Shown: positions 1 through 64,000 of the stretch, one piece after another
Layout: the number at the start of each line of letters is the position of its first letter
Position numbering within the stretch: the stretch's first letter is position 1
IMG/VR virus record: IMGVR_UViG_3300009506_000022
Coordinates: 34,007-98,006 of that record
Strand: one strand, 5' to 3'
Length of the DNA stretch: 64,000 bases
From: a virus
Notes under the pieces: generated by a model
Database searches by the model: none
Seen by the model: only the letters and a program-made list of their open reading frames with translations
Told to the model about the DNA's origin: nothing
Position numbers and translations under genes: made by a program

Positions 1-1
1 G

Positions 2-352
2 CCATTTTTGGATGGAACACCATATGAGGAATATCTTAAGTGGTGGAACCCGTTTTTCAAAAAAGCTAAAGAAGATAAGTTTGTTGCTGAGAAACAAAAA
101 AGAGTTGGTAGCGTAACCTTCGATGAGCGCGATTTGTTGGCTTGCAAAAGAATTGTTCTAGAGTTTTTTTCTCAATGCGTTGTTATCTCCAAAGACGTAA
201 GTCCTTATGATAAAACTTATATTTATTGTTTGTATTCGATGTGGTTTGATTCGCTTCCTTCTGTTCGAGATATGAACCTAGAGGATATTCCTGAATACGA
301 ATGGTTTATTGGTTCTCGTAATGGCGGTCTTATCTGTATGAGGGTGAAATGA
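2..352 (+). CDS. hypothetical protein, 5' end probably outside window
   Basis: The reading frame is open to the window edge. The first usable start is a TTG at 8 with no ribosome site visible, so the gene is probably cut at its 5' end. The visible part is about 115 residues, rich in Trp, Tyr and Phe (EYLKWWNPFF near the start), soluble, without signal peptide or membrane segment. Its stop overlaps the start of the next gene (ATGA), which suggests translational coupling. I do not recognise the family. Confidence 0.6.
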   Translation, partial: PFLDGTPYEEYLKWWNPFFKKAKEDKFVAEKQKRVGSVTFDERDLLACKRIVLEFFSQCVVISKDVSPYDKTYIYCLYSMWFDSLPSVRDMNLEDIPEYEWFIGSRNGGLICMRVK

Positions 353-576
353 GGTTGCAAATAAAAAACTGCAAAGCTTGTCCTTTGTTGGGACAAGAAC
401 TGAATAAAGATGGCGTTATTTCGGTGTGGTGTAATCATCCGAGAACTGCGCAAAAAAAGTATGATAAATATGTGATAGGGGGAAATGTTTTTAGAGGATT
501 TCGAATTGGAGTGCGCAAGCCGCCAAAACAATGTCCATTGTATTATTGTGAGCTCGAGCTGTGTGTGAATAGATAA
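349..576 (+). CDS. small cysteine-rich hypothetical protein
   Basis: This 75-residue protein starts at an ATG overlapping the upstream stop. It has six cysteines, including the clusters CKACPLLG, WCNHP and CPLYYC, arranged like a small metal-binding or disulfide fold. No family is recognised and the metal-binding idea is inference. It belongs to a run of tiny phage genes that look co-transcribed. Confidence 0.6.
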   Translation: MRLQIKNCKACPLLGQELNKDGVISVWCNHPRTAQKKYDKYVIGGNVFRGFRIGVRKPPKQCPLYYCELELCVNR

Positions 577-591
577 TAAAGGTTCAAGGAA

Positions 592-807
592 ATGACAAAT
601 AAAGCAGAAATAGCAAAATGGTTGAAAGGTGGTGCTAAGAGATGCGATTCTTCTCTTAGAGTTGGTAAATGTGATATTTGCGGGAAAGCGATTATTAGAG
701 GAAACTATTATTTCTCTCAATCAAGCGGCGTTGCTCACATGGATTGTGTTTTATCTGAGGATGTGATGCAAGAGCTAGAGATAGAACGCGGTGTGCGAAA
801 TGTGTAA
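592..807 (+). CDS. small zinc-finger-like protein
   Basis: A 71-residue protein with CDICGKAI followed by an H-x-x-C pair (AHMDC), a C-x2-C...H-x2-C pattern typical of a treble-clef or LIM-like zinc site. The ATG at 592 follows a purine-rich AAGGTTCAAGGAA leader. Function unknown; a nucleic-acid or protein-binding adaptor is possible but not shown. Confidence 0.65.
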   Translation: MTNKAEIAKWLKGGAKRCDSSLRVGKCDICGKAIIRGNYYFSQSSGVAHMDCVLSEDVMQELEIERGVRNV

Positions 808-925
808 TCCTACCGATAGGTGGCTTTGTTTTGATGCTGCCTGGAAAAAACAAATGAGTTGGCAGGGATATCCTGAAAACTGGAGACCAAACAATAATTT
901 GTTGAAGCGAGCCAATCAAGCCTAG
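800..925 (+). CDS. very short hypothetical protein (41 aa)
   Basis: An ATG at 800 overlaps the end of the zinc-finger gene and opens a 41-residue frame starting MCNPTDRWLCFDAAWKKQ, rich in Trp. The overlap and the protein-like composition support a real gene, but its length gives little statistical weight. Its 3' end forms the left arm of the inverted repeat at 905-967. Confidence 0.4.
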   Translation: MCNPTDRWLCFDAAWKKQMSWQGYPENWRPNNNLLKRANQA

Positions 926-967
926 CTTCTAAATCTCCCCCCCGGGAAGCGCTTGATTGGCTCGCTT
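905..967. repeat. 17-bp perfect inverted repeat with nested stem
   Basis: Bases 905-921 are exactly complementary to 951-967 (17 bp). Inside the loop, 925-929 pairs with 946-950, extending the structure to about 22 bp. There is no T-run after it, so it is not a standard intrinsic terminator. It lies just before the ribosome site of the DUF1643 gene and could be a processing site, attenuator or protein-binding site. Confidence 0.7.
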
Positions 968-981
968 GAGCGAGGAGTCTT

Positions 982-1488
982 ATGGAAAGAAATGCTGTTA
1001 TCTCTATGTGTGGAAAATATCGCTATTGGTTATCTCGAAAATGGGATGATATTAACGATAACGAAATGGTTTGTTGGGTGATGTTGAATCCAAGTATTGC
1101 AGATGGAAATGTTGACGATCCAACAATCAGGAAATGTATTGGGTTCAGCAAACAAATAGGATCTGGCGGACTTCAGGTTGTAAATCTTTTTGCGTATCGA
1201 GCGACGAATCCAAGAGAACTTTTGAATGTTCGCGATCCAGTTGGTGTACAGAACTGTAGATGGTTGCGAGATATTCTTCTCAAAAGCAACAAGGTTATTT
1301 TTGCATGGGGTTCTAATGGAGGAAAGAAAAAGCTTATAGATGTAGGTCCTCTTATTTTAATAAACAACATAGTTTTGTTACAAAACATGCAAGAAAAATT
1401 TTTTCGTTTTGGTCTTACCAAAAACGGTCAACCACTTCATCCGCTTATGTTGCCGTATAGTAGCAAACTAGAGAGGGTTTATGAGTGA
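982..1488 (+). CDS. DUF1643 domain protein
   Basis: A 168-residue protein that matches the DUF1643 family across its length. Visible hallmarks are YWLSRKWD, VMLNPSIADGNVDDPTIRKC, VVNLFAYRATNPREL, FAWGSNGG and the C-terminal GLTKNGQPLHPL. The family is common in phages and mobile elements; its biochemical activity is not established. The start has a good ribosome site (GAGGAG). The stop overlaps the start of the UvrD-like helicase, so the two are probably translated together. Confidence 0.88.
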   Translation: MERNAVISMCGKYRYWLSRKWDDINDNEMVCWVMLNPSIADGNVDDPTIRKCIGFSKQIGSGGLQVVNLFAYRATNPRELLNVRDPVGVQNCRWLRDILLKSNKVIFAWGSNGGKKKLIDVGPLILINNIVLLQNMQEKFFRFGLTKNGQPLHPLMLPYSSKLERVYE

Positions 1489-3451
1489 ACTTATAGAAGG
1501 GTTAAACGACAGACAACAAGAAGTTGTTTATCATGATCAAGGACCAATACTTGTTGGAGCTGGCGCTGGTAGTGGGAAAACGCAAGTCTTGATTAGAAGA
1601 GTCGGATATCTCGTTATAGAAAGAGATGTTGATCCGACTAGGATTCTTGCTGTGACTTTCAGCAAAAGTGGCGCTGAGGAAATGCAAGAACGACTTGATT
1701 CTCTTATTGGAGAGAGTGGAGCCAGGATTGGAACATTTCATTCTTTAGCATATGAGATCATCAAACACGAAAATTCAGAATATCGAACATGGATTGTTGA
1801 TGACAAAAATAGATATCGTGTTTGTATCAAGGAAGCCGTTGGTTATAAAGGAATCAAATGGAACAATGCAGATGTCAATATTCTGGAGCGTTTTATTGAA
1901 ATCTGTAAAGCTTATGGTGCGCGACCTGGTTCAGCGAAAGCTTTAGAGATAGCACGAAGTTTTGCAAAAAAGAAGCCTAGCTTATCTACGATTCCGGTAA
2001 AAATGATTATGGCTTATGATGAAGCGGAAGGGATTCGAGAATCTAAGCGTCTCATTTGTTTTGACGACATGTTGCTGGAAGCCGTTGAGTTGCTCACGAA
2101 CAAGCTTATTTGTAAACATTGGGCGAATAAATACGACTACATTTTACAAGATGAAGCTCAAGATCAAAACTGGTGTCAGTTTCAAATAGGCGAGCTTCTT
2201 GCCAAAGAACATCGCAACTACATGCTGGTTGGCGATCCTTGTCAAACCATATACTCATTTCGTGGTGTTGAGGTAAAGAGATTTTTTGAGCTAAGAGATC
2301 GATGGAATGCAAAGTTCATTTCGATGAACCGAAATTATCGAAGTGGACAATCGATTATTTCTAGTGCCAATTCGTTGTTGCGAAACATGGATCCTAAAAT
2401 AGCCTTGAGCGAAATGGTTTGTGAACGATCTGTTGATAGCGAAGTTTCGGTTGTTAGTTACGCAACGCTGGACGAAGAAGGAAACGGCATTGCGAATCAG
2501 ATCAAACAGTTGTTGAGTGATGGAGAACAACCTAAGAATATTGCTGTGTTGTATCGCACCAACGCGCAGTCTAGAGCACCAGAGGAATCGTTGATTTCTG
2601 CTGGTGTTCCATATCAAGTCATAGGGAGTATAAACTTCTATGAACGTAAAGAGGTCAAACATCTTCTATCTTATTTGAGATTAGCGGCTCTTAGGGGTAG
2701 TTTCCAAGATGTTGCTGGTTCAATAAATAGTCCATTTCGATTTCTTGGGAAGAAGTTTCTTGAAAGGGTAGAGAAGGCATCATCGAAAGGCAAAAAGATA
2801 GCTGATTGGCCAGGTCTTGTTCAAGACGTTTGCAAACAGGCTGGCCTTCAATACAGGCAGAAACAGAGCGCTGAAGAATGGATCGATTTAGTTCGTGAGA
2901 TGACGGCTCGAGCGATAATAAATCAAACAGAAGAGTGTACGCCAGAGGATTTAGAAGAAGCGAAACCAGCTTCGATCCTTTCCGATATTGTACGCGAAAC
3001 AAAATATAAAGAATGGCTGAAACAAGAAGAGGGCGATGAGACTCCAGACAACAGTAGGGTTTCGAATGTCATGGAGATGATTCGCGCCGCAAGCCGCTTC
3101 GATACTGTTGACGCTCTTTTGGATTATGTCGATATGACACTAGAGGCTTCAAAGACCAGTTCTAAAAACGGCGGAGGACCAAACAAAGTTACGTTGTGTT
3201 CGATCCATCGTTCGAAGGGTTTGGAATGGGCGAATGTTTTTATCGCTGGAGTATGCGAAAAGATTCTTCCTCATGGTAGATGCGAAGATATTGAAGAGGA
3301 ACGTAGGATTTTTTACGTTGGGATTACGAGAGCTCAAGAGCGGTTGGCGATAAGCGCTGTAAGAAAGATTGCCGTTGGGGGAGACATGATAGAGGTTGAA
3401 CCGAGTCGATTCATCAAAGAGATCGGTGGCGAAATAAAACAAGAAGGGTGA
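1481..3451 (+). CDS. UvrD/PcrA-like SF1 DNA helicase
   Basis: A 656-residue superfamily 1A helicase that unwinds DNA with ATP. Motif I is GAGAGSGKT (residues 26-34), motif Ia AVTFSKSGAEEM, motif II LQDEAQDQ, motif III VGDPCQTIYSFRG, motif IV YRTNAQSRAPEESL, motif V SIHRSKGLEWANV and motif VI FYVGITRAQERL, all in the expected order. Length matches compact UvrD/PcrA proteins. It overlaps the DUF1643 gene by 8 nt. Likely roles are phage replication, recombination or repair; which one is inference. Confidence 0.93.
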   Translation: MSELIEGLNDRQQEVVYHDQGPILVGAGAGSGKTQVLIRRVGYLVIERDVDPTRILAVTFSKSGAEEMQERLDSLIGESGARIGTFHSLAYEIIKHENSEYRTWIVDDKNRYRVCIKEAVGYKGIKWNNADVNILERFIEICKAYGARPGSAKALEIARSFAKKKPSLSTIPVKMIMAYDEAEGIRESKRLICFDDMLLEAVELLTNKLICKHWANKYDYILQDEAQDQNWCQFQIGELLAKEHRNYMLVGDPCQTIYSFRGVEVKRFFELRDRWNAKFISMNRNYRSGQSIISSANSLLRNMDPKIALSEMVCERSVDSEVSVVSYATLDEEGNGIANQIKQLLSDGEQPKNIAVLYRTNAQSRAPEESLISAGVPYQVIGSINFYERKEVKHLLSYLRLAALRGSFQDVAGSINSPFRFLGKKFLERVEKASSKGKKIADWPGLVQDVCKQAGLQYRQKQSAEEWIDLVREMTARAIINQTEECTPEDLEEAKPASILSDIVRETKYKEWLKQEEGDETPDNSRVSNVMEMIRAASRFDTVDALLDYVDMTLEASKTSSKNGGGPNKVTLCSIHRSKGLEWANVFIAGVCEKILPHGRCEDIEEERRIFYVGITRAQERLAISAVRKIAVGGDMIEVEPSRFIKEIGGEIKQEG

Positions 3452-3458
3452 AAGCTGT

Positions 3459-3734
3459 ATGAGAGAAAAACTAAAGAAGCGTGTCAGAGATGCTGTTATG
3501 GCTTGTGCTGGTAGGATGAAAGCCAAAAGGCTTTATTTAGAATTTGAGAGAGCCAGCGATGCTCCAACGGCAAGGATGAAAGAATCCGATATCAAGAAGG
3601 TTCTTGATGCCATGATGTCTACATCGAAAGGAAGAATCAAACTTTTTATGTTGGCCTATCTTGGCTTGCAGGTTTGCGATAACGAGATTCAAAAATTGGA
3701 ACGAGGAAGCGACAATCTCCTGATGGGAGATTGA
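3459..3734 (+). CDS. hypothetical protein (91 aa)
   Basis: A small, basic, helix-rich protein (MREKLKKRVRDAVM at the start) that begins 8 nt after the helicase stop, so it is in the same transcript. No motif, signal peptide or membrane segment is visible. I do not recognise it. Confidence 0.65.
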   Translation: MREKLKKRVRDAVMACAGRMKAKRLYLEFERASDAPTARMKESDIKKVLDAMMSTSKGRIKLFMLAYLGLQVCDNEIQKLERGSDNLLMGD

Positions 3735-3751
3735 GAAAGGAAAATATAGAT

Positions 3752-4099
3752 ATGTCAAATGACGCAAGAGAAATGATGAAACCGTTATCTACAGATGAGG
3801 TTCGCAATCTGTTGACATCAACTCTTCATGGATCACCTCCACACAAAACGCTGATGAGAATCTTTGCAACTCTTGCGGCGTGGTCGTCTTTGGAGGAAAA
3901 CGAACGTGTTGTTTTTGAAGCGATTCAGTCTATTTGTGAATCGTTGAAGCATGCTCATCAAGGTTCTGAAATGATGCTTCAACAAATAGAACGAAAGGAT
4001 TATAAGGCGCTTCTAGAAACCGGCAAGGCAGCGAAAGCGGCAATGAGTGAACTTGTTCGAGTGACAGCCGAACTTTTGAAATTGAGACAGAAAAGTTGA
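3752..4099 (+). CDS. hypothetical protein (115 aa)
   Basis: The start is placed at the ATG at 3752 because GAAAGGA lies at a suitable distance upstream; an in-frame TTG at 3731 is less likely. The protein is alpha-helical in character with a possible coiled-coil C-terminus (AAKAAMSELVRVTAELLKL). No domain recognised. Its stop overlaps the next start (TGATG). Confidence 0.65.
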   Translation: MSNDAREMMKPLSTDEVRNLLTSTLHGSPPHKTLMRIFATLAAWSSLEENERVVFEAIQSICESLKHAHQGSEMMLQQIERKDYKALLETGKAAKAAMSELVRVTAELLKLRQKS

Positions 4100-4452
4100 T
4101 GGATAAACCTACATATCTGATCTCTCTGTTTGGGTGGGAGGGGTTCTGGCCGCTTTTTCTGAAAGATGATTACGAGGAAGCAAAACGGATTGTCGAAGAT
4201 GTTGTCAAAAAGCAAGGTGTTCCAGAGGATACAGTTGGCTATTGCGTTACATGTTTTGATCGTAGCGATATTGCGCTTGGCGATATCTTTTATCAATGCA
4301 AAGAGGATCCTTCAGAAAACCCAGATTGGAGAAAGCCTGGTTGTTCTCAATGGGAATGGGATTCGGTTCCTTATCATTCTCGTCCTCGAGAAGAATGCAC
4401 TTGGTGGCGCTCTTTTGTTGTGGATGCTAAAATAGATATTGAGGAAAAATAA
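4099..4452 (+). CDS. hypothetical protein (117 aa)
   Basis: Starts at the ATG embedded in the preceding stop (TGATG). It is acidic and rich in Trp and aromatic residues, with scattered cysteines (YCVTCFD, FYQCKED, EECTWW). It looks soluble. No family recognised; one of the coupled small genes of this region. Confidence 0.65.
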   Translation: MDKPTYLISLFGWEGFWPLFLKDDYEEAKRIVEDVVKKQGVPEDTVGYCVTCFDRSDIALGDIFYQCKEDPSENPDWRKPGCSQWEWDSVPYHSRPREECTWWRSFVVDAKIDIEEK

Positions 4453-4661
4453 TGAGTTGTCTGAAGCAATGGAAGGTTGGGCGTCGTGTTCTTGGTTTGA
4501 TGGCAAGTGGGGTGGTTGTTATCGCAGAACGGAGAGATGGGGGTGGTTTTCCAGATGAGCAATTTACACTTGCGAGTGGACTTCCAGGTTTGATTGCAAT
4601 ACGGGATACGTTGAATGAAGTTATAGACGAGATAAAATCTCGTAGAAAACAAAAGGAGTAG
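4452..4661 (+). CDS. hypothetical protein (69 aa)
   Basis: Overlaps the upstream stop by one base. A short protein with a beta-rich first half and a charged helical C-terminus (DEIKSRRKQKE). No recognised domain. Confidence 0.6.
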   Translation: MSCLKQWKVGRRVLGLMASGVVVIAERRDGGGFPDEQFTLASGLPGLIAIRDTLNEVIDEIKSRRKQKE

Positions 4662-4663
4662 TC

Positions 4664-4921
4664 ATGGTAGAGATATTCATAAACAGGTTGGTTCAGAAGA
4701 TAAACATGTTGAACCTTTTTTTGGTGAACAACGTAGTTGTTGAGCAAGACGAAGATATTCCAACAATTATCATTATCAAGGTGTATCTTTCGAAGTGGGG
4801 ATATTTTTTCTTCGGATTGATACAGTGGTTTGTGAAAAGGAAGCTTGCTGCGGTTGCTTTAGATCTTCCTGAAGATTTTCAGGTTACCATCGAAGCGACC
4901 TATCAATCCCCAAAGAAATGA
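4664..4921 (+). CDS. hypothetical protein (85 aa)
   Basis: Begins 2 nt after the previous gene, with AAGGAG in the previous gene's last codons. It contains a hydrophobic aromatic stretch (WGYFFFGLIQWFV) that could be a short membrane-associated helix. No recognised family. Confidence 0.6.
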   Translation: MVEIFINRLVQKINMLNLFLVNNVVVEQDEDIPTIIIIKVYLSKWGYFFFGLIQWFVKRKLAAVALDLPEDFQVTIEATYQSPKK

Positions 4922-5214
4922 GGCGATTGGTTACATCGAACTCTTTTACACGTAGTCAAGTTCGTTTGATTGTTAGATTGTTTAATGCGTTACTTCAAGG
5001 TCGCGATGTAACGTTTTACTTTCGAAGTCCAGATTTTGGCGCCGTGTTTGAAAAGTTCAAAACGATGTATGATAAGTGGGAAGAAAACGAAAGAAAGAAG
5101 TTTGCCAAAAGAAAAAATAAAAATATCCATAATATTAGGGCAAAGGATGAAAACCCTAAGGAACCGCAAGGGGTTGACAGCTTACCAACTTGCGAGAATG
5201 ACAGGGATATCTAG
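4918..5214 (+). CDS. hypothetical protein (98 aa)
   Basis: Starts at an ATGA overlap with the previous gene. The N-terminal two thirds look protein-like. The last third (KRKNKNIHN onward) is basic and low in hydrophobic residues and overlaps the XRE regulator frame by 68 nt. The genuine C-terminus could therefore be unstructured, or the frame could be damaged. No family recognised. Confidence 0.5.
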   Translation: MRRLVTSNSFTRSQVRLIVRLFNALLQGRDVTFYFRSPDFGAVFEKFKTMYDKWEENERKKFAKRKNKNIHNIRAKDENPKEPQGVDSLPTCENDRDI

Positions 5215-5341
5215 GGATGACATATCTAGAATGGAAAATGGATGGGTATGTCCTACTATAAATAAGTTATATAAAGTGTCTATTGCCCTTTGTGTTCCGA
5301 TATCTGAGATTGTTTGTGTGCTTGAAGGGATTGAACTGTGA
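5147..5341 (+). CDS. XRE/Cro-like helix-turn-helix regulator
   Basis: A 64-residue protein that is essentially one HTH_3 domain: LRNRKGLTAYQLARMTGI then SRDDISRMENG and a C-terminal helix (ISEIVCVLEGIEL). This is the size of Cro-type repressors, which bind DNA as dimers. The ATG at 5147 is chosen because it begins exactly at the domain; the ribosome site (AAAGG) is weak and close. Candidate operators are the palindromes at 9839-9849 and 14800-14820, but no link is shown. Confidence 0.8.
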   Translation: MKTLRNRKGLTAYQLARMTGISRDDISRMENGWVCPTINKLYKVSIALCVPISEIVCVLEGIEL

Positions 5342-5739
5342 AAATAATCATTGCGGGAATCAGAACTTTAACTGATTATTCTATCGTTTGTCGCGCTGTT
5401 GAAATCAGTGGGCTCAAAATCTCTATGGTTGTGAGTGGTTTGGATGACGAGATAGAAAAAAGGAGCGTTCAAGGATTTAGAATTAGAGGCGTTGACGCTT
5501 TAGGTGTTCGTTGGGCAAAACAACACAAGATTCCTTTTATTGTTTTTCCTCCCAATTGGAATCGATATGGAAAACGAGCTGGACCAAAGAGAAACAGAGA
5601 GATGGCGGTTTACGCCAACGGCTTGATTGCTATTTGGAACGGTCGAAGCGATGGAACGAAAGATATGATTGATGCGATGTATAACAAAAAGAAACCGATA
5701 TTTGTTTACAGTTTGTCTTGTGACGAACAATTGGTTTGA
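5338..5739 (+). CDS. SLOG-family protein (DUF2493, YspA/YpsA-related)
   Basis: A 133-residue protein with the start of the SLOG Rossmann-like fold (MKIIIAGIRTLTDY), then VVSGLDDEIEKRSV, GVDALGVRWAKQHKIPFIVFPPNW, GPKRNREMAVYANGLIAIW and GTKDMIDAM, the order seen in DUF2493. SLOG proteins are predicted to bind nucleotide-derived ligands. Related domains act in phage-host conflict systems, but this one's role is unknown. The start is a GTG overlapping the XRE stop. Confidence 0.85.
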   Translation: MKIIIAGIRTLTDYSIVCRAVEISGLKISMVVSGLDDEIEKRSVQGFRIRGVDALGVRWAKQHKIPFIVFPPNWNRYGKRAGPKRNREMAVYANGLIAIWNGRSDGTKDMIDAMYNKKKPIFVYSLSCDEQLV

Positions 5740-5750
5740 TCGGAGATATC

Positions 5751-6080
5751 ATGAAAAAGAGGATTCGAGATCTAATCGACAGTGATATATCTTATGAAGT
5801 TCCAAGACATGTTCTTGGCCATTTTTTGCAGCTTAGCCATTATACGAAGTTTGAGCGGAAGCTTGAACTTGTTTTTCAGAACTATCTTGGTCGAACTTTC
5901 AACGATTCTACGGTCAATGATTTGGTAGATAGGATTAGAAATATTTGGTCTAGAATGTATATAGAAGGCATGGTCGATTGTCCTGTTGATGAAATGCCAC
6001 TCTATAAAATTGAGTTTGACCATGATCGAAACCTAGTTTTCTCTTGGAATGACGAAGGGGATAGCAATGAAACACACTGA
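5751..6080 (+). CDS. hypothetical protein (109 aa)
   Basis: The ATG at 5751 is preferred over a TTG at 5736 because CGGAG lies upstream of it. The protein is helical and charged, with no recognised motif. Its 3' end overlaps the next gene by 14 nt. Confidence 0.62.
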   Translation: MKKRIRDLIDSDISYEVPRHVLGHFLQLSHYTKFERKLELVFQNYLGRTFNDSTVNDLVDRIRNIWSRMYIEGMVDCPVDEMPLYKIEFDHDRNLVFSWNDEGDSNETH

Positions 6081-6537
6081 AGGGTTTTGCCATATGGAAT
6101 ATAGTTCTGAATGTGGAAAGAAAATTAGCATTTGGAATAGTCGAGATGGCGTTACACCATTTATTTGTTTTATAGAAGGGGTTGAATATAAACATTCGAA
6201 TTGGAATAACGATAAGCAAAACGCTAGTTATATTCCAAGGGTTGGAGACTACCTTTTTGTTGATTCCACTCTTGAAGATTTGATAGACGAACGTTTTATC
6301 TGGTGGGATACTAACGCTAATTCGATAGATTCGTTTGCTGTGAAAACCTTTCATGCTCACTACGGTTATGATCGGAATAAAACGTGTCGCCTTCTTGCTG
6401 AGGAAGATTTAATTCGAAACGGTGAACCTCCACCACATCTTTTGGTGGCAACAAAAGATTTTGTTCGAGGATGGATTTGTCATAAACAAATGCTTATTAC
6501 CGCCATGGATAGTATTCAAAAAAAATATAAAATATAA
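6067..6537 (+). CDS. hypothetical protein (156 aa)
   Basis: ATG at 6067 follows GAAGGGG. Soluble, with aromatic clusters (FIWWDTN, WICHKQM) and a central FEGVEYKHS-like beta segment (FIEGVEYKHSNW). No family recognised. It sits inside the run of small overlapping early genes. Confidence 0.62.
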   Translation: MKHTEGFCHMEYSSECGKKISIWNSRDGVTPFICFIEGVEYKHSNWNNDKQNASYIPRVGDYLFVDSTLEDLIDERFIWWDTNANSIDSFAVKTFHAHYGYDRNKTCRLLAEEDLIRNGEPPPHLLVATKDFVRGWICHKQMLITAMDSIQKKYKI

Positions 6538-6550
6538 GAAAGTGGTTAAG

Positions 6551-6859
6551 ATGAAGATAATAAACGGAGAACATGATTCAAAAGATAATGAAAGAGTTCC
6601 TTTTTCCACTTTGAAGCCTGGTGACTTTTTTATCCATTCTTCGCGTGTTTTGGTGAAGGTAGATAAAGATATTTATCAAATCGAACATGAAAAAGAGGAT
6701 GGTGCATCTCATAGCTTCAAGCTTGTCTCTGCTGTTCGTATTGGTCATATAGATGATCCAGAAGAATCAAGAAAGATTGCTGGAAAAACAAGTAACATTG
6801 GACAAGACACTAAAGTAAAGTTGGTTGACAATATCGCCGCGATGTATCTAAAAGGGTAG
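6551..6859 (+). CDS. hypothetical protein (102 aa)
   Basis: Start chosen at the ATG after AAAGTGGTTAAG. A longer frame runs upstream to 6422 but would overlap the previous gene heavily. Contains TLKPGDFFIHSSRVLVKVD, a short beta-barrel-like stretch. Function unknown. Confidence 0.6.
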   Translation: MKIINGEHDSKDNERVPFSTLKPGDFFIHSSRVLVKVDKDIYQIEHEKEDGASHSFKLVSAVRIGHIDDPEESRKIAGKTSNIGQDTKVKLVDNIAAMYLKG

Positions 6860-6861
6860 TG

Positions 6862-7113
6862 ATGAAGAAAGCCAAGACGTTGTTTCCTCTTGATTGCAAG
6901 CCAACTTTTGTTGACTCTATCGAAGTTGGCGATCTCAAGTTATTTGAGAAGACTCTTGGAAACAATGTCTTGAAAAAAAATGATGGGCTTCGACCAACCC
7001 CTCTTGCAGTAAGGGTCGTTGAAAACAAAGGGGTTCCAAAGAACGTTGCGGTTCTTTGTGATAGCAAGGGGAATGTGATCGTTCAGTGTTGTTTTTGTGA
7101 ATCTGAAGAGTGA
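6862..7113 (+). CDS. hypothetical protein (83 aa)
   Basis: Starts 2 nt after the preceding TAG. Small soluble protein ending in a cysteine pair (CCFCESEE). No family recognised. It is the last gene before the promoter region at 7114-7231. Confidence 0.6.
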   Translation: MKKAKTLFPLDCKPTFVDSIEVGDLKLFEKTLGNNVLKKNDGLRPTPLAVRVVENKGVPKNVAVLCDSKGNVIVQCCFCESEE

Positions 7114-7157
7114 TCTTTTTGAAACAAAAACGGAAACGATTTTTTATAAAAAAAGTG

Positions 7158-7185
7158 TTGTTATTTAGCTTCTAATCTATATTAT
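7158..7185 (+). promoter_or_regulatory. predicted sigma70-type promoter
   Basis: TTGTTA (7158-7163), a 16-nt spacer and TATTAT (7180-7185) resemble -35 and -10 boxes. It lies 47 nt upstream of the gene at 7232 and behind an AT-rich stretch (7123-7154) that could act as an UP element. Confidence 0.5.
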
Positions 7186-7231
7186 TGGCGGCGTAGTTAG
7201 CAGTTCCACAACCAACAAATAGGAGGAATCG

Positions 7232-8143
7232 ATGGGAACCGCACACGCCAATATTTGGCTAAGAAATGCTAATTGTGAGTTGTTGCCGAATGTCTGGAGA
7301 ACAGATCTTGTAATACAGGGTTGTCCAGGTTCATATTTGGTCGATCTTTTTCCAGAGGTCATAGACCAGCTGAAAGAACGATATAGCACCTCAGCTTCGA
7401 TGATATGCACTACTGATTTTCCTTTAGGGACCGATCAAGCTGGAAAGACTTTAGGCCTTACTTTTGGTTCTGGAAGCGTTCAGAACCTGGCTTTTAGCGC
7501 TCCAGCGATGAAGCTTGAGGAGATCGTTGGTCAGATGAAAGCTTTCTTCAAAGATTGCGAAATCGCTGTGATTGACGGAAGCATTGTTGTCAAAACCACA
7601 GAACATGGTCCTGGTGTTTCGATTACGGTTAGTGGCGATAGCGATTTGACCTGGAGCACAGTGAAGGATGGAGAAGGATATAAGATCGTATCTCATTTCT
7701 ATCAGAATGCGAAACGGATCATGTTGATGCCACCTTCTGGAGAAAACATCAATCATATAGAAGTGGATATTCCGCCTGGTTGCTATCGTGTTTGGACTCG
7801 TGTTTGTCATGGCAACAATGAGGAAACTTCGATTCAGATGATAAATCCAAGATGTGGGGAGGAAGTATGTGTGAACCTATTGCTTCCAACGATTGAAACG
7901 TGTTCAGCTCACCTGGTTCATCCTCTTATGGATCACATTGTGGTCAACCAGAAGTTTGATAACGATGCGAATCGTGTCATGATTTTTCGCGGCTTGATCT
8001 ATGGTGCTCAGTTGGCGAAACAGGTTGTTCTGGATCAACTTGCTTATCGATTAGAGGAAGCTGAGGATAAAAACGACACCGATCTGCAAGCTCGAGTTAA
8101 TGCTGTTATTGCGTTGGCTAACCAGCTTCCAGATTGTTATTGA
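7232..8143 (+). CDS. unknown 303-aa protein, monocistronic
   Basis: Strong ribosome site (AGGAGGAATCG) and an apparent private promoter and terminator suggest high, separate expression. The protein has three visible parts: an N-terminal alpha/beta part, a central beta region (IEVDIPPGCYRVWTRVCHGN, residues about 171-190) resembling a carboxypeptidase-regulatory-like or Ig-like beta sandwich, and a helical C-terminus (residues about 250-303). Cysteines are spread through the protein. No signal peptide. I do not recognise the family. Virion component, internal protein and host-takeover protein are all possible. Confidence 0.72.
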   Translation: MGTAHANIWLRNANCELLPNVWRTDLVIQGCPGSYLVDLFPEVIDQLKERYSTSASMICTTDFPLGTDQAGKTLGLTFGSGSVQNLAFSAPAMKLEEIVGQMKAFFKDCEIAVIDGSIVVKTTEHGPGVSITVSGDSDLTWSTVKDGEGYKIVSHFYQNAKRIMLMPPSGENINHIEVDIPPGCYRVWTRVCHGNNEETSIQMINPRCGEEVCVNLLLPTIETCSAHLVHPLMDHIVVNQKFDNDANRVMIFRGLIYGAQLAKQVVLDQLAYRLEEAEDKNDTDLQARVNAVIALANQLPDCY

Positions 8144-8164
8144 TATCTGAAACAATAGCTTGAG

Positions 8165-8194
8165 ATAGGGCGGGTTTTCCCGCCCTATTTTTTT
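8165..8194 (+). terminator. intrinsic terminator
   Basis: A 10-bp GC-rich stem (8165-8174 with 8179-8188), TTTT loop and a run of seven T (8188-8194). It follows the unknown 303-aa gene by 21 nt. A textbook Rho-independent terminator. Confidence 0.93.
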
Positions 8195-8247
8195 GGCGAC
8201 TTATCTTACATCAGAATATAAAAATAGTGATAAAACAAAATAAAGTG

Positions 8248-8276
8248 TTGCATCAACAAAAGAGATGGTTCATATT
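8248..8276 (+). promoter_or_regulatory. promoter, twin of the one at 9833
   Basis: TTGCAT (8248-8253), exactly 17 nt, then CATATT (8271-8276). An ATG lies 7 nt after the -10 box, at 8283. Spacing and downstream sequence match the promoter at 9833-9861 (GATG, R-T-Y, CATA, A/T-rich, ATG in register). See the finding on possible leaderless transcripts. Confidence 0.6.
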
Positions 8277-8282
8277 TAAAAC

Positions 8283-8525
8283 ATGACAACAACAAGAGGA
8301 AAAGAAAGCATGATGAAAAGAATAGGAACTGTGGTTGTTGGAAGAGATCTTGTTGGCGGCAAATGGGAGAGAACAGAACTTGGTCGTTACAAAACAGAAA
8401 AGGCCGCGAGATTCGCTTATTATCGCAGACATCAATATGCGAACTTTTCAAATATCGATGTTGAACCCATTTATACATTTGCTGGAAGTGATTGTTCTTC
8501 CGATCCTTTTGCTATTTTTAACTGA
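8283..8525 (+). CDS. hypothetical protein (80 aa)
   Basis: Two starts are possible: ATG 8283, which coincides with the predicted transcription start, or ATG 8310 (71 residues), which has AGAGGA 9 nt upstream and is the conventional choice. The protein has RIGTVVVGRDLVGGKW and a basic helix (EKAARFAYYRRHQY). No family recognised. First gene of a new transcription unit. Confidence 0.6.
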   Translation: MTTTRGKESMMKRIGTVVVGRDLVGGKWERTELGRYKTEKAARFAYYRRHQYANFSNIDVEPIYTFAGSDCSSDPFAIFN

Positions 8526-8539
8526 TTGTGGGGGTAGAT

Positions 8540-9082
8540 ATGCATCCGAAAAAGATTGATAGATTCATTAAGCTTGTTGCGAGAGAGTTGAATAAAGCTG
8601 GTGTTTATTCTCCGAAAGCTGAGAATAAAGCGCGCGATATCGTATATGCTAGTGTCAATGGAATGAAGCTTACTCGTTATGTTGTTGCGGATTTTTTGAA
8701 ACCTGTCGGCAAAAATAAACTTGGCGAAATCGAAAATAGTTTTCTTCGCGCTAAAGTTGCGATCGATGTTTCGAGGATTTGGATTTACATGACTTCAGAT
8801 ACTGCAAACAATGCGTGTTTGAGATTGCATCTCGATACGATGATGACAAAAAAAGCTGCTGCAAAATGGTTGTTAAAGAAAGGGTTTATTTCTGAGTTGA
8901 TTTATGACTCTTTCATTCTTGATCATTATCATGGTGGTGTTGATGGCAATCCGGTTGTTAAAGACGACCAAACTAGTCTGGAAATCGATTTTGGCAAACA
9001 GCTCAAGAAAGATCCGAGACGAGGGTTGAATCATTCTGTTCGCAAGCTTAATCTAAAAAGGAGGGAGCTAAGCGGAGCATAA
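8540..9082 (+). CDS. hypothetical protein (180 aa)
   Basis: ATG at 8540 follows GGGGGTAG; an in-frame GTG at 8528 is less likely. Helical, basic C-terminus (HSVRKLNLKRREL). The centre has a repeated-helix look (MMTKKAAAKWLLKKGFI), which could be a small DNA-binding fold. No recognised domain. Confidence 0.62.
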   Translation: MHPKKIDRFIKLVARELNKAGVYSPKAENKARDIVYASVNGMKLTRYVVADFLKPVGKNKLGEIENSFLRAKVAIDVSRIWIYMTSDTANNACLRLHLDTMMTKKAAAKWLLKKGFISELIYDSFILDHYHGGVDGNPVVKDDQTSLEIDFGKQLKKDPRRGLNHSVRKLNLKRRELSGA

Positions 9083-9101
9083 AAACAAGATTGGGGGAAA
9101 A

Positions 9102-9302
9102 ATGACGCAATATCAGTTGAGACAGATCGCCAAAAAAATAAGGAATGGAAACGCAAGAGTTGAGGGGAAAACATGTGATGGTTCTTGGTGGACAGAGGGA
9201 GAGCATTTTTGGATTATCACAGATTTCGAGACACAATCAACGCTTCATGTTCCTGTTAGTATGAGACCAACATGGGGAAGGTATGTTTGTTCCGACAATT
9301 AA
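9102..9302 (+). CDS. hypothetical protein (66 aa)
   Basis: Good ribosome site (GGGGGAAAA). Small protein with KIRNGNARVEGKTCDGSWW and aromatic residues, predicted beta-rich. No recognised family. Confidence 0.6.
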   Translation: MTQYQLRQIAKKIRNGNARVEGKTCDGSWWTEGEHFWIITDFETQSTLHVPVSMRPTWGRYVCSDN

Positions 9303-9324
9303 CTATACGAATAAAGGGGTAGAA

Positions 9325-9588
9325 ATGTCTGTTCGAGAAAAAATAAAGCTTATAAAGAGTGTGATTGCATACAAAGAGAAGGCCTTGGATGTAATTCGAG
9401 GTTCCAATCGAGATGGGGACTACACCGTTTTGATGTACGAGATCGGTGGTATGCAGAATGCTTTAGATGCATATGAGAGACATCAAGATGTTGATTCACG
9501 CATCAAGCAATATCTTGGTAGTCGACCGAAGATCCATACACGCGCTTTTGTCATGGGAATGTATTTTGTAGCCAAAGTGATCCAATAA
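9325..9588 (+). CDS. hypothetical protein (87 aa)
   Basis: The ATG at 9325 has AAAGGGG 5 nt upstream. The protein is helical and charged with no motif recognised. It ends the cistron before the non-coding stretch at 9589-9867. Confidence 0.6.
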   Translation: MSVREKIKLIKSVIAYKEKALDVIRGSNRDGDYTVLMYEIGGMQNALDAYERHQDVDSRIKQYLGSRPKIHTRAFVMGMYFVAKVIQ

Positions 9589-9609
9589 GAGAAAAAGTGT
9601 TCTTTTGTG

Positions 9610-9650
9610 CGCAAGTCGATTTTGCGTAAAGGCACCAAATCTTCGATTTG
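9610..9650 (+). repeat. two adjacent small hairpins in non-coding stretch
   Basis: The 279-nt stretch 9589-9867 has no clear gene. It opens with two hairpins: 9610-9614 with 9622-9626, and 9636-9641 with 9645-9650. The motif TCGAT recurs four times nearby. A 28-codon frame at 9689-9775 with a hydrophobic core lacks a ribosome site. The stretch could be a leader, a small RNA or a decayed gene. Confidence 0.4.
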
Positions 9651-9832
9651 AGGCTGTCAAAATATCATTGAAACACCGTTCGATAAAAATGATGGAAGAG
9701 AATCTGGTCGTTGGCTTGTTTGTCCTCAGCTTTGTAAAGCGGCGCGCTTCGATTCACTGCGGAGAGATACTGTAGAAAAAAAGTACTGTATTCGCATATC
9801 TCACTTATTTTTTGTGAAACATCATTATTTTG

Positions 9833-9861
9833 TTGAAACACTAATAGTGATGATCCATAAT
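9833..9861 (+). promoter_or_regulatory. promoter with palindromic operator in the spacer
   Basis: TTGAAA (9833-9838), exactly 17 nt, CATAAT (9856-9861): both boxes are 5 of 6 to consensus. The spacer begins with a perfect dyad CACTA-A-TAGTG (9839-9849) that could bind a repressor. The ATG of the next gene is 7 nt past the -10 box, the position where transcription should start. Confidence 0.7.
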
Positions 9862-9867
9862 TTAAAT

Positions 9868-10044
9868 ATGGACAAGGCAACAATAAAAGCGAAACCACCA
9901 CAACCAGCGATTGCAAGGAAGCTCGAGAATCCTCTTCAGAAAATGGGTAGAGAACTCGACACATATCTGAAGGCCGTTCGTGTTTCGGAAAACCTAACTT
10001 TATTGATCAAAGAATCTAATAAAATAAACAAGTTAGCAGCATAA
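9868..10044 (+). CDS. small protein (58 aa), possibly leaderless
   Basis: The ATG at 9868 has no ribosome site and sits where the upstream promoter should start transcription, so translation may be leaderless. An in-frame ATG at 9814 would lie upstream of the promoter. The protein is basic and proline-containing at the N-terminus with a helical C-terminus (RELDTYLKAVRVSENL). No family recognised. Confidence 0.55.
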   Translation: MDKATIKAKPPQPAIARKLENPLQKMGRELDTYLKAVRVSENLTLLIKESNKINKLAA

Positions 10045-10057
10045 CAAAGGGGTAAAA

Positions 10058-10657
10058 ATGAAAACTTTAATCCAAAATAAAATTTTTGAATTGCAAACGT
10101 TGTTAGAGGCTACTCACGAAATCGATTGTGAGAGTTGTCGCTGTTCCGAGTCGTCCTGTACACAATGCGACGATATCGTCAAGACTCTCATGGATGAGAT
10201 AGAGAACCTAAAGAAAAACTTAGCCGAGAGTAATGAACCGCGTGAGTGGTCAATGCGCGATGATGGTGGTTGGCATGGCACGATTGTGGCCGAGTCTGCA
10301 GAGGAGGCGCTGGATGAGGTGGAGTCAGATATGGATATTGATTCTTGGGTGGATGCGGCTGGTAATGTCGAGACAGTGTATGTGACATTGTGGGCAGAAT
10401 GCGAGTTGACTGGCGAAGAAGAAAGCCGTGATGTGGTGTTAGAGCCAGCAGAACCAAGATGTACACATGATGGACATCACTGGGTAGATATTTCAAATGG
10501 ATATGATTTTGTCGATTCATCCGATTATGCCTGTATCCATTGTGGGTGTGCGCGGACAGAAAAACGACATGCAGATTGTAGTGGTATCCTACGAGACTAT
10601 ATTTCGTATGAGCCGAAAAAATACGCTGATTCTCTTGATATTGATGAGTGCGACTGA
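10058..10657 (+). CDS. acidic cysteine-rich hypothetical protein
   Basis: A 199-residue protein with a ribosome site (AAAGGGG). It has an N-terminal coiled-coil-like helix interrupted by a C-x2-C-x-C...C-x2-C cluster (CESCRC, CTQC), a very acidic centre (AEEALDEVESDMDIDSW, TGEEESRD) and a C-terminal CIHCGC. Zinc binding is likely; the function is unknown. The acidity is compatible with a DNA-mimic or protein-binding role, which is speculation. Codon use looks more GC-rich than its neighbours. Confidence 0.68.
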   Translation: MKTLIQNKIFELQTLLEATHEIDCESCRCSESSCTQCDDIVKTLMDEIENLKKNLAESNEPREWSMRDDGGWHGTIVAESAEEALDEVESDMDIDSWVDAAGNVETVYVTLWAECELTGEEESRDVVLEPAEPRCTHDGHHWVDISNGYDFVDSSDYACIHCGCARTEKRHADCSGILRDYISYEPKKYADSLDIDECD

Positions 10658-10661
10658 ACCT

Positions 10662-10703
10662 TAGCTGGGCGTTTCCCTCCTATGGTAGGGGATAGCCCAG
10701 CTA
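10662..10703 (+). repeat. stem-loop without T-run
   Basis: A 9-bp outer stem (10662-10670 with 10695-10703) encloses an inner CCCT/AGGG pairing. No T-run follows, so it is either a processing or attenuation site or a Rho-independent terminator with a missing tail. Confidence 0.6.
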
Positions 10704-10740
10704 TGGATTACCGCGATCTCATAATAGAAAGGATTAAAAA

Positions 10741-10941
10741 ATGATTATCTACAAAGGTAAGAGAATGACGAAAGATTCGCAGCATGATGGTGTCCATGGA
10801 AAGGATATCTTGGATGCTATTGAGAAGAATAATGTTGAGTTGCGAGATGGACATTTTGAAGCTGTTGTTCCTCGATTTTGTCAGGATTCAAACTGTGCGT
10901 GGATCCCAACAACGATTCAATTCACTTTTGTTGCAGACTAG
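10741..10941 (+). CDS. hypothetical protein (66 aa)
   Basis: ATG after AGAAAGGATTAAAAA. Small soluble protein (KGKRMTKDSQHDGVHGKDIL near the start). No recognised family. Confidence 0.6.
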   Translation: MIIYKGKRMTKDSQHDGVHGKDILDAIEKNNVELRDGHFEAVVPRFCQDSNCAWIPTTIQFTFVAD

Positions 10942-10955
10942 GAAGGTATGGTGGT

Positions 10956-11228
10956 ATGGAAAAGGTTAGTGTCAATAGGGTAGAGAAGATTGAAACGAAG
11001 TTTCAGCTTCGCTTGAATCAAGAAGAACTTTTGTTTTTTCTAAAAGGGGTTGTTCCAAAGGACGCTACGGAAATAAAGGTTTTCGTAAAAGTTCCTGGTG
11101 ACGCAGATTGCTCAAACGTTGAACTCGAGATTGGTGAAGATGTATCTTTGATTGTTGAGTGGAAAGTCAAGTCGATATCGCACAAAAGGGTAGAACTTCG
11201 CATTCCAAAAACAAAAGGGAAGAGATAA
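10956..11228 (+). CDS. hypothetical protein (90 aa)
   Basis: The start is placed at 10956 (MEKVSVNR) just after the previous stop, with a GGAAGG ribosome site. Predicted beta-rich with alternating hydrophobic residues (EIKVFVKVPGDADCSNVELE). No family recognised. Confidence 0.6.
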   Translation: MEKVSVNRVEKIETKFQLRLNQEELLFFLKGVVPKDATEIKVFVKVPGDADCSNVELEIGEDVSLIVEWKVKSISHKRVELRIPKTKGKR

Positions 11229-11230
11229 CC

Positions 11231-11521
11231 ATGTTGTTATCAGGAGAATCGATCAAGTGGATGGCTTTTCAGCTCAAAACCAAAGAAGCCTTTGCTGAAG
11301 CTATGATGAACTGTGTTGTTTGTTCATACAACGATCTTTTGGATCATAGCCATACATGGCGAGTTGAACTTCTTGTTTCTCGTCTTGGCAGAGTGATTCT
11401 AGCGATTTCTATTGTTCCAATGGGAGATGATTTTGAAACGATTTCAAAAGACATGGGAGGGGTTTATGTTCGGAAATATTGGCGTAATGAAAAGAACATT
11501 ATTACTGATTCTCATAACTAG
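11231..11521 (+). CDS. hypothetical protein (96 aa)
   Basis: Begins 2 nt after the previous stop. Soluble alpha/beta protein (VELLVSRLGRVILAISIVPM). Its 3' end overlaps the start of the exported metalloprotease-like gene by 56 nt. Confidence 0.58.
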   Translation: MLLSGESIKWMAFQLKTKEAFAEAMMNCVVCSYNDLLDHSHTWRVELLVSRLGRVILAISIVPMGDDFETISKDMGGVYVRKYWRNEKNIITDSHN

Positions 11522-12002
11522 TTTGTGTTGTTGTGGCAGCTACGTTGGTTGGGGAAGCGATTCGGATAATAATCAAAATAGAAAAGATCGAACTGTTTAT
11601 AACGAGTTGTCGGTTGAAGATATCATCGATGTTGTTGATGGTGTGATGTATGACATCGATGATTCATGGCCTGGAAAATGGAGCAATGATTGTTATGAGC
11701 GAATGGGTTGGTTTGAGGTCTTCTTTGTTGATGACACAACGCCATTTTGTTCAGATGACACGCCAGATTGTTTTGGCGTAATAGATACACAAAAGTGGAC
11801 AATTTATGTTCTTGCTGGCGATCGCGATTTGCTCTCTCAATATGAAACTCTTGCCCATGAATACACCCATCATATTGGCAACTGTTTGTATTTGGATGTC
11901 GATAGCGATCACGATAGAGAAGATTACTGGAAAACTCTTGATCCAGAAAACAGCATTGAGGCGAGAATAAACGAAGTTATTTGGCAACTTACACGAAAGT
12001 AG
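11466..12002 (+). CDS. exported HEXXH metalloprotease-like protein
   Basis: A 178-residue protein from the ATG at 11466, which has GGGAGGGG at good distance; a second ATG at 11487 would also keep the signal. N-terminus: MFGNIGVMKR, hydrophobic core TLLLILITSL, then CCCGS, like a signal peptide or lipoprotein signal though not a canonical lipobox. The mature part has AHEYTHHIG (HEXXH zinc site, residues 131-135) and, downstream, a conserved-looking E-rich helix (SIEARINEVIW) that could carry a third zinc ligand. Family unknown; zincin activity is inferred from the motif. Action in the host envelope is likely. Confidence 0.68.
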   Translation: MFGNIGVMKRTLLLILITSLCCCGSYVGWGSDSDNNQNRKDRTVYNELSVEDIIDVVDGVMYDIDDSWPGKWSNDCYERMGWFEVFFVDDTTPFCSDDTPDCFGVIDTQKWTIYVLAGDRDLLSQYETLAHEYTHHIGNCLYLDVDSDHDREDYWKTLDPENSIEARINEVIWQLTRK

Positions 12003-12007
12003 ATGAT

Positions 12008-12721
12008 ATGAAAGTTATAGGATACATAAGAGTTAGCACTGAAGAACAAGCAACTGGCGGAATAAGCTTAGAAGCTCAAGCTGAAAAGATTCGAACATAT
12101 TGTAAACTATATGATCTTGAGCTTATTGCTATAATCGAAGATGCTGGTGAATCAGCAAAAACATTGAAGCGTCCTGGGATGCAATGGGTACTTGATATTC
12201 TAAAAGTCGGGCATTGTTCAAAAGGCATTGTTGAAGGCGTAATTGTTTCTAAACTTGATCGGTTGACTCGCAGCATGAGAGACTTGTCTTATCTGATTGA
12301 GACGTATTTTTCCTCCAGGTTTGATTTGTTTTCTGTATCTGAAAACTTGAATCCAAAAACAGCTGCTGGTCGACTTGTTCTAAACATATTGGCTTCGGTT
12401 GCTCAGTGGGAACGAGAAGTGATTGCAGAAAGAACATCAACTGCCCTTCAGCATCTAAAAGCAAAAGGTCGATATATTGGTGGTCGCGCACCATATGGTT
12501 TCAAACAAGACGGAGAAAACGTTGTTGTGGATTCTCGCGAACAGGACATGATTGTGGTGGCTCATAGTCTAAAAAGTGACGGGTTATCTCTAAGAAAAAT
12601 AGGAAAGGTTCTTTCCGAGATGGATTACCATCCAAGAAGCGGTGGAAAATGGTCTGCGCAGCAAGTAAAAAGCTTGCTTGCTCAAAAAAATAGAAAGGAT
12701 AAACATGAAAAAAGGAGATAA
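12008..12721 (+). CDS. serine recombinase (resolvase/invertase type)
   Basis: A 237-residue protein with an N-terminal resolvase domain. It has YIRVSTEEQ with the nucleophile Ser10, GGISLEAQAEKI, VSKLDRLTRSMRDL and LVLNILASVAQWEREVIAERT. A short C-terminus follows (APYGFKQDG, then the HTH-like LSLRKIGKVLSEM). It is far shorter than large serine integrases, so resolution or inversion fits better than integration. The ribosome site is weak. No obvious recombination site is visible beside it. Confidence 0.9.
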   Translation: MKVIGYIRVSTEEQATGGISLEAQAEKIRTYCKLYDLELIAIIEDAGESAKTLKRPGMQWVLDILKVGHCSKGIVEGVIVSKLDRLTRSMRDLSYLIETYFSSRFDLFSVSENLNPKTAAGRLVLNILASVAQWEREVIAERTSTALQHLKAKGRYIGGRAPYGFKQDGENVVVDSREQDMIVVAHSLKSDGLSLRKIGKVLSEMDYHPRSGGKWSAQQVKSLLAQKNRKDKHEKRR

Positions 12722-13181
12722 AAACAAACCTCGTTCTGGTTACACTTGCAAATTTTGTGGAGAACCAACCGACAAAAAAGGAAGCTTTTGTAAACCAGAA
12801 TGCGAGATTGCTTTCTTGAAAGCCGAACTCGCTAAGAAAAATAGAAGCGATAGCGATCCTTATTGTTTTGGGCGCGTTGAATGGGGAACATGTATCCAAG
12901 AACTCTATTCGACATCTTCTTACGATGCAAAAAAGAGAGCTTCTGATCTTCGTAAGCAAGGGTTTGTTTGTGAGGCAACAAGGATCACAGGTGTTCCTAT
13001 TTTTTCTGTGGAGCACAACAGAGTTGTCAACGAAAACATGACCTTATTGACATGCGTCAATAAAGGGAAGAAGTATGATGAGGTAGCACCGAAGCCAACG
13101 TTTTGGGAAGATGGTCTTGGTTTGGTTGCGAACAAAGGGGTTTTGAGACCAAAAGGGGTTTTGAGACCAGAAGGAGAATAG
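12705..13181 (+). CDS. zinc-finger hypothetical protein
   Basis: 158 residues from the ATG at 12705 (AGAAAGGA upstream), overlapping the recombinase end by 17 nt. It has CKFCG and FCKPEC near the N-terminus, a likely zinc site (residues about 15-35), then a charged helix. The C-terminus carries a short tandem repeat (GVLRP KGVLRP) encoded by an 18-nt DNA repeat at about 13134-13169. Function unknown. Confidence 0.68.
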   Translation: MKKGDKNKPRSGYTCKFCGEPTDKKGSFCKPECEIAFLKAELAKKNRSDSDPYCFGRVEWGTCIQELYSTSSYDAKKRASDLRKQGFVCEATRITGVPIFSVEHNRVVNENMTLLTCVNKGKKYDEVAPKPTFWEDGLGLVANKGVLRPKGVLRPEGE

Positions 13182-13184
13182 GGA

Positions 13185-13757
13185 GTGTCAAACATCAAGA
13201 TCGCCACTTTCCTTATTGATTCTCCTTGGCCAGAAGAAGGTGGCGGAAAGATAAAAAGGGGTGCGCCTTATAAAACGATGAAGCCAAGGGATATTTTTCG
13301 TACCATCTGGACATGTCCGATTTTCAACCCAACTGATGACTCTCATCTCTATATGTGTGCTTCGAATAACTATGTTCCGCATGCAATAAGGATGATTTCT
13401 CAGCTTGGATTTGAGTACAAAACAATGTTGACATGGGCGAAAGATCACATGTCTTTAGGGCAATATTTTAGGGGTAGAACTGAACAGATCATTTTTGCTA
13501 CCAGAGGAAAAGGGTTTGCTCTTAGAACGGAAAGACGAGATTTGGATACTTTCATCTTTGCTCCAGTTGAACGATACGAAAGTGGTCCAAACAAAGGCAA
13601 AAAGATTCATTCTAGGAAACCAGAAGCGCTATATGAGAGAATCGAACAACGTTCTTTTGGGCCATATGGCGAGATATTTGCCACACAACATAGAGAGAAA
13701 AAGATAATAGGAAATCGAGAAATTGTATGGACATGTTGGGGTGATCAGTTAGAATGA
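13185..13757 (+). CDS. MT-A70-family DNA N6-adenine methyltransferase
   Basis: A 190-residue protein matching phage MT-A70-like methyltransferases: DSPWPEEGGGK near the N-terminus, SHLYMCASNNYVPHAIRM, GFEYKTMLTWAKDHM, GQYFRGRTEQIIFATRGK and RKPEALYERIEQRSFGPYGE. These transfer a methyl group from SAM to adenine N6. The catalytic DPPW motif reads DSPW, so one proline is replaced; activity may be altered. GTG start at 13185 with GGAG upstream. Confidence 0.88.
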   Translation: MSNIKIATFLIDSPWPEEGGGKIKRGAPYKTMKPRDIFRTIWTCPIFNPTDDSHLYMCASNNYVPHAIRMISQLGFEYKTMLTWAKDHMSLGQYFRGRTEQIIFATRGKGFALRTERRDLDTFIFAPVERYESGPNKGKKIHSRKPEALYERIEQRSFGPYGEIFATQHREKKIIGNREIVWTCWGDQLE

Positions 13758-13781
13758 ACCTTCATCTACTTGACACCCTTG

Positions 13782-13818
13782 CCGCCACAGTTGACTACCC
13801 CCATCTGTGGCGGTTTTT
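13782..13818 (+). terminator. intrinsic terminator
   Basis: A 9-bp stem (13782-13790 with 13805-13813), 14-nt loop, then five T. It ends the accessory transcription unit after the methyltransferase gene. Confidence 0.85.
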
Positions 13819-13820
13819 AT

Positions 13821-13849
13821 TTGAACTCAAAGGTTTGTTGTAATATCCT
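13821..13849 (+). promoter_or_regulatory. predicted promoter for protease/packaging operon
   Basis: TTGAAC (13821-13826), 17-nt spacer, TATCCT (13844-13849), directly after the terminator and 33 nt before the next start codon. The arrangement suggests a new transcription unit starting with the papain-like protease. Confidence 0.5.
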
Positions 13850-13882
13850 TATCTGAACAACACCAGACAAGGAGAAAAGTAG

Positions 13883-14791
13883 ATGTTTTCATCACCGATG
13901 ATTAAATCAGGAAATGGAATCAAAAAGGTTCGAACTGGTTGGAAGCCAGATATTTTTGATCCACGAGATTTTGGCGAGCGTTCGCCACTCATTATTGAGA
14001 CAACAAAAGGACTCAACGTTTTGAGTCTGAGAGCCGAACAGCTTCCGAGAGAAGTTGTTTATTTTGACTATTGTGGTGAGATGGACGATCAAGGTGCGCT
14101 TGGTTCATGTGTGGCCTTTGGAACGTTGAACCATGTTGAATGCATGCAAGCACTTGCAACGGGAAAACATATTCGCGGTTCGCGGCGTGCTTTATACAAG
14201 ATCATGCGAAACCTCATGAAGGTGACGGGTGACACAGGAGCGTGGAACAGATTAGCATTTCAGGCATTGAGACTTTTTGGCCTTCCTCTTGAAGAATATT
14301 GGGAATACGATATCGAGAACTTTGATGATGAAGTTTCCGCTTTTGCTTTGGGGACTGGATTCAAGGCGATAAGCGACTTGAATTATTTCCGGCATGACAC
14401 TATCGATTTACCGCAAGAATGCATTCCAAGTTCGATCAAGAAATGGATGGCTGCTGGAGTGACCTGTGTAGGTGCGTTTTATGGTTGTTCGAATTTCAAT
14501 CGAGGTGGTAGACCTGGAGACATCCCGATGCCTCGCAACAGTGAGCGTCCATCGTGGGGACATTCAGTACATTTCTGTGGTTACAATGACGACTACGAAA
14601 TAGTAGATGTTGATACTGGAGAAAAGACGATAGGCGCCTTTTATCTCGAGAATTCATGGGGGAACGACAACGGAGATGGCGGGTTTTATGCCATTCCGTA
14701 TCAGTACATTATGGCGGGATATGCCCAAGATTTTTGGTCTTTAGTAGATCATAAATGGGTTGATCTCGACGATTTTGGCGCGATTGTTTAG
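13883..14791 (+). CDS. papain-like (C1 family) cysteine peptidase
   Basis: A 302-residue protein with all papain active-site elements: oxyanion Gln70 and nucleophile Cys76 in DDQGALGSCVAFG, His227 in WGHSVHFCGY, and Asn257 in LENSWGNDNGDGGF. The N-terminus (GWKPDIFDPRDFG) resembles that of short C1 peptidases found in some phages. There is no signal peptide, so it acts in the cytoplasm or in the particle. It is the first gene before the terminase genes. Candidate roles are processing of head or internal proteins or cleavage of a host protein; neither is shown. GGAG ribosome site. Confidence 0.88.
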   Translation: MFSSPMIKSGNGIKKVRTGWKPDIFDPRDFGERSPLIIETTKGLNVLSLRAEQLPREVVYFDYCGEMDDQGALGSCVAFGTLNHVECMQALATGKHIRGSRRALYKIMRNLMKVTGDTGAWNRLAFQALRLFGLPLEEYWEYDIENFDDEVSAFALGTGFKAISDLNYFRHDTIDLPQECIPSSIKKWMAAGVTCVGAFYGCSNFNRGGRPGDIPMPRNSERPSWGHSVHFCGYNDDYEIVDVDTGEKTIGAFYLENSWGNDNGDGGFYAIPYQYIMAGYAQDFWSLVDHKWVDLDDFGAIV

Positions 14792-14799
14792 TAGATATC

Positions 14800-14820
14800 T
14801 TCAAGTTGAATCAACTTGAA
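14800..14820. promoter_or_regulatory. 21-bp perfect palindrome, operator-like
   Basis: Bases 14800-14809 mirror 14811-14820 around A14810, a 10+1+10 dyad with half-site TTCAAGTTGA. It lies in the 78-nt gap before the small terminase gene. Related half-sites recur at 14841-14847 and 14862-14869. Such symmetry is typical of a dimeric repressor site, but it would also form an RNA hairpin. Confidence 0.65.
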
Positions 14821-14834
14821 CCTTTCAAATCTCT

Positions 14835-14875
14835 CGACATAACTTGAGGTCAAAGATAGACTTCAAGTTATGTCG
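14835..14875 (+). promoter_or_regulatory. hairpin burying the small-terminase start codon
   Basis: A 13-bp perfect stem (14835-14847 with 14863-14875) and 15-nt loop. The right arm contains the ATG at 14870. No ribosome site is visible upstream, so folding of this hairpin should block initiation; an unfolding event or a bound factor may be needed. Confidence 0.65.
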
Positions 14876-15478
14876 TTGCAATTAAAGGGTGATGATCTTA
14901 GAACAGCTCTTGGGAAACTAAGGACATGTTTAGTAGAGAATAAAAAAGATAGCGAGATTTGCGAAGAAATCGGTTTGAGGTGGGAGGAACTACTTGAACT
15001 GAAGCGCAAGTTTTATGATGCTGAAGCCGAGATTCTTAGGGGGAGATCCACTGAACACACCTATGTTCGTTATGTATTAGAGCAACGTCGTTGCATGACA
15101 GATCTTGATGTTGCGATCACGAAAGACAATAAAGGGAATTCGAGTTATGTAAGCGCTGTTCGCGCGAAATCCGAGATTCTTGACAAGATTTTGAAGACTG
15201 GTGTCGAACTCGGTTTGATCCAAAGGCTTGCTGATGGTGGCGGTTACGCTGCTGGCGAAGCGATCAAATCGATGAACAACAAGGATTTTCGCGTTTATAT
15301 CCTTCAAGAGATTCAGGTCCTCAATCAGATGATGGTAAAGTTCGGCGATACTACCATTATGGATGTAGAGGTTGGTCCTCTATATGAAACAAAAAAACAG
15401 CCAAAGATGCCAGTAAAAGGACATTCGAGAACGAAAACTTTTGGTGGCAGAAGGGTTTTGAAAGGGAAAAGTTCATGA
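14870..15478 (+). CDS. small terminase subunit candidate (TerS)
   Basis: A 202-residue protein immediately upstream of the head operon, about 900 nt before TerL. It has an N-terminal HTH-like segment (SEICEEIGLRWEELLELK, residues about 26-43), a helical middle (SEILDKILKTGVELGLIQRL) and a basic C-terminus (RTKTFGGRRVLKGK), the usual TerS layout. Small terminases recognise the packaging site and regulate TerL. The assignment rests on position and architecture. The start codon lies in a hairpin and lacks a ribosome site. Confidence 0.65.
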   Translation: MSLQLKGDDLRTALGKLRTCLVENKKDSEICEEIGLRWEELLELKRKFYDAEAEILRGRSTEHTYVRYVLEQRRCMTDLDVAITKDNKGNSSYVSAVRAKSEILDKILKTGVELGLIQRLADGGGYAAGEAIKSMNNKDFRVYILQEIQVLNQMMVKFGDTTIMDVEVGPLYETKKQPKMPVKGHSRTKTFGGRRVLKGKSS

Positions 15479-15522
15479 GAATCGATGGTGATTCTCTATT
15501 TATAAACTGTACTCCAGTTTAT
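15477..15522 (+). repeat. two tandem hairpins in 119-nt leader
   Basis: Stem 15477-15483 with 15490-15496 (7 bp), then stem 15502-15509 with 15515-15522 (8 bp, 5-nt loop). They fill the start of the gap 15479-15597 before a structural gene with a strong ribosome site. No T-run follows, so processing or attenuation is more likely than termination. Confidence 0.5.
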
Positions 15523-15597
15523 CGTGAGGTAAACAGGCTGCTGGGTTCTGACGGTTCAGTATGCTGTCAAGAGTACACTTTCTAACAGGAGGAAAGA

Positions 15598-15891
15598 ATG
15601 TCAGATCGAGTTGTGTACGCAGGTTCATTTAAAGGTACGGGTTCATCCCTCAATATTACCACATTAGGATTTCGTCCTCGTGTGTTGAAGTTGATGAATA
15701 TTGATGGTCTTTGTGAACTCAAATGGCAAAAAGGAATGGCAGATGCAAGCGGAGTAAAGACCGTAACAGCTGGAACGATTTCTCATATCACTTCTGGTGG
15801 CATCACACCTCTAAACAACGGATTCACTTTGGGTGCGGATACGGATCTGAATGTGTCTGGTGAAGAGGTGCATTTCGAAGCTCACGACTGA
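15598..15891 (+). CDS. small putative virion protein (97 aa)
   Basis: Very strong ribosome site (AACAGGAGGAAAGA) implies high expression. The protein is small, beta-rich and Gly/Thr-rich (TTLGFRPRVLKLMNIDGLCELKW), like phage decoration or minor structural proteins whose N-terminus reads as a field-value beta sandwich. No certain family. Located in the packaging operon between TerS and TerL. Confidence 0.6.
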   Translation: MSDRVVYAGSFKGTGSSLNITTLGFRPRVLKLMNIDGLCELKWQKGMADASGVKTVTAGTISHITSGGITPLNNGFTLGADTDLNVSGEEVHFEAHD

Positions 15892-15902
15892 TAGGCGTAG
15901 GA

Positions 15903-15952
15903 TCATAACAACAAATAGGCTTCCCCTCGGTTTATCCGAGGGGAACTTGTTA
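15903..15952 (+). repeat. strong intra-operon hairpin
   Basis: A 10-bp GC-rich stem (15921-15930 with 15936-15945, loop TTTAT) is enclosed by an outer ATAACAA/TTGTTAT pairing (about 15904-15910 with 15946-15953). No T-run. It separates two putative structural genes and could set their relative mRNA levels. Confidence 0.65.
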
Positions 15953-15968
15953 TGGGGAAGGTGATAAC

Positions 15969-16394
15969 ATGGCAGATTTTAGTCCATATGTACCGTTGAG
16001 TGAGGACAACTTGCTCGAGGATAAATCAATCAATTCAGCTCCTCAGCGTGCACCGATTTTCACTGAGCACCGTTCAGTTTCTGGCGCGATTGATAGTGGC
16101 GACATAACAACTCGTGGTTGGGGAATGGTGATGTCTGAGTTCAAAACAGCTGTGATAAGAGTTGTTCCTGGAACGACTGCGAATATCACAGTTGAAGCTC
16201 GATTTTGGAGTGAGGATGCTGGCAAGTTTATTTCTGCAAATCCAGCGCTTCAACAAGCTGGTGCTGGTGCTGGAATTCCTTTTGATTACACTGTTGAGGT
16301 AAACGGAAAGATTCTTTTTGTTTATGTAACTGGAACAATCGGAAATGGCGCAAAGATTCAGATAGCTGGTGTTGATTTTATTTCAGAACCGTGA
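15969..16394 (+). CDS. putative virion protein (141 aa)
   Basis: Beta-rich, soluble, without signal peptide (AVIRVVPGTTANITVEARFW, PFDYTVEVNGKILFVYVTG), composition typical of a small structural protein. AAGGTG ribosome site. Its stop overlaps the TerL start region (GTGATG). Function unknown. Confidence 0.6.
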   Translation: MADFSPYVPLSEDNLLEDKSINSAPQRAPIFTEHRSVSGAIDSGDITTRGWGMVMSEFKTAVIRVVPGTTANITVEARFWSEDAGKFISANPALQQAGAGAGIPFDYTVEVNGKILFVYVTGTIGNGAKIQIAGVDFISEP

Positions 16395-17908
16395 TGGCAA
16401 AGACTGCGGAAATAGTACCACTCATTAGAGGTGCAGCAAAGAAGCTTGAGAGATTAGAGCGAAGCGAGTTGGTTTCTGTCTATGAACAGTATCGAACAGC
16501 TTCTAATGAGTGGCTTCGCAGGCAGATAGTAGAAAACAATAGAATAGATATATTAGCGACTGTCATCCTTGGATATAAAGTAAAACCGTTTCATTTGGCA
16601 ATGTTGAAATGGCAGTTTCGTTACCCTCAAAATCTTGTTCTATCGTTTCGTGGTTGTGGAAAATCAACGATATGCACAGTTATAAAAGCCATTCATTTGC
16701 ATTGTAAAAATCGTCAGCTTAGGATCTTGATTGTTTCGGAAAGTAAAGCAACAGCATCTGATATTTTGAGGGACATCAAAGGGCATTATGAAAGCAACGA
16801 TAGGTTGGCTGAAGTTTTTGGTTCTTTTTACGATCCAAAAATTGTCTCGAAATGGGATGTTTCAGCAATATCTATTGTCGGATCGCGACTGACACAAAAA
16901 GAGACTAGTATCATGTGTGCTGGTCCAGATACTCGGATCACAGGAAAGCATTTTGATGTTGGTTTGATCGATGATTTGGTTACAGAAGACAATTCGCGTA
17001 CTGAACATATGCGTGTTCGCGTAAAAACTTGGTATTATAAAACATATAGGCCTTTGATTTTGCCGCCAAAAGAAGGTCTTGAACATAGGGGAGAGCAACA
17101 TCATAACGGAACATTTTATCATTGGGATGATCACTATCATCACCTTGAAGCGAATGAACTAAAAGGCAAAGTTCTAAAAATTCCATCGTTAGATGAAAAC
17201 GATAACTCACCTTGGCCTGAAGAGTATTCAACTAAGTTTTTATTAAACCAAAAAGATGAGCTTGGTTCGATTGTTTTTGGTTCTCAATATCAGATGGACA
17301 CAGACGCAATGAAAGGTGAAATCTTTCAGTATGACGATTGCCACCAAATAGATGGAGCGGATTATCCCCCTATTTCTGACATGATCATAACGATGGGATG
17401 CGATCTTTCTGCGGACGAGAAAGAACAAAAACAGAATGCGATGTTTGCCATTGCTGTTATTGGGATAACTGGCAACATAGCAAAAGATGATATTTATATT
17501 TATCTATTAGATTATTATTTGCAGCATTTGAGACCAAGCAAACAACCAGAAAAGGTTATTGAATATTTTGATATATGGAATCCTTTTAGAGTCGGAATCG
17601 AAACAAATCAATATCAAGCTTCTTTGAAAGAGGCTGTAAAGCTGAAACGACCACAGATGAATGTGATAAAAATTCATTCTAAGATAGATAAAATAACTCG
17701 TGCGATAAATGATTCTAGATATTTTGAAAATGGAAGAGCGTTTTTCAAAAAAGGTGTGCACGCAAAGCCGATCGATCATTTAGTGTTGTTTTCTGCAAGA
17801 TCGAAATACAAAGATTTTTTTGATGCTTATGATTTCGCGCTGTACGCGGCAAAGAAAAAGAGAAACAAACAAGGAAAGCAAAAACGAAAAGTTTTTGGTG
17901 TCTTATAG
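16394..17908 (+). CDS. terL: large terminase subunit (TerL)
   Basis: A 504-residue packaging motor. The ATPase domain has Walker A FRGCGKST (residues 85-92) and Walker B FDVGLIDDLV (187-196); the C-terminal RNase-H-like nuclease has MGCDLSADE (Asp337) and VGIETNQYQ (Glu403) as likely metal ligands. It moves DNA into the prohead and cuts the concatemer. Start is the ATG at 16394 inside the preceding TGA. It lies directly before the portal gene, as usual. Confidence 0.94.
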   Translation: MAKTAEIVPLIRGAAKKLERLERSELVSVYEQYRTASNEWLRRQIVENNRIDILATVILGYKVKPFHLAMLKWQFRYPQNLVLSFRGCGKSTICTVIKAIHLHCKNRQLRILIVSESKATASDILRDIKGHYESNDRLAEVFGSFYDPKIVSKWDVSAISIVGSRLTQKETSIMCAGPDTRITGKHFDVGLIDDLVTEDNSRTEHMRVRVKTWYYKTYRPLILPPKEGLEHRGEQHHNGTFYHWDDHYHHLEANELKGKVLKIPSLDENDNSPWPEEYSTKFLLNQKDELGSIVFGSQYQMDTDAMKGEIFQYDDCHQIDGADYPPISDMIITMGCDLSADEKEQKQNAMFAIAVIGITGNIAKDDIYIYLLDYYLQHLRPSKQPEKVIEYFDIWNPFRVGIETNQYQASLKEAVKLKRPQMNVIKIHSKIDKITRAINDSRYFENGRAFFKKGVHAKPIDHLVLFSARSKYKDFFDAYDFALYAAKKKRNKQGKQKRKVFGVL

Positions 17909-17917
17909 GAGGAATCG

Positions 17918-19711
17918 ATGGGAGAAATAACAAAAAACTCGAACTTGCCTCTTCCAGAATCCCCAGAATCTCTAGCGATAAGAAAAAGGAATGTTAGAGC
18001 TGTTTTGATAAATAGCGACATAATCAAAAAAGTTTCTACCGAAATAATAGAAAAACAAGAAGACACCGAAGTTGGAGGAAGCAAACAAGTAGAAACCGAG
18101 TTTGCAAAGTTGATTTCTTCTGGACAAGCTATTGATCCACCTTTTGATATGTTTGTTTTATCCACTCTTTCTGAGTACAACTCGGAAATGGGACCTTGCA
18201 TCGAGGCAATGAGAACCAACATAGATGGATTCGGTCATCGCTTGGTTTATCGTGGCGATCCAAAAGAGCTTGAAAACGATAAGCCGTTGGCAAAGAAGGT
18301 CTTAGAAGAAAAGGTTAGATTGGAAAACTTCTTCTTGTATGCTGGGCTCGATGATTCGTTTACAAAGATCAGAAAGAAAATGAGAACTGATCTTGAAAAG
18401 ACAGGGAATGCGTATTGGGAAGTTGTCCGCTCCATGAAAGGCGAGATTCAGTATTTTGTTCCAATAAAAAGCTATCAAGTTCGACTTACAAAACGCGACA
18501 AAGAACCAACAGAAGTAAACTTTCCTGTAGTAAAAATAGGACCTGATGGTAAATCGATCAAAAACGATTCGTTCAAAGTAAATACTTATTTCAGGAGATT
18601 TGTTCAGATCACATCGACAACATCTGTTGGCGCAAAAAAAAGTTGGTTCAAACAGTTTGGCGATCCAAGAATAATGGATTGCAAAACTGGGAGTTATGTT
18701 TCTCAAGGCGACTTGGAAAACTTCGAAGATACTGGCAAACCGATGCCAGCAAGTAGAAGGGCAAACGAAGTCGTTCATTGGAAAATGAATGACGATCGTT
18801 CCCCCTATGGATTGCCTCGATGGATTGGAATATTCCTTGATATTTTGGGAGACAGAAAAGCAAGCGAAATCAACTATATTACTTTTTGTAACAATAATAT
18901 TCCAAGCTTGATTATTGCGGTTTCGAACGGGCAACTAACACAAGATACAGTTGATCGCATCAAAGAGTTTTTCGAGAAAGTTCAAGGTGACGACAACCGT
19001 TCGAAAGCACTTGTGCTTGAAGCAGAACCATCAGATGAAGATGATGGAGAGGATGCTGGCGCGACCAAGATTGACGTAAAAACGCTAACGGAAGCGCAAC
19101 ATGATGATGCGATGTTCCAAAACTATAGTCGAGAGAACAGAGAAAAGGTTCGTGTTATCTGGCGCCTTCCTCCTATTTTCACTGGTAGAGCTCAAGACTA
19201 TACGAGAACAACGGCTGAAACTTCTAGAGCGTTAGCTGATGAGCAAATTTTCGCACCAGAACGAGACGATTTTGACGATTGGGTAAACCGTATTTTGTTT
19301 CCAAGAATGGGTGTTTTGTATCATCGTTTTCAATCGAACTCTCCAAATACAACTGATAACTCAGAACTTACAAAGATTCTTTCTGGCGCTGAGAAGACAG
19401 GAGGGATTACACCGCGGATCGCGAGAAAGGTTCTCGAGGATATTTTAAGCGTTGAACTTCCACCGTTTCCAGAGGACTTCAACCCAGATATTCCGTTTAG
19501 CCTGACAATGGCTGAAGCGGTAAAAAATATGGGAAACCCAGTTGAGCCAGGACAATCAGTTACAGCTCTAAAGGGGTTAGAGGATGTCGTGAAACTAACT
19601 GGAACGCCACACCCATTGATTAGTGCATTGATACTTCTTCGAAAGTCGCTTGAAGTCGAATGGTTGAAAGAGGTTTCTGAATCAGAATCAGAAGAAGAAC
19701 ATGTTGCGTAG
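17918..19711 (+). CDS. portal protein (PBSX/Mu-like family)
   Basis: A 597-residue portal, the dodecameric ring through which DNA passes. Recognisable stretches are YGLPRWIGIFLDILGDRKAS, INYITFCNNNIPSLIIAVSN, DNRSKALVLEAE, VIWRLPPIFTGRAQDYTRTT and ADEQIFAPERDDFDDWVN, characteristic of PBSX-type portals. Very good ribosome site (AGGAGGAATCG). It sits between TerL and the minor head gene. Confidence 0.92.
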   Translation: MGEITKNSNLPLPESPESLAIRKRNVRAVLINSDIIKKVSTEIIEKQEDTEVGGSKQVETEFAKLISSGQAIDPPFDMFVLSTLSEYNSEMGPCIEAMRTNIDGFGHRLVYRGDPKELENDKPLAKKVLEEKVRLENFFLYAGLDDSFTKIRKKMRTDLEKTGNAYWEVVRSMKGEIQYFVPIKSYQVRLTKRDKEPTEVNFPVVKIGPDGKSIKNDSFKVNTYFRRFVQITSTTSVGAKKSWFKQFGDPRIMDCKTGSYVSQGDLENFEDTGKPMPASRRANEVVHWKMNDDRSPYGLPRWIGIFLDILGDRKASEINYITFCNNNIPSLIIAVSNGQLTQDTVDRIKEFFEKVQGDDNRSKALVLEAEPSDEDDGEDAGATKIDVKTLTEAQHDDAMFQNYSRENREKVRVIWRLPPIFTGRAQDYTRTTAETSRALADEQIFAPERDDFDDWVNRILFPRMGVLYHRFQSNSPNTTDNSELTKILSGAEKTGGITPRIARKVLEDILSVELPPFPEDFNPDIPFSLTMAEAVKNMGNPVEPGQSVTALKGLEDVVKLTGTPHPLISALILLRKSLEVEWLKEVSESESEEEHVA

Positions 19712-20813
19712 TCAAACAATACATAGCCATATGCATGATGGCATTTCTGCGATTGACGCTATTATCGGTAAGGCGTTGAAGGTGAGTGAACTTGCCAGGA
19801 TTGCGAAGATCGAAACGAATCTTAGAAAGTATATTGGTCGCGAATGGGACTCGTTGGCTTTAGATGCATCGAAACAAGCTGCAAGTGTAATCCGTTCTGG
19901 TTCTGGCGATCCGAATAATGATGATATCAACAGAATGATGGTGAAGATAAATCGCGTAATGAGCGATTGGAACGACAACATAGAGAAGCGATATATAGAT
20001 GACAACAAAGAGGTTTATGAACTTGCGCATATTGCAGCGATGAAGCGTTCTCTTGGCAAAAACAAGAAGCAATTAGAATACAATACGCCAATAGGGCCTG
20101 AAACGAAGGTAAGCAAAGCAAAAGATATCGTTTATGTTACAGGAGATGATGGCGCGCGAGTTCCTGTTGTTCTTCCCTCATTCAACACAGTTGATCTTGC
20201 GGCCATTGATGCTTTTGAGGAACATCAAGTTTTTTGGATCGGTCGACATTATAAAGAAAACGTTTCAAACACAGTTGCTGAAACCGCTCGAAACACGATT
20301 GTGAAAGCTGGTCTTGGACGCGAAGAAGCTGGAAAGATCGCGCAAAAAGTTGTTCGTGAAACGCTGGATATCGTGAAGGTTCCAGGTGGATTCAGTGGAA
20401 CATCAACACAGTATTTCGAAGGCTTGGTTGCGAACGCTGTTACAACACAACGTGTTGCGGCTCAACTCACGAGTTTCGAGCGATTTGGATACACAAAACA
20501 AACTATTGTAAATCCTCGTGATCAGAGGACGTGTCCTATATGCGATTTGATGGACGGAAAAGTTTTTGATGTTTCTGATGGAAGGCGAACTTTAGATAGA
20601 TTGGTCAAAGCGAAGAATCCTACTTCTGTAAAAAAGATTCAGCCATTTATGACAGTTGCGATCGCAAGAGAACTTACTGGTGGTAAACGCGGTCCTATTG
20701 GAGCCAAACAGACTAAAGCTATTGTCGCTAGAGGCAATTCGATTCCCCCATTTCATTTTAAATGTAGGTGCAGTATCGATATAACAGAGGAAGAAGAAAT
20801 CATTTCTTTTTGA
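19701..20813 (+). CDS. minor head protein, SPP1 gp7 / Mu gpF-like
   Basis: A 370-residue head morphogenesis protein. The family signature is the C-terminal zinc-type motif NPRDQRTCPICDLMDGKVF followed by PPFHFKCRCSIDI; the N-terminal part is helical. These proteins bind the portal and are carried in the procapsid. It overlaps the portal stop by 11 nt; an ATG at 19731 is an alternative start. Confidence 0.88.
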   Translation: MLRSQTIHSHMHDGISAIDAIIGKALKVSELARIAKIETNLRKYIGREWDSLALDASKQAASVIRSGSGDPNNDDINRMMVKINRVMSDWNDNIEKRYIDDNKEVYELAHIAAMKRSLGKNKKQLEYNTPIGPETKVSKAKDIVYVTGDDGARVPVVLPSFNTVDLAAIDAFEEHQVFWIGRHYKENVSNTVAETARNTIVKAGLGREEAGKIAQKVVRETLDIVKVPGGFSGTSTQYFEGLVANAVTTQRVAAQLTSFERFGYTKQTIVNPRDQRTCPICDLMDGKVFDVSDGRRTLDRLVKAKNPTSVKKIQPFMTVAIARELTGGKRGPIGAKQTKAIVARGNSIPPFHFKCRCSIDITEEEEIISF

Positions 20814-20822
20814 GGAGTCAAT

Positions 20823-23800
20823 ATGAAAAACGAGCTACCAAAATCTGGAATAGTAGTTACCCCATCAAGTATGGCTGTTGCGATTTCCGAAGGTAGAAAA
20901 ACTATCTTGGTGAAGACGAGAAGCTACAATATTGCCAACAGAGAAATGTTACTTCTTGATCGCAACAAAGCGTTGGGTGTTGTAAAAATCGGAGAAGAAC
21001 AGGTTCTTCAAAACGATAATTTTGGCGAACATGAAGAACAACATCTGATTACAAAAGAGATCAGAAAAGACTGGTCTGAAGCTCAACCATCATGGGAAGA
21101 AGGGCCGTTCTTTCAATGGTCTGTCGAGATGGTTCAGAAATTTGATGAACCAATAAAGACTTATGTTGAGATTGGACCAACAGTTGTTATAGAAGAAATA
21201 AGTGAAATCGATATTGAAAAACGAGGACCTTTTGGACGTTGGGGTAGTTCAGGAATGTATGCTGAATGGCTTATAAAGCAGTTTCCAGAACACAAGAAGT
21301 ATGTCGAGCCATTTGCGGGTTCTGCTTCTATTTTCTTTCGAAAGCAACCTTCAGAATCTGAAGTTCTTGCTGACTACGATAGCGAGGTTGTAAATGCTCT
21401 GAAAACAATTAAAAAGTTGACGGAAGAACAATTTACAGTTCTCGAGTCTAAAGATCGCATCTTGTCCGAAGATAAGTGGAAGGAAATGAGAAGTAACATT
21501 CCTGAAGATTCTTTAGATAGGCTTCATCGAATGTTGTTCTTGAATGGTGGGGGTTGGAGTTCGAGTCTTATAAGCTATAGAATTCATAAAGATGGAAAGC
21601 AATCGTATGACCCGAATAGGCTGAAGCCGTACAAAGAGAGACTGAATAAAGGAAAAGTATCAATAGAATGTGCTGATTGGAAAGCGACGATTAATAAACA
21701 TGATTCAAAAGACACATTTTTCTTTATTGATTGTCCATATCCTGGAGAGTGGAGCAAAAAAGCCGATGATATTCCAAATGACGATCCAAAACGTGGCGAA
21801 AAAGTTCCTCTTGAGGAGTATGGAAAAGTCTTGAAGTCGATCAAGGGAAGTTTCGTTTTTGCGCTTGGTGATCACAAAGAACATCTCAAGTTTTTGAAAT
21901 CACTTGAAGGTGTTGAAATAAAAACGTTTAGTGGAACTGAAGCATCAAATAAAGGTGGAACAAAAACAGCAAAGAGATATTTTGCTTTTAAAACAGCGGC
22001 GTGTGGGAGCAAAAAACCAAAAAAGAAATCGTTTGACGAAGTCGAAACAGATGCAATGGAGTTTATCGATATAACAGAGGACCAACATGTTTTTGACGGG
22101 TTGATCCTAACAACAGAAAAAGAGGTGATTGACTACAGCACTTCTGAGTTAGTTGATATTCATAAATTGCTTCATCAGATATATTCAGAATTACCAGATG
22201 GTTGGAACACATCTGATGTTGTCAATTTACATTCGATGGTTGTTGATGAGTTGTGCTCAAGAGAAAAAAATCACCCGTCACCTCCAGATAATGGCCTTGA
22301 CGATATTTCTTTTGATTTTGAGTGTCTTACATCGAAACAAAAGAAATGGTTTGAAGAAAATTGCGACGAAGTTCCAGAAATTGAAGAGAGCATATCTTAT
22401 CTAGAAAAACGTCGACTTGCTTTATGGGGTTCCACCGCTGGAAAAAGCAGAGTTGCCAAAAGAATTGTGTCGATGATCCCAGAACACAAAACGTATGTCG
22501 AGCCGTTTGCTGGTGGTGCTGCTGTTTTTTATGCAAAAGAGCCAAGCGAAAAAGAGGTTCTTTGTGATTCAAATCCAGAAGTTACACACGCATTCAAGTT
22601 TGTTCAATCTGCAAGTGATAACGAAATCGAAGCGCTTAAGAAAATGGATTGGACAGTAAGCAAGCCTCGAGCAAAATCGGTTCATGAAATGAAACCAAAA
22701 GGAAGCGCTGAGAGATTTTTTAGGTTTGCTTATAAGAGATATGCGCTTTTTATGCGAAATGAAAATAGGATTACCGCAATAGATCCAGCAAAAGAAGGGA
22801 AGGCGCCAGATATAGCGAGTAGGATTTCCGAAACAAGAGAGAGACTGAAGAGGGTTTCTATTGTTGAAGGTGGATATGAAAAAGCGGTTAGTAAGTTTGA
22901 TTCGCCAGAAACATTCTTTTATTTCGATCCGCCATATCCAAGTTTGGTCCAGGAGGTTGGAGAGAAAAGCTTTGATGAGGAAGCTTTCATCAAAACACTG
23001 AAAGGCTTGAAGGGAAAGTTTCTTCTCCATTATGAAGCAAAAGCGAAAAAGAAATTTGATGGCGTTGATGGTTGGATTGTAAAAACCATTTCTGTTGCTC
23101 GTACTCCAGGTCATACAAAAGGAGGTAGCGCGCCAGGAAAACTTCTTGAAGTTAGAAATTATGAACTACCCAAAAAGAAGGTGAAGAAAAACGATCCGTA
23201 TTTGATGGCACCAGAAGGAGAGTTCCCTTTTTCAATACAACACCATTGGATTGGAAAATCGATGAACTCAGTTTTGAGAATCGGTGTTGTTCCAGACAGA
23301 TGTGCGATCGGTTGGGCGATGAATACTCAACAAACTGAAGTAAGCGAACCAGTAACAACTCTTGCGAAATCTCGAGAGATATCAAAAAACTCAAGCAATA
23401 TTTTCAGTGTTGATTGGTCTATTGGTAGATGGAACAAGAAAGGTGAAGAGGAACAACATATAGAGATTCTTTGTAAACGCCAATCTGTTTTTTCTCCTGT
23501 TTGGCTCGACATTGAGGCGAAAACCGCGAATCCAAAAGAAGGTGAACCATTACCTCTTGGCGGGAATCCGAAATATCCAGGTGTTTTCGAGATTGTAGAA
23601 AAAGGGGTAGTTCAGTTTGGCGCTCAAAGCGAAACTCTTCATGAATATTTTCTTTCTGGCACTGGATTCAAAGGAAAAACTATCTTTCGTATGATGAAGA
23701 TCAAAAAATCGATAGATGGTGATTGTCATGTTTGTGGAGTTGACGCAATAGTTGATGTTGGTTGGGCCGATGAACTCCCAGTGAAACTTTGTAAAAAATG

Positions 23801-24953
23801 CTATGACGATTGGCAAAAAAAGGAAGTGATAGAAAAATCATGCATTCCACAGATAGAATATGGTGACGATATTTCGTTCTGGGTTGGAACCAATTCGAAA
23901 GATGCTGTTCCATTTGTGCTATCCGAAAAAGCGGTGAGTAGCGAGTGGATGCCACCAGATGGCGTTGCCGCTTTACCTAAAGAGATCAAAAAACAAATTC
24001 CTAAAGAGTACGAATATTGGAATGAAGCTGGTAGTGATGCGAGACAGATGAGAGATCAACTTGTAAAGGCGATTCAAGAAAAAGATATTCCTCCTTTTGA
24101 TTTCGAGTCAATCTTCAAATCTGATAGCCAGAAATCTGGATTCGTTTTACAAAAGCAAATCTGGGAAGATAAGAGCGATCCACGCTGGTTCATTAGAATT
24201 GATACAGGCAAACCAGAAATAAACGTAATTGAATTGCAGTCAGACCCAACCAATATTGAAAAAAGTGAAGTCCGAGTTTGGGTAGAGAAATATAAGTCTT
24301 CAATGGATATCGAGGGGTTGTTGTCGGTTGCTCATTATCTAAATCCAAAGAAAGGGATTAGCTCGTATCTGAAGAAGGTTGATGTTGGAAACGCTTCTGT
24401 GTTGTCTGATTCTGAAGAATCTACTCAAATTGAGTTTAAAGGAGATATTCTGGATGGAGTATTTACGTTAAAGCGAAATAATAACGAGTACTTATTAGAG
24501 AGAAGCGGCAACGACACAATTGCTGAAATAGAGAAAATGATTGATTTTGAACTTGTTTTGCCAATCGATCATTTTGAAATCCACAAAGCAAAAAAAGGCA
24601 AGGAAAAACGGTTAGTTACTGGAATAGTACTTGAACCAGATATGGTTGATGCTCAAGACGACACCATCAAGTCTGAAGTGATCGAAAAAGCAGCTCATAT
24701 GTTTCTTACTCAGTACAACAAAGAAACGAAACTTGGTTTGATGCACACAACGTTTGGCGATATCGGATTTGAATTGTGTCAATCCTTTCTCTCTCCTGTT
24801 GAGTACACTGTAGGGAAAAAAACAGTAAAAAAAGGAAGCTGGGTAATGACAGTACATGTCACTGATGATAATAGATGGTATGATATAAAAAATCGCAGGC
24901 TCACTGGATTTAGTATTGGTGGGAAGGCGAGGATGGCGAAGAAGAATGGATAA
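20823..24953 (+). CDS. fusion: two adenine methyltransferases + LigD-like domains + XkdF prohead protease
   Basis: A single uninterrupted 1376-residue frame with GGAG ribosome site. Domains in order: unknown N-terminus (1-135); a first D12/Dam-class N6-adenine methyltransferase (about 140-395; motif I YVEPFAGSAS at 160, catalytic motif DCPY at 303, varying from DPPY); a linker; a second D12 methyltransferase (about 535-780; YVEPFAGGAA at 558, intact DPPY at 702); a region resembling the LigD 3'-phosphoesterase fold (FSIQHHWIGKS near 803, PGVFEIVEKGVVQFG near 920, HEYFLSGTGFKGK); a four-cysteine zinc site (CHVCG near 969, CKKCY near 990); a second FVLQ...RID stretch (about 1108-1128); and a C-terminal XkdF-type (Peptidase_S78_2) prohead protease (about 1263-1376: TGIVLEPDMVDAQDD, GSWVMTVHVTDD, LTGFSIGGKA). 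The gene occupies the usual slot of a prohead protease, between minor head protein and scaffold/capsid. The methyltransferase and protease calls are firm; the phosphoesterase call is tentative. Confidence 0.85.
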   Translation: MKNELPKSGIVVTPSSMAVAISEGRKTILVKTRSYNIANREMLLLDRNKALGVVKIGEEQVLQNDNFGEHEEQHLITKEIRKDWSEAQPSWEEGPFFQWSVEMVQKFDEPIKTYVEIGPTVVIEEISEIDIEKRGPFGRWGSSGMYAEWLIKQFPEHKKYVEPFAGSASIFFRKQPSESEVLADYDSEVVNALKTIKKLTEEQFTVLESKDRILSEDKWKEMRSNIPEDSLDRLHRMLFLNGGGWSSSLISYRIHKDGKQSYDPNRLKPYKERLNKGKVSIECADWKATINKHDSKDTFFFIDCPYPGEWSKKADDIPNDDPKRGEKVPLEEYGKVLKSIKGSFVFALGDHKEHLKFLKSLEGVEIKTFSGTEASNKGGTKTAKRYFAFKTAACGSKKPKKKSFDEVETDAMEFIDITEDQHVFDGLILTTEKEVIDYSTSELVDIHKLLHQIYSELPDGWNTSDVVNLHSMVVDELCSREKNHPSPPDNGLDDISFDFECLTSKQKKWFEENCDEVPEIEESISYLEKRRLALWGSTAGKSRVAKRIVSMIPEHKTYVEPFAGGAAVFYAKEPSEKEVLCDSNPEVTHAFKFVQSASDNEIEALKKMDWTVSKPRAKSVHEMKPKGSAERFFRFAYKRYALFMRNENRITAIDPAKEGKAPDIASRISETRERLKRVSIVEGGYEKAVSKFDSPETFFYFDPPYPSLVQEVGEKSFDEEAFIKTLKGLKGKFLLHYEAKAKKKFDGVDGWIVKTISVARTPGHTKGGSAPGKLLEVRNYELPKKKVKKNDPYLMAPEGEFPFSIQHHWIGKSMNSVLRIGVVPDRCAIGWAMNTQQTEVSEPVTTLAKSREISKNSSNIFSVDWSIGRWNKKGEEEQHIEILCKRQSVFSPVWLDIEAKTANPKEGEPLPLGGNPKYPGVFEIVEKGVVQFGAQSETLHEYFLSGTGFKGKTIFRMMKIKKSIDGDCHVCGVDAIVDVGWADELPVKLCKKCYDDWQKKEVIEKSCIPQIEYGDDISFWVGTNSKDAVPFVLSEKAVSSEWMPPDGVAALPKEIKKQIPKEYEYWNEAGSDARQMRDQLVKAIQEKDIPPFDFESIFKSDSQKSGFVLQKQIWEDKSDPRWFIRIDTGKPEINVIELQSDPTNIEKSEVRVWVEKYKSSMDIEGLLSVAHYLNPKKGISSYLKKVDVGNASVLSDSEESTQIEFKGDILDGVFTLKRNNNEYLLERSGNDTIAEIEKMIDFELVLPIDHFEIHKAKKGKEKRLVTGIVLEPDMVDAQDDTIKSEVIEKAAHMFLTQYNKETKLGLMHTTFGDIGFELCQSFLSPVEYTVGKKTVKKGSWVMTVHVTDDNRWYDIKNRRLTGFSIGGKARMAKKNG

Positions 24954-25797
24954 GCCGCAATCTTCAAAACAAAACCTAAAAGATGCCAACGAGATTCTTG
25001 AGCTATTCGTAGGCGAGGTTTCGGTGGTAGATAAGCCAGCTAATCTGCGAGATTTTTTGGTAGTCAAAAGAAGAAACAAGGAGGACTCGATGGGACAAGC
25101 TTTTCAGCAGGATCCTGAGGTCGACAATTTAGAGTTAGTAGAAAAACTAGCTTGGTCAGACCTTGAGAAAGCGGCGCTGCCTGATGATCTAAAGAAAATG
25201 ATCGACTCAGCAGTTGCCTGGATGAAAAAAAACGCAAGTGCTGAGAACGCGCCGAAAGAAGCGATTCTTGCTGCTACAGCACTTCTATCAAAGGTTGCTG
25301 GCGGGAAGTTCCCTGGCACAGCACCGAAATCGAAGGATGATGATAAAGACAAGAGCGATGATAGCAAAGATAAGAAAAAGTCTTTGTTGGTTGTTGGAGA
25401 TGACGGTTCTTTTGAGATCGGCGGTGAGCCTATCGAAAAAGGGAAATCTCAGTTTACCAAAGAAAGAGTTGACGCTTTGAAAAATGCAATAGCGCCTTTG
25501 ATTGGCGTATATGCTCAAGTTGATGAAGCCGGTGCGAAAGAGATGGTTCAAAACCTTGTTGGCGAAACTCTTTCTGGTGAAATAAAGTGGACAGAAAAGC
25601 GTGTTCCAGAACCAACCGATATCGCAGAACAGATCAAGAAGGCAATGGAACCTTTTGCTGAACAAATCAAAGAGGTTGGAAAGCGAGTTGAAGACCTCGA
25701 GGGTTCTCGCTCAGCTCCACAATCTGATCCTGGTGATGGTGACACCACCGACAAACAAAAAAGTGACAACCCTTGGGATGGCTTGCCGATAGGCTAG
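24946..25797 (+). CDS. scaffold-like / protease-associated head protein
   Basis: 283 residues from the ATG at 24946, overlapping the fusion gene's end. The N-terminus (ELFVGEVSVVDKPANLRDFLVVK) is the segment that usually follows an XkdF protease domain. The rest is helical, highly charged and acidic/lysine-rich (KSKDDDKDKSDDSKDKKK) with a C-terminal coiled coil (EQIKEVGKRVEDLEG), typical of scaffold. A role as procapsid scaffold cleaved by the upstream protease is inference from layout. Confidence 0.68.
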   Translation: MDKPQSSKQNLKDANEILELFVGEVSVVDKPANLRDFLVVKRRNKEDSMGQAFQQDPEVDNLELVEKLAWSDLEKAALPDDLKKMIDSAVAWMKKNASAENAPKEAILAATALLSKVAGGKFPGTAPKSKDDDKDKSDDSKDKKKSLLVVGDDGSFEIGGEPIEKGKSQFTKERVDALKNAIAPLIGVYAQVDEAGAKEMVQNLVGETLSGEIKWTEKRVPEPTDIAEQIKKAMEPFAEQIKEVGKRVEDLEGSRSAPQSDPGDGDTTDKQKSDNPWDGLPIG

Positions 25798-25854
25798 CTT
25801 TGCCGCAGTGGCTTTTTCGCAACCCTTATAGGTTTATTTTATCAGGAGGAAATC

Positions 25855-27066
25855 ATGGGTTTATCAAATGAAGAACTTGCAATGATCCAGAAGGCTATTA
25901 CCGCGGCAAACGTCCTAGTTTCTGCAGGAAAGCTAAATCCAGTACAGGCCTCGAAGTTTCTCGATTATGTGATCGACACCACCGTTATGAAGAACAATGT
26001 TCGTATTGTTCGTTTTCGTAACGAGAAGATGGAGATCAATAAACTCGATATCGGGAATCGAGTTATGTTTCCTGGAACCGAGTATCAAGCTCCACAAGAG
26101 CGTCAAGGGGTTACATCTTCCAAGCTCGAGCTTCAACCGAAAGAGGTTGTTTGTGCTTTCGATATCACCGACACCTTCAAGAATCAAAATATCGAAGGTG
26201 ATAACGCCGCTGATCACATCATGCGGATGTTTGCAACGGGTTGGGGAAACAACATGGAAGAGACAGCGATCAACGGTGATGTCGTTGGTCCAGCTGGTCT
26301 TGAAAATGATGTGTGGGGGTCTGGCTCAACCACACAATACGTCCTTGATTCTTTGCTGGCTTTATTTGACGGTTGGTGGCGTAAAGCAGATGGCGCTCAT
26401 CTCGTTAATATGAATGGTGCAAATGTTGGAATCAGTGTTTTTCGGAAGATGTTGACTGCAATGCCAGCCAAGTTCAAAAAGCAACGGCGTAATCTTCGAT
26501 GGCTTGTTTCCGATGAGTTGGCGGATGTGTATATCGAAAAGGTTTCAACACGCCAAACAGCGAAGGGTGATCGTGCGGCTGAAGGCGAGGAACAATCTCC
26601 TCTTGGAATCCCCATGGTGAGAATCCCGGGATTGCCTTTTAACCCAAAGATCGTTCAACATGTCGCGCTTCCGAACGACACCGCAGTAGCTTTACGCTAC
26701 AAACCGATTGTTTCTGCTTCAGAGGTAGTGACACCAAGCACGTTGGATCGAACTCCAGTGACTCCATATGTTGAGGGAACCGCCTATGATATGGATTACG
26801 TCAATGGGACGATCACAAATCCAAGTGGTGACGCAACTATCGGTGATGGCGATACTGTCAAGATCACTTACGAAGCGGCTCCTCAAATCATTCTAACCCA
26901 TTGGCAGAACTTCATTCTTGCTTTTGGGATGGATGATCTCAAAGTCGAGAGACAACGCAATATCCACAAGCGCGCTGATGAGTATGTTATGAGTGGTCGG
27001 TTTGACCAACTGATTGAAAACCTCGATGCTTGCGTCAAGGGATACAATCTAGGGGATAGTCTATAG
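25855..27066 (+). CDS. major capsid protein
   Basis: A 403-residue protein with an optimal ribosome site (CAGGAGGAAATC), directly after the protease and scaffold genes. Features of an HK97-fold capsid are an N-terminal arm, TVMKNNVRIVRFRNEKMEIN, PKEVVCAFDITDTFKNQNIE (E-loop region), ETAINGDVVG, WLVSDELADVYIEKV and the C-terminal QNFILAFGMDDLKVERQRN. A segment near 320-345 (AYDMDYVNGTITNPSG) looks like a small inserted beta domain. Position, expression signals and size support the call. Confidence 0.88.
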   Translation: MGLSNEELAMIQKAITAANVLVSAGKLNPVQASKFLDYVIDTTVMKNNVRIVRFRNEKMEINKLDIGNRVMFPGTEYQAPQERQGVTSSKLELQPKEVVCAFDITDTFKNQNIEGDNAADHIMRMFATGWGNNMEETAINGDVVGPAGLENDVWGSGSTTQYVLDSLLALFDGWWRKADGAHLVNMNGANVGISVFRKMLTAMPAKFKKQRRNLRWLVSDELADVYIEKVSTRQTAKGDRAAEGEEQSPLGIPMVRIPGLPFNPKIVQHVALPNDTAVALRYKPIVSASEVVTPSTLDRTPVTPYVEGTAYDMDYVNGTITNPSGDATIGDGDTVKITYEAAPQIILTHWQNFILAFGMDDLKVERQRNIHKRADEYVMSGRFDQLIENLDACVKGYNLGDSL

Positions 27067-27074
27067 GCTGTATT

Positions 27075-27117
27075 TTAGAGCAAGGTGTACTTTATGGGAT
27101 TGTACACCTTGCTCTAA
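27075..27117 (+). repeat. 16-bp hairpin after capsid gene
   Basis: Perfect 16-bp stem (27075-27090 with 27102-27117) and 11-nt loop, 8 nt after the capsid stop. No T-run. It may protect the 3' end of capsid mRNA or partly terminate transcription, raising capsid output over the downstream genes. Confidence 0.75.
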
Positions 27118-27140
27118 CCATGTGATTGGAGGACTCAAGC

Positions 27141-27443
27141 ATGGAAGCAACGATTCAACTGAAAGGCTGTAGAAGCCATAGTGTTACGATCAAAGGCAAT
27201 TCGGTCAAATTTATTTTTGGGCGCGGGTTTCCGACATCCAACACTGATGTGATCGAATATTGTGAATCTCAACCAGATATGTTCGGTGTCACTAAGAAGG
27301 TCGAACAAGAGAAGTCAGATAAACTAGCTGCAGCTCCCAAACAACAAGCCGTTGAGCACGAGGAAAGAGAGGAAGATGATTCGCCAACCAAAAGCGAATC
27401 GCCTCCACCTCGAGGTAGACGGAGAAAGGTCAAGGCTGAATAG
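27141..27443 (+). CDS. hypothetical head-region protein (100 aa)
   Basis: ATG at 27141 after TTGGAGGACTC. The first half is a small beta domain (TIQLKGCRSHSVTIKGNSVKF); the second half is acidic and then basic and proline-rich (SPPPRGRRRKVKAE), probably disordered. No family recognised; its place after the capsid gene fits a minor head protein. Confidence 0.62.
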   Translation: MEATIQLKGCRSHSVTIKGNSVKFIFGRGFPTSNTDVIEYCESQPDMFGVTKKVEQEKSDKLAAAPKQQAVEHEEREEDDSPTKSESPPPRGRRRKVKAE

Positions 27444-27445
27444 CA

Positions 27446-27805
27446 ATGACTCGAACCTTTTATGCGCCAAAGAATGTTGGTCCAGTCCAAATTGACTTGC
27501 CAGAATTCAAAGTGAAAGGACGCAAAGGAGCGCTTCATATTAGACCTTCATCGACTCTATCTTTGTCTGATGACGAAGTGAAGTTTCTCTCAACTAACAA
27601 AAAGACCAAAGAGCTTTTTTTAAAGCTTAGAGAAACGACACCAAAAAAAAGTGGAGTTTATAAACCTGTTGTTCGGCCACCAGCTGGAAATGAACTCTTT
27701 GTTGGAAGCAATCTAACAGATGTGAAAGACGAACAGAAAACAGGTGGAACTTTGGAGGAAGGTAAGAAGAAAGCTTCAACTGTTCAGAAAAAGAAATCTG
27801 AATAG
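27446..27805 (+). CDS. hypothetical head-region protein (119 aa)
   Basis: Begins 2 nt after the previous stop. Beta-rich N-terminus (VGPVQIDLPEFKVKGRKGAL), lysine-rich disordered C-terminus. Similar in design to the preceding gene. Function unknown. Confidence 0.6.
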   Translation: MTRTFYAPKNVGPVQIDLPEFKVKGRKGALHIRPSSTLSLSDDEVKFLSTNKKTKELFLKLRETTPKKSGVYKPVVRPPAGNELFVGSNLTDVKDEQKTGGTLEEGKKKASTVQKKKSE

Positions 27806-27828
27806 TTTCGCGTCCTCTAGAGGAGGAC

Positions 27829-28209
27829 ATGTTAAAGATACATTTATCAGATGGAAGGACACTTAGTTTTGATTTGAGTGATCCTGATAAAGCGAAAGAA
27901 TGGTTATCCCTCGTGAGAAAACTTGCATTTCAGGATTCTATACGCGGGATGACCATTCAGCATAATGGGGGTTCATATTCGCTAACAAGGCCTGATTCTT
28001 TTCATCATCTTTGGCTGTTTGCGGAACATCTTGATCCAGAACAAAGCAAGAAGTTCAAAGGCGGTAAACAGCTGATTTGTCAGGCTGATGATGTTCGAGT
28101 TTCCATGATGATCCATGAAAAGTCTCGAGCTGTTCGTGTTAGCCTGAAGCGGACTGGTTCTCAACGCTACAATCCGATCATGGATGATGGGAGGGCTTAT
28201 GGCGGTTGA
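27829..28209 (+). CDS. hypothetical protein (126 aa)
   Basis: Ribosome site AGAGGAGGAC. Alpha/beta protein (KIHLSDGRTLSFDLSDPDKA, FHHLWLFAEHLDPEQ). No recognised family; transcribed with the head genes. Overlaps the next gene by 11 nt. Confidence 0.6.
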   Translation: MLKIHLSDGRTLSFDLSDPDKAKEWLSLVRKLAFQDSIRGMTIQHNGGSYSLTRPDSFHHLWLFAEHLDPEQSKKFKGGKQLICQADDVRVSMMIHEKSRAVRVSLKRTGSQRYNPIMDDGRAYGG

Positions 28210-28768
28210 TGAACTAGTGAAGAATCGACAGCTTTCGCTTCCAGATACATTCAACGATCAGTTGAGTGGCGAAGACATTGAGGACATAGAATCAACTGCG
28301 GATCATATGGGTCATTTTCTTTGGGCAGTGATGAGCCAGTTCAAGCGGATCATCCATGGAGATGATGTTGGTAACTGGACAGACAACCCAGTTGAGATCT
28401 TTGGTGGCGATGCTTCTTTGAAAGCACTGTTTGAAGGTGCAAGCGTTTCAAATCAACGCGCTAGCTTGAGCAATAAAGCAATGGCTGCGCAAGCCACAAG
28501 TTCAGATGGCGATCTTGCTTGTGATGTTGCTATTGCCGCAACACCTTCAAATGATGGATATGTTAGAATTTCGATAAACGGCCTTGCAATCAATTTGGGC
28601 GATGGGGTCAAAACAACAGAGGGCTATTTTTCAAATGATGGCGGCGCAACAGCTCGAGACATTGCCGATATTGCAAGTGGTGATTTGTTGTATTGGAATG
28701 GAAGCGTTGCTAAATATGAGCTTTCTATCGAGGACATTGTTGATTTTGAATATTCAGAGGACACCTGA
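28199..28768 (+). CDS. putative virion protein, fibre-adaptor-like (189 aa)
   Basis: The ATG at 28199 follows GGGAGGGCTT and overlaps the previous gene by 11 nt. The C-terminal half has GDLLYWNGSVAKYELSIED and FSNDGGATARDIADIASG, phrases seen in phage fibre or tail-needle-like proteins. The N-terminal half is helical. Likely part of an adsorption or decoration structure; exact role unknown. Confidence 0.6.
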   Translation: MAVDELVKNRQLSLPDTFNDQLSGEDIEDIESTADHMGHFLWAVMSQFKRIIHGDDVGNWTDNPVEIFGGDASLKALFEGASVSNQRASLSNKAMAAQATSSDGDLACDVAIAATPSNDGYVRISINGLAINLGDGVKTTEGYFSNDGGATARDIADIASGDLLYWNGSVAKYELSIEDIVDFEYSEDT

Positions 28769-29193
28769 TGCAACTACCGATAAAACAGCTTCGCCAAAGT
28801 GGCGCTTCTGATGGTCAGGTTCCAACCTGGAGCGATGCGCTTCAGCAGTATGTTCCTCAAACGGTTTCTGGTGGTGGTGGTGGCAACACGTTTGTTGCAG
28901 AACCTTTTGTGTATGCAGATACAACAAATAAAGTGATTGGTCCTTTATCGAATACTCCAGCAAACTTGTCTTCCGTTAGTTTATTTCCTATTACTGGCTT
29001 GATCCAAAAATACACACAAGACTACACGGTTAGATTGGTAATCGGCGGAAGCGCTCCTGGTTATTATATTTGTTTGTCACCAACGAGTACTCCACCAGGT
29101 GGCGGTTCGTTTTCTGGAAGTTCAAATCCAGCAACTGGAATAGATGGGAATCTAGATCTTGGCGACGATTTTAGAGTTTTATATCCGTATTAG
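28768..29193 (+). CDS. putative fibre-associated protein (141 aa)
   Basis: Starts in an overlap with the upstream stop. It opens with IKQLRQSGASDGQVPTWSD, the short trimerising repeat common in phage fibre proteins, then a glycine linker (GGGGGN) and a compact beta domain. A structural fibre-like role is inferred. Confidence 0.65.
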   Translation: MQLPIKQLRQSGASDGQVPTWSDALQQYVPQTVSGGGGGNTFVAEPFVYADTTNKVIGPLSNTPANLSSVSLFPITGLIQKYTQDYTVRLVIGGSAPGYYICLSPTSTPPGGGSFSGSSNPATGIDGNLDLGDDFRVLYPY

Positions 29194-29201
29194 GAGGACA
29201 C

Positions 29202-30974
29202 ATGTCAAAAATACAAACAAAGTGGATTGCGGATGATGCTATTACTGCTGATAAGATTCATTCTGGAGTTGCTGGCGATGGTCTGATTCAAGCTGGCGAT
29301 GGTTCGCTTGAAGTAAACGATGACGATTCGACCCTTGAGATTTCAGCTGATATTTTACAGGTAAAAGACCTTGGCATTACAACAGCTAAGTTGGCTGCGA
29401 CTTCGGTAACTTCAGCGAAGCTAGGGGTTGTTGCTGGTGATGGCATTACAGGCGGCAACGGATCGGATTTAGCCGTAGATCCAGACGTGACTGGCGGCGC
29501 CAACCTTGCTCGAGCGATTAGTGTTTCGTCAAATGGCGTTGCGGTAAAAATTGATAACGACACTATTGTTGAAAATGGTTCGCAGCAACTTGCGGTTGGA
29601 GCCAATAGCATTGGAGCCAACGAAGTCGACGAAAGCGATAGCTACACTTGGGTTACAGGGAGCCACGATTTTACTGGTTCTGGTGGCGTTACGGTTCCAA
29701 CGCCAACTGGAGACACCGATGCTGTAACTAAAGCGTATGCAGATGCATTACGCCAAGGAGCTAAACCAAAAGATCCAGCTGAAGCTTTGGCTGATAGCAA
29801 TCAGACTTTGAGCGGATTGCCAAGCAACATTGATGGAGTTACCTCTTGGTCGGCTGGCGATCGCGTGTTGCTTACAAATCAAACGACACCTTCAGAAAAC
29901 GGCATTTGGGAAGTTCAAACAGGTTCTTGGACGCGACCTGTAGATTTTGATACTGGCGATAGCGCTGGTGGTTCTCAGATTTGGATTCATGCTGGTACAA
30001 ACTACGGTGATAGCCAGTGGACTTGCACAACGGATCCGCCAAACGATGTTGTTGACACAGATTCTATTGCCTTCACGCAAACGTCTGGAGCTGGTCAGAT
30101 AACCGCTGGAACTGGTCTCACAAAAAGTGGAAACACCATCCAGGTTGGTGACGGAAGCACGGGGAATATCAACGGAATAGCCAGGACTGCAAATGATATT
30201 TCAGCGGCTGTTGATGACTCTTCAATCGAAGTTGCATCAAACGTTCTTCAGTTGAAGGACCTTGGTGTTTCAACAGCTAAACTGGCGGCAACTTCCATAA
30301 CTTCAGCAAAGCTTGGCGCTATCGCTGGAAACGGATTGGGTGGAGGAAGCGGTTCAGCTCTAGTTGTCAATCCAGATACTGTTGGTGGTGCCAATCTTGC
30401 CACAGTTGTCAATGTGATTTCTAATGGTGTCGCTGTACGAATAGATAGCTCAACGATTGGCGAGAACGGTTCGAATCAGCTTTATGTTCCAAATGGAGGT
30501 ATTACCGAGACCCAATTAAATGCAAGTGTTGCTGGAACTGGAATCGCTGGTGGTGGCGGTTCTGCTCTTGCTTTAGATATCCATAGCTTGACAGCTGAAA
30601 CAAGCGCAGATGATAACGATGAAGTTGCGATTTATGACAATTCGGCTGGCGCGCTTCGAAGGATGACGAGAGCGAACTTTCTTCTTGGAACTGGCGCAAC
30701 ACGAGTTCAGGAAATGCATCTTGTTACCGCTGGAGAAGTTACCGCTGGATATTTTACGTTGAGCAATACGCCAGTGAGCGCTGGAAACGTGGTTGTTGTT
30801 CCTGTCGGTGGGCCGCAACAAGTAAACAAGCAAGATGTTGGAGCTACTGGCGCGACTCCAGATTTTGATATTCTGAGTAGCAACCAGTGTCATATCAACA
30901 ACAATGGAGCTGCAACTGGTTTATCTGGCGATATTGAAGCTGGAGATGTTTTGATGGCTACTTACACGTATTAG
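29202..30974 (+). CDS. repetitive fibre-like protein (590 aa)
   Basis: A Gly/Ser/Thr/Ala/Asp-rich protein with phage fibre repeats. The module LGITTAKLAATSVTSAKLG (residues about 56-74) returns as LGVSTAKLAATSITSAKLG (about 352-370), each followed by a GGANLA...SNGVAV block, so about 100 residues are internally duplicated. The middle (VTSWSAGDRVLLTNQTTPSENGIW-type domain) is a known fibre domain. The C-terminal EVAIYDNSAGALRRMTRANF matches the start of the next gene product. Likely a trimeric fibre or head fibre; not known whether it binds the host. Confidence 0.75.
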   Translation: MSKIQTKWIADDAITADKIHSGVAGDGLIQAGDGSLEVNDDDSTLEISADILQVKDLGITTAKLAATSVTSAKLGVVAGDGITGGNGSDLAVDPDVTGGANLARAISVSSNGVAVKIDNDTIVENGSQQLAVGANSIGANEVDESDSYTWVTGSHDFTGSGGVTVPTPTGDTDAVTKAYADALRQGAKPKDPAEALADSNQTLSGLPSNIDGVTSWSAGDRVLLTNQTTPSENGIWEVQTGSWTRPVDFDTGDSAGGSQIWIHAGTNYGDSQWTCTTDPPNDVVDTDSIAFTQTSGAGQITAGTGLTKSGNTIQVGDGSTGNINGIARTANDISAAVDDSSIEVASNVLQLKDLGVSTAKLAATSITSAKLGAIAGNGLGGGSGSALVVNPDTVGGANLATVVNVISNGVAVRIDSSTIGENGSNQLYVPNGGITETQLNASVAGTGIAGGGGSALALDIHSLTAETSADDNDEVAIYDNSAGALRRMTRANFLLGTGATRVQEMHLVTAGEVTAGYFTLSNTPVSAGNVVVVPVGGPQQVNKQDVGATGATPDFDILSSNQCHINNNGAATGLSGDIEAGDVLMATYTY

Positions 30975-30979
30975 GTTGT

Positions 30980-31948
30980 ATGTCAAAAACGAAGACAAAA
31001 TGGATTGAGAATTCTGCTGTTACGGAAGCCAAGATTGCGGCTTCTGTCGCTGGTGTTGGAATATCTGGTGGTGCTGGAAGCGCGTTAGCTTTAGATATCA
31101 ATGGATTGACGAACGAATCGACAGTAGACAAAGTAAACGATACTGTTGCGATTTATGATAGTTCGGCAACTGCAGTTAGAAAGACTGCGATTACAAATCT
31201 TCGAGAGTTTCCAACGGGACATCTGTATGGATTCCCGATGTACAACAACGCCACAAACCCTAATTATCAAATCGATATTGAACCTGGTGTTTGTCGCAGT
31301 AGCGATGACACAACCGATTTGGTTCTAACGACAACTCTTACAGTTGATATTTCAGCTTCTGGTGCAAATGGTCTTGATACTGGAAGCGAAAGTTCATTTG
31401 TCTGGTACTATATATATTTGATATATAATCCAACAACATCAGCGTATGCAAGTTTGATAAGCAATAGTTCAACATCTCCAACATTGCCAAGTGGATACAC
31501 AAAGTATCGTAGGCTTGGCAGTGTAATAAACGATGGAAGTAGCAATTTCAAATATTTTAGATGTGAATATAGATTGGGTAGAGAGCGTGTCTTTATGTAT
31601 AACGATATCGATGAAAACGATGTTCAACTGCTTTCTGGTGGTTCAGCGACATCGTGGACCAATATTTATTCTGGTGCATCGATTCCACCAACATCGTTGT
31701 TAGGCAAGTTTCTCTTTAGGTTTTCGGGTCAGAATTATGATTGGAAATGCTATTTGAGACCAGGTGATAGTTCTCAGAATACACCCCCAACAACTGTTTT
31801 TGGTGGTGGCGATTTAGCTGGCGATCTAGTGACATCGAGTTTAGCGATTGAGATGAGAACGGATAGTTCAAGAAACATCCAATATAGACAGGCTTCAGCT
31901 GGTGCTGAATTAAGCGTTTGGGTGTTGGGATATATTGATTTTGTGTGA
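30980..31948 (+). CDS. fibre-like protein sharing modules with upstream gene
   Basis: 322 residues, beginning MSKTKTKWIENSAVTEAKI, parallel to MSKIQTKWIADDAITADKI of the upstream gene. It also shares the SALALDINGLT and VAIYDSSATAVRK module. The C-terminal 240 residues are a different beta-rich domain, which could be the receptor-facing part. Probably a second fibre or fibre-tip protein. Confidence 0.68.
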   Translation: MSKTKTKWIENSAVTEAKIAASVAGVGISGGAGSALALDINGLTNESTVDKVNDTVAIYDSSATAVRKTAITNLREFPTGHLYGFPMYNNATNPNYQIDIEPGVCRSSDDTTDLVLTTTLTVDISASGANGLDTGSESSFVWYYIYLIYNPTTSAYASLISNSSTSPTLPSGYTKYRRLGSVINDGSSNFKYFRCEYRLGRERVFMYNDIDENDVQLLSGGSATSWTNIYSGASIPPTSLLGKFLFRFSGQNYDWKCYLRPGDSSQNTPPTTVFGGGDLAGDLVTSSLAIEMRTDSSRNIQYRQASAGAELSVWVLGYIDFV

Positions 31949-31965
31949 TTGAAAGGAGTACGAGA

Positions 31966-33369
31966 ATGAAAAACGCAATCTATATTTTGGTCGTTATTCT
32001 GGCAGTTTGCTGTATGAAGCAACCAACGCATATTCAAGAAAGCAAAAAGGCAAACAAAAAAGAAGCGTTGGTTTTGGAGACAATTGATTTTGCTGGATTT
32101 ACCTGGATAGTGAAAAGTGGATATTGCAGTGTTGGGAACAAAGCGGGCCCGGGCCCTAACTATTTTTGTGGGGAAGATGAAGATCTATGGGTTGATGCTC
32201 AAGATCGATTGCATATGAGAATAAATTACAAGGAAAGTCTTAGTGCATATGGAGCTGTGTCGATAAAAACCGAAGTGAGCGGTTGTGGTGTCTATCGATA
32301 CTATGTTGAAGATGGTCCAAATGGAACTCCTGACAATTTTGATGAAAATGTTGTTTTGGGGTTATTTACATACAGAACGGATGCTGCAAACGACAACTGG
32401 GAAGTTGATGTAGAGATAACAGATTGGAAGGATGAAACGCCAGATTACAATCTGTACTTAAGTACATGGGATGATAGCGAATCGATCTCTGATAGTTTTT
32501 TGGTTACGTTTGGCGAAGGGGTTGTTCAACACTCATTTACCTGGCAGCCTTCAGCGATCATTTTCAACTCAACGAAAAATGGATTCTTGCTTGGAGAAGG
32601 GGTTCGTACTGGTGGAGATTCATATCCATGTCCTACAGGTCCTGTGGATGCAAGGATAAATCTTTGGCTAGCAGATGGAGAAGCTCCAGCTTCAGAACAA
32701 GAGGTAATCATATCTTATTTTGAATATGAACAGTTTGTTGTTTTGGATACTCCAACGGATCTTGCTGCAACAGTAGTAAGCGAAACAGAGATAGATTTGG
32801 AATGGACGGACAACTCAAGCGGAGAAAGTGGAGTTGAACTTGAAAGGAAAGAATCTGGTGGCGCATATTCCTTGGTGGATACACTTGATCCAGAATCTAC
32901 AGAATATGAGGACACAAATCTAGATGATTGCACGACATATTTCTATCGAGTTAGAACGACAGATGGATATGGAGAGAAAAGCTCTTATTCGAGTGAAGTT
33001 CAGGCAACTACAGAATGCTTAGATGCTGGCGTACCAGATCCTTCATTGTCAACTGTTCAATGGGCTTGTAATGGCTGGGATGGATATGTATCGGGAACTG
33101 TTTCTGATATGCCCGATGGAACTTGGCATATACGATCATGGATCAAAAGCAGTAAATGGTGGTGTCAAGGCGAAGATATGACAGTGGTCAACGGTGCATT
33201 CTATGCCACTCATGGTTTGTGGTGTACTCCAGGTCCTGGTGTCGATATTTACGTTGCGATGTACTATGCCGCAACCGATCCATGGGGAACTGGAGACTGC
33301 GAGACAATGGAACTTGGCGAATGGCCAGATGGATATGATTATTTATTTGGTCCGTTTCCAACTCAATAG
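31966..33369 (+). CDS. exported GH16-like glycanase with FN3 domain
   Basis: 467 residues from the ATG at 31966 (GAAAGGAG upstream). Signal peptide MKNAIYILVVILAVCC, possibly a lipoprotein signal. The first domain looks like a family 16 glycoside hydrolase jelly roll: SAYGAVSIKTEVSGCGVYRY then NWEVDVEITDW, which carries the GH16 catalytic pattern E-x-D-x-E at Glu146, Asp148 and Glu150. A fibronectin type III domain follows (about 260-352), then a Trp/Cys-rich C-terminal domain (about 360-467) that could bind sugar. GH16 enzymes cut beta-1,3/1,4 glucans and galactans. The signal peptide argues for secretion by the host rather than a place on the virion. Confidence 0.72.
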   Translation: MKNAIYILVVILAVCCMKQPTHIQESKKANKKEALVLETIDFAGFTWIVKSGYCSVGNKAGPGPNYFCGEDEDLWVDAQDRLHMRINYKESLSAYGAVSIKTEVSGCGVYRYYVEDGPNGTPDNFDENVVLGLFTYRTDAANDNWEVDVEITDWKDETPDYNLYLSTWDDSESISDSFLVTFGEGVVQHSFTWQPSAIIFNSTKNGFLLGEGVRTGGDSYPCPTGPVDARINLWLADGEAPASEQEVIISYFEYEQFVVLDTPTDLAATVVSETEIDLEWTDNSSGESGVELERKESGGAYSLVDTLDPESTEYEDTNLDDCTTYFYRVRTTDGYGEKSSYSSEVQATTECLDAGVPDPSLSTVQWACNGWDGYVSGTVSDMPDGTWHIRSWIKSSKWWCQGEDMTVVNGAFYATHGLWCTPGPGVDIYVAMYYAATDPWGTGDCETMELGEWPDGYDYLFGPFPTQ

Positions 33370-33378
33370 AGGTTGTTT

Positions 33379-33651
33379 GTGGGTATAACTCACGAAAAGA
33401 TCGTTGAACTAGTTGGAGTTGTGGATGGTGCAAACCAAGATTTCACAACTCCATCGGTTTATATTTTGGGAACATTTCGATTGATTGTGAATGGAATAAT
33501 ATATGCTTCAGATCATCCATATTACGGATGGACGGAAGTCGATAACACTACGATTCAAACTGTGACGCCACCAGAAGCTGGTTCTTTGATGCAAGGGTTT
33601 TATCAAGAGGCTGAACCGCAAGGATCGCCGTTTCATCCTACGGAGGTATGA
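33379..33651 (+). CDS. small putative structural protein (90 aa)
   Basis: The GTG at 33379 is chosen because AGAGG lies 6 nt upstream. Beta-rich (KIVELVGVVDGANQDFTT, TFRLIVNGIIYASD), a form common to small phage proteins of the connector region. Overlaps the next gene. Function unknown. Confidence 0.6.
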   Translation: MGITHEKIVELVGVVDGANQDFTTPSVYILGTFRLIVNGIIYASDHPYYGWTEVDNTTIQTVTPPEAGSLMQGFYQEAEPQGSPFHPTEV

Positions 33652-34757
33652 TGCCATCGCTTGAAAGAGAACAGATAACGACAGAAAACGATCTGAACTG
33701 GTACATTACCGTAGGCGGAACCCTTACCGATCAGTATGAGGTAAGCTTTCAGATTTGGGATATCAGTTCTGGTTCCCCTGGAACTCAGATTTTTCCTGAT
33801 GTTGCAGATGAATGGGAAGAGGTAACATCTAGCGGTAAATTTGCAACAGGTTCTTATTACACATATGACAACGCTTCAGCTCAAGGCTGGCAAGTTCCAG
33901 CAGATGCAACGCTTGGCGAACATCGCGTAAAATGGAGATGGAAACTTTCCGCTTCAAGTCCATATCGATATGGACAAGAGGACTTTACTGTGGTCCCTTA
34001 TGCAAGCGGCGCCGATCAAACTTACGTCAACGTTCTTGACATTCGAAACGAAGGGATCACATCAGCTATTGCTAGCGATAGCCAGATCTATTCTTCGATT
34101 CTTTTATGGCAAGAAATCTTAGATCGGTGCTGCAGACAATGGTTTTTGCCAAAGTTGTTGACAATCGAATTCGATGGAGACAACTCAACAACGATGCATC
34201 TTGGCATCCCATGTATTGAGGTTGAGTATCTCAGAATAAACAAGAGTTCTACTGATTTGGATTCAGATCTTTATCAGGTCTATGGAAATCAAACTGATGG
34301 TTTGCAAAGTCGAAGGAGAAACCCGAAAATCGCTTTGGTTCAGAATATAACTCAAGACATCAATCGAGATATTCATTTGGCGCCGTTTCACGAAGGTCGA
34401 TTGATGTTTTACAAAGGGTACAAAAACCAAGTGCTTAGAGGAACATTTGGTTTTGTTAATGACGATTTGAGTCCACCACGTGCGATCCAAAGAGCGTTGA
34501 CGAAGTTGGTTATCGAAAAGCTTACGAATCCAATCTATCCAGGAGATGATGCACCAACACCAGCAGCGCCAAGCTTCGCGGGAATCGTTGTTGAAGAGAA
34601 GACTGATGGCCATTCTTTGAAATACGCAGCGCCAGAATATGGCAAGAGAAAATCGGGTCTTTCTGGCATAACAAGTGATCCAGAAATACAAGATATCATC
34701 AAGCTGTATCGAGGGCCTATTGGAATAGCAACCCCTTCACATTGGATGTACACATAA
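33651..34757 (+). CDS. head-tail connector candidate (368 aa)
   Basis: Start at the second of two tandem ATGs, 4 nt from GGAGG; 33648 is equally possible. The N-terminal 120 residues form an Ig-like beta domain (TLTDQYEVSFQIWDISSG). The C-terminal part has YVNVLDIRNEGITSAIASDS and helices typical of gp6-like head-tail adaptors (QEILDRCCRQWFLP, PRAIQRALTKLVIEKL). Position between head and tail genes supports a connector role. Confidence 0.62.
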   Translation: MPSLEREQITTENDLNWYITVGGTLTDQYEVSFQIWDISSGSPGTQIFPDVADEWEEVTSSGKFATGSYYTYDNASAQGWQVPADATLGEHRVKWRWKLSASSPYRYGQEDFTVVPYASGADQTYVNVLDIRNEGITSAIASDSQIYSSILLWQEILDRCCRQWFLPKLLTIEFDGDNSTTMHLGIPCIEVEYLRINKSSTDLDSDLYQVYGNQTDGLQSRRRNPKIALVQNITQDINRDIHLAPFHEGRLMFYKGYKNQVLRGTFGFVNDDLSPPRAIQRALTKLVIEKLTNPIYPGDDAPTPAAPSFAGIVVEEKTDGHSLKYAAPEYGKRKSGLSGITSDPEIQDIIKLYRGPIGIATPSHWMYT

Positions 34758-35170
34758 TGGCGCGTTATCCAAGATTACTACATCCAGTTCCTGTTCAGAT
34801 TGAACAGGCAAATAGGAGCAATACGGCTTACGATGATGATGCACGAGAGCCAGTTGGCCAAGTGGCGGTCAATTCTGTTGTTACGATAAACGGTCAAGTA
34901 AAGTATGGTTCGAGCAAGCAACTTGGATATCAATCTGGCGCTGGAGTTCAAGAAAATGAAAAGGGATACGTTTTGTTTAGACAACGCGATCTTGATGCAA
35001 ATTCTGTTGAGCTTCAACCAAGCGATCGAATAATAAAAATAGGACGAGTAGATCACGATGTTTATATATCTAGACTTATGCCAACTGGGCATTATGGAGA
35101 GCATGGTGGCAACACTCTTTTGAAAGCATTTTTTGAGGATAGACAACCATCAAAACATAGGAGCCGATGA
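34757..35170 (+). CDS. head closure / connector-like protein (137 aa)
   Basis: ATG overlaps the upstream TAA. Contains VVTINGQVKYGSSKQLGY, GYVLFRQRDLD and PSDRIIKIGRVDHDVYISRL, a small beta-barrel layout like head closure proteins. Family not certain; position fits. Confidence 0.6.
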   Translation: MARYPRLLHPVPVQIEQANRSNTAYDDDAREPVGQVAVNSVVTINGQVKYGSSKQLGYQSGAGVQENEKGYVLFRQRDLDANSVELQPSDRIIKIGRVDHDVYISRLMPTGHYGEHGGNTLLKAFFEDRQPSKHRSR

Positions 35171-35859
35171 TGGAAGAATATATTTATATACAAAAAGCAA
35201 ATTTGACTTTGATGAAGGACGAATCAGTAAGAGATTATGAAATGGCGCTTCGTACAAAAATAAATGAAGATTTAGCAAATCTAAAGACTCCATCGCCTAC
35301 AGGGAATGTTCCAAATCTTTGGGTTCAGTACCTCTATGCAGATAGAGCAATAATCGAATGTTATGATCATTCGACTTCAAATGAGAAGTATTACGAGGTT
35401 CCATATAAGCGCGATTCTAAAGGGATTTTTACTTTAGGTAAGCCAGTTGAAGTTAGCGAGAGAAAAACGTTTATCCCAGTTCCAGTTCAGAAAGCTGTTT
35501 GGACAACTGCGTTTATCAATAAACTTCCAGACAATTCGTTTCTTCATATTGAAAGTGGCGGGAAAAAAGATGGTGAAGGAAAGACTGTTCCTAGAAGTTT
35601 GAGGCATTTTCCTTACAAAGACAGCGAAGGAAAAATTGATCTCCCACATCTTCGAAATGCAATTGCAAGAATTCCACAAGCAAAGATTTCTGGAATGACG
35701 AAACAGGACCTTGATGTTCTTCAAACAAAAGCACAAGCGATGCTTGAGAAAGAGAACGCGAGACGCGAACGAGAAATGAAACAGGACAAGAAAAAGTTTC
35801 TGAGAGAGTGTGGATTTGATAGGATCCCAAGTCAGCTTTGGGATGGATTACCAGTATAG
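35170..35859 (+). CDS. prohead-protease-associated-type protein (229 aa)
   Basis: The second of two ATGs (35167/35170) is 6 nt from AGGAG. The segment AVWTTAFINKLPDNSFLHIE, then KTVPRSLRHFPYKDSEGKID and LPHLRNAIARIPQAK, is a conserved stretch I know from phage head maturation proteases and related proteins, where it is often a linked domain. Here it stands alone, with a different N-terminus and a charged helical tail. Its job is unknown. Confidence 0.62.
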   Translation: MEEYIYIQKANLTLMKDESVRDYEMALRTKINEDLANLKTPSPTGNVPNLWVQYLYADRAIIECYDHSTSNEKYYEVPYKRDSKGIFTLGKPVEVSERKTFIPVPVQKAVWTTAFINKLPDNSFLHIESGGKKDGEGKTVPRSLRHFPYKDSEGKIDLPHLRNAIARIPQAKISGMTKQDLDVLQTKAQAMLEKENARREREMKQDKKKFLRECGFDRIPSQLWDGLPV

Positions 35860-35867
35860 AAAAAACG

Positions 35868-36515
35868 ATGAGCGCCTATATAAAACTTAGTAAAGAGTGG
35901 AAAGGCTTTGGGAAAGCTATCGATGTAAGCTTCCACAAAGCCACTCTCGAAAAGTATGTTGGGCGCGCAACTAGAGCGAATGCGATTGCAGTAAGAAGAC
36001 GGATTAGACAAAAAATAAAAGAGGGTGACTTCGAGGAAAATGCACCTCTTACAATGCTTTTCAAAAAAGGAACATCTCAACCTTTGAAGGGGACAAAAGG
36101 AAGCGACTTATTCAATTCTATTATGTATGAAGTCGATGATTGGAAAACGGCTCTTGTTGGCGTAAATCGTTACAATGATGATGGATATAACATTGGGTTG
36201 ATTCTTCATGAAGGCGCAACTATTCCAGTTACAGAAGCAATGAGGAACATGTTCTATTTGCTTTGGTTAGCTGGGTTGGGAGCTTTTGATCCTGATTTGC
36301 TAAAAGGACGTGCCAAAGAGATTTATGACGCAACAAATGGAGCGAAAGGATTTTTGCCGATTGATCCAAAAACATCGTATATTAGAATTCCACCAAGACC
36401 ATTTTTGACAGATACTATTGATGATCCAGAAACAATAAATGTAATAGAAACAAACTGGCAAAGAGCCGTTGAAGCAACGATTAGAGACCAAGCAAAAAGA
36501 GGAAGAAGGATCTGA
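35868..36515 (+). CDS. virion morphogenesis / tail completion-like protein
   Basis: 215 residues from ATG 35868; the ribosome site is poor and 35838 is an alternative. It has ATRANAIAVRRRIRQKIKEG, a typical opening helix of HK97-gp10 or Mu-gpG-like proteins, then SDLFNSIMYEVDDWKTALVGV and the C-terminal IPPRPFLTDTIDD. These help finish the head or join the tail. Position agrees. Confidence 0.68.
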   Translation: MSAYIKLSKEWKGFGKAIDVSFHKATLEKYVGRATRANAIAVRRRIRQKIKEGDFEENAPLTMLFKKGTSQPLKGTKGSDLFNSIMYEVDDWKTALVGVNRYNDDGYNIGLILHEGATIPVTEAMRNMFYLLWLAGLGAFDPDLLKGRAKEIYDATNGAKGFLPIDPKTSYIRIPPRPFLTDTIDDPETINVIETNWQRAVEATIRDQAKRGRRI

Positions 36516-37786
36516 TGGAACTCAGAAGTTTTATAAAGCTTTTTACTTGGGAAGAATCAGATCGAAGGAGAATTGTGCTTGGGTCTGACACTAGAATAAA
36601 TCCTGACACAAATCGAGCTCAACTTGGAAGCTATGATTCTTCTGTTTATCCGACAGATTCAGATCTTTATGTGAAAAGCTGGATTGCAAATCCTGGTGAG
36701 GTTCGAGAATGGCAAGGGTTCGAAGCAACAATCATTCATAAAACTGTTAATGGCGTTCAAGTAACAGGAGAAGGATTCAGGCTTTCTGATGGAACCGATG
36801 AATATTGGTGGAACGGCGCATCATGGGAAACCAACACAGCGGATTGGAACACAGAAGTTGAAGTTGCTGAGAACATCTCCTCTTTTTCAGCAACGGCGCG
36901 AAAGATTCAAATCGTTGTTAATCTATCAACAACAGATGAAACTCAAACACCAGAGTTGGTTGAAGTGAAAGTTTTGTTTGGAGCGCTGCTTGATTCTGAA
37001 CTTGAAGATTTGGTCCTTCGTTCTTTGGTTCCAGCTTTACGTTCTGGTGTTCGACCGATAACAAGGTTTGTTTTGACAGCAATCGAGACAGACCAGATTG
37101 ACTTGAAGCAATTCAAACTTGATGGGGACTACCGAGTAGTAGATGTAGACGCAGTTTTCAATGAGACAACAGATCCAAATCACAACACAGACTTGTATCA
37201 AAGCCATACTTTAAGGTCTGAACCAACAGATTCTTGGGTAGATGGTCAGGTTGATGTTATTACTTTAAGTTCGTCTGTGAGTATAGGTAATACATTATGG
37301 CTGCGTTTAAGATACGAACCAGTAGTAGCTATTGAAACCTCTCGTGATTATTACGAAATTGAGCATGTTCCTTGTTTATGTATTGAAAGAATCACGTATG
37401 AAGCGCGCGAATTTGGGGGAGACCATCATGTTGGGAACAAAAACGATTACACCGCAAAAGTCTTGAAATCGCCTTTGCAAGGTACTTTAGAGATGTCGTT
37501 GGTCGGAATGTCTGGTAAATTAGTAGATAATGAGAGGTTGAATGGTGAAGTGAATAGGTTTTTTGGTTCAAGTCGGGTGATCCGATCGACAGGGTTAGAT
37601 GAATCTTATAGGCTTCGACTTATGAGAGAACACGAACATAGAAGCCGTGCAAATGCGGCTGATTTGCGAACTTGGACGAAAATCATTCGAGTTGAGAATT
37701 TTAGAACCTGGCACCGCTCGGTCGAGGACGGATATCTTGTAAACCGTTTTCTCATACAAGGTGATGCGAGTGTCACAGTTGAATAA
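36515..37786 (+). CDS. tail-region structural protein (423 aa)
   Basis: Overlaps the previous stop. It is beta-rich with a sandwich-like first half (EWQGFEATIIHKTVNGVQVT, FRLSDGTDEYWWNG) and a mixed second half containing LSLVGMSGKLVDNERLNGEV-type helices (EMSLVGMSGKLVDNERL). It lies directly before the sheath gene, where tail terminator or neck proteins often sit. No family recognised. Confidence 0.6.
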   Translation: MELRSFIKLFTWEESDRRRIVLGSDTRINPDTNRAQLGSYDSSVYPTDSDLYVKSWIANPGEVREWQGFEATIIHKTVNGVQVTGEGFRLSDGTDEYWWNGASWETNTADWNTEVEVAENISSFSATARKIQIVVNLSTTDETQTPELVEVKVLFGALLDSELEDLVLRSLVPALRSGVRPITRFVLTAIETDQIDLKQFKLDGDYRVVDVDAVFNETTDPNHNTDLYQSHTLRSEPTDSWVDGQVDVITLSSSVSIGNTLWLRLRYEPVVAIETSRDYYEIEHVPCLCIERITYEAREFGGDHHVGNKNDYTAKVLKSPLQGTLEMSLVGMSGKLVDNERLNGEVNRFFGSSRVIRSTGLDESYRLRLMREHEHRSRANAADLRTWTKIIRVENFRTWHRSVEDGYLVNRFLIQGDASVTVE

Positions 37787-37798
37787 AGGAGAGCTGAC

Positions 37799-40117
37799 AT
37801 GACACAAAGAACGTTTGGCCCAATTCGTGGCGCTGGCACACAAATCATAGAAAGAGAAGGGGACCAACCGATTACACCTGGTGCTTTAGGGTGGCGTGGA
37901 TTTGTTGGGCTTTTGGAAAAGGGACCGACAGACGAGTTGATCTGGCTTAGTAGTCCAGATATCGCAAAGCGAAGAATCGGCTCTTATATTTCAGATTCTT
38001 TGGCTCCTGATGCAATATTGGATTCTTTCAAAACAGCTTCTGGAGCTGGTGGTGTCCTGGCTGTTCGTGTTACCGATGGCAACGAGGTTCAAGCTCAGTA
38101 TAACCTGTATGCGCGCCGCGGTTCTCTTCTCACTCCTATTGGGAACCTAAAAGCCCATAATGGTGGTCGATGGGGTGGGAAGCTCAAGCGATACACAGAT
38201 GATCTTGCTCTTATCGGAGATCTTACAAACACGACTCTTGATACGAAGGATACAAGCTCGTTTGAAACCGATGAATGGGTTGGTGGTTATGTTCAGCTCA
38301 GTGGGGGTTCGAACTCAGCAAAGCAATATCCTATCATCGGGAATACATCTGCTGGTGTGATCACGGTTGCTGCGGATCAAACAATGTTGGATGATCTAAA
38401 CGCTGGAACTCCGGCGGATCTTCGTTACTACCTGGTTCGAGAAAACGAGAGTAAAGCGCTCTCTGTTGAAATCAAAGATGGCGATGAGAATCCAGATACA
38501 GAGTTTGGTCTATACATCTATGTGGATGGTGATCTGGTTTCGACATATCCAAACCTATCTATGGATCCGAACAGCTCGAGATATTGGGAATCGATTATCA
38601 ATGAAGACACCGCGAATTACGAAGTTGTTGCTGAAGATACTTGGACTGGCGCAATCACTGCGGATATCAGACCAGCAAATATCTATGGAATAATAGATGC
38701 CATAACAGCGACAGTTTTGACCGCTGCGATTCATGATTTTACAATTAACTCTCCAGGTGGTGGCGATCCAACCATGACTTTGGGGACAACTTCTGATGCG
38801 ATGATTGCTCAGAAGATCACTATTACAATGACATCACCAACGGCTGGCGATGTTGTTTCAGATAAATTTGGAAGTCTGGGTTCGATTACACTTGGGACGT
38901 TATTTGATCCGCCAAATGCGGCTGGTGGTGCTGTAACAAACAAATGGGCGCCACCTTTCACGATAGATGCTGGCGGAACTGCATTGGTTGCAACTGACAC
39001 CTTGGTGATCAACTATAAACCGTTTGTTGCGGATGAATTGATCAATGGCGCGTTGTATCCAGATAAGGTGAATGCAAAGCGTGAAAACTATCGGATCACA
39101 GATAACGATCACAAGACAATCACTGTTGTTGATGGTTCTGACTTAACGGCAAGTGGAGCGATAAATGATGAATTTACGGTTGTTGCGCCAATGGAGTTTG
39201 AGGGGGGACGTGATGGAAACGCAGATATTGCGGATGCCGACTATCTTCAAGCTTGGGATACAAGCAACAGCCTTTTCAATCGGATTGTTGATAAGGGGCT
39301 TGGATTGGTAAAGTTTGCGACTCCAGGCGTAACAGCAACAGCAGTTCAAAAAGCTGGAATCGCATATGCCTATGCGAAGAATCAGCAATACAGAATCGAG
39401 GTTCCATCAAACGTAACAACTGATGATGCTGCTGATGAGTATGTAAACGAAACTATCGGGCGAAGCAATTATGTCGCGGTGTCATTTCCGTCATATGCGT
39501 ATGTTGCGGATCCAGAAGGTGGAACAGATGGGATTTTAAAACTCACTTCTCGTACTGGAGAGATCTTTGGTAGAGAAGCAAGAATCGCAGTCGACAACGG
39601 TGGATATCATCGCGCTGGAGCTGGTTTGATTGCGACACTTCCATCTGTTTTGAAGTTGACGACTGGCGAGCGTATTATCAACGAAGAACTTCTCAATCCA
39701 CGAGGAATCGCAGTTATCAAAAAGAAACAAGGGAACTATGTCATTTGGGGTGATCGCATTCCTTCAACGGATCCAGAATGGAAATGGAAGCATCAACGAG
39801 AACAGATGTGTTATTACGAAAATGTTCTGCGAGAAAGCTTCGACTGGATTATCTTTTCTTTGAATAATCCAGAGACACGTCAACGAGCATATACAGCTTT
39901 GAGACAATTTTTTCAGTTGGAGTATGACAATCAAGCTCTTGATAATGACTATGATTTTGAGGATGCTTGCATTATCAAGGTTGATGACGAAATCAATACA
40001 GATGCTCAAAAAGAAGCTGGGAACATGATTGCCCATGTTGCCTTGAAGCTTGTTGGAACGGTCGAGAGATTTATCATAAGTATTGGTAAACAAGGAATCT
40101 TTACTTCTGTAAGTTAA
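37799..40117 (+). CDS. tail sheath protein
   Basis: A 772-residue contractile sheath subunit. Recognisable are the N-terminal insertion-domain start (GALGWRGFVGLLEKGPTDEL), SSPDIAKRRIGSYI, and the conserved C-terminal half: YAKNQQYRIEVPSN, VSFPSYAYVADPEGG, GEIFGREARIAVDNGGYHRAGAG, LNPRGIAVIKKKQGNYVIWG and ESFDWIIFSLNNPETRQR. It drives injection by contraction. GGAG ribosome site; followed by the tube genes. Longer than the smallest sheaths because of an inserted middle domain (about 130-420). Confidence 0.93.
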   Translation: MTQRTFGPIRGAGTQIIEREGDQPITPGALGWRGFVGLLEKGPTDELIWLSSPDIAKRRIGSYISDSLAPDAILDSFKTASGAGGVLAVRVTDGNEVQAQYNLYARRGSLLTPIGNLKAHNGGRWGGKLKRYTDDLALIGDLTNTTLDTKDTSSFETDEWVGGYVQLSGGSNSAKQYPIIGNTSAGVITVAADQTMLDDLNAGTPADLRYYLVRENESKALSVEIKDGDENPDTEFGLYIYVDGDLVSTYPNLSMDPNSSRYWESIINEDTANYEVVAEDTWTGAITADIRPANIYGIIDAITATVLTAAIHDFTINSPGGGDPTMTLGTTSDAMIAQKITITMTSPTAGDVVSDKFGSLGSITLGTLFDPPNAAGGAVTNKWAPPFTIDAGGTALVATDTLVINYKPFVADELINGALYPDKVNAKRENYRITDNDHKTITVVDGSDLTASGAINDEFTVVAPMEFEGGRDGNADIADADYLQAWDTSNSLFNRIVDKGLGLVKFATPGVTATAVQKAGIAYAYAKNQQYRIEVPSNVTTDDAADEYVNETIGRSNYVAVSFPSYAYVADPEGGTDGILKLTSRTGEIFGREARIAVDNGGYHRAGAGLIATLPSVLKLTTGERIINEELLNPRGIAVIKKKQGNYVIWGDRIPSTDPEWKWKHQREQMCYYENVLRESFDWIIFSLNNPETRQRAYTALRQFFQLEYDNQALDNDYDFEDACIIKVDDEINTDAQKEAGNMIAHVALKLVGTVERFIISIGKQGIFTSVS

Positions 40118-40143
40118 TTTTTGTCCGAAACAGGAGGTCTATC

Positions 40144-40584
40144 ATGACAGTGAAAAATTTAGAACAAAATCTAGGCGAAACTGGAGCGTTCACCGATCGA
40201 TCCAGCGGCAAAGACAATCTATACGATGTCGTAAAAGCAATGGCGCAAGGACCAGCCAATGATTTGGATGGTCGCCAAGACACCGTTGCAACTGGCATTG
40301 TTTCATCTCGGATCGCGAGCGGAGACGCCAAAATTACAGGGTTGAAAATACGAGTTGGAACAACGGGAACCGCTGGTTCAACAACTGTTCAAGTTCTGAA
40401 GAATGGCGCTTCGCAAGGTTCTCTTACGATAGCGAACACAGAAGATGATGGAACACAAAAATCTTTGGATTTGGATGTCGACTGTGTCGAGGATGACTAT
40501 GTGGAAATCAATGTTTCAGCAGCTCCTACAGGTGGCGCAAACCTCATTGCGTCTGTCAAGATGGCTGCTGTAGACGTTCAGTAA
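40144..40584 (+). CDS. hypothetical tail protein (146 aa)
   Basis: AGGAGG ribosome site indicates good expression. Beta-rich second half (GLKIRVGTTGTAGSTTVQVL, ANLIASVKMAAVDVQ), like the small beta-sandwich proteins that decorate tails or fibres. Located between sheath and tube genes. Function unknown. Confidence 0.6.
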   Translation: MTVKNLEQNLGETGAFTDRSSGKDNLYDVVKAMAQGPANDLDGRQDTVATGIVSSRIASGDAKITGLKIRVGTTGTAGSTTVQVLKNGASQGSLTIANTEDDGTQKSLDLDVDCVEDDYVEINVSAAPTGGANLIASVKMAAVDVQ

Positions 40585-40632
40585 ACAAAGAGCGATAGGC
40601 GCGTTTCGGGCGAACTAGCTGGAGGAAAGACA

Positions 40633-41073
40633 ATGCCACTAAGAGGTACGATAAAAAACAATCACGTTCCGCTTAACAGTTTTGAGTTGATCGTTGCAGG
40701 GATGCCACAGATTACGGTTGTGACAACCGATGACATCGAACAGATGATCACGGCTGTCACAATGCCAGATGGAACGATTAGATCTGGTGGAAAAACAGAA
40801 CCTGTTGAGTTTACGATTTCCGTTCCGATGCATCACGATGTTGAGCAAGCAGCGCTGGAAGCATGGAAAAAGCTTGCCGAAGGTCCTGTTAGCAGCTCGT
40901 ATTTGAAAGCTGGTAGTCTGGTTTTCTACAAAAACGATGGAACACCAAAATCATATTCCTTCACAAACATGTGGCTTAGTGGAAGAACGATCCCTGGAGC
41001 CGATATGGGGAATGAAGGCGATATGGCTGCGGTAACATTTATGGTGAAAGCAGACTACGTTTTGCCAGTATAA
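40633..41073 (+). CDS. tail tube protein
   Basis: A 146-residue protein directly after the sheath block with GGAGG ribosome site. MPLRGTIKNNHVPLNSFELI, TAVTMPDGTIRSGGKTEPVEFTI and the central KKLAEGPVSSSYLKAG resemble contractile-phage tube proteins, which stack as hexamers inside the sheath. Size and position match. Confidence 0.8.
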   Translation: MPLRGTIKNNHVPLNSFELIVAGMPQITVVTTDDIEQMITAVTMPDGTIRSGGKTEPVEFTISVPMHHDVEQAALEAWKKLAEGPVSSSYLKAGSLVFYKNDGTPKSYSFTNMWLSGRTIPGADMGNEGDMAAVTFMVKADYVLPV

Positions 41074-41131
41074 CAACAAAAGCCCTACAGCTGGGCCTAT
41101 CAAGATCGAAAGATCGATTGGAGGTTAGCTG

Positions 41132-42004
41132 ATGAAAGAATTGACACTTAAAGAGCAAGGCGCAAAGCTACCGATCGGAATAGTTGATAATGATCGGCGA
41201 GTTCTGCGCGATTTTTCCATAAAGCGCTGGACGGCAAAGCAAGAGCGCGAACTTGGTAGACTTAGACAAGAGTATAAGGCCCTTTCTATGCCTGACCATA
41301 TCGCGCTTGTGTTGGCTGTTTTGTGCGAGAAGATTGGGCCATACGATTTTTCTTCGATGAAGAAGTTGGCGGAAAAGAAGTTGGCGATAAGTCAGATGTT
41401 TTCAGGTGATGTTTTCTATGTCTACTGTTACATCAGATGTCAGTCCCTTGGTTCTTTTCTTGGCTTTGATGTTGAGTGTCCAGCTTGTGGAGAAAAATAT
41501 TCATCTGAAACAGATTTGATGGATATGACAAATATCATCGCAGATAACCTGGATGAAACGATATGGGAATATTCTCTCTTGGAACCCTTCATGTTTCGAG
41601 AAGTCGAAGCAAAGACATTTCGTGTTGGACAGACTCTTTGGCACTCTCTCGAAAAAGCAGAGATCGAAGGTCGACTTGATGTTGAGGGTGGCAAAATGGC
41701 GATGCTTGCTGGAGCAATCAGATCGATCAAAGAGTTCCCAGCTGAAGTTCAGCCAGTGATCGAAGAACTTGATGACATGGGGAAGCGCGACATCGTTGCT
41801 TTAGTAGACGAAATGAACGAACGTCATTTTGGACCAGATATGCGGTTGATCACGCGATGTCCGAAATGCAAAACGGATAATATCCAGCCGATCAATTGGA
41901 GTTACCAAAGTTTTTTCGGCAGTTCTTCCCTCTCCCAGACGAGAGGGAATTTGTCCAACAAATCTTCTCAGCAACCTACTTCTCAAAAGGAGCCGCAACA
42001 GTAA
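41132..42004 (+). CDS. tail assembly chaperone (0-frame product)
   Basis: A 290-residue protein placed between tube and tape measure, the place of lambda G or its functional analogues. It is helical with a zinc site (CPACGEKY and CPKCKTDN, residues about 112-250). Translation normally stops at 42004; near 41911 a slippery site can shift ribosomes to the -1 frame and add 81 residues. The 28 residues encoded after that site (SSLSQTRGNLSNKSSQ) look disordered, as expected of a short product. Confidence 0.78.
   Translation: MKELTLKEQGAKLPIGIVDNDRRVLRDFSIKRWTAKQERELGRLRQEYKALSMPDHIALVLAVLCEKIGPYDFSSMKKLAEKKLAISQMFSGDVFYVYCYIRCQSLGSFLGFDVECPACGEKYSSETDLMDMTNIIADNLDETIWEYSLLEPFMFREVEAKTFRVGQTLWHSLEKAEIEGRLDVEGGKMAMLAGAIRSIKEFPAEVQPVIEELDDMGKRDIVALVDEMNERHFGPDMRLITRCPKCKTDNIQPINWSYQSFFGSSSLSQTRGNLSNKSSQQPTSQKEPQQ
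41911..41949 (+). promoter_or_regulatory. programmed -1 ribosomal frameshift signal
   Basis: The heptamer T-TTT-TTC (41911-41917) is in the correct register for X-XXY-YYZ slippage of the chaperone frame. An 8-nt spacer is followed by a 9-bp perfect stem (41926-41934 with 41941-41949, 6-nt loop). After slippage the next codon is CGG at 41917, in phase with the downstream frame. Confidence 0.88.
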
Positions 42005-42162
42005 ACATTCTTGATCTGACCCATCGAGAAAGAGTTGTTTGGTTAGAGTGTTTAGAGAAACAAATTAGAAAGGAAAATCGACAACACAGAAATGCAATGA
42101 AAGGATTGAAAGTTCCTAAACGCAAGTGGGGAAAAAGAACTAGGACTTATAGGAAAAAATAG
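41917..42162 (+). CDS. -1 frameshift extension of tail assembly chaperone
   Basis: This frame begins RQFFPLPDEREFVQQIFSAT and continues 81 residues to a basic C-terminus (KVPKRKWGKRTRTYRKK). It would be translated as a fusion to the first 262 residues of the upstream frame, giving about 343 residues, like the lambda G-T product. An ATG at 41896 (MELPK) could start it alone but has no ribosome site, which favours frameshifting. Confidence 0.8.
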   Translation, partial: RQFFPLPDEREFVQQIFSATYFSKGAATVNILDLTHRERVVWLECLEKQIRKENRQHRNAMKGLKVPKRKWGKRTRTYRKK

Positions 42163-44538
42163 ATGGCTATACTACCCATAGAGTTGAGTGCGATATTGAA
42201 CTTTGATGCTCGAAAAGCCATCAACAATATGGGTAGGAGTGCTATTGCTTTCAAACGATTGCAAAGCCAAGCCAATCGAGTTGGAAGCGGGTTGAAAGCG
42301 GTTAGTGGCGGAATTGGAAGAGCATCTCTTGCGTTTACCCCATTGACGCTTGGTATGGGGTTTGCCGTTGCAAAAGCTAACGAATTTGAGCGAGGGATTT
42401 ATGAAGTAAGCACTATTGCTGATGAAGCAGAGTTTCCACTTAGTAAGATAGATTCATCGGCGATAGAACTTGCCAAGACTTTTGCAACCGCACCTGTTGA
42501 GCAAACAAAAGCAATGTACAACGCAGTTTCTTTTGGTGCATCAACAGCGGCTGAAGCAAACGATCGTTTAGTTGAATCGAACAAGCTGGCGATCGGTGGT
42601 GTTACAGAGACCAACACAGCGCTCGAGCTTCTTTCAGGTGCCATGAATGTTTATGGTGGCATGGGTCAAACAGCAGCTGATGCAAGTGATATTTTCTTCA
42701 CTACCGTCCAAAAAGGAAAGACGACTATCGCTGAGCTATCGGCTTCGTTTGGCCAAGTTATGCCGACCGCTGCTGCTTTAGATATTGGACTTGCGGATCT
42801 TAGCGCATCTCTTGCCACAGTTACACTTGCAAATATCAATACTGCTGAAGCTTCAACCGCATTAAATGCTGCTTTTTCGAATGTGATCAAGCCATCTAAA
42901 GAGGCAAAGGATGCTGCAAAATCTCTTGGAATAGAGTTTACGGCAACGGCGCTGAAAACCAAAGGTCTTGTTCCTTTCATGCAAGAGATTACCGATAAAG
43001 CGGGTGGAAACATTGATGCAATGGCTGCGTTGTTTGGTTCTGTCCGCGGTGTAAAATCGATGCTTGCTTTGACAGCAAATGATGGCGCGATTTTCAATGA
43101 TGTACTCAAAGCAATGGAAAATCGTACTGGAGCTGCGGATGTCGCTTTCCAGAAGATGTCGAAGTCAACTGATTTCCAGATGAGGCGACTGCTGGCTTTG
43201 AAAGATATCGGAATGACAGTGTTTGGTCAGGTTCTTCAGCGCTCTTTGCTTAGAATGTTGTCGCCGCTTGCGGGTGTTGCAGAGGGATTTGTTGACATCA
43301 TGCAAGCCGTAAAGACAGGCGATCTAGAGGGATTGAGTCCTACTATGGCCGCGATGGCAAAAGGGATTCGTGAGGGATTTGATACGATCCGCAAGGGGTT
43401 CGACTTTGTTATTGATGCTGCGAACCAAGCGCGCGCTTGGTTCAGCGATACGTTCGGAACAGAGGGAACCCAAAAGATTGCAAAGTTCGCAACTGTTTTT
43501 CTGGTGGTTGGCGCCGCGATCGCACCAGTGATTCTTGCGGTTGCTGGAATCGGGTTTGTCGTGGCTCAACTTGTTCCAGTGATTTCTGGTCTTGGATTGG
43601 TGTTTTCTGGAGTTTTTGGCGCCTTGCTTGGACCAATAGGATTGATTGGGGTCGCTTTGTATTTGTTTTGGGATCAAGCCGTTCAAGTTTTCAATGGGAT
43701 TCTCGAGGTGGTAGGACCAGTTTTTGACAACATTAAATCGATCGTGATGGATACGTTTCAGGAACTTGGAAACATTTTTGCTTCGATTGGTGCGTTATGG
43801 AGCGACACGACAGGAGGAATGTCGGTTGATTGGAAAGAGGTTGGAAGGATTGTTGGTGCTGTTATTGGTTCGATCATAACGGCTGTTGTTCAAGTTGCTT
43901 CCTTTGTGGCAAAAGCAGCTGGATTCATGCTTTTTGCTTTTGTTAATTTTGGCAAAGGGCTTGGCGAAGTTGCCGCGATGATCGTTGAGTTTCTTATGTC
44001 TCCGATCCAACAAACAGCTCGTGGTGTGGTTTGGCTGCTGGAAGCGATCAAAGTAAAAGTCCCAAAAGGATTGAGAGATTATGCCAAGATTGAAAGGAAG
44101 CCTGTAACACAATTTACCAGAGAAAGAGGGCTTAATGGAGCTGCTGTAACTCAGGAACAGCTTCAACTTGAAAAACAACTTGGTGTTAAATTCACAACGA
44201 AAAGGACAGGTCTTGGTTTATCTCAAGCTGTCCAAGAGGCTGGAGCCGCTCAAAACGAAGCGGTTGTTACAGGGAAAGCGGAACGAGAGAAATCTCTTGG
44301 CGCTCTTTCTGGCGTGCTCGATGAAGTTGCAGCTGCTGCAAACAATACGGCTTCATCCGCTGAATCAGCGGCTGCAGCTGCAAAAAAGAAACCTTGCGCT
44401 CAGGTGAACCTTGATGGTCGCGAGGTTGCTCGCTCAACCGCCAAAGCGAACGATGAAATCCGAGCCAGGAGCGGCGCGAAAGCGACACCTTGGCAACGGA
44501 GACAGGTTCTTGAATACGGCGCTCAACCAGCAACCTAG
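42163..44538 (+). CDS. tail tape measure protein (TP901 type)
   Basis: 791 residues, beginning immediately after the frameshift product's stop. Typical tape-measure features: long helical Ala-rich region (SASFGQVMPTAAALDIGLAD, LANINTAEASTALNAAFSN), the TP901 core with VSFGASTAAEANDRLVESN, and a hydrophobic centre of membrane-like helices (GAAIAPVILAVAGIGFVV, GLVFSGVFGALLGPIGLIGV, about 445-505). It sets tail length and leaves the tail at injection. Position right after the chaperones is diagnostic. Confidence 0.92.
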   Translation: MAILPIELSAILNFDARKAINNMGRSAIAFKRLQSQANRVGSGLKAVSGGIGRASLAFTPLTLGMGFAVAKANEFERGIYEVSTIADEAEFPLSKIDSSAIELAKTFATAPVEQTKAMYNAVSFGASTAAEANDRLVESNKLAIGGVTETNTALELLSGAMNVYGGMGQTAADASDIFFTTVQKGKTTIAELSASFGQVMPTAAALDIGLADLSASLATVTLANINTAEASTALNAAFSNVIKPSKEAKDAAKSLGIEFTATALKTKGLVPFMQEITDKAGGNIDAMAALFGSVRGVKSMLALTANDGAIFNDVLKAMENRTGAADVAFQKMSKSTDFQMRRLLALKDIGMTVFGQVLQRSLLRMLSPLAGVAEGFVDIMQAVKTGDLEGLSPTMAAMAKGIREGFDTIRKGFDFVIDAANQARAWFSDTFGTEGTQKIAKFATVFLVVGAAIAPVILAVAGIGFVVAQLVPVISGLGLVFSGVFGALLGPIGLIGVALYLFWDQAVQVFNGILEVVGPVFDNIKSIVMDTFQELGNIFASIGALWSDTTGGMSVDWKEVGRIVGAVIGSIITAVVQVASFVAKAAGFMLFAFVNFGKGLGEVAAMIVEFLMSPIQQTARGVVWLLEAIKVKVPKGLRDYAKIERKPVTQFTRERGLNGAAVTQEQLQLEKQLGVKFTTKRTGLGLSQAVQEAGAAQNEAVVTGKAEREKSLGALSGVLDEVAAAANNTASSAESAAAAAKKKPCAQVNLDGREVARSTAKANDEIRARSGAKATPWQRRQVLEYGAQPAT

Positions 44539-44546
44539 AGGATCCT

Positions 44547-45389
44547 ATGGCTATCGCAAGAGACTTGGCACAAATCGCAGCTGGCCCACTTTTAGGTCCT
44601 CTGATCAACTCGTTGGGCGCGAGAAAGATTCACCGATGGGTTCTTGAGAACCTCGATACTGGAGAGACAGTAGAAGGCCAGTTTGGGCCAGTATCGCCTA
44701 CAAAGATTCCTGGAAACCCGCAGTATGCAGAACACACATCTTTAGGGCGAGAAACGCCGATCATTCAGTACACGCATGGAACCGCAGATGGGTTTCGGTT
44801 TACCGCAGTGTGGTTTGCGGTTCATGAAGATGACAGCACACCAGAGAAGGCGATAAAGGTTCTTGAAAACTGGAAATCTAGAGATGCTGATTTGGCTAGA
44901 CCGCCAAGAGTCAGCTTTTCTGTTGGTGATGGCCAGATGTCGCTCCTTGAGGGTGTAATTTCAGAGTTGGGGGAAATATCCTATTTCGATCCGCCAAAAT
45001 ATGGTGGGGGGATCCGCGGTGTTTCGGTTCAAGTTACGTTGAAAGAGTACACGAGATATGAACTCATAACTGAACCAGCTCCAGAAACCAGATATCATCA
45101 TGTAAGACAAGGTGAATATTACGAGCTGATCGCGTATTTTGAGTACAGAACACCAGAACTTGGTGACATTATTCGGAAACGTCATCCAACGAAGATATCT
45201 TTGGTTGAAAATGACATCGTAAAACTGCCTTCTGCAGAAGCGATCCGAACCATTCCTGTGAGACCAACTTCAATGGTCTTCAAAAACACTCTTTTGATCA
45301 AAGATTCAGTTCAGAAACAGCTCAAGGTTTCGGTTTTCGATCGAAACGATCGCGCATACACAAGTCCTATAATTCCAGCGGGGTTGTGA
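44547..45389 (+). CDS. baseplate hub/tube-cap protein, LysM-like (XkdP/CIS tube type)
   Basis: 280 residues. ARKIHRWVLENLDTGETVEG, GPVSPTKIPGNPQYAEHTSL, and EKAIKVLENWKSRDADLARPP followed by FSVGDGQMSLLEGVISEL match contractile injection system tube-cap proteins. The C-terminus (YHHVRQGEYYELIAYFEY...) looks like a LysM-type tail that starts near residue 180. In related systems this protein joins tube to hub. Encoded between tape measure and gpD-like hub, as expected. Confidence 0.75.
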   Translation: MAIARDLAQIAAGPLLGPLINSLGARKIHRWVLENLDTGETVEGQFGPVSPTKIPGNPQYAEHTSLGRETPIIQYTHGTADGFRFTAVWFAVHEDDSTPEKAIKVLENWKSRDADLARPPRVSFSVGDGQMSLLEGVISELGEISYFDPPKYGGGIRGVSVQVTLKEYTRYELITEPAPETRYHHVRQGEYYELIAYFEYRTPELGDIIRKRHPTKISLVENDIVKLPSAEAIRTIPVRPTSMVFKNTLLIKDSVQKQLKVSVFDRNDRAYTSPIIPAGL

Positions 45390-46534
45390 TGGCGGATCAA
45401 GACAAATATATGGCGCCAAGCTTTCAAGTCGCGATTGCTGGTTCTAATCTTGGCGTAAAGCTTTCTGAGCTTGTACAGTCGATCGAATATGAGAGTGTTG
45501 ATGGGATTGCAGATGAAGCGCGTTTGACACTCATAAACCCAAACTATGAACTCAGCAATTCTCCTCTTTGGCAACCAGGGAATGAACTTGAAATATGGTT
45601 TGGTTATGGTCATGACCTTGGACATGTTGGTCGCGTGATCATTACCGAACCAAAACTATTTTTTCCATCAAGCGGAGAACCAACGATTCAGATCAAAGGA
45701 TACACGAAAGATCAGCTTATGATGAGAAACGCTCCAGCGCTAGATAAAGCTGATATCAGAAACTTCGAAGTTGATCTTATTTCAGATGCTGTTGAGCGAG
45801 TAGCCAGTAGGCCAGCATATAGATTTGATAATCTTGATATAGACGAGAGTCCACCGAACAGATATGCATCACCACAAAAATCAGACATAACCGATTATAA
45901 CTATGTGAAGGGCTTATCTAATTTGCTTGGGTGGTTGTTTTGGGTTGATTATGACGAAGAAACAAAATGGACACTGCATTTTAAGAATCCGGAAACCTTT
46001 CAAGCTCAAGATGTTGTTTATACTTTTGAGCATAATCGAGGAAACGCATCTACCCTTTTATCTTTTGAACCATCTCCATCATTAGATGGAGCTGTTACAA
46101 CGTTGCAAGTTCAGAGTAGGAATCCAGATACAAACGAATCATTTATTGAGGAGTTTGACGAAACCGTTGAAGCTCCAGATTCAAAATACAAAGGCGATCC
46201 GAAAGAGACGGTTGACGAAGAACACACAACAGCTGGCGCTGTTGTAAAGCTTTTTTTTGGCGATTATGCACTTGAAGTTGTTTCTGACAAAAAGTTCCAT
46301 TCAGCGGCTGAAATGAAGTTGTGGGCTCAACAGTGGTTTAGGCGTAGACGAGAGGGGTTTATAACAGGACGTGGAACGGTGATCGGCGTCGACACTTTAA
46401 GAGCGCGCCAAACACATAAGCTTATTTTGCCAGCGACTTCTTTGACTGGCGATTATTATTTTGCTCGTGTTGCTCACAAGTTTGATTCCACTTCTGGTTA
46501 CATGGTTGATTTCAATGCACGAAAGGTCTTTTGA
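45389..46534 (+). CDS. baseplate hub protein, gpD-like
   Basis: 381 residues with the ATG inside the previous stop. The hub pattern is visible: APSFQVAIAGSNLGVKLSEL, LELTNPN-like LTLINPNYELSN, LEIWFGYGHDLGHVGRVIIT, IQIKGYTKDQLM and AEMKLWAQQWFRRRREGFITG with a C-terminal DYYFARVAHKFDSTSGYMVD. Late control protein D / gp27 relatives form the trimeric hub that holds the spike. Confidence 0.88.
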   Translation: MADQDKYMAPSFQVAIAGSNLGVKLSELVQSIEYESVDGIADEARLTLINPNYELSNSPLWQPGNELEIWFGYGHDLGHVGRVIITEPKLFFPSSGEPTIQIKGYTKDQLMMRNAPALDKADIRNFEVDLISDAVERVASRPAYRFDNLDIDESPPNRYASPQKSDITDYNYVKGLSNLLGWLFWVDYDEETKWTLHFKNPETFQAQDVVYTFEHNRGNASTLLSFEPSPSLDGAVTTLQVQSRNPDTNESFIEEFDETVEAPDSKYKGDPKETVDEEHTTAGAVVKLFFGDYALEVVSDKKFHSAAEMKLWAQQWFRRRREGFITGRGTVIGVDTLRARQTHKLILPATSLTGDYYFARVAHKFDSTSGYMVDFNARKVF

Positions 46535-47436
46535 TGATCAAAAGTGAAAAATATATCGCTGTTGTTGCAAACACCGATGATCCAGAAAAGAGATTTCGTA
46601 TAAAAGTAAAATGTGCGGCTCTTTTAGGAAGCGAAGATGTTGTATTGAATCGATGGGTCAACCCAGCATTTGGTTGGGGAATGGTTTTGGTTCCAAATGT
46701 AAACGAGCAAGTCGAAATTGAAGTGTATTCTGGAAGCGATAAAGACGAAGTTGAAGGACAATCTTTTCTTGAGAACCCAGATATTCGCTGGAAAGGAATT
46801 CGTTACCAAGGTCCTAATGCGTATGAGTCAATGTTTACCGAAACAAACTATGGTAAGCGCCGCGGGTTTGTAACGCCAGCTGGCCATCTTTTGATGTTTG
46901 ATGACACCGATGGATCCGAGAAAATTAATTTGGTTTGGCATAACTCAGAAGATGGTTACGCGATGTTTTCGATGAACGAAGATGGTTCAATTGTTCTTGC
47001 AAACAAAAATGGATCAATGCTTTATTTGAATGCTGCAAATCAAGAACTGGCGTTGATCGATGAGCATGGAAACTCGATTTCTAGCGCGTCAACTGGCATC
47101 AAGATCATCGATGCGACAGGAAATATCATTGAGTTGAAAAGTGGAGCTATTCAAGTTCTTGGACAAAGTGGTGTAACTATTTCGTGCAAAGATGCTGTTT
47201 TGGATGCTGGCAAAGTTCAGATCGGAGGGCAACCAGCTGTTGAAGCTTTGATGAAAGGAACCTCTTTTATGGCCGCTCATAATGTTTGGGTGGCTGCGAT
47301 AACTGCAGTTGTTGCGGCTTTGGTTGTTCCAACTGGAATTGATGCTGGTAGCAAGACAACCTTTGCGACTGCTTCAGCGACATATCAGGCAGCTTTAGCG
47401 GCTGTTCTAAGCACACAAGGATTTGTAAAAGCGTAA
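46534..47436 (+). CDS. baseplate spike protein, gpV/gp5-like
   Basis: 300 residues. An OB-fold at the N-terminus (KRFRIKVKCAALLGSEDVV, GWGMVLVPNVNEQVEIEVYS), then a beta-helix with short repeats (GSIVLANKNGSMLYLN, GIKIIDATGNIIELKSG, GVTISCKDAVLDAGKVQIGG). A helical, alanine-rich C-terminus follows (residues about 243-300). This is the membrane-piercing needle. Overlaps the hub stop. Confidence 0.87.
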   Translation: MIKSEKYIAVVANTDDPEKRFRIKVKCAALLGSEDVVLNRWVNPAFGWGMVLVPNVNEQVEIEVYSGSDKDEVEGQSFLENPDIRWKGIRYQGPNAYESMFTETNYGKRRGFVTPAGHLLMFDDTDGSEKINLVWHNSEDGYAMFSMNEDGSIVLANKNGSMLYLNAANQELALIDEHGNSISSASTGIKIIDATGNIIELKSGAIQVLGQSGVTISCKDAVLDAGKVQIGGQPAVEALMKGTSFMAAHNVWVAAITAVVAALVVPTGIDAGSKTTFATASATYQAALAAVLSTQGFVKA

Positions 47437-47672
47437 TGGCGAGCAAATGCACATTTCCATCCGTTTCTGGATTGTTGTTACCAGTCCCAATTCCACCTGG
47501 AGTTCCAGCGGTTCCTGGTTTACCGCTGAACCCAAGTGTACCAACACTTGATGTTGCTATTCAATCTCCTTCGCTTTCGTCTCCATCGTTACCAGTCCCA
47601 ATTCCACCTGGAGTTCCAGCGGTTCCTGGAGTTCCAGCGGTTGCGTTGGTCCCACCCTGTCCATTGGATTGA
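47436..47672 (+). CDS. proline-rich repeat protein, spike-tip candidate
   Basis: 78 residues, about a third proline, containing two copies of LPVPIPPGVPAVPG. The DNA shows a 41-nt exact repeat (47478-47518 and 47589-47629) and a further tandem 18-nt unit. Cysteines lie near both ends (Cys5 and PPCPLD). It sits between spike and baseplate-wedge genes, where PAAR tip proteins are often encoded, but I see no PAAR motif. A tip or adaptor role is inference. Confidence 0.6.
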   Translation: MASKCTFPSVSGLLLPVPIPPGVPAVPGLPLNPSVPTLDVAIQSPSLSSPSLPVPIPPGVPAVPGVPAVALVPPCPLD

Positions 47673-47674
47673 TT

Positions 47675-48055
47675 ATGCCTAAAGGAATAAAAGTACCAGT
47701 ACAAGTCGATAAATCTGGACGAATCGCGATGATTGAAGGCGATGCGTTGAATAGACAGTTGATTGCGCTTTCTTTGGCTGATGATGAAAACGAAAACGCT
47801 TTTCAACAGCAAATCGGACTTGGCGAATCTATGATTTTTGAGAACGACACGTCTTCTTCGAGAGCAAAAATCCTCAGAATTCTTTATTCTATTTTCTTGG
47901 ATTTTGAATCAAGAAAGATCTTTAGACTCGTAAGAGAAACAATAGAATGGTCTAAAGATCCTGAAAATGGAGATTTGATTCTATCGTTTTATTACATCGA
48001 CCTTGAAAGCGACCAACCTCAGTTTTTCCAGAAAGCTTTTACAACAAGGATTTGA
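47675..48055 (+). CDS. baseplate wedge protein, gp25/XkdS-like
   Basis: 126 residues from the ATG at 47675. The spacing of ENAFQQQIGLGESMIFEND, RAKILRILYSIFLDFESRKI and LSFYYIDLESDQ is that of gp25/DUF2634-type wedge proteins. Position between spike and gpJ genes strengthens the call. Confidence 0.7.
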   Translation: MPKGIKVPVQVDKSGRIAMIEGDALNRQLIALSLADDENENAFQQQIGLGESMIFENDTSSSRAKILRILYSIFLDFESRKIFRLVRETIEWSKDPENGDLILSFYYIDLESDQPQFFQKAFTTRI

Positions 48056-48056
48056 T

Positions 48057-50237
48057 ATGGCTACTGTAGAGATTCCATCATTTGATTTTACGGCTTTTTA
48101 TTACGGCCAGATTCTTGAAGCGCTGATTGCTTTCAAGAGAACATATGTTCCAGAACATACAGATGAATCGCCTCAAGATCCTTTTATTCAGTTACTTAGA
48201 GCAATTTCATGTGTTGGACACCTAAATAATACGAACGTTGATATCTTGGCAAATGAAAATACATTGAGAACAGCACAGTTGCCAGAAACGATCCGAGATA
48301 TGTTGACGCTTATCGATTATCGTTTGTCTTCAGCTTCTCCAGCGGAAGCAGAAGTCGTTTTCAAACTTGTTGGTGCGCTAACAGCTGATTCGAATGTTAT
48401 CTATAATGGTTCTCAAGTTTCCACTCGAGCAAGCGCAACGGAAACATCAAAGACTTTTGAAGCAACTGAGGTTCTTACTGTTGAACGAAGCGATGATGAA
48501 CACATCTCTCATGTGTTTGCTTACGATGAAAGCACGGATACTTATACTGACTATACAACAGAGGCGAACGCAGCTGTTACGACATTTACACCATGGGCTA
48601 GTCCTGCCGCAAAAGACTGTTTATATATTGGTCATAGCGGTGTTTTATGGGATCTTTTGAATGTCTTGCTGAATACGGCTGGAGCAAACATAAACGGAGT
48701 ATGGGAAGTCTACGATGGAAACTTTCTTGATTCGAAGCCTGATTCTGTAGAAAGAATAAGTTCGACGCTTCGATTTGTTGTGAACGATCTTCTTGGCACA
48801 AGCGATAGACAAGGTGCAACGGTTAGGGTTCAATTGGATCGCACTGGTTCATATGAAGAGGTTGAATCGCAGTGGGGAGATCTTGGAAGCGGAAATGTCA
48901 ACTATATTGTGACATCCACTTTGCTTGGACAAACGATTTCTGAAGCGGATGCAACATCTTTATCTGATTACACTGTTGGGAGAGAATGGAAAGAGGTTCC
49001 TGATTTATCTGATGGAACAAGCGATCTAACATCTTCTGGAGATGTTGAATTTTCTTTGCCAGAGGATCTTACTCATGAGTGGAATACTGGAGATGTAAAC
49101 AGCGAAACTGCTTATTGGCTAAGATATCGTATTGTTTCTGTGAGTACCCCAACAGCTCCTATTTTTGAAAAGCTCAGAATCGATACTAGAAACCAATATG
49201 TAAAAGCCACTGTGGTTCAAGGGACAACTCAGAACGATGCAAATCTTGGAACGGCTGATGGCATTACTGCAGATCAAGAGTTTCAATCAACAAAGGATGG
49301 ATTCATTGATGAAAGTGATACGGTAACGGTTGCCAGCGTAGAGTGGTCGCGTGTTGAAAACTTTTTGCAAAGTACGGCTACTGATAGACATTACGTCGTT
49401 CGACTTGGCGAGAATGATCGTGCCACATTTGTTTTTGGAAATGGCATCGCTGGAGCGATCCCAACAGGACAGGTTGATGCTGTTTATCGATATGGAGTCA
49501 CCGAAGATGGAAACGTTGGTGCGAACACGATTGTTGTGGATAAATCAGGACTTGCTTTAGTCAATACTCTTTACAATCCACGCGCTGCTGTGGGATGGCA
49601 ACAAGCGCAAAGCGCATCCACTGAATCTCTTGAGCAAGCAAAGGTCCTTGGACCAGCATCTCTCAGGACTGGAGAAGTCGCGCTTAATCCAGAGGGAATT
49701 GAAACCCTTGCGTTATTATATACTGATCCAATTACAGGGATAAAACCGTTTTCTCGCGCAAGAGCTGTTGAAGAATCATTTGGGCCAAAAACAGTAGAAT
49801 TGATAATCGTTGCTGCTGGTGGTGGAGCTGCTTCATCCACATTACTTTCTGAGCTTGATGAATATTTCAATGGTAATCGATACACGAGTCCACCAGTTAG
49901 AAAGAAGTTGGTTGCGAATCAAGAGTTGACATCTACAAACTACACCCCAAAGACGGTAAATATCAGTGCAACGGTTTATGACGCAACAAGTATTTCAGCA
50001 ATTGAAGATTCGTTAGCAGCGCTTCTTCAACCAGAAACCCGTCAAGAAGATGGTGTTTCCTTTGAATGGGAATTTGGAGGTGACGTTTTTCTTTCAAGAA
50101 TTACTCATGAAATATTTGCTGCGGATAACAACGTTTCAAGAGTTGAGGACTTATTGATAAACGGAGTCGATTCAAACCTTTCTTTGGGAGATAGAGAACT
50201 TCCAGTGTCTGGAACCATTACGATTACAGCGGGATAA
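48057..50237 (+). CDS. baseplate wedge protein, gpJ-like
   Basis: 726 residues; the ATG at 48057 follows ACAAGGATTTGAT. A long baseplate J-like protein: N-terminal YGQILEALIAFKRTYVPEHT and DPFIQLLRAISCVGHLNNT, then the conserved NVGANTIVVDKSGLALVNTL, ASTESLEQAKVLGPASLRTG and PFSRARAVEESFGPKTVELI, with a C-terminal FLSRITHEIFAADNNVSRVE. A segment near 272-287 (QWGDLGSGNVNYIVTS) recurs in the tail fibre. Confidence 0.88.
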   Translation: MATVEIPSFDFTAFYYGQILEALIAFKRTYVPEHTDESPQDPFIQLLRAISCVGHLNNTNVDILANENTLRTAQLPETIRDMLTLIDYRLSSASPAEAEVVFKLVGALTADSNVIYNGSQVSTRASATETSKTFEATEVLTVERSDDEHISHVFAYDESTDTYTDYTTEANAAVTTFTPWASPAAKDCLYIGHSGVLWDLLNVLLNTAGANINGVWEVYDGNFLDSKPDSVERISSTLRFVVNDLLGTSDRQGATVRVQLDRTGSYEEVESQWGDLGSGNVNYIVTSTLLGQTISEADATSLSDYTVGREWKEVPDLSDGTSDLTSSGDVEFSLPEDLTHEWNTGDVNSETAYWLRYRIVSVSTPTAPIFEKLRIDTRNQYVKATVVQGTTQNDANLGTADGITADQEFQSTKDGFIDESDTVTVASVEWSRVENFLQSTATDRHYVVRLGENDRATFVFGNGIAGAIPTGQVDAVYRYGVTEDGNVGANTIVVDKSGLALVNTLYNPRAAVGWQQAQSASTESLEQAKVLGPASLRTGEVALNPEGIETLALLYTDPITGIKPFSRARAVEESFGPKTVELIIVAAGGGAASSTLLSELDEYFNGNRYTSPPVRKKLVANQELTSTNYTPKTVNISATVYDATSISAIEDSLAALLQPETRQEDGVSFEWEFGGDVFLSRITHEIFAADNNVSRVEDLLINGVDSNLSLGDRELPVSGTITITAG

Positions 50238-50238
50238 T

Positions 50239-51426
50239 ATGACTGTTCCAACCCAGATATACAATTTCCTTCTTCGTTCGATTCGAGATTTGGATCAAAA
50301 AGAAGGCTATCAGTTTCTCGAGCGTTTTCTTATGGGACCGCAAAGTATCTGGGAAACAATAGATGCTGCGTTGAATTCTGTTCCAAACTTGTGGTCTATC
50401 ACTGATTGTCCAGACGAATATTTAGAGTATCTAAAATGGATTGTCGGTTGGACATCCGAGTTGGAAGAAGTCACTTATGGGTTGAGTTATGACGAGCTTC
50501 GTAGACTAATTGCTATTTCCGGTAGGCTTTGGAAGCTTAGAGGAACAGAGGATACGATAATAGATGTTTTGAAGTTTGCCACTGGTGCAAGATGTAGATA
50601 TTGGAATTGGTTTGATTACAGATGGATTGTCGATGAAACGATTCTTAGCGAAGAACATGATGGTCACGATCCTTGGATGATAGAGCTTCCAGATCCAGCG
50701 GTTGCTGGTTCTGAGTATGTTTCGTCGCTTCGTATTGTTGATAACGGATCTCTAAATAAAGAGTTGGTTGTCAATCTCATGAAGTTGATGAGAGCTACTG
50801 GCGAGCGATGGGAAATCCTTTATCTTGGGTTTTTAGATCAGTTCATTATCGATAATGATACGACACAATGGGATGTACCAACTCAAACTGGAACGAACGT
50901 TTTTCAGGTTGCAGATGGAAAAATGAGGTTTGGCGTAACTGCAACTGGCAGCGAATCGACAGAAGCAATTGTTTCGTGGGCAAGTTGGGATGAAATGGTT
51001 CTTGGCGCTCGCGTTAGATGTTTTCCTCTTGGAACATCGATGACTTTTCAGATTAGGTTTCATTATATTGATTCTAATAACTATTATGCTTTAGAGGTTT
51101 GGCCATCATCACATAGTTCTGGACCAATGTTTTGGCTATACAAAGTGTCAAGTGGTGCGCCAGTTCCTCTGACTGCTGCGGCTTCAAGTGTGCCTATATA
51201 TGATGAAGTTTGGTACTATTTTCGAATCAGTATTGTAGATGTCGGTTCAAATAAAGAAATCAAGATTTATATGGATGCTGTTGAGGTAATGAATGCAACC
51301 GATTCATCATCGCCGTTTCAAGATGGGAATATCGGGTTGCAATCAGTAAATGGAGAAATTGAAGTTGATGAAGTAGAGCTTTTTGAGCTTCCAGCAGAAA
51401 GCGATTATATCGACATAAATTCGTAG
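50239..51426 (+). CDS. tail protein gpI-like with lectin-like C-terminus
   Basis: 395 residues. The N-terminal 180 residues are a phage tail protein I domain (FLLRSIRDLDQKEGYQFLER, DEYLEYLKWIVGW, LRRLIAISGRLWKLRGTED). The C-terminal half is a concanavalin/LamG-like beta domain (VFQVADGKMRFGVTATG, YALEVWPSSHSSGPMFWLYK, WYYFRISIVDVGSNKEIKIY) that could bind host sugars. The fusion of a baseplate part to a lectin-like domain suggests a receptor-contact role. Confidence 0.83.
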   Translation: MTVPTQIYNFLLRSIRDLDQKEGYQFLERFLMGPQSIWETIDAALNSVPNLWSITDCPDEYLEYLKWIVGWTSELEEVTYGLSYDELRRLIAISGRLWKLRGTEDTIIDVLKFATGARCRYWNWFDYRWIVDETILSEEHDGHDPWMIELPDPAVAGSEYVSSLRIVDNGSLNKELVVNLMKLMRATGERWEILYLGFLDQFIIDNDTTQWDVPTQTGTNVFQVADGKMRFGVTATGSESTEAIVSWASWDEMVLGARVRCFPLGTSMTFQIRFHYIDSNNYYALEVWPSSHSSGPMFWLYKVSSGAPVPLTAAASSVPIYDEVWYYFRISIVDVGSNKEIKIYMDAVEVMNATDSSSPFQDGNIGLQSVNGEIEVDEVELFELPAESDYIDINS

Positions 51427-51435
51427 GAGTGAACC

Positions 51436-54342
51436 ATGGGACTTACAGGCGATCAGTACGTAGGCATTACAGATAAAAGAATCCTTGGTTATGAGGATTT
51501 TGGTGATTATTTTTTGGGATATTTGCGTGTATCAATCGAGTATATTTTAGCAAAGATTTTCACGAAAAGTGGAACCTTTGGTTCTTCAAAACTTGGTCTT
51601 GATAGCGCAACAAATGACACCTTTCATTTATTGGATGATGGCGAAGGTGTTAGTTCTGAAGGCCATTTGTTTGCGTATTACGAATCACTTACAGAATATA
51701 TTTTCGAGAACCAAAATGGGCAAACCTATGATGTCGGGTTTGCTTATAGCGAATATCCAGTTGCGCTTGCGATCAATCCAAGAACTGGCTATCCAGAGTT
51801 CACTAGATATGAGGAATATTGTGGTGGCGAGGCAACAGCACCTGGAGCTGCTGTAGTCGATAACGGCTCGAATCTTACGATTGTTGTGAATGGAACCGTT
51901 GAACCTGGGGTGGATAACTCAGGAAGGGAAGTTCGTGTTTGGAAAAACGTTCCTGGTCCAAATGCAACAAGCATGAGTATTGCTGTTGAAACTTGTACAG
52001 TTCAGTGGGGAGACCTTGGAAGCGGAAATGTCAACTACGTGGTAACAACCGCAAAATTTGGCCAAGACACTGTTGAGGCAAATCCAGGCGAATATTCTTG
52101 TCAACTTCTTGGGCCATATGTTTCTCGTGATTCATCGCTTACCGATAGTGGTTATTGGTTTATTGGACAGATTACAGGAAATGGTCCTTCGGCTACACCG
52201 ACAGGTTTTGATCTTACTGATCAGCAGATTATTCCTTTTTCTCTTTCTGAATCTCAAGAAGCCGCAAACATTCTTGCTGATGACGCCAACTTTCATCCAG
52301 CTTCAGCTGATGATAGCGATTCTGGTGGAATCGGAACACCATATACGATTTTGCAGGATGTCCTTGATGCAATCGATGAAGCTTTAGTTAGAAGAAGAAC
52401 CTTTGTAACTCTTGCTGATAATAGCCAAAGAACTATTGGTGATTATATTGGCGCGAATGCAATAGATGAGATAAATACAATTGGAAACGGTGGGACCTAT
52501 TTTGTTTTGGAAGCAGCAGCATCTTTTGAGATTAGTGTCGGAGGTTCTATTGGCTCAAGCGCTGAAGATCCTGAAGTTTTGGGTGAAGCCGCAACTGGTG
52601 GCCATGAGGGATATGCCTCTATTTATCTCAAAAATGGCGGTTCGGTTGATGCCAAACTTCAAGGCTCATTCAAAAGACTTCATTTTTATAGCGGAGATTT
52701 CAACAACTTCCTTCAGATAGGATATGATGGAACCCGTGGCGAATGCTTCTTTGATCAATGTGGGTTTAGAAGTGGCCACGCCATCTTTCGCGGTTTTGCT
52801 GGAGACACGAGACCAATAGTTATCAGAAACTGTGAGTTTGCGCCAGATTCTGTCGGAAACCAGGGACCTGGTGTTGCCGTTTTTGATATGCTTCAATCGC
52901 TTGGCGAATATCCCTTCATCATTTTAGAGAACTGTGTTATTCGCGGTCCATATAGTGGAGCAAGTAGTCAAGTTGCTGTTTTGAGAATCAAAGATATGGG
53001 CGATCCGGCAGATATGGCAAACCCTCAAAACGCAGACAGTCGCCTTATTCTTTTTAGAAATTGCCATATCATCCATGAAGAGGTTGTTGGGATCCCTACA
53101 GTTTATTTGGATTCAAACTCGAGACAGATAGTTGCTTTTGAAAACTGCAAAATAAAAGGAATGACTGGACAAACGCAACCAGTGTTCGTTTCGAATAGCG
53201 ATAACAGGGTGTATATGAAAAACGTTGAGATCGAAGCGATCTCTGGCCAAGCACTTCAGTTGGACGAAACAAACGGCGTTCTTGAGGATGTTACGATTTA
53301 TTCTGGAAGCGATACAACGGTTAGTGATCCTCAGTTGGTTGGAATCATATCTAACAACAATGAAGGAATGACAATCAGAAATATGTCTATCTTTGTTGGC
53401 GAAAGCTCTATGCGTCAAGGTTCATCGCCAAGCTATCCCGTGATTGAGATCGGAAAACGTTTAGATTTTTATACTGGTTCAACTGTAAACGTTGATGGTT
53501 TATATATAAAACCAATTGGAGATATGCATGACAACTCTCTTCTTAGGCTTTATGGGAGAGGAAACGTTTCAAATTTTAGAAATATTGACATCGATTTTTC
53601 GCAAGCCACTTTAGGCGATGGTTCTTCTGCTGAAGCAAGCGTGATTGAGGTTGAAGGCGACAGCAGTTATGAAACAAAGGTTTCCTTAGATAACCTTTCT
53701 GTAGGCGGAATAGGGGAGCCAGATAGCAGCAGCTCTGCCTATGATTTTCTTCGACTCACCAGAGTAAAGGCGAAGAATATTCGATTGCGAAAAGAGTCTG
53801 GAACAACATATGGTTGGGCGAACATAATCAATTGTACAACCCCTTGTCACCTTCAAGATATCACGCTTGAAAACAACGCCTCATATGCTTGGGATATAAC
53901 AGGTAGTGTCATTGTTATTCCTGGCGGATTTATAGACAAAGTAAATTTTGACGATTTCTTTGTTTCTGGCGGTAGCAACTATATTTCTGCTGCTGGTCCT
54001 ATATCGATTTCGAACATTTTTGCAACTGGCGGATTCAATACGAACTTTGCATTTATCTACGTGAATGGCGATGAGTTTTCGATTCGAGATTGCATTATGT
54101 CGACAACATCTACAATAACTACCGCGATCCTCAATTTGTCTGGAGCGCGTGGAACTGTGATCGGAAACAAGCTTAGAATGGCGGCAAGTGGTTCTATCGC
54201 GTGGATCCTTGGCGATGCGAGCGCCGATGAAGTTTTGGCTGTTGGCAACGTATTGAAGAGCACGAATTCAACGACTCCAATAATCGATTTGAGTTCTGGA
54301 ACAGATACGTTGGCGGCAAATAATATTCTTGCAAACACATAG
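51436..54342 (+). CDS. tail fibre / tailspike with right-handed beta-helix
   Basis: A 968-residue protein encoded after gpI, the usual place for tail fibres. The N-terminal 270 residues attach to the baseplate, including QWGDLGSGNVNYVVTTA that matches gpJ. The region from about 380 to 960 has the ladder of short strands and turns of a pectate-lyase-like beta-helix: IVIRNCEFAP, IILENCVIRG, LILFRNCHII, IVAFENCKIK, RVYMKNVEIE. Such helices often degrade capsule or O-antigen; enzyme activity is not visible. GGAG ribosome site. Confidence 0.83.
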   Translation: MGLTGDQYVGITDKRILGYEDFGDYFLGYLRVSIEYILAKIFTKSGTFGSSKLGLDSATNDTFHLLDDGEGVSSEGHLFAYYESLTEYIFENQNGQTYDVGFAYSEYPVALAINPRTGYPEFTRYEEYCGGEATAPGAAVVDNGSNLTIVVNGTVEPGVDNSGREVRVWKNVPGPNATSMSIAVETCTVQWGDLGSGNVNYVVTTAKFGQDTVEANPGEYSCQLLGPYVSRDSSLTDSGYWFIGQITGNGPSATPTGFDLTDQQIIPFSLSESQEAANILADDANFHPASADDSDSGGIGTPYTILQDVLDAIDEALVRRRTFVTLADNSQRTIGDYIGANAIDEINTIGNGGTYFVLEAAASFEISVGGSIGSSAEDPEVLGEAATGGHEGYASIYLKNGGSVDAKLQGSFKRLHFYSGDFNNFLQIGYDGTRGECFFDQCGFRSGHAIFRGFAGDTRPIVIRNCEFAPDSVGNQGPGVAVFDMLQSLGEYPFIILENCVIRGPYSGASSQVAVLRIKDMGDPADMANPQNADSRLILFRNCHIIHEEVVGIPTVYLDSNSRQIVAFENCKIKGMTGQTQPVFVSNSDNRVYMKNVEIEAISGQALQLDETNGVLEDVTIYSGSDTTVSDPQLVGIISNNNEGMTIRNMSIFVGESSMRQGSSPSYPVIEIGKRLDFYTGSTVNVDGLYIKPIGDMHDNSLLRLYGRGNVSNFRNIDIDFSQATLGDGSSAEASVIEVEGDSSYETKVSLDNLSVGGIGEPDSSSSAYDFLRLTRVKAKNIRLRKESGTTYGWANIINCTTPCHLQDITLENNASYAWDITGSVIVIPGGFIDKVNFDDFFVSGGSNYISAAGPISISNIFATGGFNTNFAFIYVNGDEFSIRDCIMSTTSTITTAILNLSGARGTVIGNKLRMAASGSIAWILGDASADEVLAVGNVLKSTNSTTPIIDLSSGTDTLAANNILANT

Positions 54343-54351
54343 GAGTAGTAA

Positions 54352-55026
54352 ATGAAGTTGTTGAAACTGGGTTGTAAAGGGCCTGCAACGAAAGAGTTGC
54401 AGGAAAAACTAACACCAAAATATTATAGGGGTAAGCTTGATGGCGATTTTGGACCGATGACACAAGCTGCTGTTAGAGTTTTTCAGACAGATTTTTTCGT
54501 CAACGGAGAAGTTGATGAAGGAACAGCAAAAGCTCTTGATAGCGTTGAGAAAGAACTGAAGTCAGAGCTTTCGGTTGTTCCGATTCCCTCTGATCGGGAA
54601 CAGTTGGTTAGAGTTTTTGGCAAGATCGATTTTGTAAACCTGGATGGTGGTCGCATTCGGATCACGAACAATTGGGCAAAGAGAAATGTGGTAAAAGCGC
54701 ATCTTCCAATTGTTGGCTATCGCTGGGTTCATAAGAAGTTGGTCGAACATTTTGCGGCTGCTTTGCGCTATATCGAAGCTGAAGGTTTTGCTGGAGAAAT
54801 CACGCAGTTTGGGACATGGGCGCCACGTCACATCCTTCACAATTCAAAGAAACCTCTTTCGTTGCATTCATGGGGAATTGCATGTGATATCAATTGGCAC
54901 GAAAATCATTATGGCGACGAAAGCAACCTCCATCCTGTTATCATAGAAGGATTCAAGAAGTTTGGGTTCACATGGGGTGGAGATTGGAGGAAAAAGGATC
55001 CGATGCACTTCCAGTACTATAAATAA
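54352..55026 (+). CDS. endolysin: PG-binding domain + M15 peptidase
   Basis: 224 residues. N-terminal peptidoglycan-binding type 1 domain (residues about 5-62: GPATKELQEKLTPKYYRGKLDG-type repeat, GDFGPMTQAAVRVFQ). C-terminal VanY/M15C peptidase with zinc ligands His172 and Asp179 in LHSWGIACDIN and His219 in DPMHFQYY. It cuts peptide cross-links of the wall (L-Ala-D-Glu or D-Ala type). No signal peptide, so export needs a holin. Confidence 0.92.
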   Translation: MKLLKLGCKGPATKELQEKLTPKYYRGKLDGDFGPMTQAAVRVFQTDFFVNGEVDEGTAKALDSVEKELKSELSVVPIPSDREQLVRVFGKIDFVNLDGGRIRITNNWAKRNVVKAHLPIVGYRWVHKKLVEHFAAALRYIEAEGFAGEITQFGTWAPRHILHNSKKPLSLHSWGIACDINWHENHYGDESNLHPVIIEGFKKFGFTWGGDWRKKDPMHFQYYK

Positions 55027-55060
55027 TACTGCTGCTTTGCTCACATATAGTTGTGTTTTC

Positions 55061-55103
55061 CTTGCAATACTTCTATTGCAAGATGAGTTATGTTGAGTAT
55101 ACT
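55061..55103 (+). promoter_or_regulatory. hairpin overlapped by predicted promoter
   Basis: A 9-bp perfect hairpin (55061-55069 with 55074-55082, loop CTTC) follows the endolysin gene. A promoter reads TTGCAA (55076-55081, in the hairpin's right arm), a 16-nt spacer and TATACT (55098-55103). It would drive the three lysis-associated genes downstream. Confidence 0.55.
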
Positions 55104-55120
55104 ATTTATAGGAGTTGGCC

Positions 55121-55306
55121 ATGTTCAAGTTGTTTTCTAATCTTTGGAAAAAGCTTACCGCTGCTTTTGACCGTAGAGACAAAAGGCAAAAAGAGGCGAA
55201 GGAAGCTGCAAAAAAAACCAGGAAAGAGATTGATGAAATCGAAAACACGAGACGAATCAATCTAGGGAAAGCTAGAAACAATGCGTTGAAAGATCGGAGG
55301 AACTAA
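55121..55306 (+). CDS. small basic protein of lysis cassette (61 aa)
   Basis: The ATG at 55121 has TAGGAG 7 nt upstream. The protein is highly basic and helical (LFSNLWKKLTAAFDRRDKRQ, then EAKEAAKKTRKEIDEIE), an amphipathic helix without a membrane segment. A membrane-associated role in lysis is possible; not recognised. Confidence 0.6.
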   Translation: MFKLFSNLWKKLTAAFDRRDKRQKEAKEAAKKTRKEIDEIENTRRINLGKARNNALKDRRN

Positions 55307-55701
55307 TGGTGATACAGCTGTTTTCGTTACTATTGGTTTTTCAGTTCACAGCAGCAACGGTCCCACAACTTTCAGAGAGCGATTATTTATTGTTGAGAGA
55401 GGGAGATGTCGCTCCGTTTAGCGGTGTTTTGCTTTTGGATGACGACTATCGCGAACTGAAAATAAAAGAGAGCGAACTGCTTCTAGCGCAGAAAGATCTC
55501 GAGATTGCAAAAAAACGCTTCGAAGCAAGCGAAAAAAGCTATCTAGAGATGAAAGAGGTTGCGGAGGAATGCGCAGCAAACCTTGATAAAATAAACAAAG
55601 AATCGCCAGCTTGGTACGAGAGTGTTGAGTTTTGGATCGGCGCTGTTGTTGGAGCTGGATTGGCAATAGCAACAGCCTACTCTGTAAACGAATTGAAGTG
55701 A
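55306..55701 (+). CDS. lysis-cassette membrane protein, spanin- or holin-like (131 aa)
   Basis: N-terminal signal-like hydrophobic segment (residues 1-18), a central coiled coil (about 50-95: SELLLAQKDLEIAKKRFEAS), and a C-terminal membrane helix (109-126, WIGAVVGAGLAIATAYSV). Outer-facing coiled coil plus membrane anchor resembles a spanin; the paired hydrophobic ends could also suit a holin. Overlaps the upstream gene by 1 nt. Confidence 0.65.
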   Translation: MVIQLFSLLLVFQFTAATVPQLSESDYLLLREGDVAPFSGVLLLDDDYRELKIKESELLLAQKDLEIAKKRFEASEKSYLEMKEVAEECAANLDKINKESPAWYESVEFWIGAVVGAGLAIATAYSVNELK

Positions 55702-55708
55702 GGATTTT

Positions 55709-56224
55709 ATGGGTGAAAATTGCAATGTCGAAAACATAGAAAATGTCGTTAATACTTCAGTTCGACCGCCAGGGGAAAAAATAAGAATGTTTCAGTCAGA
55801 TGGAACGGGAATGAGGGTAACAATGGGTTGGAAAGGGTGGGGAACCCTTCTCATTGCTTTACTTGCTGGTGGAGGTGGCGTCACAGGATTTAGTGTGGTC
55901 ACTGGTGGAGAGCTCGACGAGAAGATTTCCAAAAGCGAACAGAAGCAAACCGAGCGTGTTGAAGAGGTCAAAAAAGAAGTCGAGAAGAACCGTGAATCAA
56001 TCAACGATCTCAACGCGACTGTAAAGAGCGTCCAGGAAGTGCAACACATAGATGTCGCACATAGAGAAGCGCGCCGTGTTGTTGAAGAACAGATGACATG
56101 CAACTTAAGCCAAAAATCTTGTAGAATGAAACGAACCGAGAAGATCGAACGACTTCGACGGATCAACATGAAACGGCTCAAAGATAAACGTGAGACGTGT
56201 GATCAACTCGACTGTTATGATTGA
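55709..56224 (+). CDS. lysis-cassette membrane protein with coiled coil (171 aa)
   Basis: One membrane segment (about 44-65, WGTLLIALLAGGGGVTGFSV), a long coiled coil (about 68-125) and a basic, cysteine-containing C-terminus (CNLSQKSCRMKRTEKIERLR). The first 43 residues are soluble. Holin or spanin partner are the likely roles by position. Last gene of the late operon. Confidence 0.62.
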   Translation: MGENCNVENIENVVNTSVRPPGEKIRMFQSDGTGMRVTMGWKGWGTLLIALLAGGGGVTGFSVVTGGELDEKISKSEQKQTERVEEVKKEVEKNRESINDLNATVKSVQEVQHIDVAHREARRVVEEQMTCNLSQKSCRMKRTEKIERLRRINMKRLKDKRETCDQLDCYD

Positions 56225-56237
56225 GCTGTCTTTTTAT

Positions 56238-56266
56238 TTGCAAATTGATGAAAAGCGATCCAATAT
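56238..56266 (+). promoter_or_regulatory. weak promoter-like pair before double terminator
   Basis: TTGCAA (56238-56243), 17 nt, CAATAT (56261-56266). The GATCCA context resembles the promoter at 9833. If used, it would give a transcript of about 60 nt ending at the terminator 56293-56334. Confidence 0.3.
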
Positions 56267-56292
56267 AAAATGTGAACAGCGGAATGTCGCGC

Positions 56293-56334
56293 AAACAGCT
56301 ATCAATGGTTCAAACTGTTGATAGCTGTTTTTTT
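56293..56334 (+). terminator. intrinsic terminator 1
   Basis: An 11-13-bp stem (core 56295-56305 with 56318-56328), 12-nt loop, then a run of T (56328-56334). Ends the late (structural and lysis) transcription unit. Confidence 0.9.
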
Positions 56335-56359
56335 GCAATTGAAGTGTTGCTTTTCATCA

Positions 56360-56393
56360 TGTGTTGTCTGCTGTAGGCAACACACCTTTTTTT
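56360..56393 (+). terminator. intrinsic terminator 2
   Basis: A 9-bp stem with one G-T pair (56360-56368 with 56376-56384), 7-nt loop and seven T (56387-56393). Its right arm can alternatively pair with GTGTTGC at 56344-56350, so two exclusive folds exist. Acts as a backstop behind terminator 1. Confidence 0.8.
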
Positions 56394-56402
56394 GGCAACT
56401 AT

Positions 56403-56430
56403 TTGCATTCGCGATTTTCTACTCTAAATT
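56403..56430 (+). promoter_or_regulatory. predicted promoter for replication module
   Basis: TTGCAT (56403-56408), 16-nt spacer, TAAATT (56425-56430), directly after the two terminators and just before the helicase start. The -35 box matches that at 8248. The start codon falls about where transcription should begin. Confidence 0.45.
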
Positions 56431-56436
56431 AGGAAA

Positions 56437-57882
56437 GTGCGACTGCTGCTTGATAACCAGAATATCTATCTGGAAGATGTTCCAAAGAAGATAATCAAAA
56501 TCCTTTCTAGGCGATTTAGTTATCGAGTTGCTGGAGCTCGATATGTGACATCGTTTCAATCTGGAAGCTGGGATGGACGCAAACACTTGATATCTATGTT
56601 GGCGGATGGTCGACTTCGAGCGCCAGCCGGAATCGCTCATGAGATCGCAACCACCATAACAGAGAATGGTTGCGATTTTGATTTTTTGGATGCAAGGCGA
56701 TACTCAGATGAGCGTTTTGATTTCGAGTTCGATAAATCGATTGTTCTTCGCCCATATCAACTGGAAGCGGTTGAACTTCTAAGCAATCCATTAGCTCCTT
56801 TGGATATCCGCGGTCGAGGAATCATCAAGTTACCACCTCGAGCTGGGAAAACCCTGATTGGAGCCGCTGTGATTGCGCGCTTTGGGGTGCGAACCCTCTT
56901 TGTTGTTCCAGCTCAGTTTCTTTTACATCAATCGATAAACGCGATTTCAAAGGCGTTAGGAACAGAAGTGGGATTTATCGGTGAAGGGTCTTGGAAACCC
57001 GGGCCCATAACGGTTACCACAATTCAGAGTTTGCTGGCCAAAAGAAATGGTGGGACAAAAGCGAATCCGCCAGAACCAGAATACATAAAGCTTATGCAGT
57101 CATGCGAACTCGTGATCGTCGATGAACACCACCACATGGAAGGCGAGATGTGGAGGAAGGTTATCCAGGATTCGCAAGCACCCTTTAAGGTGGGGTTGAG
57201 CGCAACGGTGTTTCTTGATCATCAGAAAGAATGTGAGCTTGGTGTTATATGGCTACACGCGATTGCTGGCGACATCCTTCTTGATATTTCTGTTAGCGAT
57301 TTGATTGAACAAGGGTACCTTGTCAGACCAGATATTTGGGTTTGTCCCATTCGCGATCCTGTCTTTCCTAAAAATCGAGGGTGGTCACAAAACTTACAAA
57401 AACAAGCGATCTATGAAAACGAACATCGTAACAATCGGATTGTTGAGTTTGCGGTAATGCTTGTGAAAGAGAAGAAGAGACCAGTCATCATCTCAAACCG
57501 CCATTCCCAAGTATTTGCGTTGCAGGATAAACTAGAATCAGCTGGATTGTCCGTTGGCCAGATCATCGGACAGACGAAGCGAGCCAAAAGAGAATCGATT
57601 GTAGAGGCGTTTAGGCGGCGTAAAATCGATATTCTTCTTGGCACTATTTTTGGCGAAGGGGTGGATATTCCAGAAATTGACAGCGTTATCGTAGCAGAAG
57701 GTGGTTCTGGGGTGAAACAAACCTACCAGAGGTTGCGGTGTATGACTCCTTGTGAGGGAAAAGAAAAAGCTGTGGTTATCGATTTCATGGATTTGACTCA
57801 TCCATACTTTGCGCGACACTCGATAGAGCGATTGGGGGTCTATGAATCGGAACGCGCATTTCGCATAAAAATCGTTGAATAG
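56437..57882 (+). CDS. SF2 DEAD/DEAH-type helicase (UvsW-like)
   Basis: 481 residues. An N-terminal 100-residue domain (YLEDVPKKIIKILSRRFSYR, SGSWDGRKHL) as in UvsW-like proteins, then the helicase core: Q-like VLRPYQLEAVELL, motif I LPPRAGKTLIGAA (about 132-144), motif II VIVDEHHHM (DEHH at 229), motif III GLSATVF, motif V FGEGVDIPEIDSVIV and motif VI QTYQRLRC. These enzymes remodel replication forks or R-loops. GTG start; AGGA only 2 nt upstream, so possibly a weak or leaderless start. Confidence 0.9.
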   Translation: MRLLLDNQNIYLEDVPKKIIKILSRRFSYRVAGARYVTSFQSGSWDGRKHLISMLADGRLRAPAGIAHEIATTITENGCDFDFLDARRYSDERFDFEFDKSIVLRPYQLEAVELLSNPLAPLDIRGRGIIKLPPRAGKTLIGAAVIARFGVRTLFVVPAQFLLHQSINAISKALGTEVGFIGEGSWKPGPITVTTIQSLLAKRNGGTKANPPEPEYIKLMQSCELVIVDEHHHMEGEMWRKVIQDSQAPFKVGLSATVFLDHQKECELGVIWLHAIAGDILLDISVSDLIEQGYLVRPDIWVCPIRDPVFPKNRGWSQNLQKQAIYENEHRNNRIVEFAVMLVKEKKRPVIISNRHSQVFALQDKLESAGLSVGQIIGQTKRAKRESIVEAFRRRKIDILLGTIFGEGVDIPEIDSVIVAEGGSGVKQTYQRLRCMTPCEGKEKAVVIDFMDLTHPYFARHSIERLGVYESERAFRIKIVE

Positions 57883-57927
57883 CGATTAAAACACTATTTA
57901 GACTCAATGTAGTTTTGATTTATTTGG

Positions 57928-57956
57928 TTGACATTGTAATAATTGCGCAATATTCT
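57928..57956 (+). promoter_or_regulatory. strong sigma70-type promoter
   Basis: Consensus TTGACA (57928-57933), exactly 17 nt, TATTCT (57951-57956). Transcription would begin near 57963, giving a leader of about 150 nt before the next gene. The leader contains an 8-bp hairpin (57992-57999 with 58007-58014). The best match to consensus in the window. Confidence 0.8.
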
Positions 57957-58111
57957 TCTAAATACTTGTGTGCAACCGTCTTGAAATATCGAGAAGATAC
58001 TGCAACTATCTTCTTGGACTCCAAAGTCTCTCGGTTACTGATTGCAAGGCCAACCTATTATTGCGATCGTAGCAGCGCACAAGTTGAGGGATATTGGGGT
58101 CTATTTTAATT

Positions 58112-58420
58112 ATGCGAGAAAAAGAGAAAGAGGCGCCGGAAGGGATTACGATTACGGAAGCGTATAACCAATTGCCGCGAACTGCTTTTGCTTTATGGAT
58201 TAGGATGGCTGTGCATCCCATACATGAGCTCGAGACATTGGGAATGTATAAGCTAGCAAAACAGTTCGGATATTCTCGCAGAACGTTTTACGATCAAGTC
58301 CAGGTTCTACGAAACTTTGGCTACATTCGATACGCCACAGTTCATGGTAGAGCGTCTCAGATCCGCCTGACAAAACGGCCACTTTTGGTTGGGGTAGATC
58401 AGTTTATCAAATTGTCTTGA
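58112..58420 (+). CDS. winged-helix DNA-binding-like protein (102 aa)
   Basis: ATG at 58112 with no good ribosome site. HTH features: LPRTAFALWIRMAVHP then YKLAKQFGYSRRTFYDQVQV and a wing-like FGYIRYATVHGRASQIRL. It could be a replication accessory or a regulator; placed 4 nt before the initiator gene. A long structured leader precedes it. Confidence 0.7.
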   Translation: MREKEKEAPEGITITEAYNQLPRTAFALWIRMAVHPIHELETLGMYKLAKQFGYSRRTFYDQVQVLRNFGYIRYATVHGRASQIRLTKRPLLVGVDQFIKLS

Positions 58421-58424
58421 ATAC

Positions 58425-59804
58425 ATGACAAGAGAAAAAAAAGAGAGACGATATAGAAAGATCCGCGTTGGGTTATGGACGGATTCGCGCTACAGATCTT
58501 TACCAAAAACAGAGCCAAGCGCACGTCATCTCTATTGGTTTTTGAGAACTGGACCGCACACAACAATGATTCCAGGTGTGTTTCAAGCTCGAGCTCCAGG
58601 TCTTGCTGATGAACTTGGGTGGGAGACCCAAGAGTTCAAAACATGTTTTGAAGAGTTGATTGAAAGCCAACTTGCTTTTGCTGATTGGGATGAAGGCCTT
58701 GTTTTTCTTCCAGACGTAATTGTCGATGAGCAACCTCGTTCTGTAAATCAGATCGAAGGTTGGCGTATTTTTTGGTTAGAATTTCCTAGCTGCGATCTAA
58801 AAAAACGCATCCACAGACACTTCGATGAATATTTCAAAAAAGGACCAAGGTCATATTTATCAATATTTCTCGACATTTTTGGAAGAATTGATAACGAATC
58901 AAAAAAGAAACAAGAAAGAACACAATTGTGCGATGACACTTCTCTTGAAAGAACAACCAATTTCGTTCAGGAAGAAACGAAAAAGAAATCGGGTTTAACA
59001 GTTAACAGTAAACAGTTAACAGTAAACAGTGAGTACTCTAACGAGTTTATACACACAAGAAATCAAAAAGAATCGATAACGAAACAAGAAAGAACACAAT
59101 TGTGTAGCAACACTAATGAACAAGTTGTTCGAGGAAGGAAATTGGATCCCTCGGCTTTGAGAAAAAAGAAGAATGAAGCGAACAAAAAAAAGAAGGGGTT
59201 GAATAAAAAAGGAAAGGAAACCATTCATCTTCCTGATAGCGATCTGTTTTGTTTGCCAGAAAAAGAAAAGCAAAAGATTCTTGATTTGTTGGAATCAAAA
59301 AACGATGAGGATGAAAAAAAGAGACGATTTTATCTCGATGAGCTTCAACAACTGGTTTTAGATGCTTATAGCGTTGCGAAGAAAAATCATACTGGGAATG
59401 GTTATCATAGGCTTGGTAAACATGGCAAAGAAGCGGCTCGAAAAATTGGCATTGGGTGCCTAGCATATAATCTGACACCTAAAGATTTGATTGTTTATTG
59501 GGCGAAAAATCATTGGACAAAAATGAGTTTTCCAACACTTCTTTTTGTTTCTAGCGAAAAAAATATAGAAACGGCTGCTGCTGAACTTTCGGGTTCTAAT
59601 AGAAAAAAGAAAGGATACGTTCCAGTCAATGAAAGATTTGAAGATGATTCTGTCGACGATTTCGAAGAATTACAACTTCTTGCCGAAAAAAGAGATCGAG
59701 AAGTTAGAGAAGCAAAAACAGAGAGAACAGAGAATGGAGCGGCTGGAAAGATCGGGGATACTAAACGTATTACCCGAGGACGACGTAAAAATGCTGGTAA
59801 CTAA
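58425..59804 (+). CDS. replication initiator protein
   Basis: 459 residues. The N-terminal 130 residues (YRKIRVGLWTDSRYRSLPKT, ARHLYWFLRTGPHTT, LADELGWETQEFKTCFEELI, ADWDEGLVFLPDVIVDEQ) match N-terminal domains of phage replication initiators that bind the origin. A low-complexity, Lys/Asn-rich middle (about 165-270) is encoded by iteron DNA. A helical C-terminus could bind the helicase loader, whose gene overlaps the 3' end. The layout parallels lambda O. Confidence 0.8.
   Translation: MTREKKERRYRKIRVGLWTDSRYRSLPKTEPSARHLYWFLRTGPHTTMIPGVFQARAPGLADELGWETQEFKTCFEELIESQLAFADWDEGLVFLPDVIVDEQPRSVNQIEGWRIFWLEFPSCDLKKRIHRHFDEYFKKGPRSYLSIFLDIFGRIDNESKKKQERTQLCDDTSLERTTNFVQEETKKKSGLTVNSKQLTVNSEYSNEFIHTRNQKESITKQERTQLCSNTNEQVVRGRKLDPSALRKKKNEANKKKKGLNKKGKETIHLPDSDLFCLPEKEKQKILDLLESKNDEDEKKRRFYLDELQQLVLDAYSVAKKNHTGNGYHRLGKHGKEAARKIGIGCLAYNLTPKDLIVYWAKNHWTKMSFPTLLFVSSEKNIETAAAELSGSNRKKKGYVPVNERFEDDSVDDFEELQLLAEKRDREVREAKTERTENGAAGKIGDTKRITRGRRKNAGN
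58886..59104. other. probable replication origin inside initiator gene
   Basis: Two direct repeats (58886-58931 and 59070-59104) share a 24-nt identical core ending in the palindrome CACAATTGTG, and flank five tandem 7-bp iterons (58997-59031). The whole stretch is AT-rich and codes for the low-complexity middle of the initiator. This is the arrangement of lambda-type origins; function is inferred. Confidence 0.7.
58997..59031 (+). repeat. five tandem 7-bp iterons
   Basis: AACAGTT AACAGTA AACAGTT AACAGTA AACAGTG run without gaps. Alternately viewed as a 14-bp unit repeated 2.4 times. Translated, they give two copies of LTVNS. Iterons are usual binding sites for an initiator protein. Confidence 0.92.
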
Positions 59805-60246
59805 CGAAACAAAAAAATGGAAGCCAATTGTTGTTGTGGAAATGTGGCTGAAGACAGATTTTCCTTTTTTGGTTTTGCTTGGTGTTTCTGGGGGTGGAAA
59901 AACTGTAGCTTCTGGATACATGATTTCTATGGTTGGTGGACTCTATGTTCATACGAGAAGTATGGAGCGTTATTTCGCGTCTAGTTTTGGAGAACCTTTA
60001 GATAAACAGCAAAGCATAAAAATGGCTCGATACGCTGTGATTGATGATCTTGATACAGAAGATAATCACGAGAAATTTCAAGGCGCGCTTTATGAAGTGA
60101 TTGATTCACGCCAAAGCAAAAAAACGATTCTTACTAGCAATTTGAACAGAAAGGGGTTTAATGAGGTTTATAATGATGTTCGTCTACAACGTAGACTGGA
60201 GCGAGCAAAGTTTGTGGTTGTGAAGGATGTCAACAAGAAGTCATAA
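59734..60246 (+). CDS. DnaC-like helicase loader ATPase
   Basis: 170 residues from ATG 59734; other starts at 59629 and 59791 are possible and the overlap with the initiator varies accordingly. 59734 keeps the RLERSGIL segment that typically begins such loaders. AAA+ motifs: Walker A LLGVSGGGKT (about 48-57), Walker B YAVIDDLDTED, sensor 1 KTILTSNLN and an arginine-rich VRLQRRLERA with putative arginine fingers. It would load the replicative helicase at the origin. Partner of the upstream initiator, like lambda P beside O. Confidence 0.85.
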   Translation: MERLERSGILNVLPEDDVKMLVTNETKKWKPIVVVEMWLKTDFPFLVLLGVSGGGKTVASGYMISMVGGLYVHTRSMERYFASSFGEPLDKQQSIKMARYAVIDDLDTEDNHEKFQGALYEVIDSRQSKKTILTSNLNRKGFNEVYNDVRLQRRLERAKFVVVKDVNKKS

Positions 60247-60703
60247 ATTTATTCATTTTTTAGATCCTAATAGTAAGACAAAAGATACTATTTTCAGATC
60301 TGTTTTGTGTAATAAGAGAACAATTTTTTTAGAATATGAAACACAAAAAAAAAGAGCTAGACCAAGAAGAAAAAACGCAATCGATGACACTATTAGGTTG
60401 GGGTTTGATTTCAAAGGGTTTGATCAAGGTTATTACACAAAAGATAAAAACAAAGTGACATGTAAAAATTGTAAAATGATGATGGAAGGTAAAAAGAAGA
60501 GTTGGAAATTAGAAGAGGATTTTTGGAATCCTATTTTTGTTGGAACTATAAAAGCTGGTGGATGGATAGTTGTTGGTGTTGATGGCGTTCAAAAGATGTT
60601 TCCTGGCGCGAGTAGAAAGAATCACGAAACAGCAAAAGAGATGGTTCGAAAACACAACCAAAAAATAATAAGCGACTATAACGCAAAAAGAGCTAAGGGG
60701 TAA
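60227..60703 (+). CDS. hypothetical protein (158 aa)
   Basis: ATG overlaps the end of the loader gene by 20 nt. Basic protein with a CKNC pair (residues about 79-82) and IVVGVDGVQKMFPGASRKNH in the C-terminal part. No recognised family; in the replication operon. Confidence 0.65.
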   Translation: MSTRSHKFIHFLDPNSKTKDTIFRSVLCNKRTIFLEYETQKKRARPRRKNAIDDTIRLGFDFKGFDQGYYTKDKNKVTCKNCKMMMEGKKKSWKLEEDFWNPIFVGTIKAGGWIVVGVDGVQKMFPGASRKNHETAKEMVRKHNQKIISDYNAKRAKG

Positions 60704-60705
60704 AA

Positions 60706-61314
60706 ATGGAAATGGATATAAAATATAAACCAGAGATGGTTTTGAGAAGAGGGCCTAAGTCGTGGCAAGAAGATCCTCGATTCAAATATCTTTATTTAGA
60801 TACGATACGAGGTGTTGTTGCGGCAACCAATTTGGCTATGTTGGTTGAAATTCCAGTCACCATTTTATCTAGAGATGTTTCAGGATATATACAGCCAGAA
60901 GCTATCGAAAGAGCTCGCGAACGCGCCAAACAGCTTGGTAAAACAAAAATGTTTATCAAGGCGATGAAGACCAAGTTGGTTGTTGGGGACACGAGTTTTG
61001 AAAGGCCGCCTTTGGAAATGGGATATCCAGACTATAGAAAAGAGGTTTTTTCAAAATTGCCATCAATAAAAGACTCTATTATTTTCGGTGTTGATTTTGG
61101 ATTTGTCGAACGATTACGCGAGTCTCTTGGTGTTGATGTCAATAAACATTCAGAGTTGTTTTTTGCTTTTGATCCAAAAGGGGTAAGGAACCCAGAAGGT
61201 GGATATGAAGATACGATAAGGGTTTTTCTTCAGACGAAAACAAAAAGCCAGGAAGTTGCGGTTATCATGCCGAGAAGGTGGTTTAATAACAATCCAAATG
61301 CTGGCGATTATTAG
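60706..61314 (+). CDS. sliding-clamp-like (DnaN-like) protein
   Basis: 202 residues after AAGGGG. GVVAATNLAMLVEIPVTI, GYIQPEAIERARERAKQLGK and FERPPLEMGYPDYRKEVFSKL resemble the strands of bacterial beta clamps, including the proline-rich YPDYR turn. It is about half of DnaN (~370 aa), so it might form a clamp with more subunits, a mediator, or an inactive derivative. Next to the polymerase and loader genes, which fits a processivity role. Moderate confidence. Confidence 0.6.
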   Translation: MEMDIKYKPEMVLRRGPKSWQEDPRFKYLYLDTIRGVVAATNLAMLVEIPVTILSRDVSGYIQPEAIERARERAKQLGKTKMFIKAMKTKLVVGDTSFERPPLEMGYPDYRKEVFSKLPSIKDSIIFGVDFGFVERLRESLGVDVNKHSELFFAFDPKGVRNPEGGYEDTIRVFLQTKTKSQEVAVIMPRRWFNNNPNAGDY

Positions 61315-61347
61315 AAACAAAACCTTTTTGAAAGTTGTGAGAAAAAA

Positions 61348-61794
61348 ATGAAAGCTTTGACACTTTGGAGACCATGGCCAGCTGCGATATTCTTTTTTAG
61401 CGATAAGTATTGGAAGGATATCGAGAATCGACCATATAGGCCGCCACAATCTGTGATCGGTCAACGTATTGCGATCCATGCTGGTAAAAGACTTGACAAA
61501 GAAGCTTTTGATCAATGGCTAGAGATAATGAAACCGAACATTCTTTCTACGGTTGTTTTTCTCGAGTCGTGGAAAGAGATTAGTGAGATGGAAGGAATAA
61601 TTGGAACAGTTGTTATTGATAGTGTTTGTAAACCAGAAGAGACAGATAGTCAGTGGGCTTCTGGGCCAGTATGTTTGAAGCTGAGGGATAGAAGGCATCT
61701 AAAGGCTCCAATTCCATGTAAGGGGAAACAAGGTTATTGGAATGTCCCTTTGGAGATTGAGCATTTGATAAAGAGGCGAGAAGTGCAAAAATGA
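61348..61794 (+). CDS. ASCH domain protein
   Basis: 148 residues. KALTLWRPWPAAIFFFSDKY, KDIENRPYRPPQSVIGQRIA, IHAGKRLD and GIIGTVVIDSVCKPEETDSQ are the hallmarks of ASCH (PUA-like) domains, which bind RNA or modified bases. Common in phages near replication or metabolism genes. Function unknown. Its stop overlaps the next start. Confidence 0.87.
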   Translation: MKALTLWRPWPAAIFFFSDKYWKDIENRPYRPPQSVIGQRIAIHAGKRLDKEAFDQWLEIMKPNILSTVVFLESWKEISEMEGIIGTVVIDSVCKPEETDSQWASGPVCLKLRDRRHLKAPIPCKGKQGYWNVPLEIEHLIKRREVQK

Positions 61795-62525
61795 AAGCGC
61801 CGAGTTGCATAGGTTACTACGAAGCTGGCGATGATCAGTGTGATGGCGCTCAATACAAACACAAATCAAAACCGTGTTTGATGCGTTCGCATTGTAGGAA
61901 GATTCAAAAGTATCGGGTTAGAGAAAAAAACAAAATAAATGAACTTCTTACAGATCAACCTGTTAGCGAAATTGAGAGATTTATAAAACATATTGATGAT
62001 GGCGGAACCATCGATAGTTTTGTCCATGGAAGATTAGCAAAAACAAAGATTGCAATGAGACAAAAACAAAACACTCAAGAGTGTTGGAGTCTATATAGGC
62101 ATTTTGAAAATCAGATGTCTGATAGGTTTGGAGAAAGTCTATTGGCAAATAGGCTTTGTGTTGGGAATCAAGATTTGGTTGTGTTTCTTGAAGGAACTTT
62201 TTATCCAGTGGACCGAACGAACAATAGGGTTGCTTATGTGCTTTGGTATTGCAAAACAAAAAAAGGATATGACACTTTAATTTGCAAGATATTCTTTCGT
62301 TCTCGTTCGAACTCATTAGATATTAGTATTCCTATTGATATAAAAACTTTATCAGAAGTGTTTAGCGATATTACTCTAAGGAAAATAAAGGCAATTCCTA
62401 TAGAGCAAGGGTTGTTGAAAACAACATTCAAAAGATTGGATTACGAAGGTGTCGGGTTGACAGTTGGTTGCTTGAAACGGCTTGTTGACCGCAATGTTCT
62501 AAAACTTCCGAGGAAAAAATTATGA
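61791..62525 (+). CDS. hypothetical protein with N-terminal cysteines (244 aa)
   Basis: Overlaps the ASCH gene by 4 nt. The N-terminus has four cysteines (CIGYYEAGDDQCDG, CLMRSHC) that may bind zinc; the rest is alpha/beta with a helical C-terminus (VGCLKRLVDRNVLKLPRKK). No family recognised. Part of the replication operon. Confidence 0.65.
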   Translation: MKAPSCIGYYEAGDDQCDGAQYKHKSKPCLMRSHCRKIQKYRVREKNKINELLTDQPVSEIERFIKHIDDGGTIDSFVHGRLAKTKIAMRQKQNTQECWSLYRHFENQMSDRFGESLLANRLCVGNQDLVVFLEGTFYPVDRTNNRVAYVLWYCKTKKGYDTLICKIFFRSRSNSLDISIPIDIKTLSEVFSDITLRKIKAIPIEQGLLKTTFKRLDYEGVGLTVGCLKRLVDRNVLKLPRKKL

Positions 62526-63019
62526 GTAAAAGAGTGATAAAAACAGAGGGTGGAGAAACCATATCTCTTTCTGGTCAGAAAAAGAAGCTTTGTGGGTGTG
62601 GGAGACCAGCAACTCGATATTGCGATTTTCCAAGATACGGAATGTTATCTGGAACCATTGATCGTGAAACTGGAAGGATCGCTTCTGTTGGTCAACATAC
62701 AACAGTGTTATGTGCAAAACCTTTATGCGATCAATGCACGGTTGAACAACCAAACGATAAGGATTTTTGCTATCAACACTCGCAACAACTGAAGCGAATG
62801 ATAGAAAGTGCAAACTCTTTTGAGCCAGATTATCAGGCGGTTCAGAAAGGCGACAAAGATAGAGAGCTGGAGGAACTTATTCGGTGTTCGAATACATCGA
62901 TTTGTAACTGCGAACATTGTTGTGAAATGTTCAAGTTACATGGTGGTGGGTTTTGTGATGAGCATAGAGAAAAAGCAAATCAGATCTTGGAATATTTGAA
63001 AGGGTTAGATGCCAAATAA
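62522..63019 (+). CDS. cysteine/histidine-rich zinc-binding protein (165 aa)
   Basis: Several metal-ligand groups: CGCGRPATRYC, CAKPLCDQC, CYQH and CNCEHCCEMF ... FCDEH. Probably two zinc sites or treble clefs. DNA-binding or adaptor role possible. Overlaps the previous gene and the polymerase start. Confidence 0.68.
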   Translation: MSKRVIKTEGGETISLSGQKKKLCGCGRPATRYCDFPRYGMLSGTIDRETGRIASVGQHTTVLCAKPLCDQCTVEQPNDKDFCYQHSQQLKRMIESANSFEPDYQAVQKGDKDRELEELIRCSNTSICNCEHCCEMFKLHGGGFCDEHREKANQILEYLKGLDAK

Positions 63020-63455
63020 ACCAAAAGAGGATTTTGTTCATCTACACTGCCATAGCGATATGAGTCAGCTTGATGGTTGCGCGCGCGTAGAGGAATATGT
63101 GAAAGCTGCGGCTGAACGTGGGGCTCCAGCTGTAGCGCTTACGGATCATGGAACTATGAGGGGTGCTTACGAGCTTGCAAAGCAATGCAAAAAATATGGC
63201 GTGAAACCGATATTTGGGATTGAGTTCTATGTTTGTGATGACATGCATCTAAAAGGAACTGGAAAGAAGAGGAGAAAGAAAGGGGAAGAAGAGCAAGAAA
63301 GTCTTTTCAAGACAGATTTGTCAACTCTAGAAGAGAAAGCATCATCGCGAAAAACGACACATCTAACAGCATGGGCTTTGGATAACGAGGGTTTGAAAAA
63401 CTTATATCGATTGAAGGATATTACTATCGTCCAAGGATCGATCTGGATACTTTGA
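63009..63455 (+). CDS. dnaE: DNA polymerase III alpha-type (DnaE), N-terminal part
   Basis: The start of a DnaE-family polymerase: PHP domain with FVHLHCHSDMSQLDG (metal-binding His11, His13, His15), ALTDHGTMRGAYEL, GVKPIFGIEFYVCDD and HLTAWALDNEGLKNLYRL. A Lys/Glu-rich insert (about 80-115) is unusual. The frame then stops at 63455, while the PHP sequence resumes in the -1 frame near 63410, so the gene carries a frameshift. Confidence 0.85.
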   Translation: MPNKPKEDFVHLHCHSDMSQLDGCARVEEYVKAAAERGAPAVALTDHGTMRGAYELAKQCKKYGVKPIFGIEFYVCDDMHLKGTGKKRRKKGEEEQESLFKTDLSTLEEKASSRKTTHLTAWALDNEGLKNLYRLKDITIVQGSIWIL

Positions 63456-64000
63456 TCGAACATAACAAAGGGATTGCGGTTGGTTCTGGGTGTGCTGGTT
63501 CTGTGTTGAACGATGCTGTGTTGAAAAAGGATAAACCTCGTCTCGATACAGTGATGGGAAAGCTTGTAGATACGTTTGGCAATCGTTTTTATATCGAGTT
63601 TATGCCTCATATCTTAGAGAATAAAGAACAAATTAGATGTAACGAATACGCATCTGATATTGCAGATTTGCTTCAAAATAAATCCATTCCGATTGCAACT
63701 CAAGATGCTCATTATTTAGAATATGATGCAACAGAACATCACAACGTCTTGTTGGCAATGCAAACACAGGATGTTTTGAGCAACAAAGAAAGGTTTGCTT
63801 TTAGCCAAGAGCCATTTGATTTCAAAACAAGCGATGAGATGAGAACGTTGTTTTTGGAGAATCATCGATGGATTGGCGAAAAGTATATTCAAAGATTACT
63901 TCATGGAACGCTTCATCTTGCTGAAAGATGTACAGCGGAAATAGAAATAGATCCGCTGAAAGGGTTGCTTCCAAAGGTTGAGGTTCCAGAGATTCATCGA
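63386..64000 (+). CDS. dnaE: DnaE continuation in shifted frame, cut by window end
   Basis: This open frame has no start codon of its own and continues the polymerase: IEGYYYRPRIDLDTLIEHNK, GIAVGSGCAGSVLND, GNRFYIEFMPHILENKEQ, PIATQDAHYLEYDATEHHN and SDEMRTLFLEN match the rest of the PHP region. Relative to cellular DnaE about 5-8 residues are missing at the junction, so the break is a short deletion plus frame change. It may be an assembly error or a genuine mutation. The frame is open to the end of the window. Confidence 0.82.

Follow-up and report, generated by a model that had tools for sequence, protein, structure and literature searches.

A probable replication origin within a phage initiator gene, with phased repeats and a short tandem tract in the linker

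Genes at the locus

A gene for a replication initiator of 459 amino acids lies on the + strand at 58425–59804 of the window (the whole stretch of 64,000 nt that was analysed). It was assigned from its open reading frame and from profile matches of its N-terminal domain, and a putative origin is situated in its linker. The surrounding genes are on the same strand. Upstream are a UvsW/DEAD-like helicase gene, which belongs to the replication gene block (56437–57882; phrog_16, E = 2.5e-61), and, just before the initiator, a gene for a small helix-turn-helix-like protein (58112–58420; weak HTH_36/HTH_11 matches, E~0.04). A DnaC-like helicase-loader gene is found directly downstream (59629–60246; phrog_50/3277, E = 1e-14 for phrog_50), its coordinates being those of the longest ORF, so that the true start may be further inside. 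The order of initiator and loader is that of an oriLambda-type origin and agrees with a preliminary description of this DNA.

The N-terminal domain (58425–58904, + strand) was matched to the profiles of two initiator-like families, phrog_25711 (E = 1.4e-10) and phrog_1701 ('DnaD-like helicase loader'; E = 4.9e-9). Its AlphaFold2 model is confident (pLDDT 86.5), with an order of elements like that of a winged helix. The best viral structure match was a 'Replisome organizer' (E = 9.6e-10), and the PDB structure matches were weak and to winged-helix regulators (best wHTH E = 0.016). The initiator is accordingly described here as a predicted winged-helix protein. No match was obtained in a Pfam search with the protein, a PDB sequence search returned designed proteins only and single-protein searches of viral contigs gave no close relative of the initiator or the loader. 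Relatives of the initiator were reached through profile and pattern searches only. Using tblastn, the initiator was matched to the 'DNA replication protein O' of Citrobacter phage Chris1 and to the 'primosomal protein' of Actinobacillus phage pPE4.

The window is the final part of a 98,006-base record. Both ends of the record lie inside one DnaE-like DNA polymerase gene (window 63009–64000 and record positions 31–1263), with the PHP domain at the record end and the C-terminal HHH_6 part at the record start; the reading frame of this gene shifts near 63440. Because both ends share the gene, the contig is probably a permuted, nearly complete genome. GC skew was positive over all 98 kb, its sign apparently tracking the common gene direction, and an origin call from skew was not possible and was dropped. 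A skew minimum elsewhere had been proposed as grounds for rejecting an origin at this locus; with no minimum anywhere in the record, the check is uninformative either way.

Repeats in the initiator linker

The linker carries a repeat array, as in oriLambda-type origins. Five gapless AACAGTN heptads (N = T, A, T, A, G) occupy 58997–59031 on the + strand and are read below as a putative unwinding/loading tract; they sit in a slot that relatives fill with (CAGGAA)n or (AACAGTN)n. The purine-rich run CAGGAAGAAACGAAAAAGAAATC (58968–58990, + strand) leads into them and would, by comparison with the relatives, start the tract module. Direct repeats at 58883–58930 and 59057–59104, aligned without gaps at 85% identity, flank the heptads. 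Each ends in the palindrome CACAATTGTG, which has two sites in the window (58921 and 59095; 0.08 expected). The preliminary description had placed five gapless heptads between imperfect direct repeats ending in this palindrome and had the heptads encode a repeated peptide; all of this was confirmed, with direct repeats of ~46 nt and LTVNSKQLTVNS as the peptide. The five heptads in succession (T, A, T, A, G) read LTVNSKQLTVNSE. From the sequence itself, an in-frame TAA stop would result from a T in the third unit, and coding therefore limits the variation of the heptads.

The repeats are unusual for this DNA. AACAGTNAACAGT occurs once in the window (0 expected, 100 shuffles) and a three-unit heptad array is found at one site only in the whole 98-kb record. 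The lag-7 periodicity is significant under codon shuffling (p = 5e-4), and the longest exact repeat of the linker is 24 nt, compared with 15 nt or less in 500 codon shuffles. The 219-bp repeat stretch has a GC content of 32%, below 99% of equal-sized windows (lowest 0.8% of the record), so that on GC content alone the adjacent low-GC tract of an oriLambda-type origin is present.

Both direct repeats can be divided into units of about 11 bp, and on the strength of this repetition and of a lag-11 match they were taken as iteron candidates. Array 1 (58888–58930, + strand) consists of units A (TTGATAACGAA, 58888–58898), B (TCAAAAAAGAA, 58899–58909), C (ACAAGAAAGAA, 58910–58920) and D (CACAATTGTG, 58921–58930). 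Array 2 (59063–59104, + strand) shares these units in the order B' (TCAAAAAGAA, 59063–59072), A' (TCGATAACGAA, 59073–59083), C' (ACAAGAAAGAA, 59084–59094) and D' (CACAATTGTG, 59095–59104), with the first two swapped. On comparison of the codon phases, A was in phase 1 in the first copy and 0 in the second and B in phase 0 and 2, C and D being unchanged. The swap together with the changed phase favours a role at the DNA level for at least unit A. The lag-11 match in the window is of modest significance (p = 0.003; 0.03 over lags 8–19) and the DNA is A-rich. Separately, GATAACGAA, a 9-mer of unit A, has two further sites in the window, at 1057 and 22617 (four found, 0.66 expected).

Iterons and tract in related initiators

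Relatives were fetched by protein similarity and not by repeat content, giving two non-redundant sets: O-like initiators (n = 49) and the RI family (n = 63). The RI family consists of 'RIRTxKPEFW' initiators from phrog_1408/16167, which carry one of three annotations: primosomal protein, replication initiation protein or RepA-like initiator. A short-tandem-repeat tract was present in the linker of 47 of the 49 O-like and 57 of the 63 RI genes, compared with 1–2 codon-shuffled genes, and in the downstream DNA of 0/49 and 1/62. The regular expression for the tract was composed after examples had been viewed; no such tuning entered the purine-window and lag statistics. The purine content of the richest 36-nt segment was 0.94 and 0.83 in the two families (0.78 and 0.75 when shuffled).

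Across both families the tract units were CAGGAA, CAGGGAA, CAGGGGAA, GGAAA or AACAGTN. The units counted were AACAGG (19), AGCAGG (7), AAACAGT (4) and AAGCAGT (4) in the O-like set, with AACAGTT found once, and AAAGG (22), AACAGGG (13), AAGGG (9) and AGGGATC (8) in the RI set. AACAG-type heptads were present in the linker of 15/49 O-like and 15/63 RI genes, and nearly all of the others had an equivalent tract of other units. Phased iterons lie directly 5' of the tract, after the N-terminal domain, with a lag of exactly 11 (RI) or 12 (O-like) among lags of 8–15; in the RI family the gap from iterons to tract is mostly 2–32 bp. The comparison with related phages that had been proposed as a check thus came out in favour of an in-gene origin, nearly all homologous initiators having iterons and a repeat tract at this position. 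The window linker likewise has the tract, with 11-bp units of modest significance on both sides of it.

A constraint at the protein level might account for such repeats, a low-complexity hydrophilic linker (QEQE, LTVNS) being selected and the DNA repeats being a by-product. The O-like genes fit this, since their 12-bp iterons and (CAGGAA)n are codon multiples and one phase is used in 41/47. The RI genes argue the other way: their lag is 11 bp and each of the three codon phases is used for tract starts (25/20/12), so that a fixed peptide cannot be the source; window units A and B also recur in different frames. We consider the protein-level explanation highly improbable.

The preliminary description regarded the AACAGTN units themselves as iterons bound by the N-terminal domain of the initiator, which would leave the flanking repeats as accessory. 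Five regular gapless repeats within an initiator gene, forming the sole array of the record, speak for this. In the relatives, however, AACAG-type units accompany divergent initiators and host groups, units of 5, 6 or 8 bp replace the heptads in the same slot and separate 11- or 12-bp repeats precede it; a 7-bp spacing would also place successive sites on different faces of the helix. The slot after ATGCCTAATCAG is instructive, with (CAGGAA)n (ATGCCTAATCAGGAACAGGAACAGG) in one sequence (L342) and AACAGTN heptads (ATGCCTAATCAGTTAACAGTTAACAGT) in another (L345). This exact replacement indicates that the heptads stand in for the tract and not for the iterons. Heptads acting as iterons are thus distinctly unlikely, and of the proposed lambda-like origin the in-gene layout was retained, backed by the relatives, while the assignment of AACAGTN as the bound sites was not.

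RI-type initiators were afterwards read in eleven further named phages; the majority diverge more than the 49- and 63-member sets do. The linkers of Panchino, BigNuz and Bjanes7 (mycobacterial and Gordonia phages) contain (GGGGAACA)n octamers, that of Ididsumtinwong CAGGGAA units, that of Tyrion (near members of the first set) GGATCAG heptads and that of Mx8 GGAGAT units. CTGATTC heptads, of strand sense opposite to the purine tracts, were found in LESphi2, IFTN8 and yong1, and the reading of the tract was ambiguous in Dewey and a Vibrio phage (2/11). A short tandem tract is, as judged from these sequences, common in RI-type initiators, and its strand is not universal.

AACAGTN heptads in other genomes

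Exact matches to the 34-nt array were found in Komarekiella (Nostocales) and in Chloroflexi, Ignavibacteria and Chitinophagaceae MAGs (L018–L021, respectively), in which three-unit matches numbered 410, 88, 17 and 19. By these counts, the AACAGTN sequence belongs to a known type of dispersed repeat. Heptamers scattered in this way have been reported in bacterial genomes, where heptamers are the commonest SSR class and slippage has been hypothesized (PMC4679880, PMC4692102). Among the matches listed from a blind scan of viral contigs, the distinct AACAG heptad arrays with a sense orientation in a plausible gene were in initiator linkers in about half of cases or more (hand count), and about half of the viral heptad arrays listed fell outside long ORFs. 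Arrays in frame in uncultured-phage genes such as portal, scaffold, endolysin, DNA methylase, ATPase and primase were also seen (L104, L100/L140, L135, L142, L125, L134, L073 and L080; gene names by inspection).

These observations suit an account in which the heptads arose by slippage or by capture of a dispersed STRR-like repeat, are tolerated in a flexible linker and have no function in an origin; the Nostocales counts, the prevalence of heptamers among bacterial SSRs and the arrays in portal, endolysin and methylase genes all speak for it. The window array does share the tandem AACAGTN unit with STRR-like repeats. The many dispersed arrays are not seen, the phage having one in 98 kb, and most relatives conserve the slot directly 3' of phased iterons, other members filling it with an equivalent tract of different units. 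Capture of an STRR-like repeat alone was the first idea and was demoted to a rival in view of this conservation; we now judge such heptads without origin function to be rather unlikely. Slippage and selection may both have acted, with slippage providing the units and selection maintaining the slot.

Proposed origin and mechanism

The stretch at 58888–59104 is best read as the phage replication origin, located inside the initiator gene and working through iterons and a melting tract; we give this reading a probability of roughly 0.7. It is drawn from the unique repeats, the low GC content, the gene order and the iterons-plus-tract layout conserved in relatives, which together give good support to a lambda-like origin within the gene. 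The heptads are probably an unwinding/loading tract and not initiator-bound iterons, since relatives have CAGGAA, CAGGGAA or GGAAA in the corresponding slot and separate iterons of 11 or 12 bp immediately 5' of it. The iteron candidates of the window are probably the flanking direct repeats, split into 11-bp units; this two-sided layout around the heptads is the least certain part of the model.

Binding, melting, helicase loading and the division of jobs among the repeats are inferred by analogy with the lambda and RK2/F origins. Initiator dimers would bind phased repeats, for which the two 11-bp-unit arrays that each end in CACAATTGTG are the probable sites in the window, and would bend the DNA. 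The adjoining A/purine-rich tract, with the five AACAGTN heptads as its core, would then melt and one of its strands would be kept as single-stranded DNA, onto which the DnaC-like loader from the next gene would place the helicase.

Several observations count against the model. The window repeats flank the heptads on both sides, whereas the iterons of relatives are on one side only; AACAGTN heptamers are mostly non-origin dispersed repeats in other genomes and occur also in non-replication phage genes; the CTGATTC repeat of LESphi2, IFTN8 and yong1 is on the opposite strand; and the 11-bp phasing in the window is modest in A-rich DNA, with no support from GC skew.

CAG is the majority C-triplet in 42/47 RI tracts, in every phase (share elsewhere 23%), and is present in 44/63 RI tracts compared with 31/63 after shuffling. 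Many unrelated tailed-phage initiators might share one origin module, in which a strand-specific tandem tract of 5–8-bp units, often with the core AACAG (CTG opposite), follows phased iterons. The CAG/CTG could be start sites for host primase or a common register in which the initiator or loader binds the single strand, and the dispersed heptamers of cyanobacteria and other bacteria could exchange with such origins. Escherichia coli DnaG primase starts on template CTG (PMC5429622). This generalization is doubtful as a whole, and the primase-site idea is speculative and not universal because ~30% of RI tracts are without CAG.

If the origin model is correct, the origins of most phages with such initiators could be read from sequence (linker, 11- or 12-bp iterons, tandem tract), in enterobacterial, Pseudomonas, mycobacterial, Gordonia, Streptomyces and many uncultured phages. 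For the RepA-type initiators of mycobacteriophages, a cis-acting site has only been presumed in or beside repA (PMC7157519). The model also offers a concrete test of the job of the short tandem tract.

Comparison with known systems

The locus resembles oriLambda in gene O (lambda and the Stx phages P27 and 933W) in having its putative origin midway within the initiator gene, a loader gene downstream and an A/purine-rich low-GC tract after the repeats. In the lambda origin sequence, four iterons are followed by a tract that is 73% purine on the coding strand and 22% GC, and lambda O binds the iterons and, as single-stranded DNA, the tract (PMC7466680). The lambda iterons differ in being 18-bp dyads spaced by 20–24 bp on one side of the tract, the window having 11-bp units on both sides of 7-bp repeats, and sequence homology between the window initiator and lambda O is not detectable (initiator family profile A3, score -1.0).

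Closer in protein sequence are gene O of Chris1 and the primosomal gene of pPE4. Their N-terminal domains are homologous to that of the window initiator (~32% identity), a loader or P-like gene comes next and degenerate AACAG heptads (AGCAGTTAGCAGTAAACAG and ATAACAGATAACAGAT) stand just after the N-terminal domain; they differ in having iterons of the KAFDK type, 12 bp long, to the 5' side, and the window gene is longer and A-rich. The RI family has phased iterons and a short-tandem-repeat tract in the linker, often with a DnaC-like gene downstream, but its 11-bp iterons are of other sequences and its tract units are GGAAA, CAGGGAA and CAGGGGAA.

Plasmid RK2 oriV and F oriS also combine a winged-helix initiator with iterons beside an unwinding element of short repeats, and the RK2/F Rep proteins bind the iterons and one strand of the unwinding-element repeats (PMC4081077). 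In these plasmids the origin is outside the rep gene and the unwinding repeats are 13-mers or 8-mers. The dispersed heptamers (Calothrix STRR, Beggiatoaceae TAACTGA) have the same unit length of 7, and Nostocales share AACAGTN itself; they form hundreds of mostly scattered arrays per genome, whereas the window phage has one, at a conserved position in the gene.
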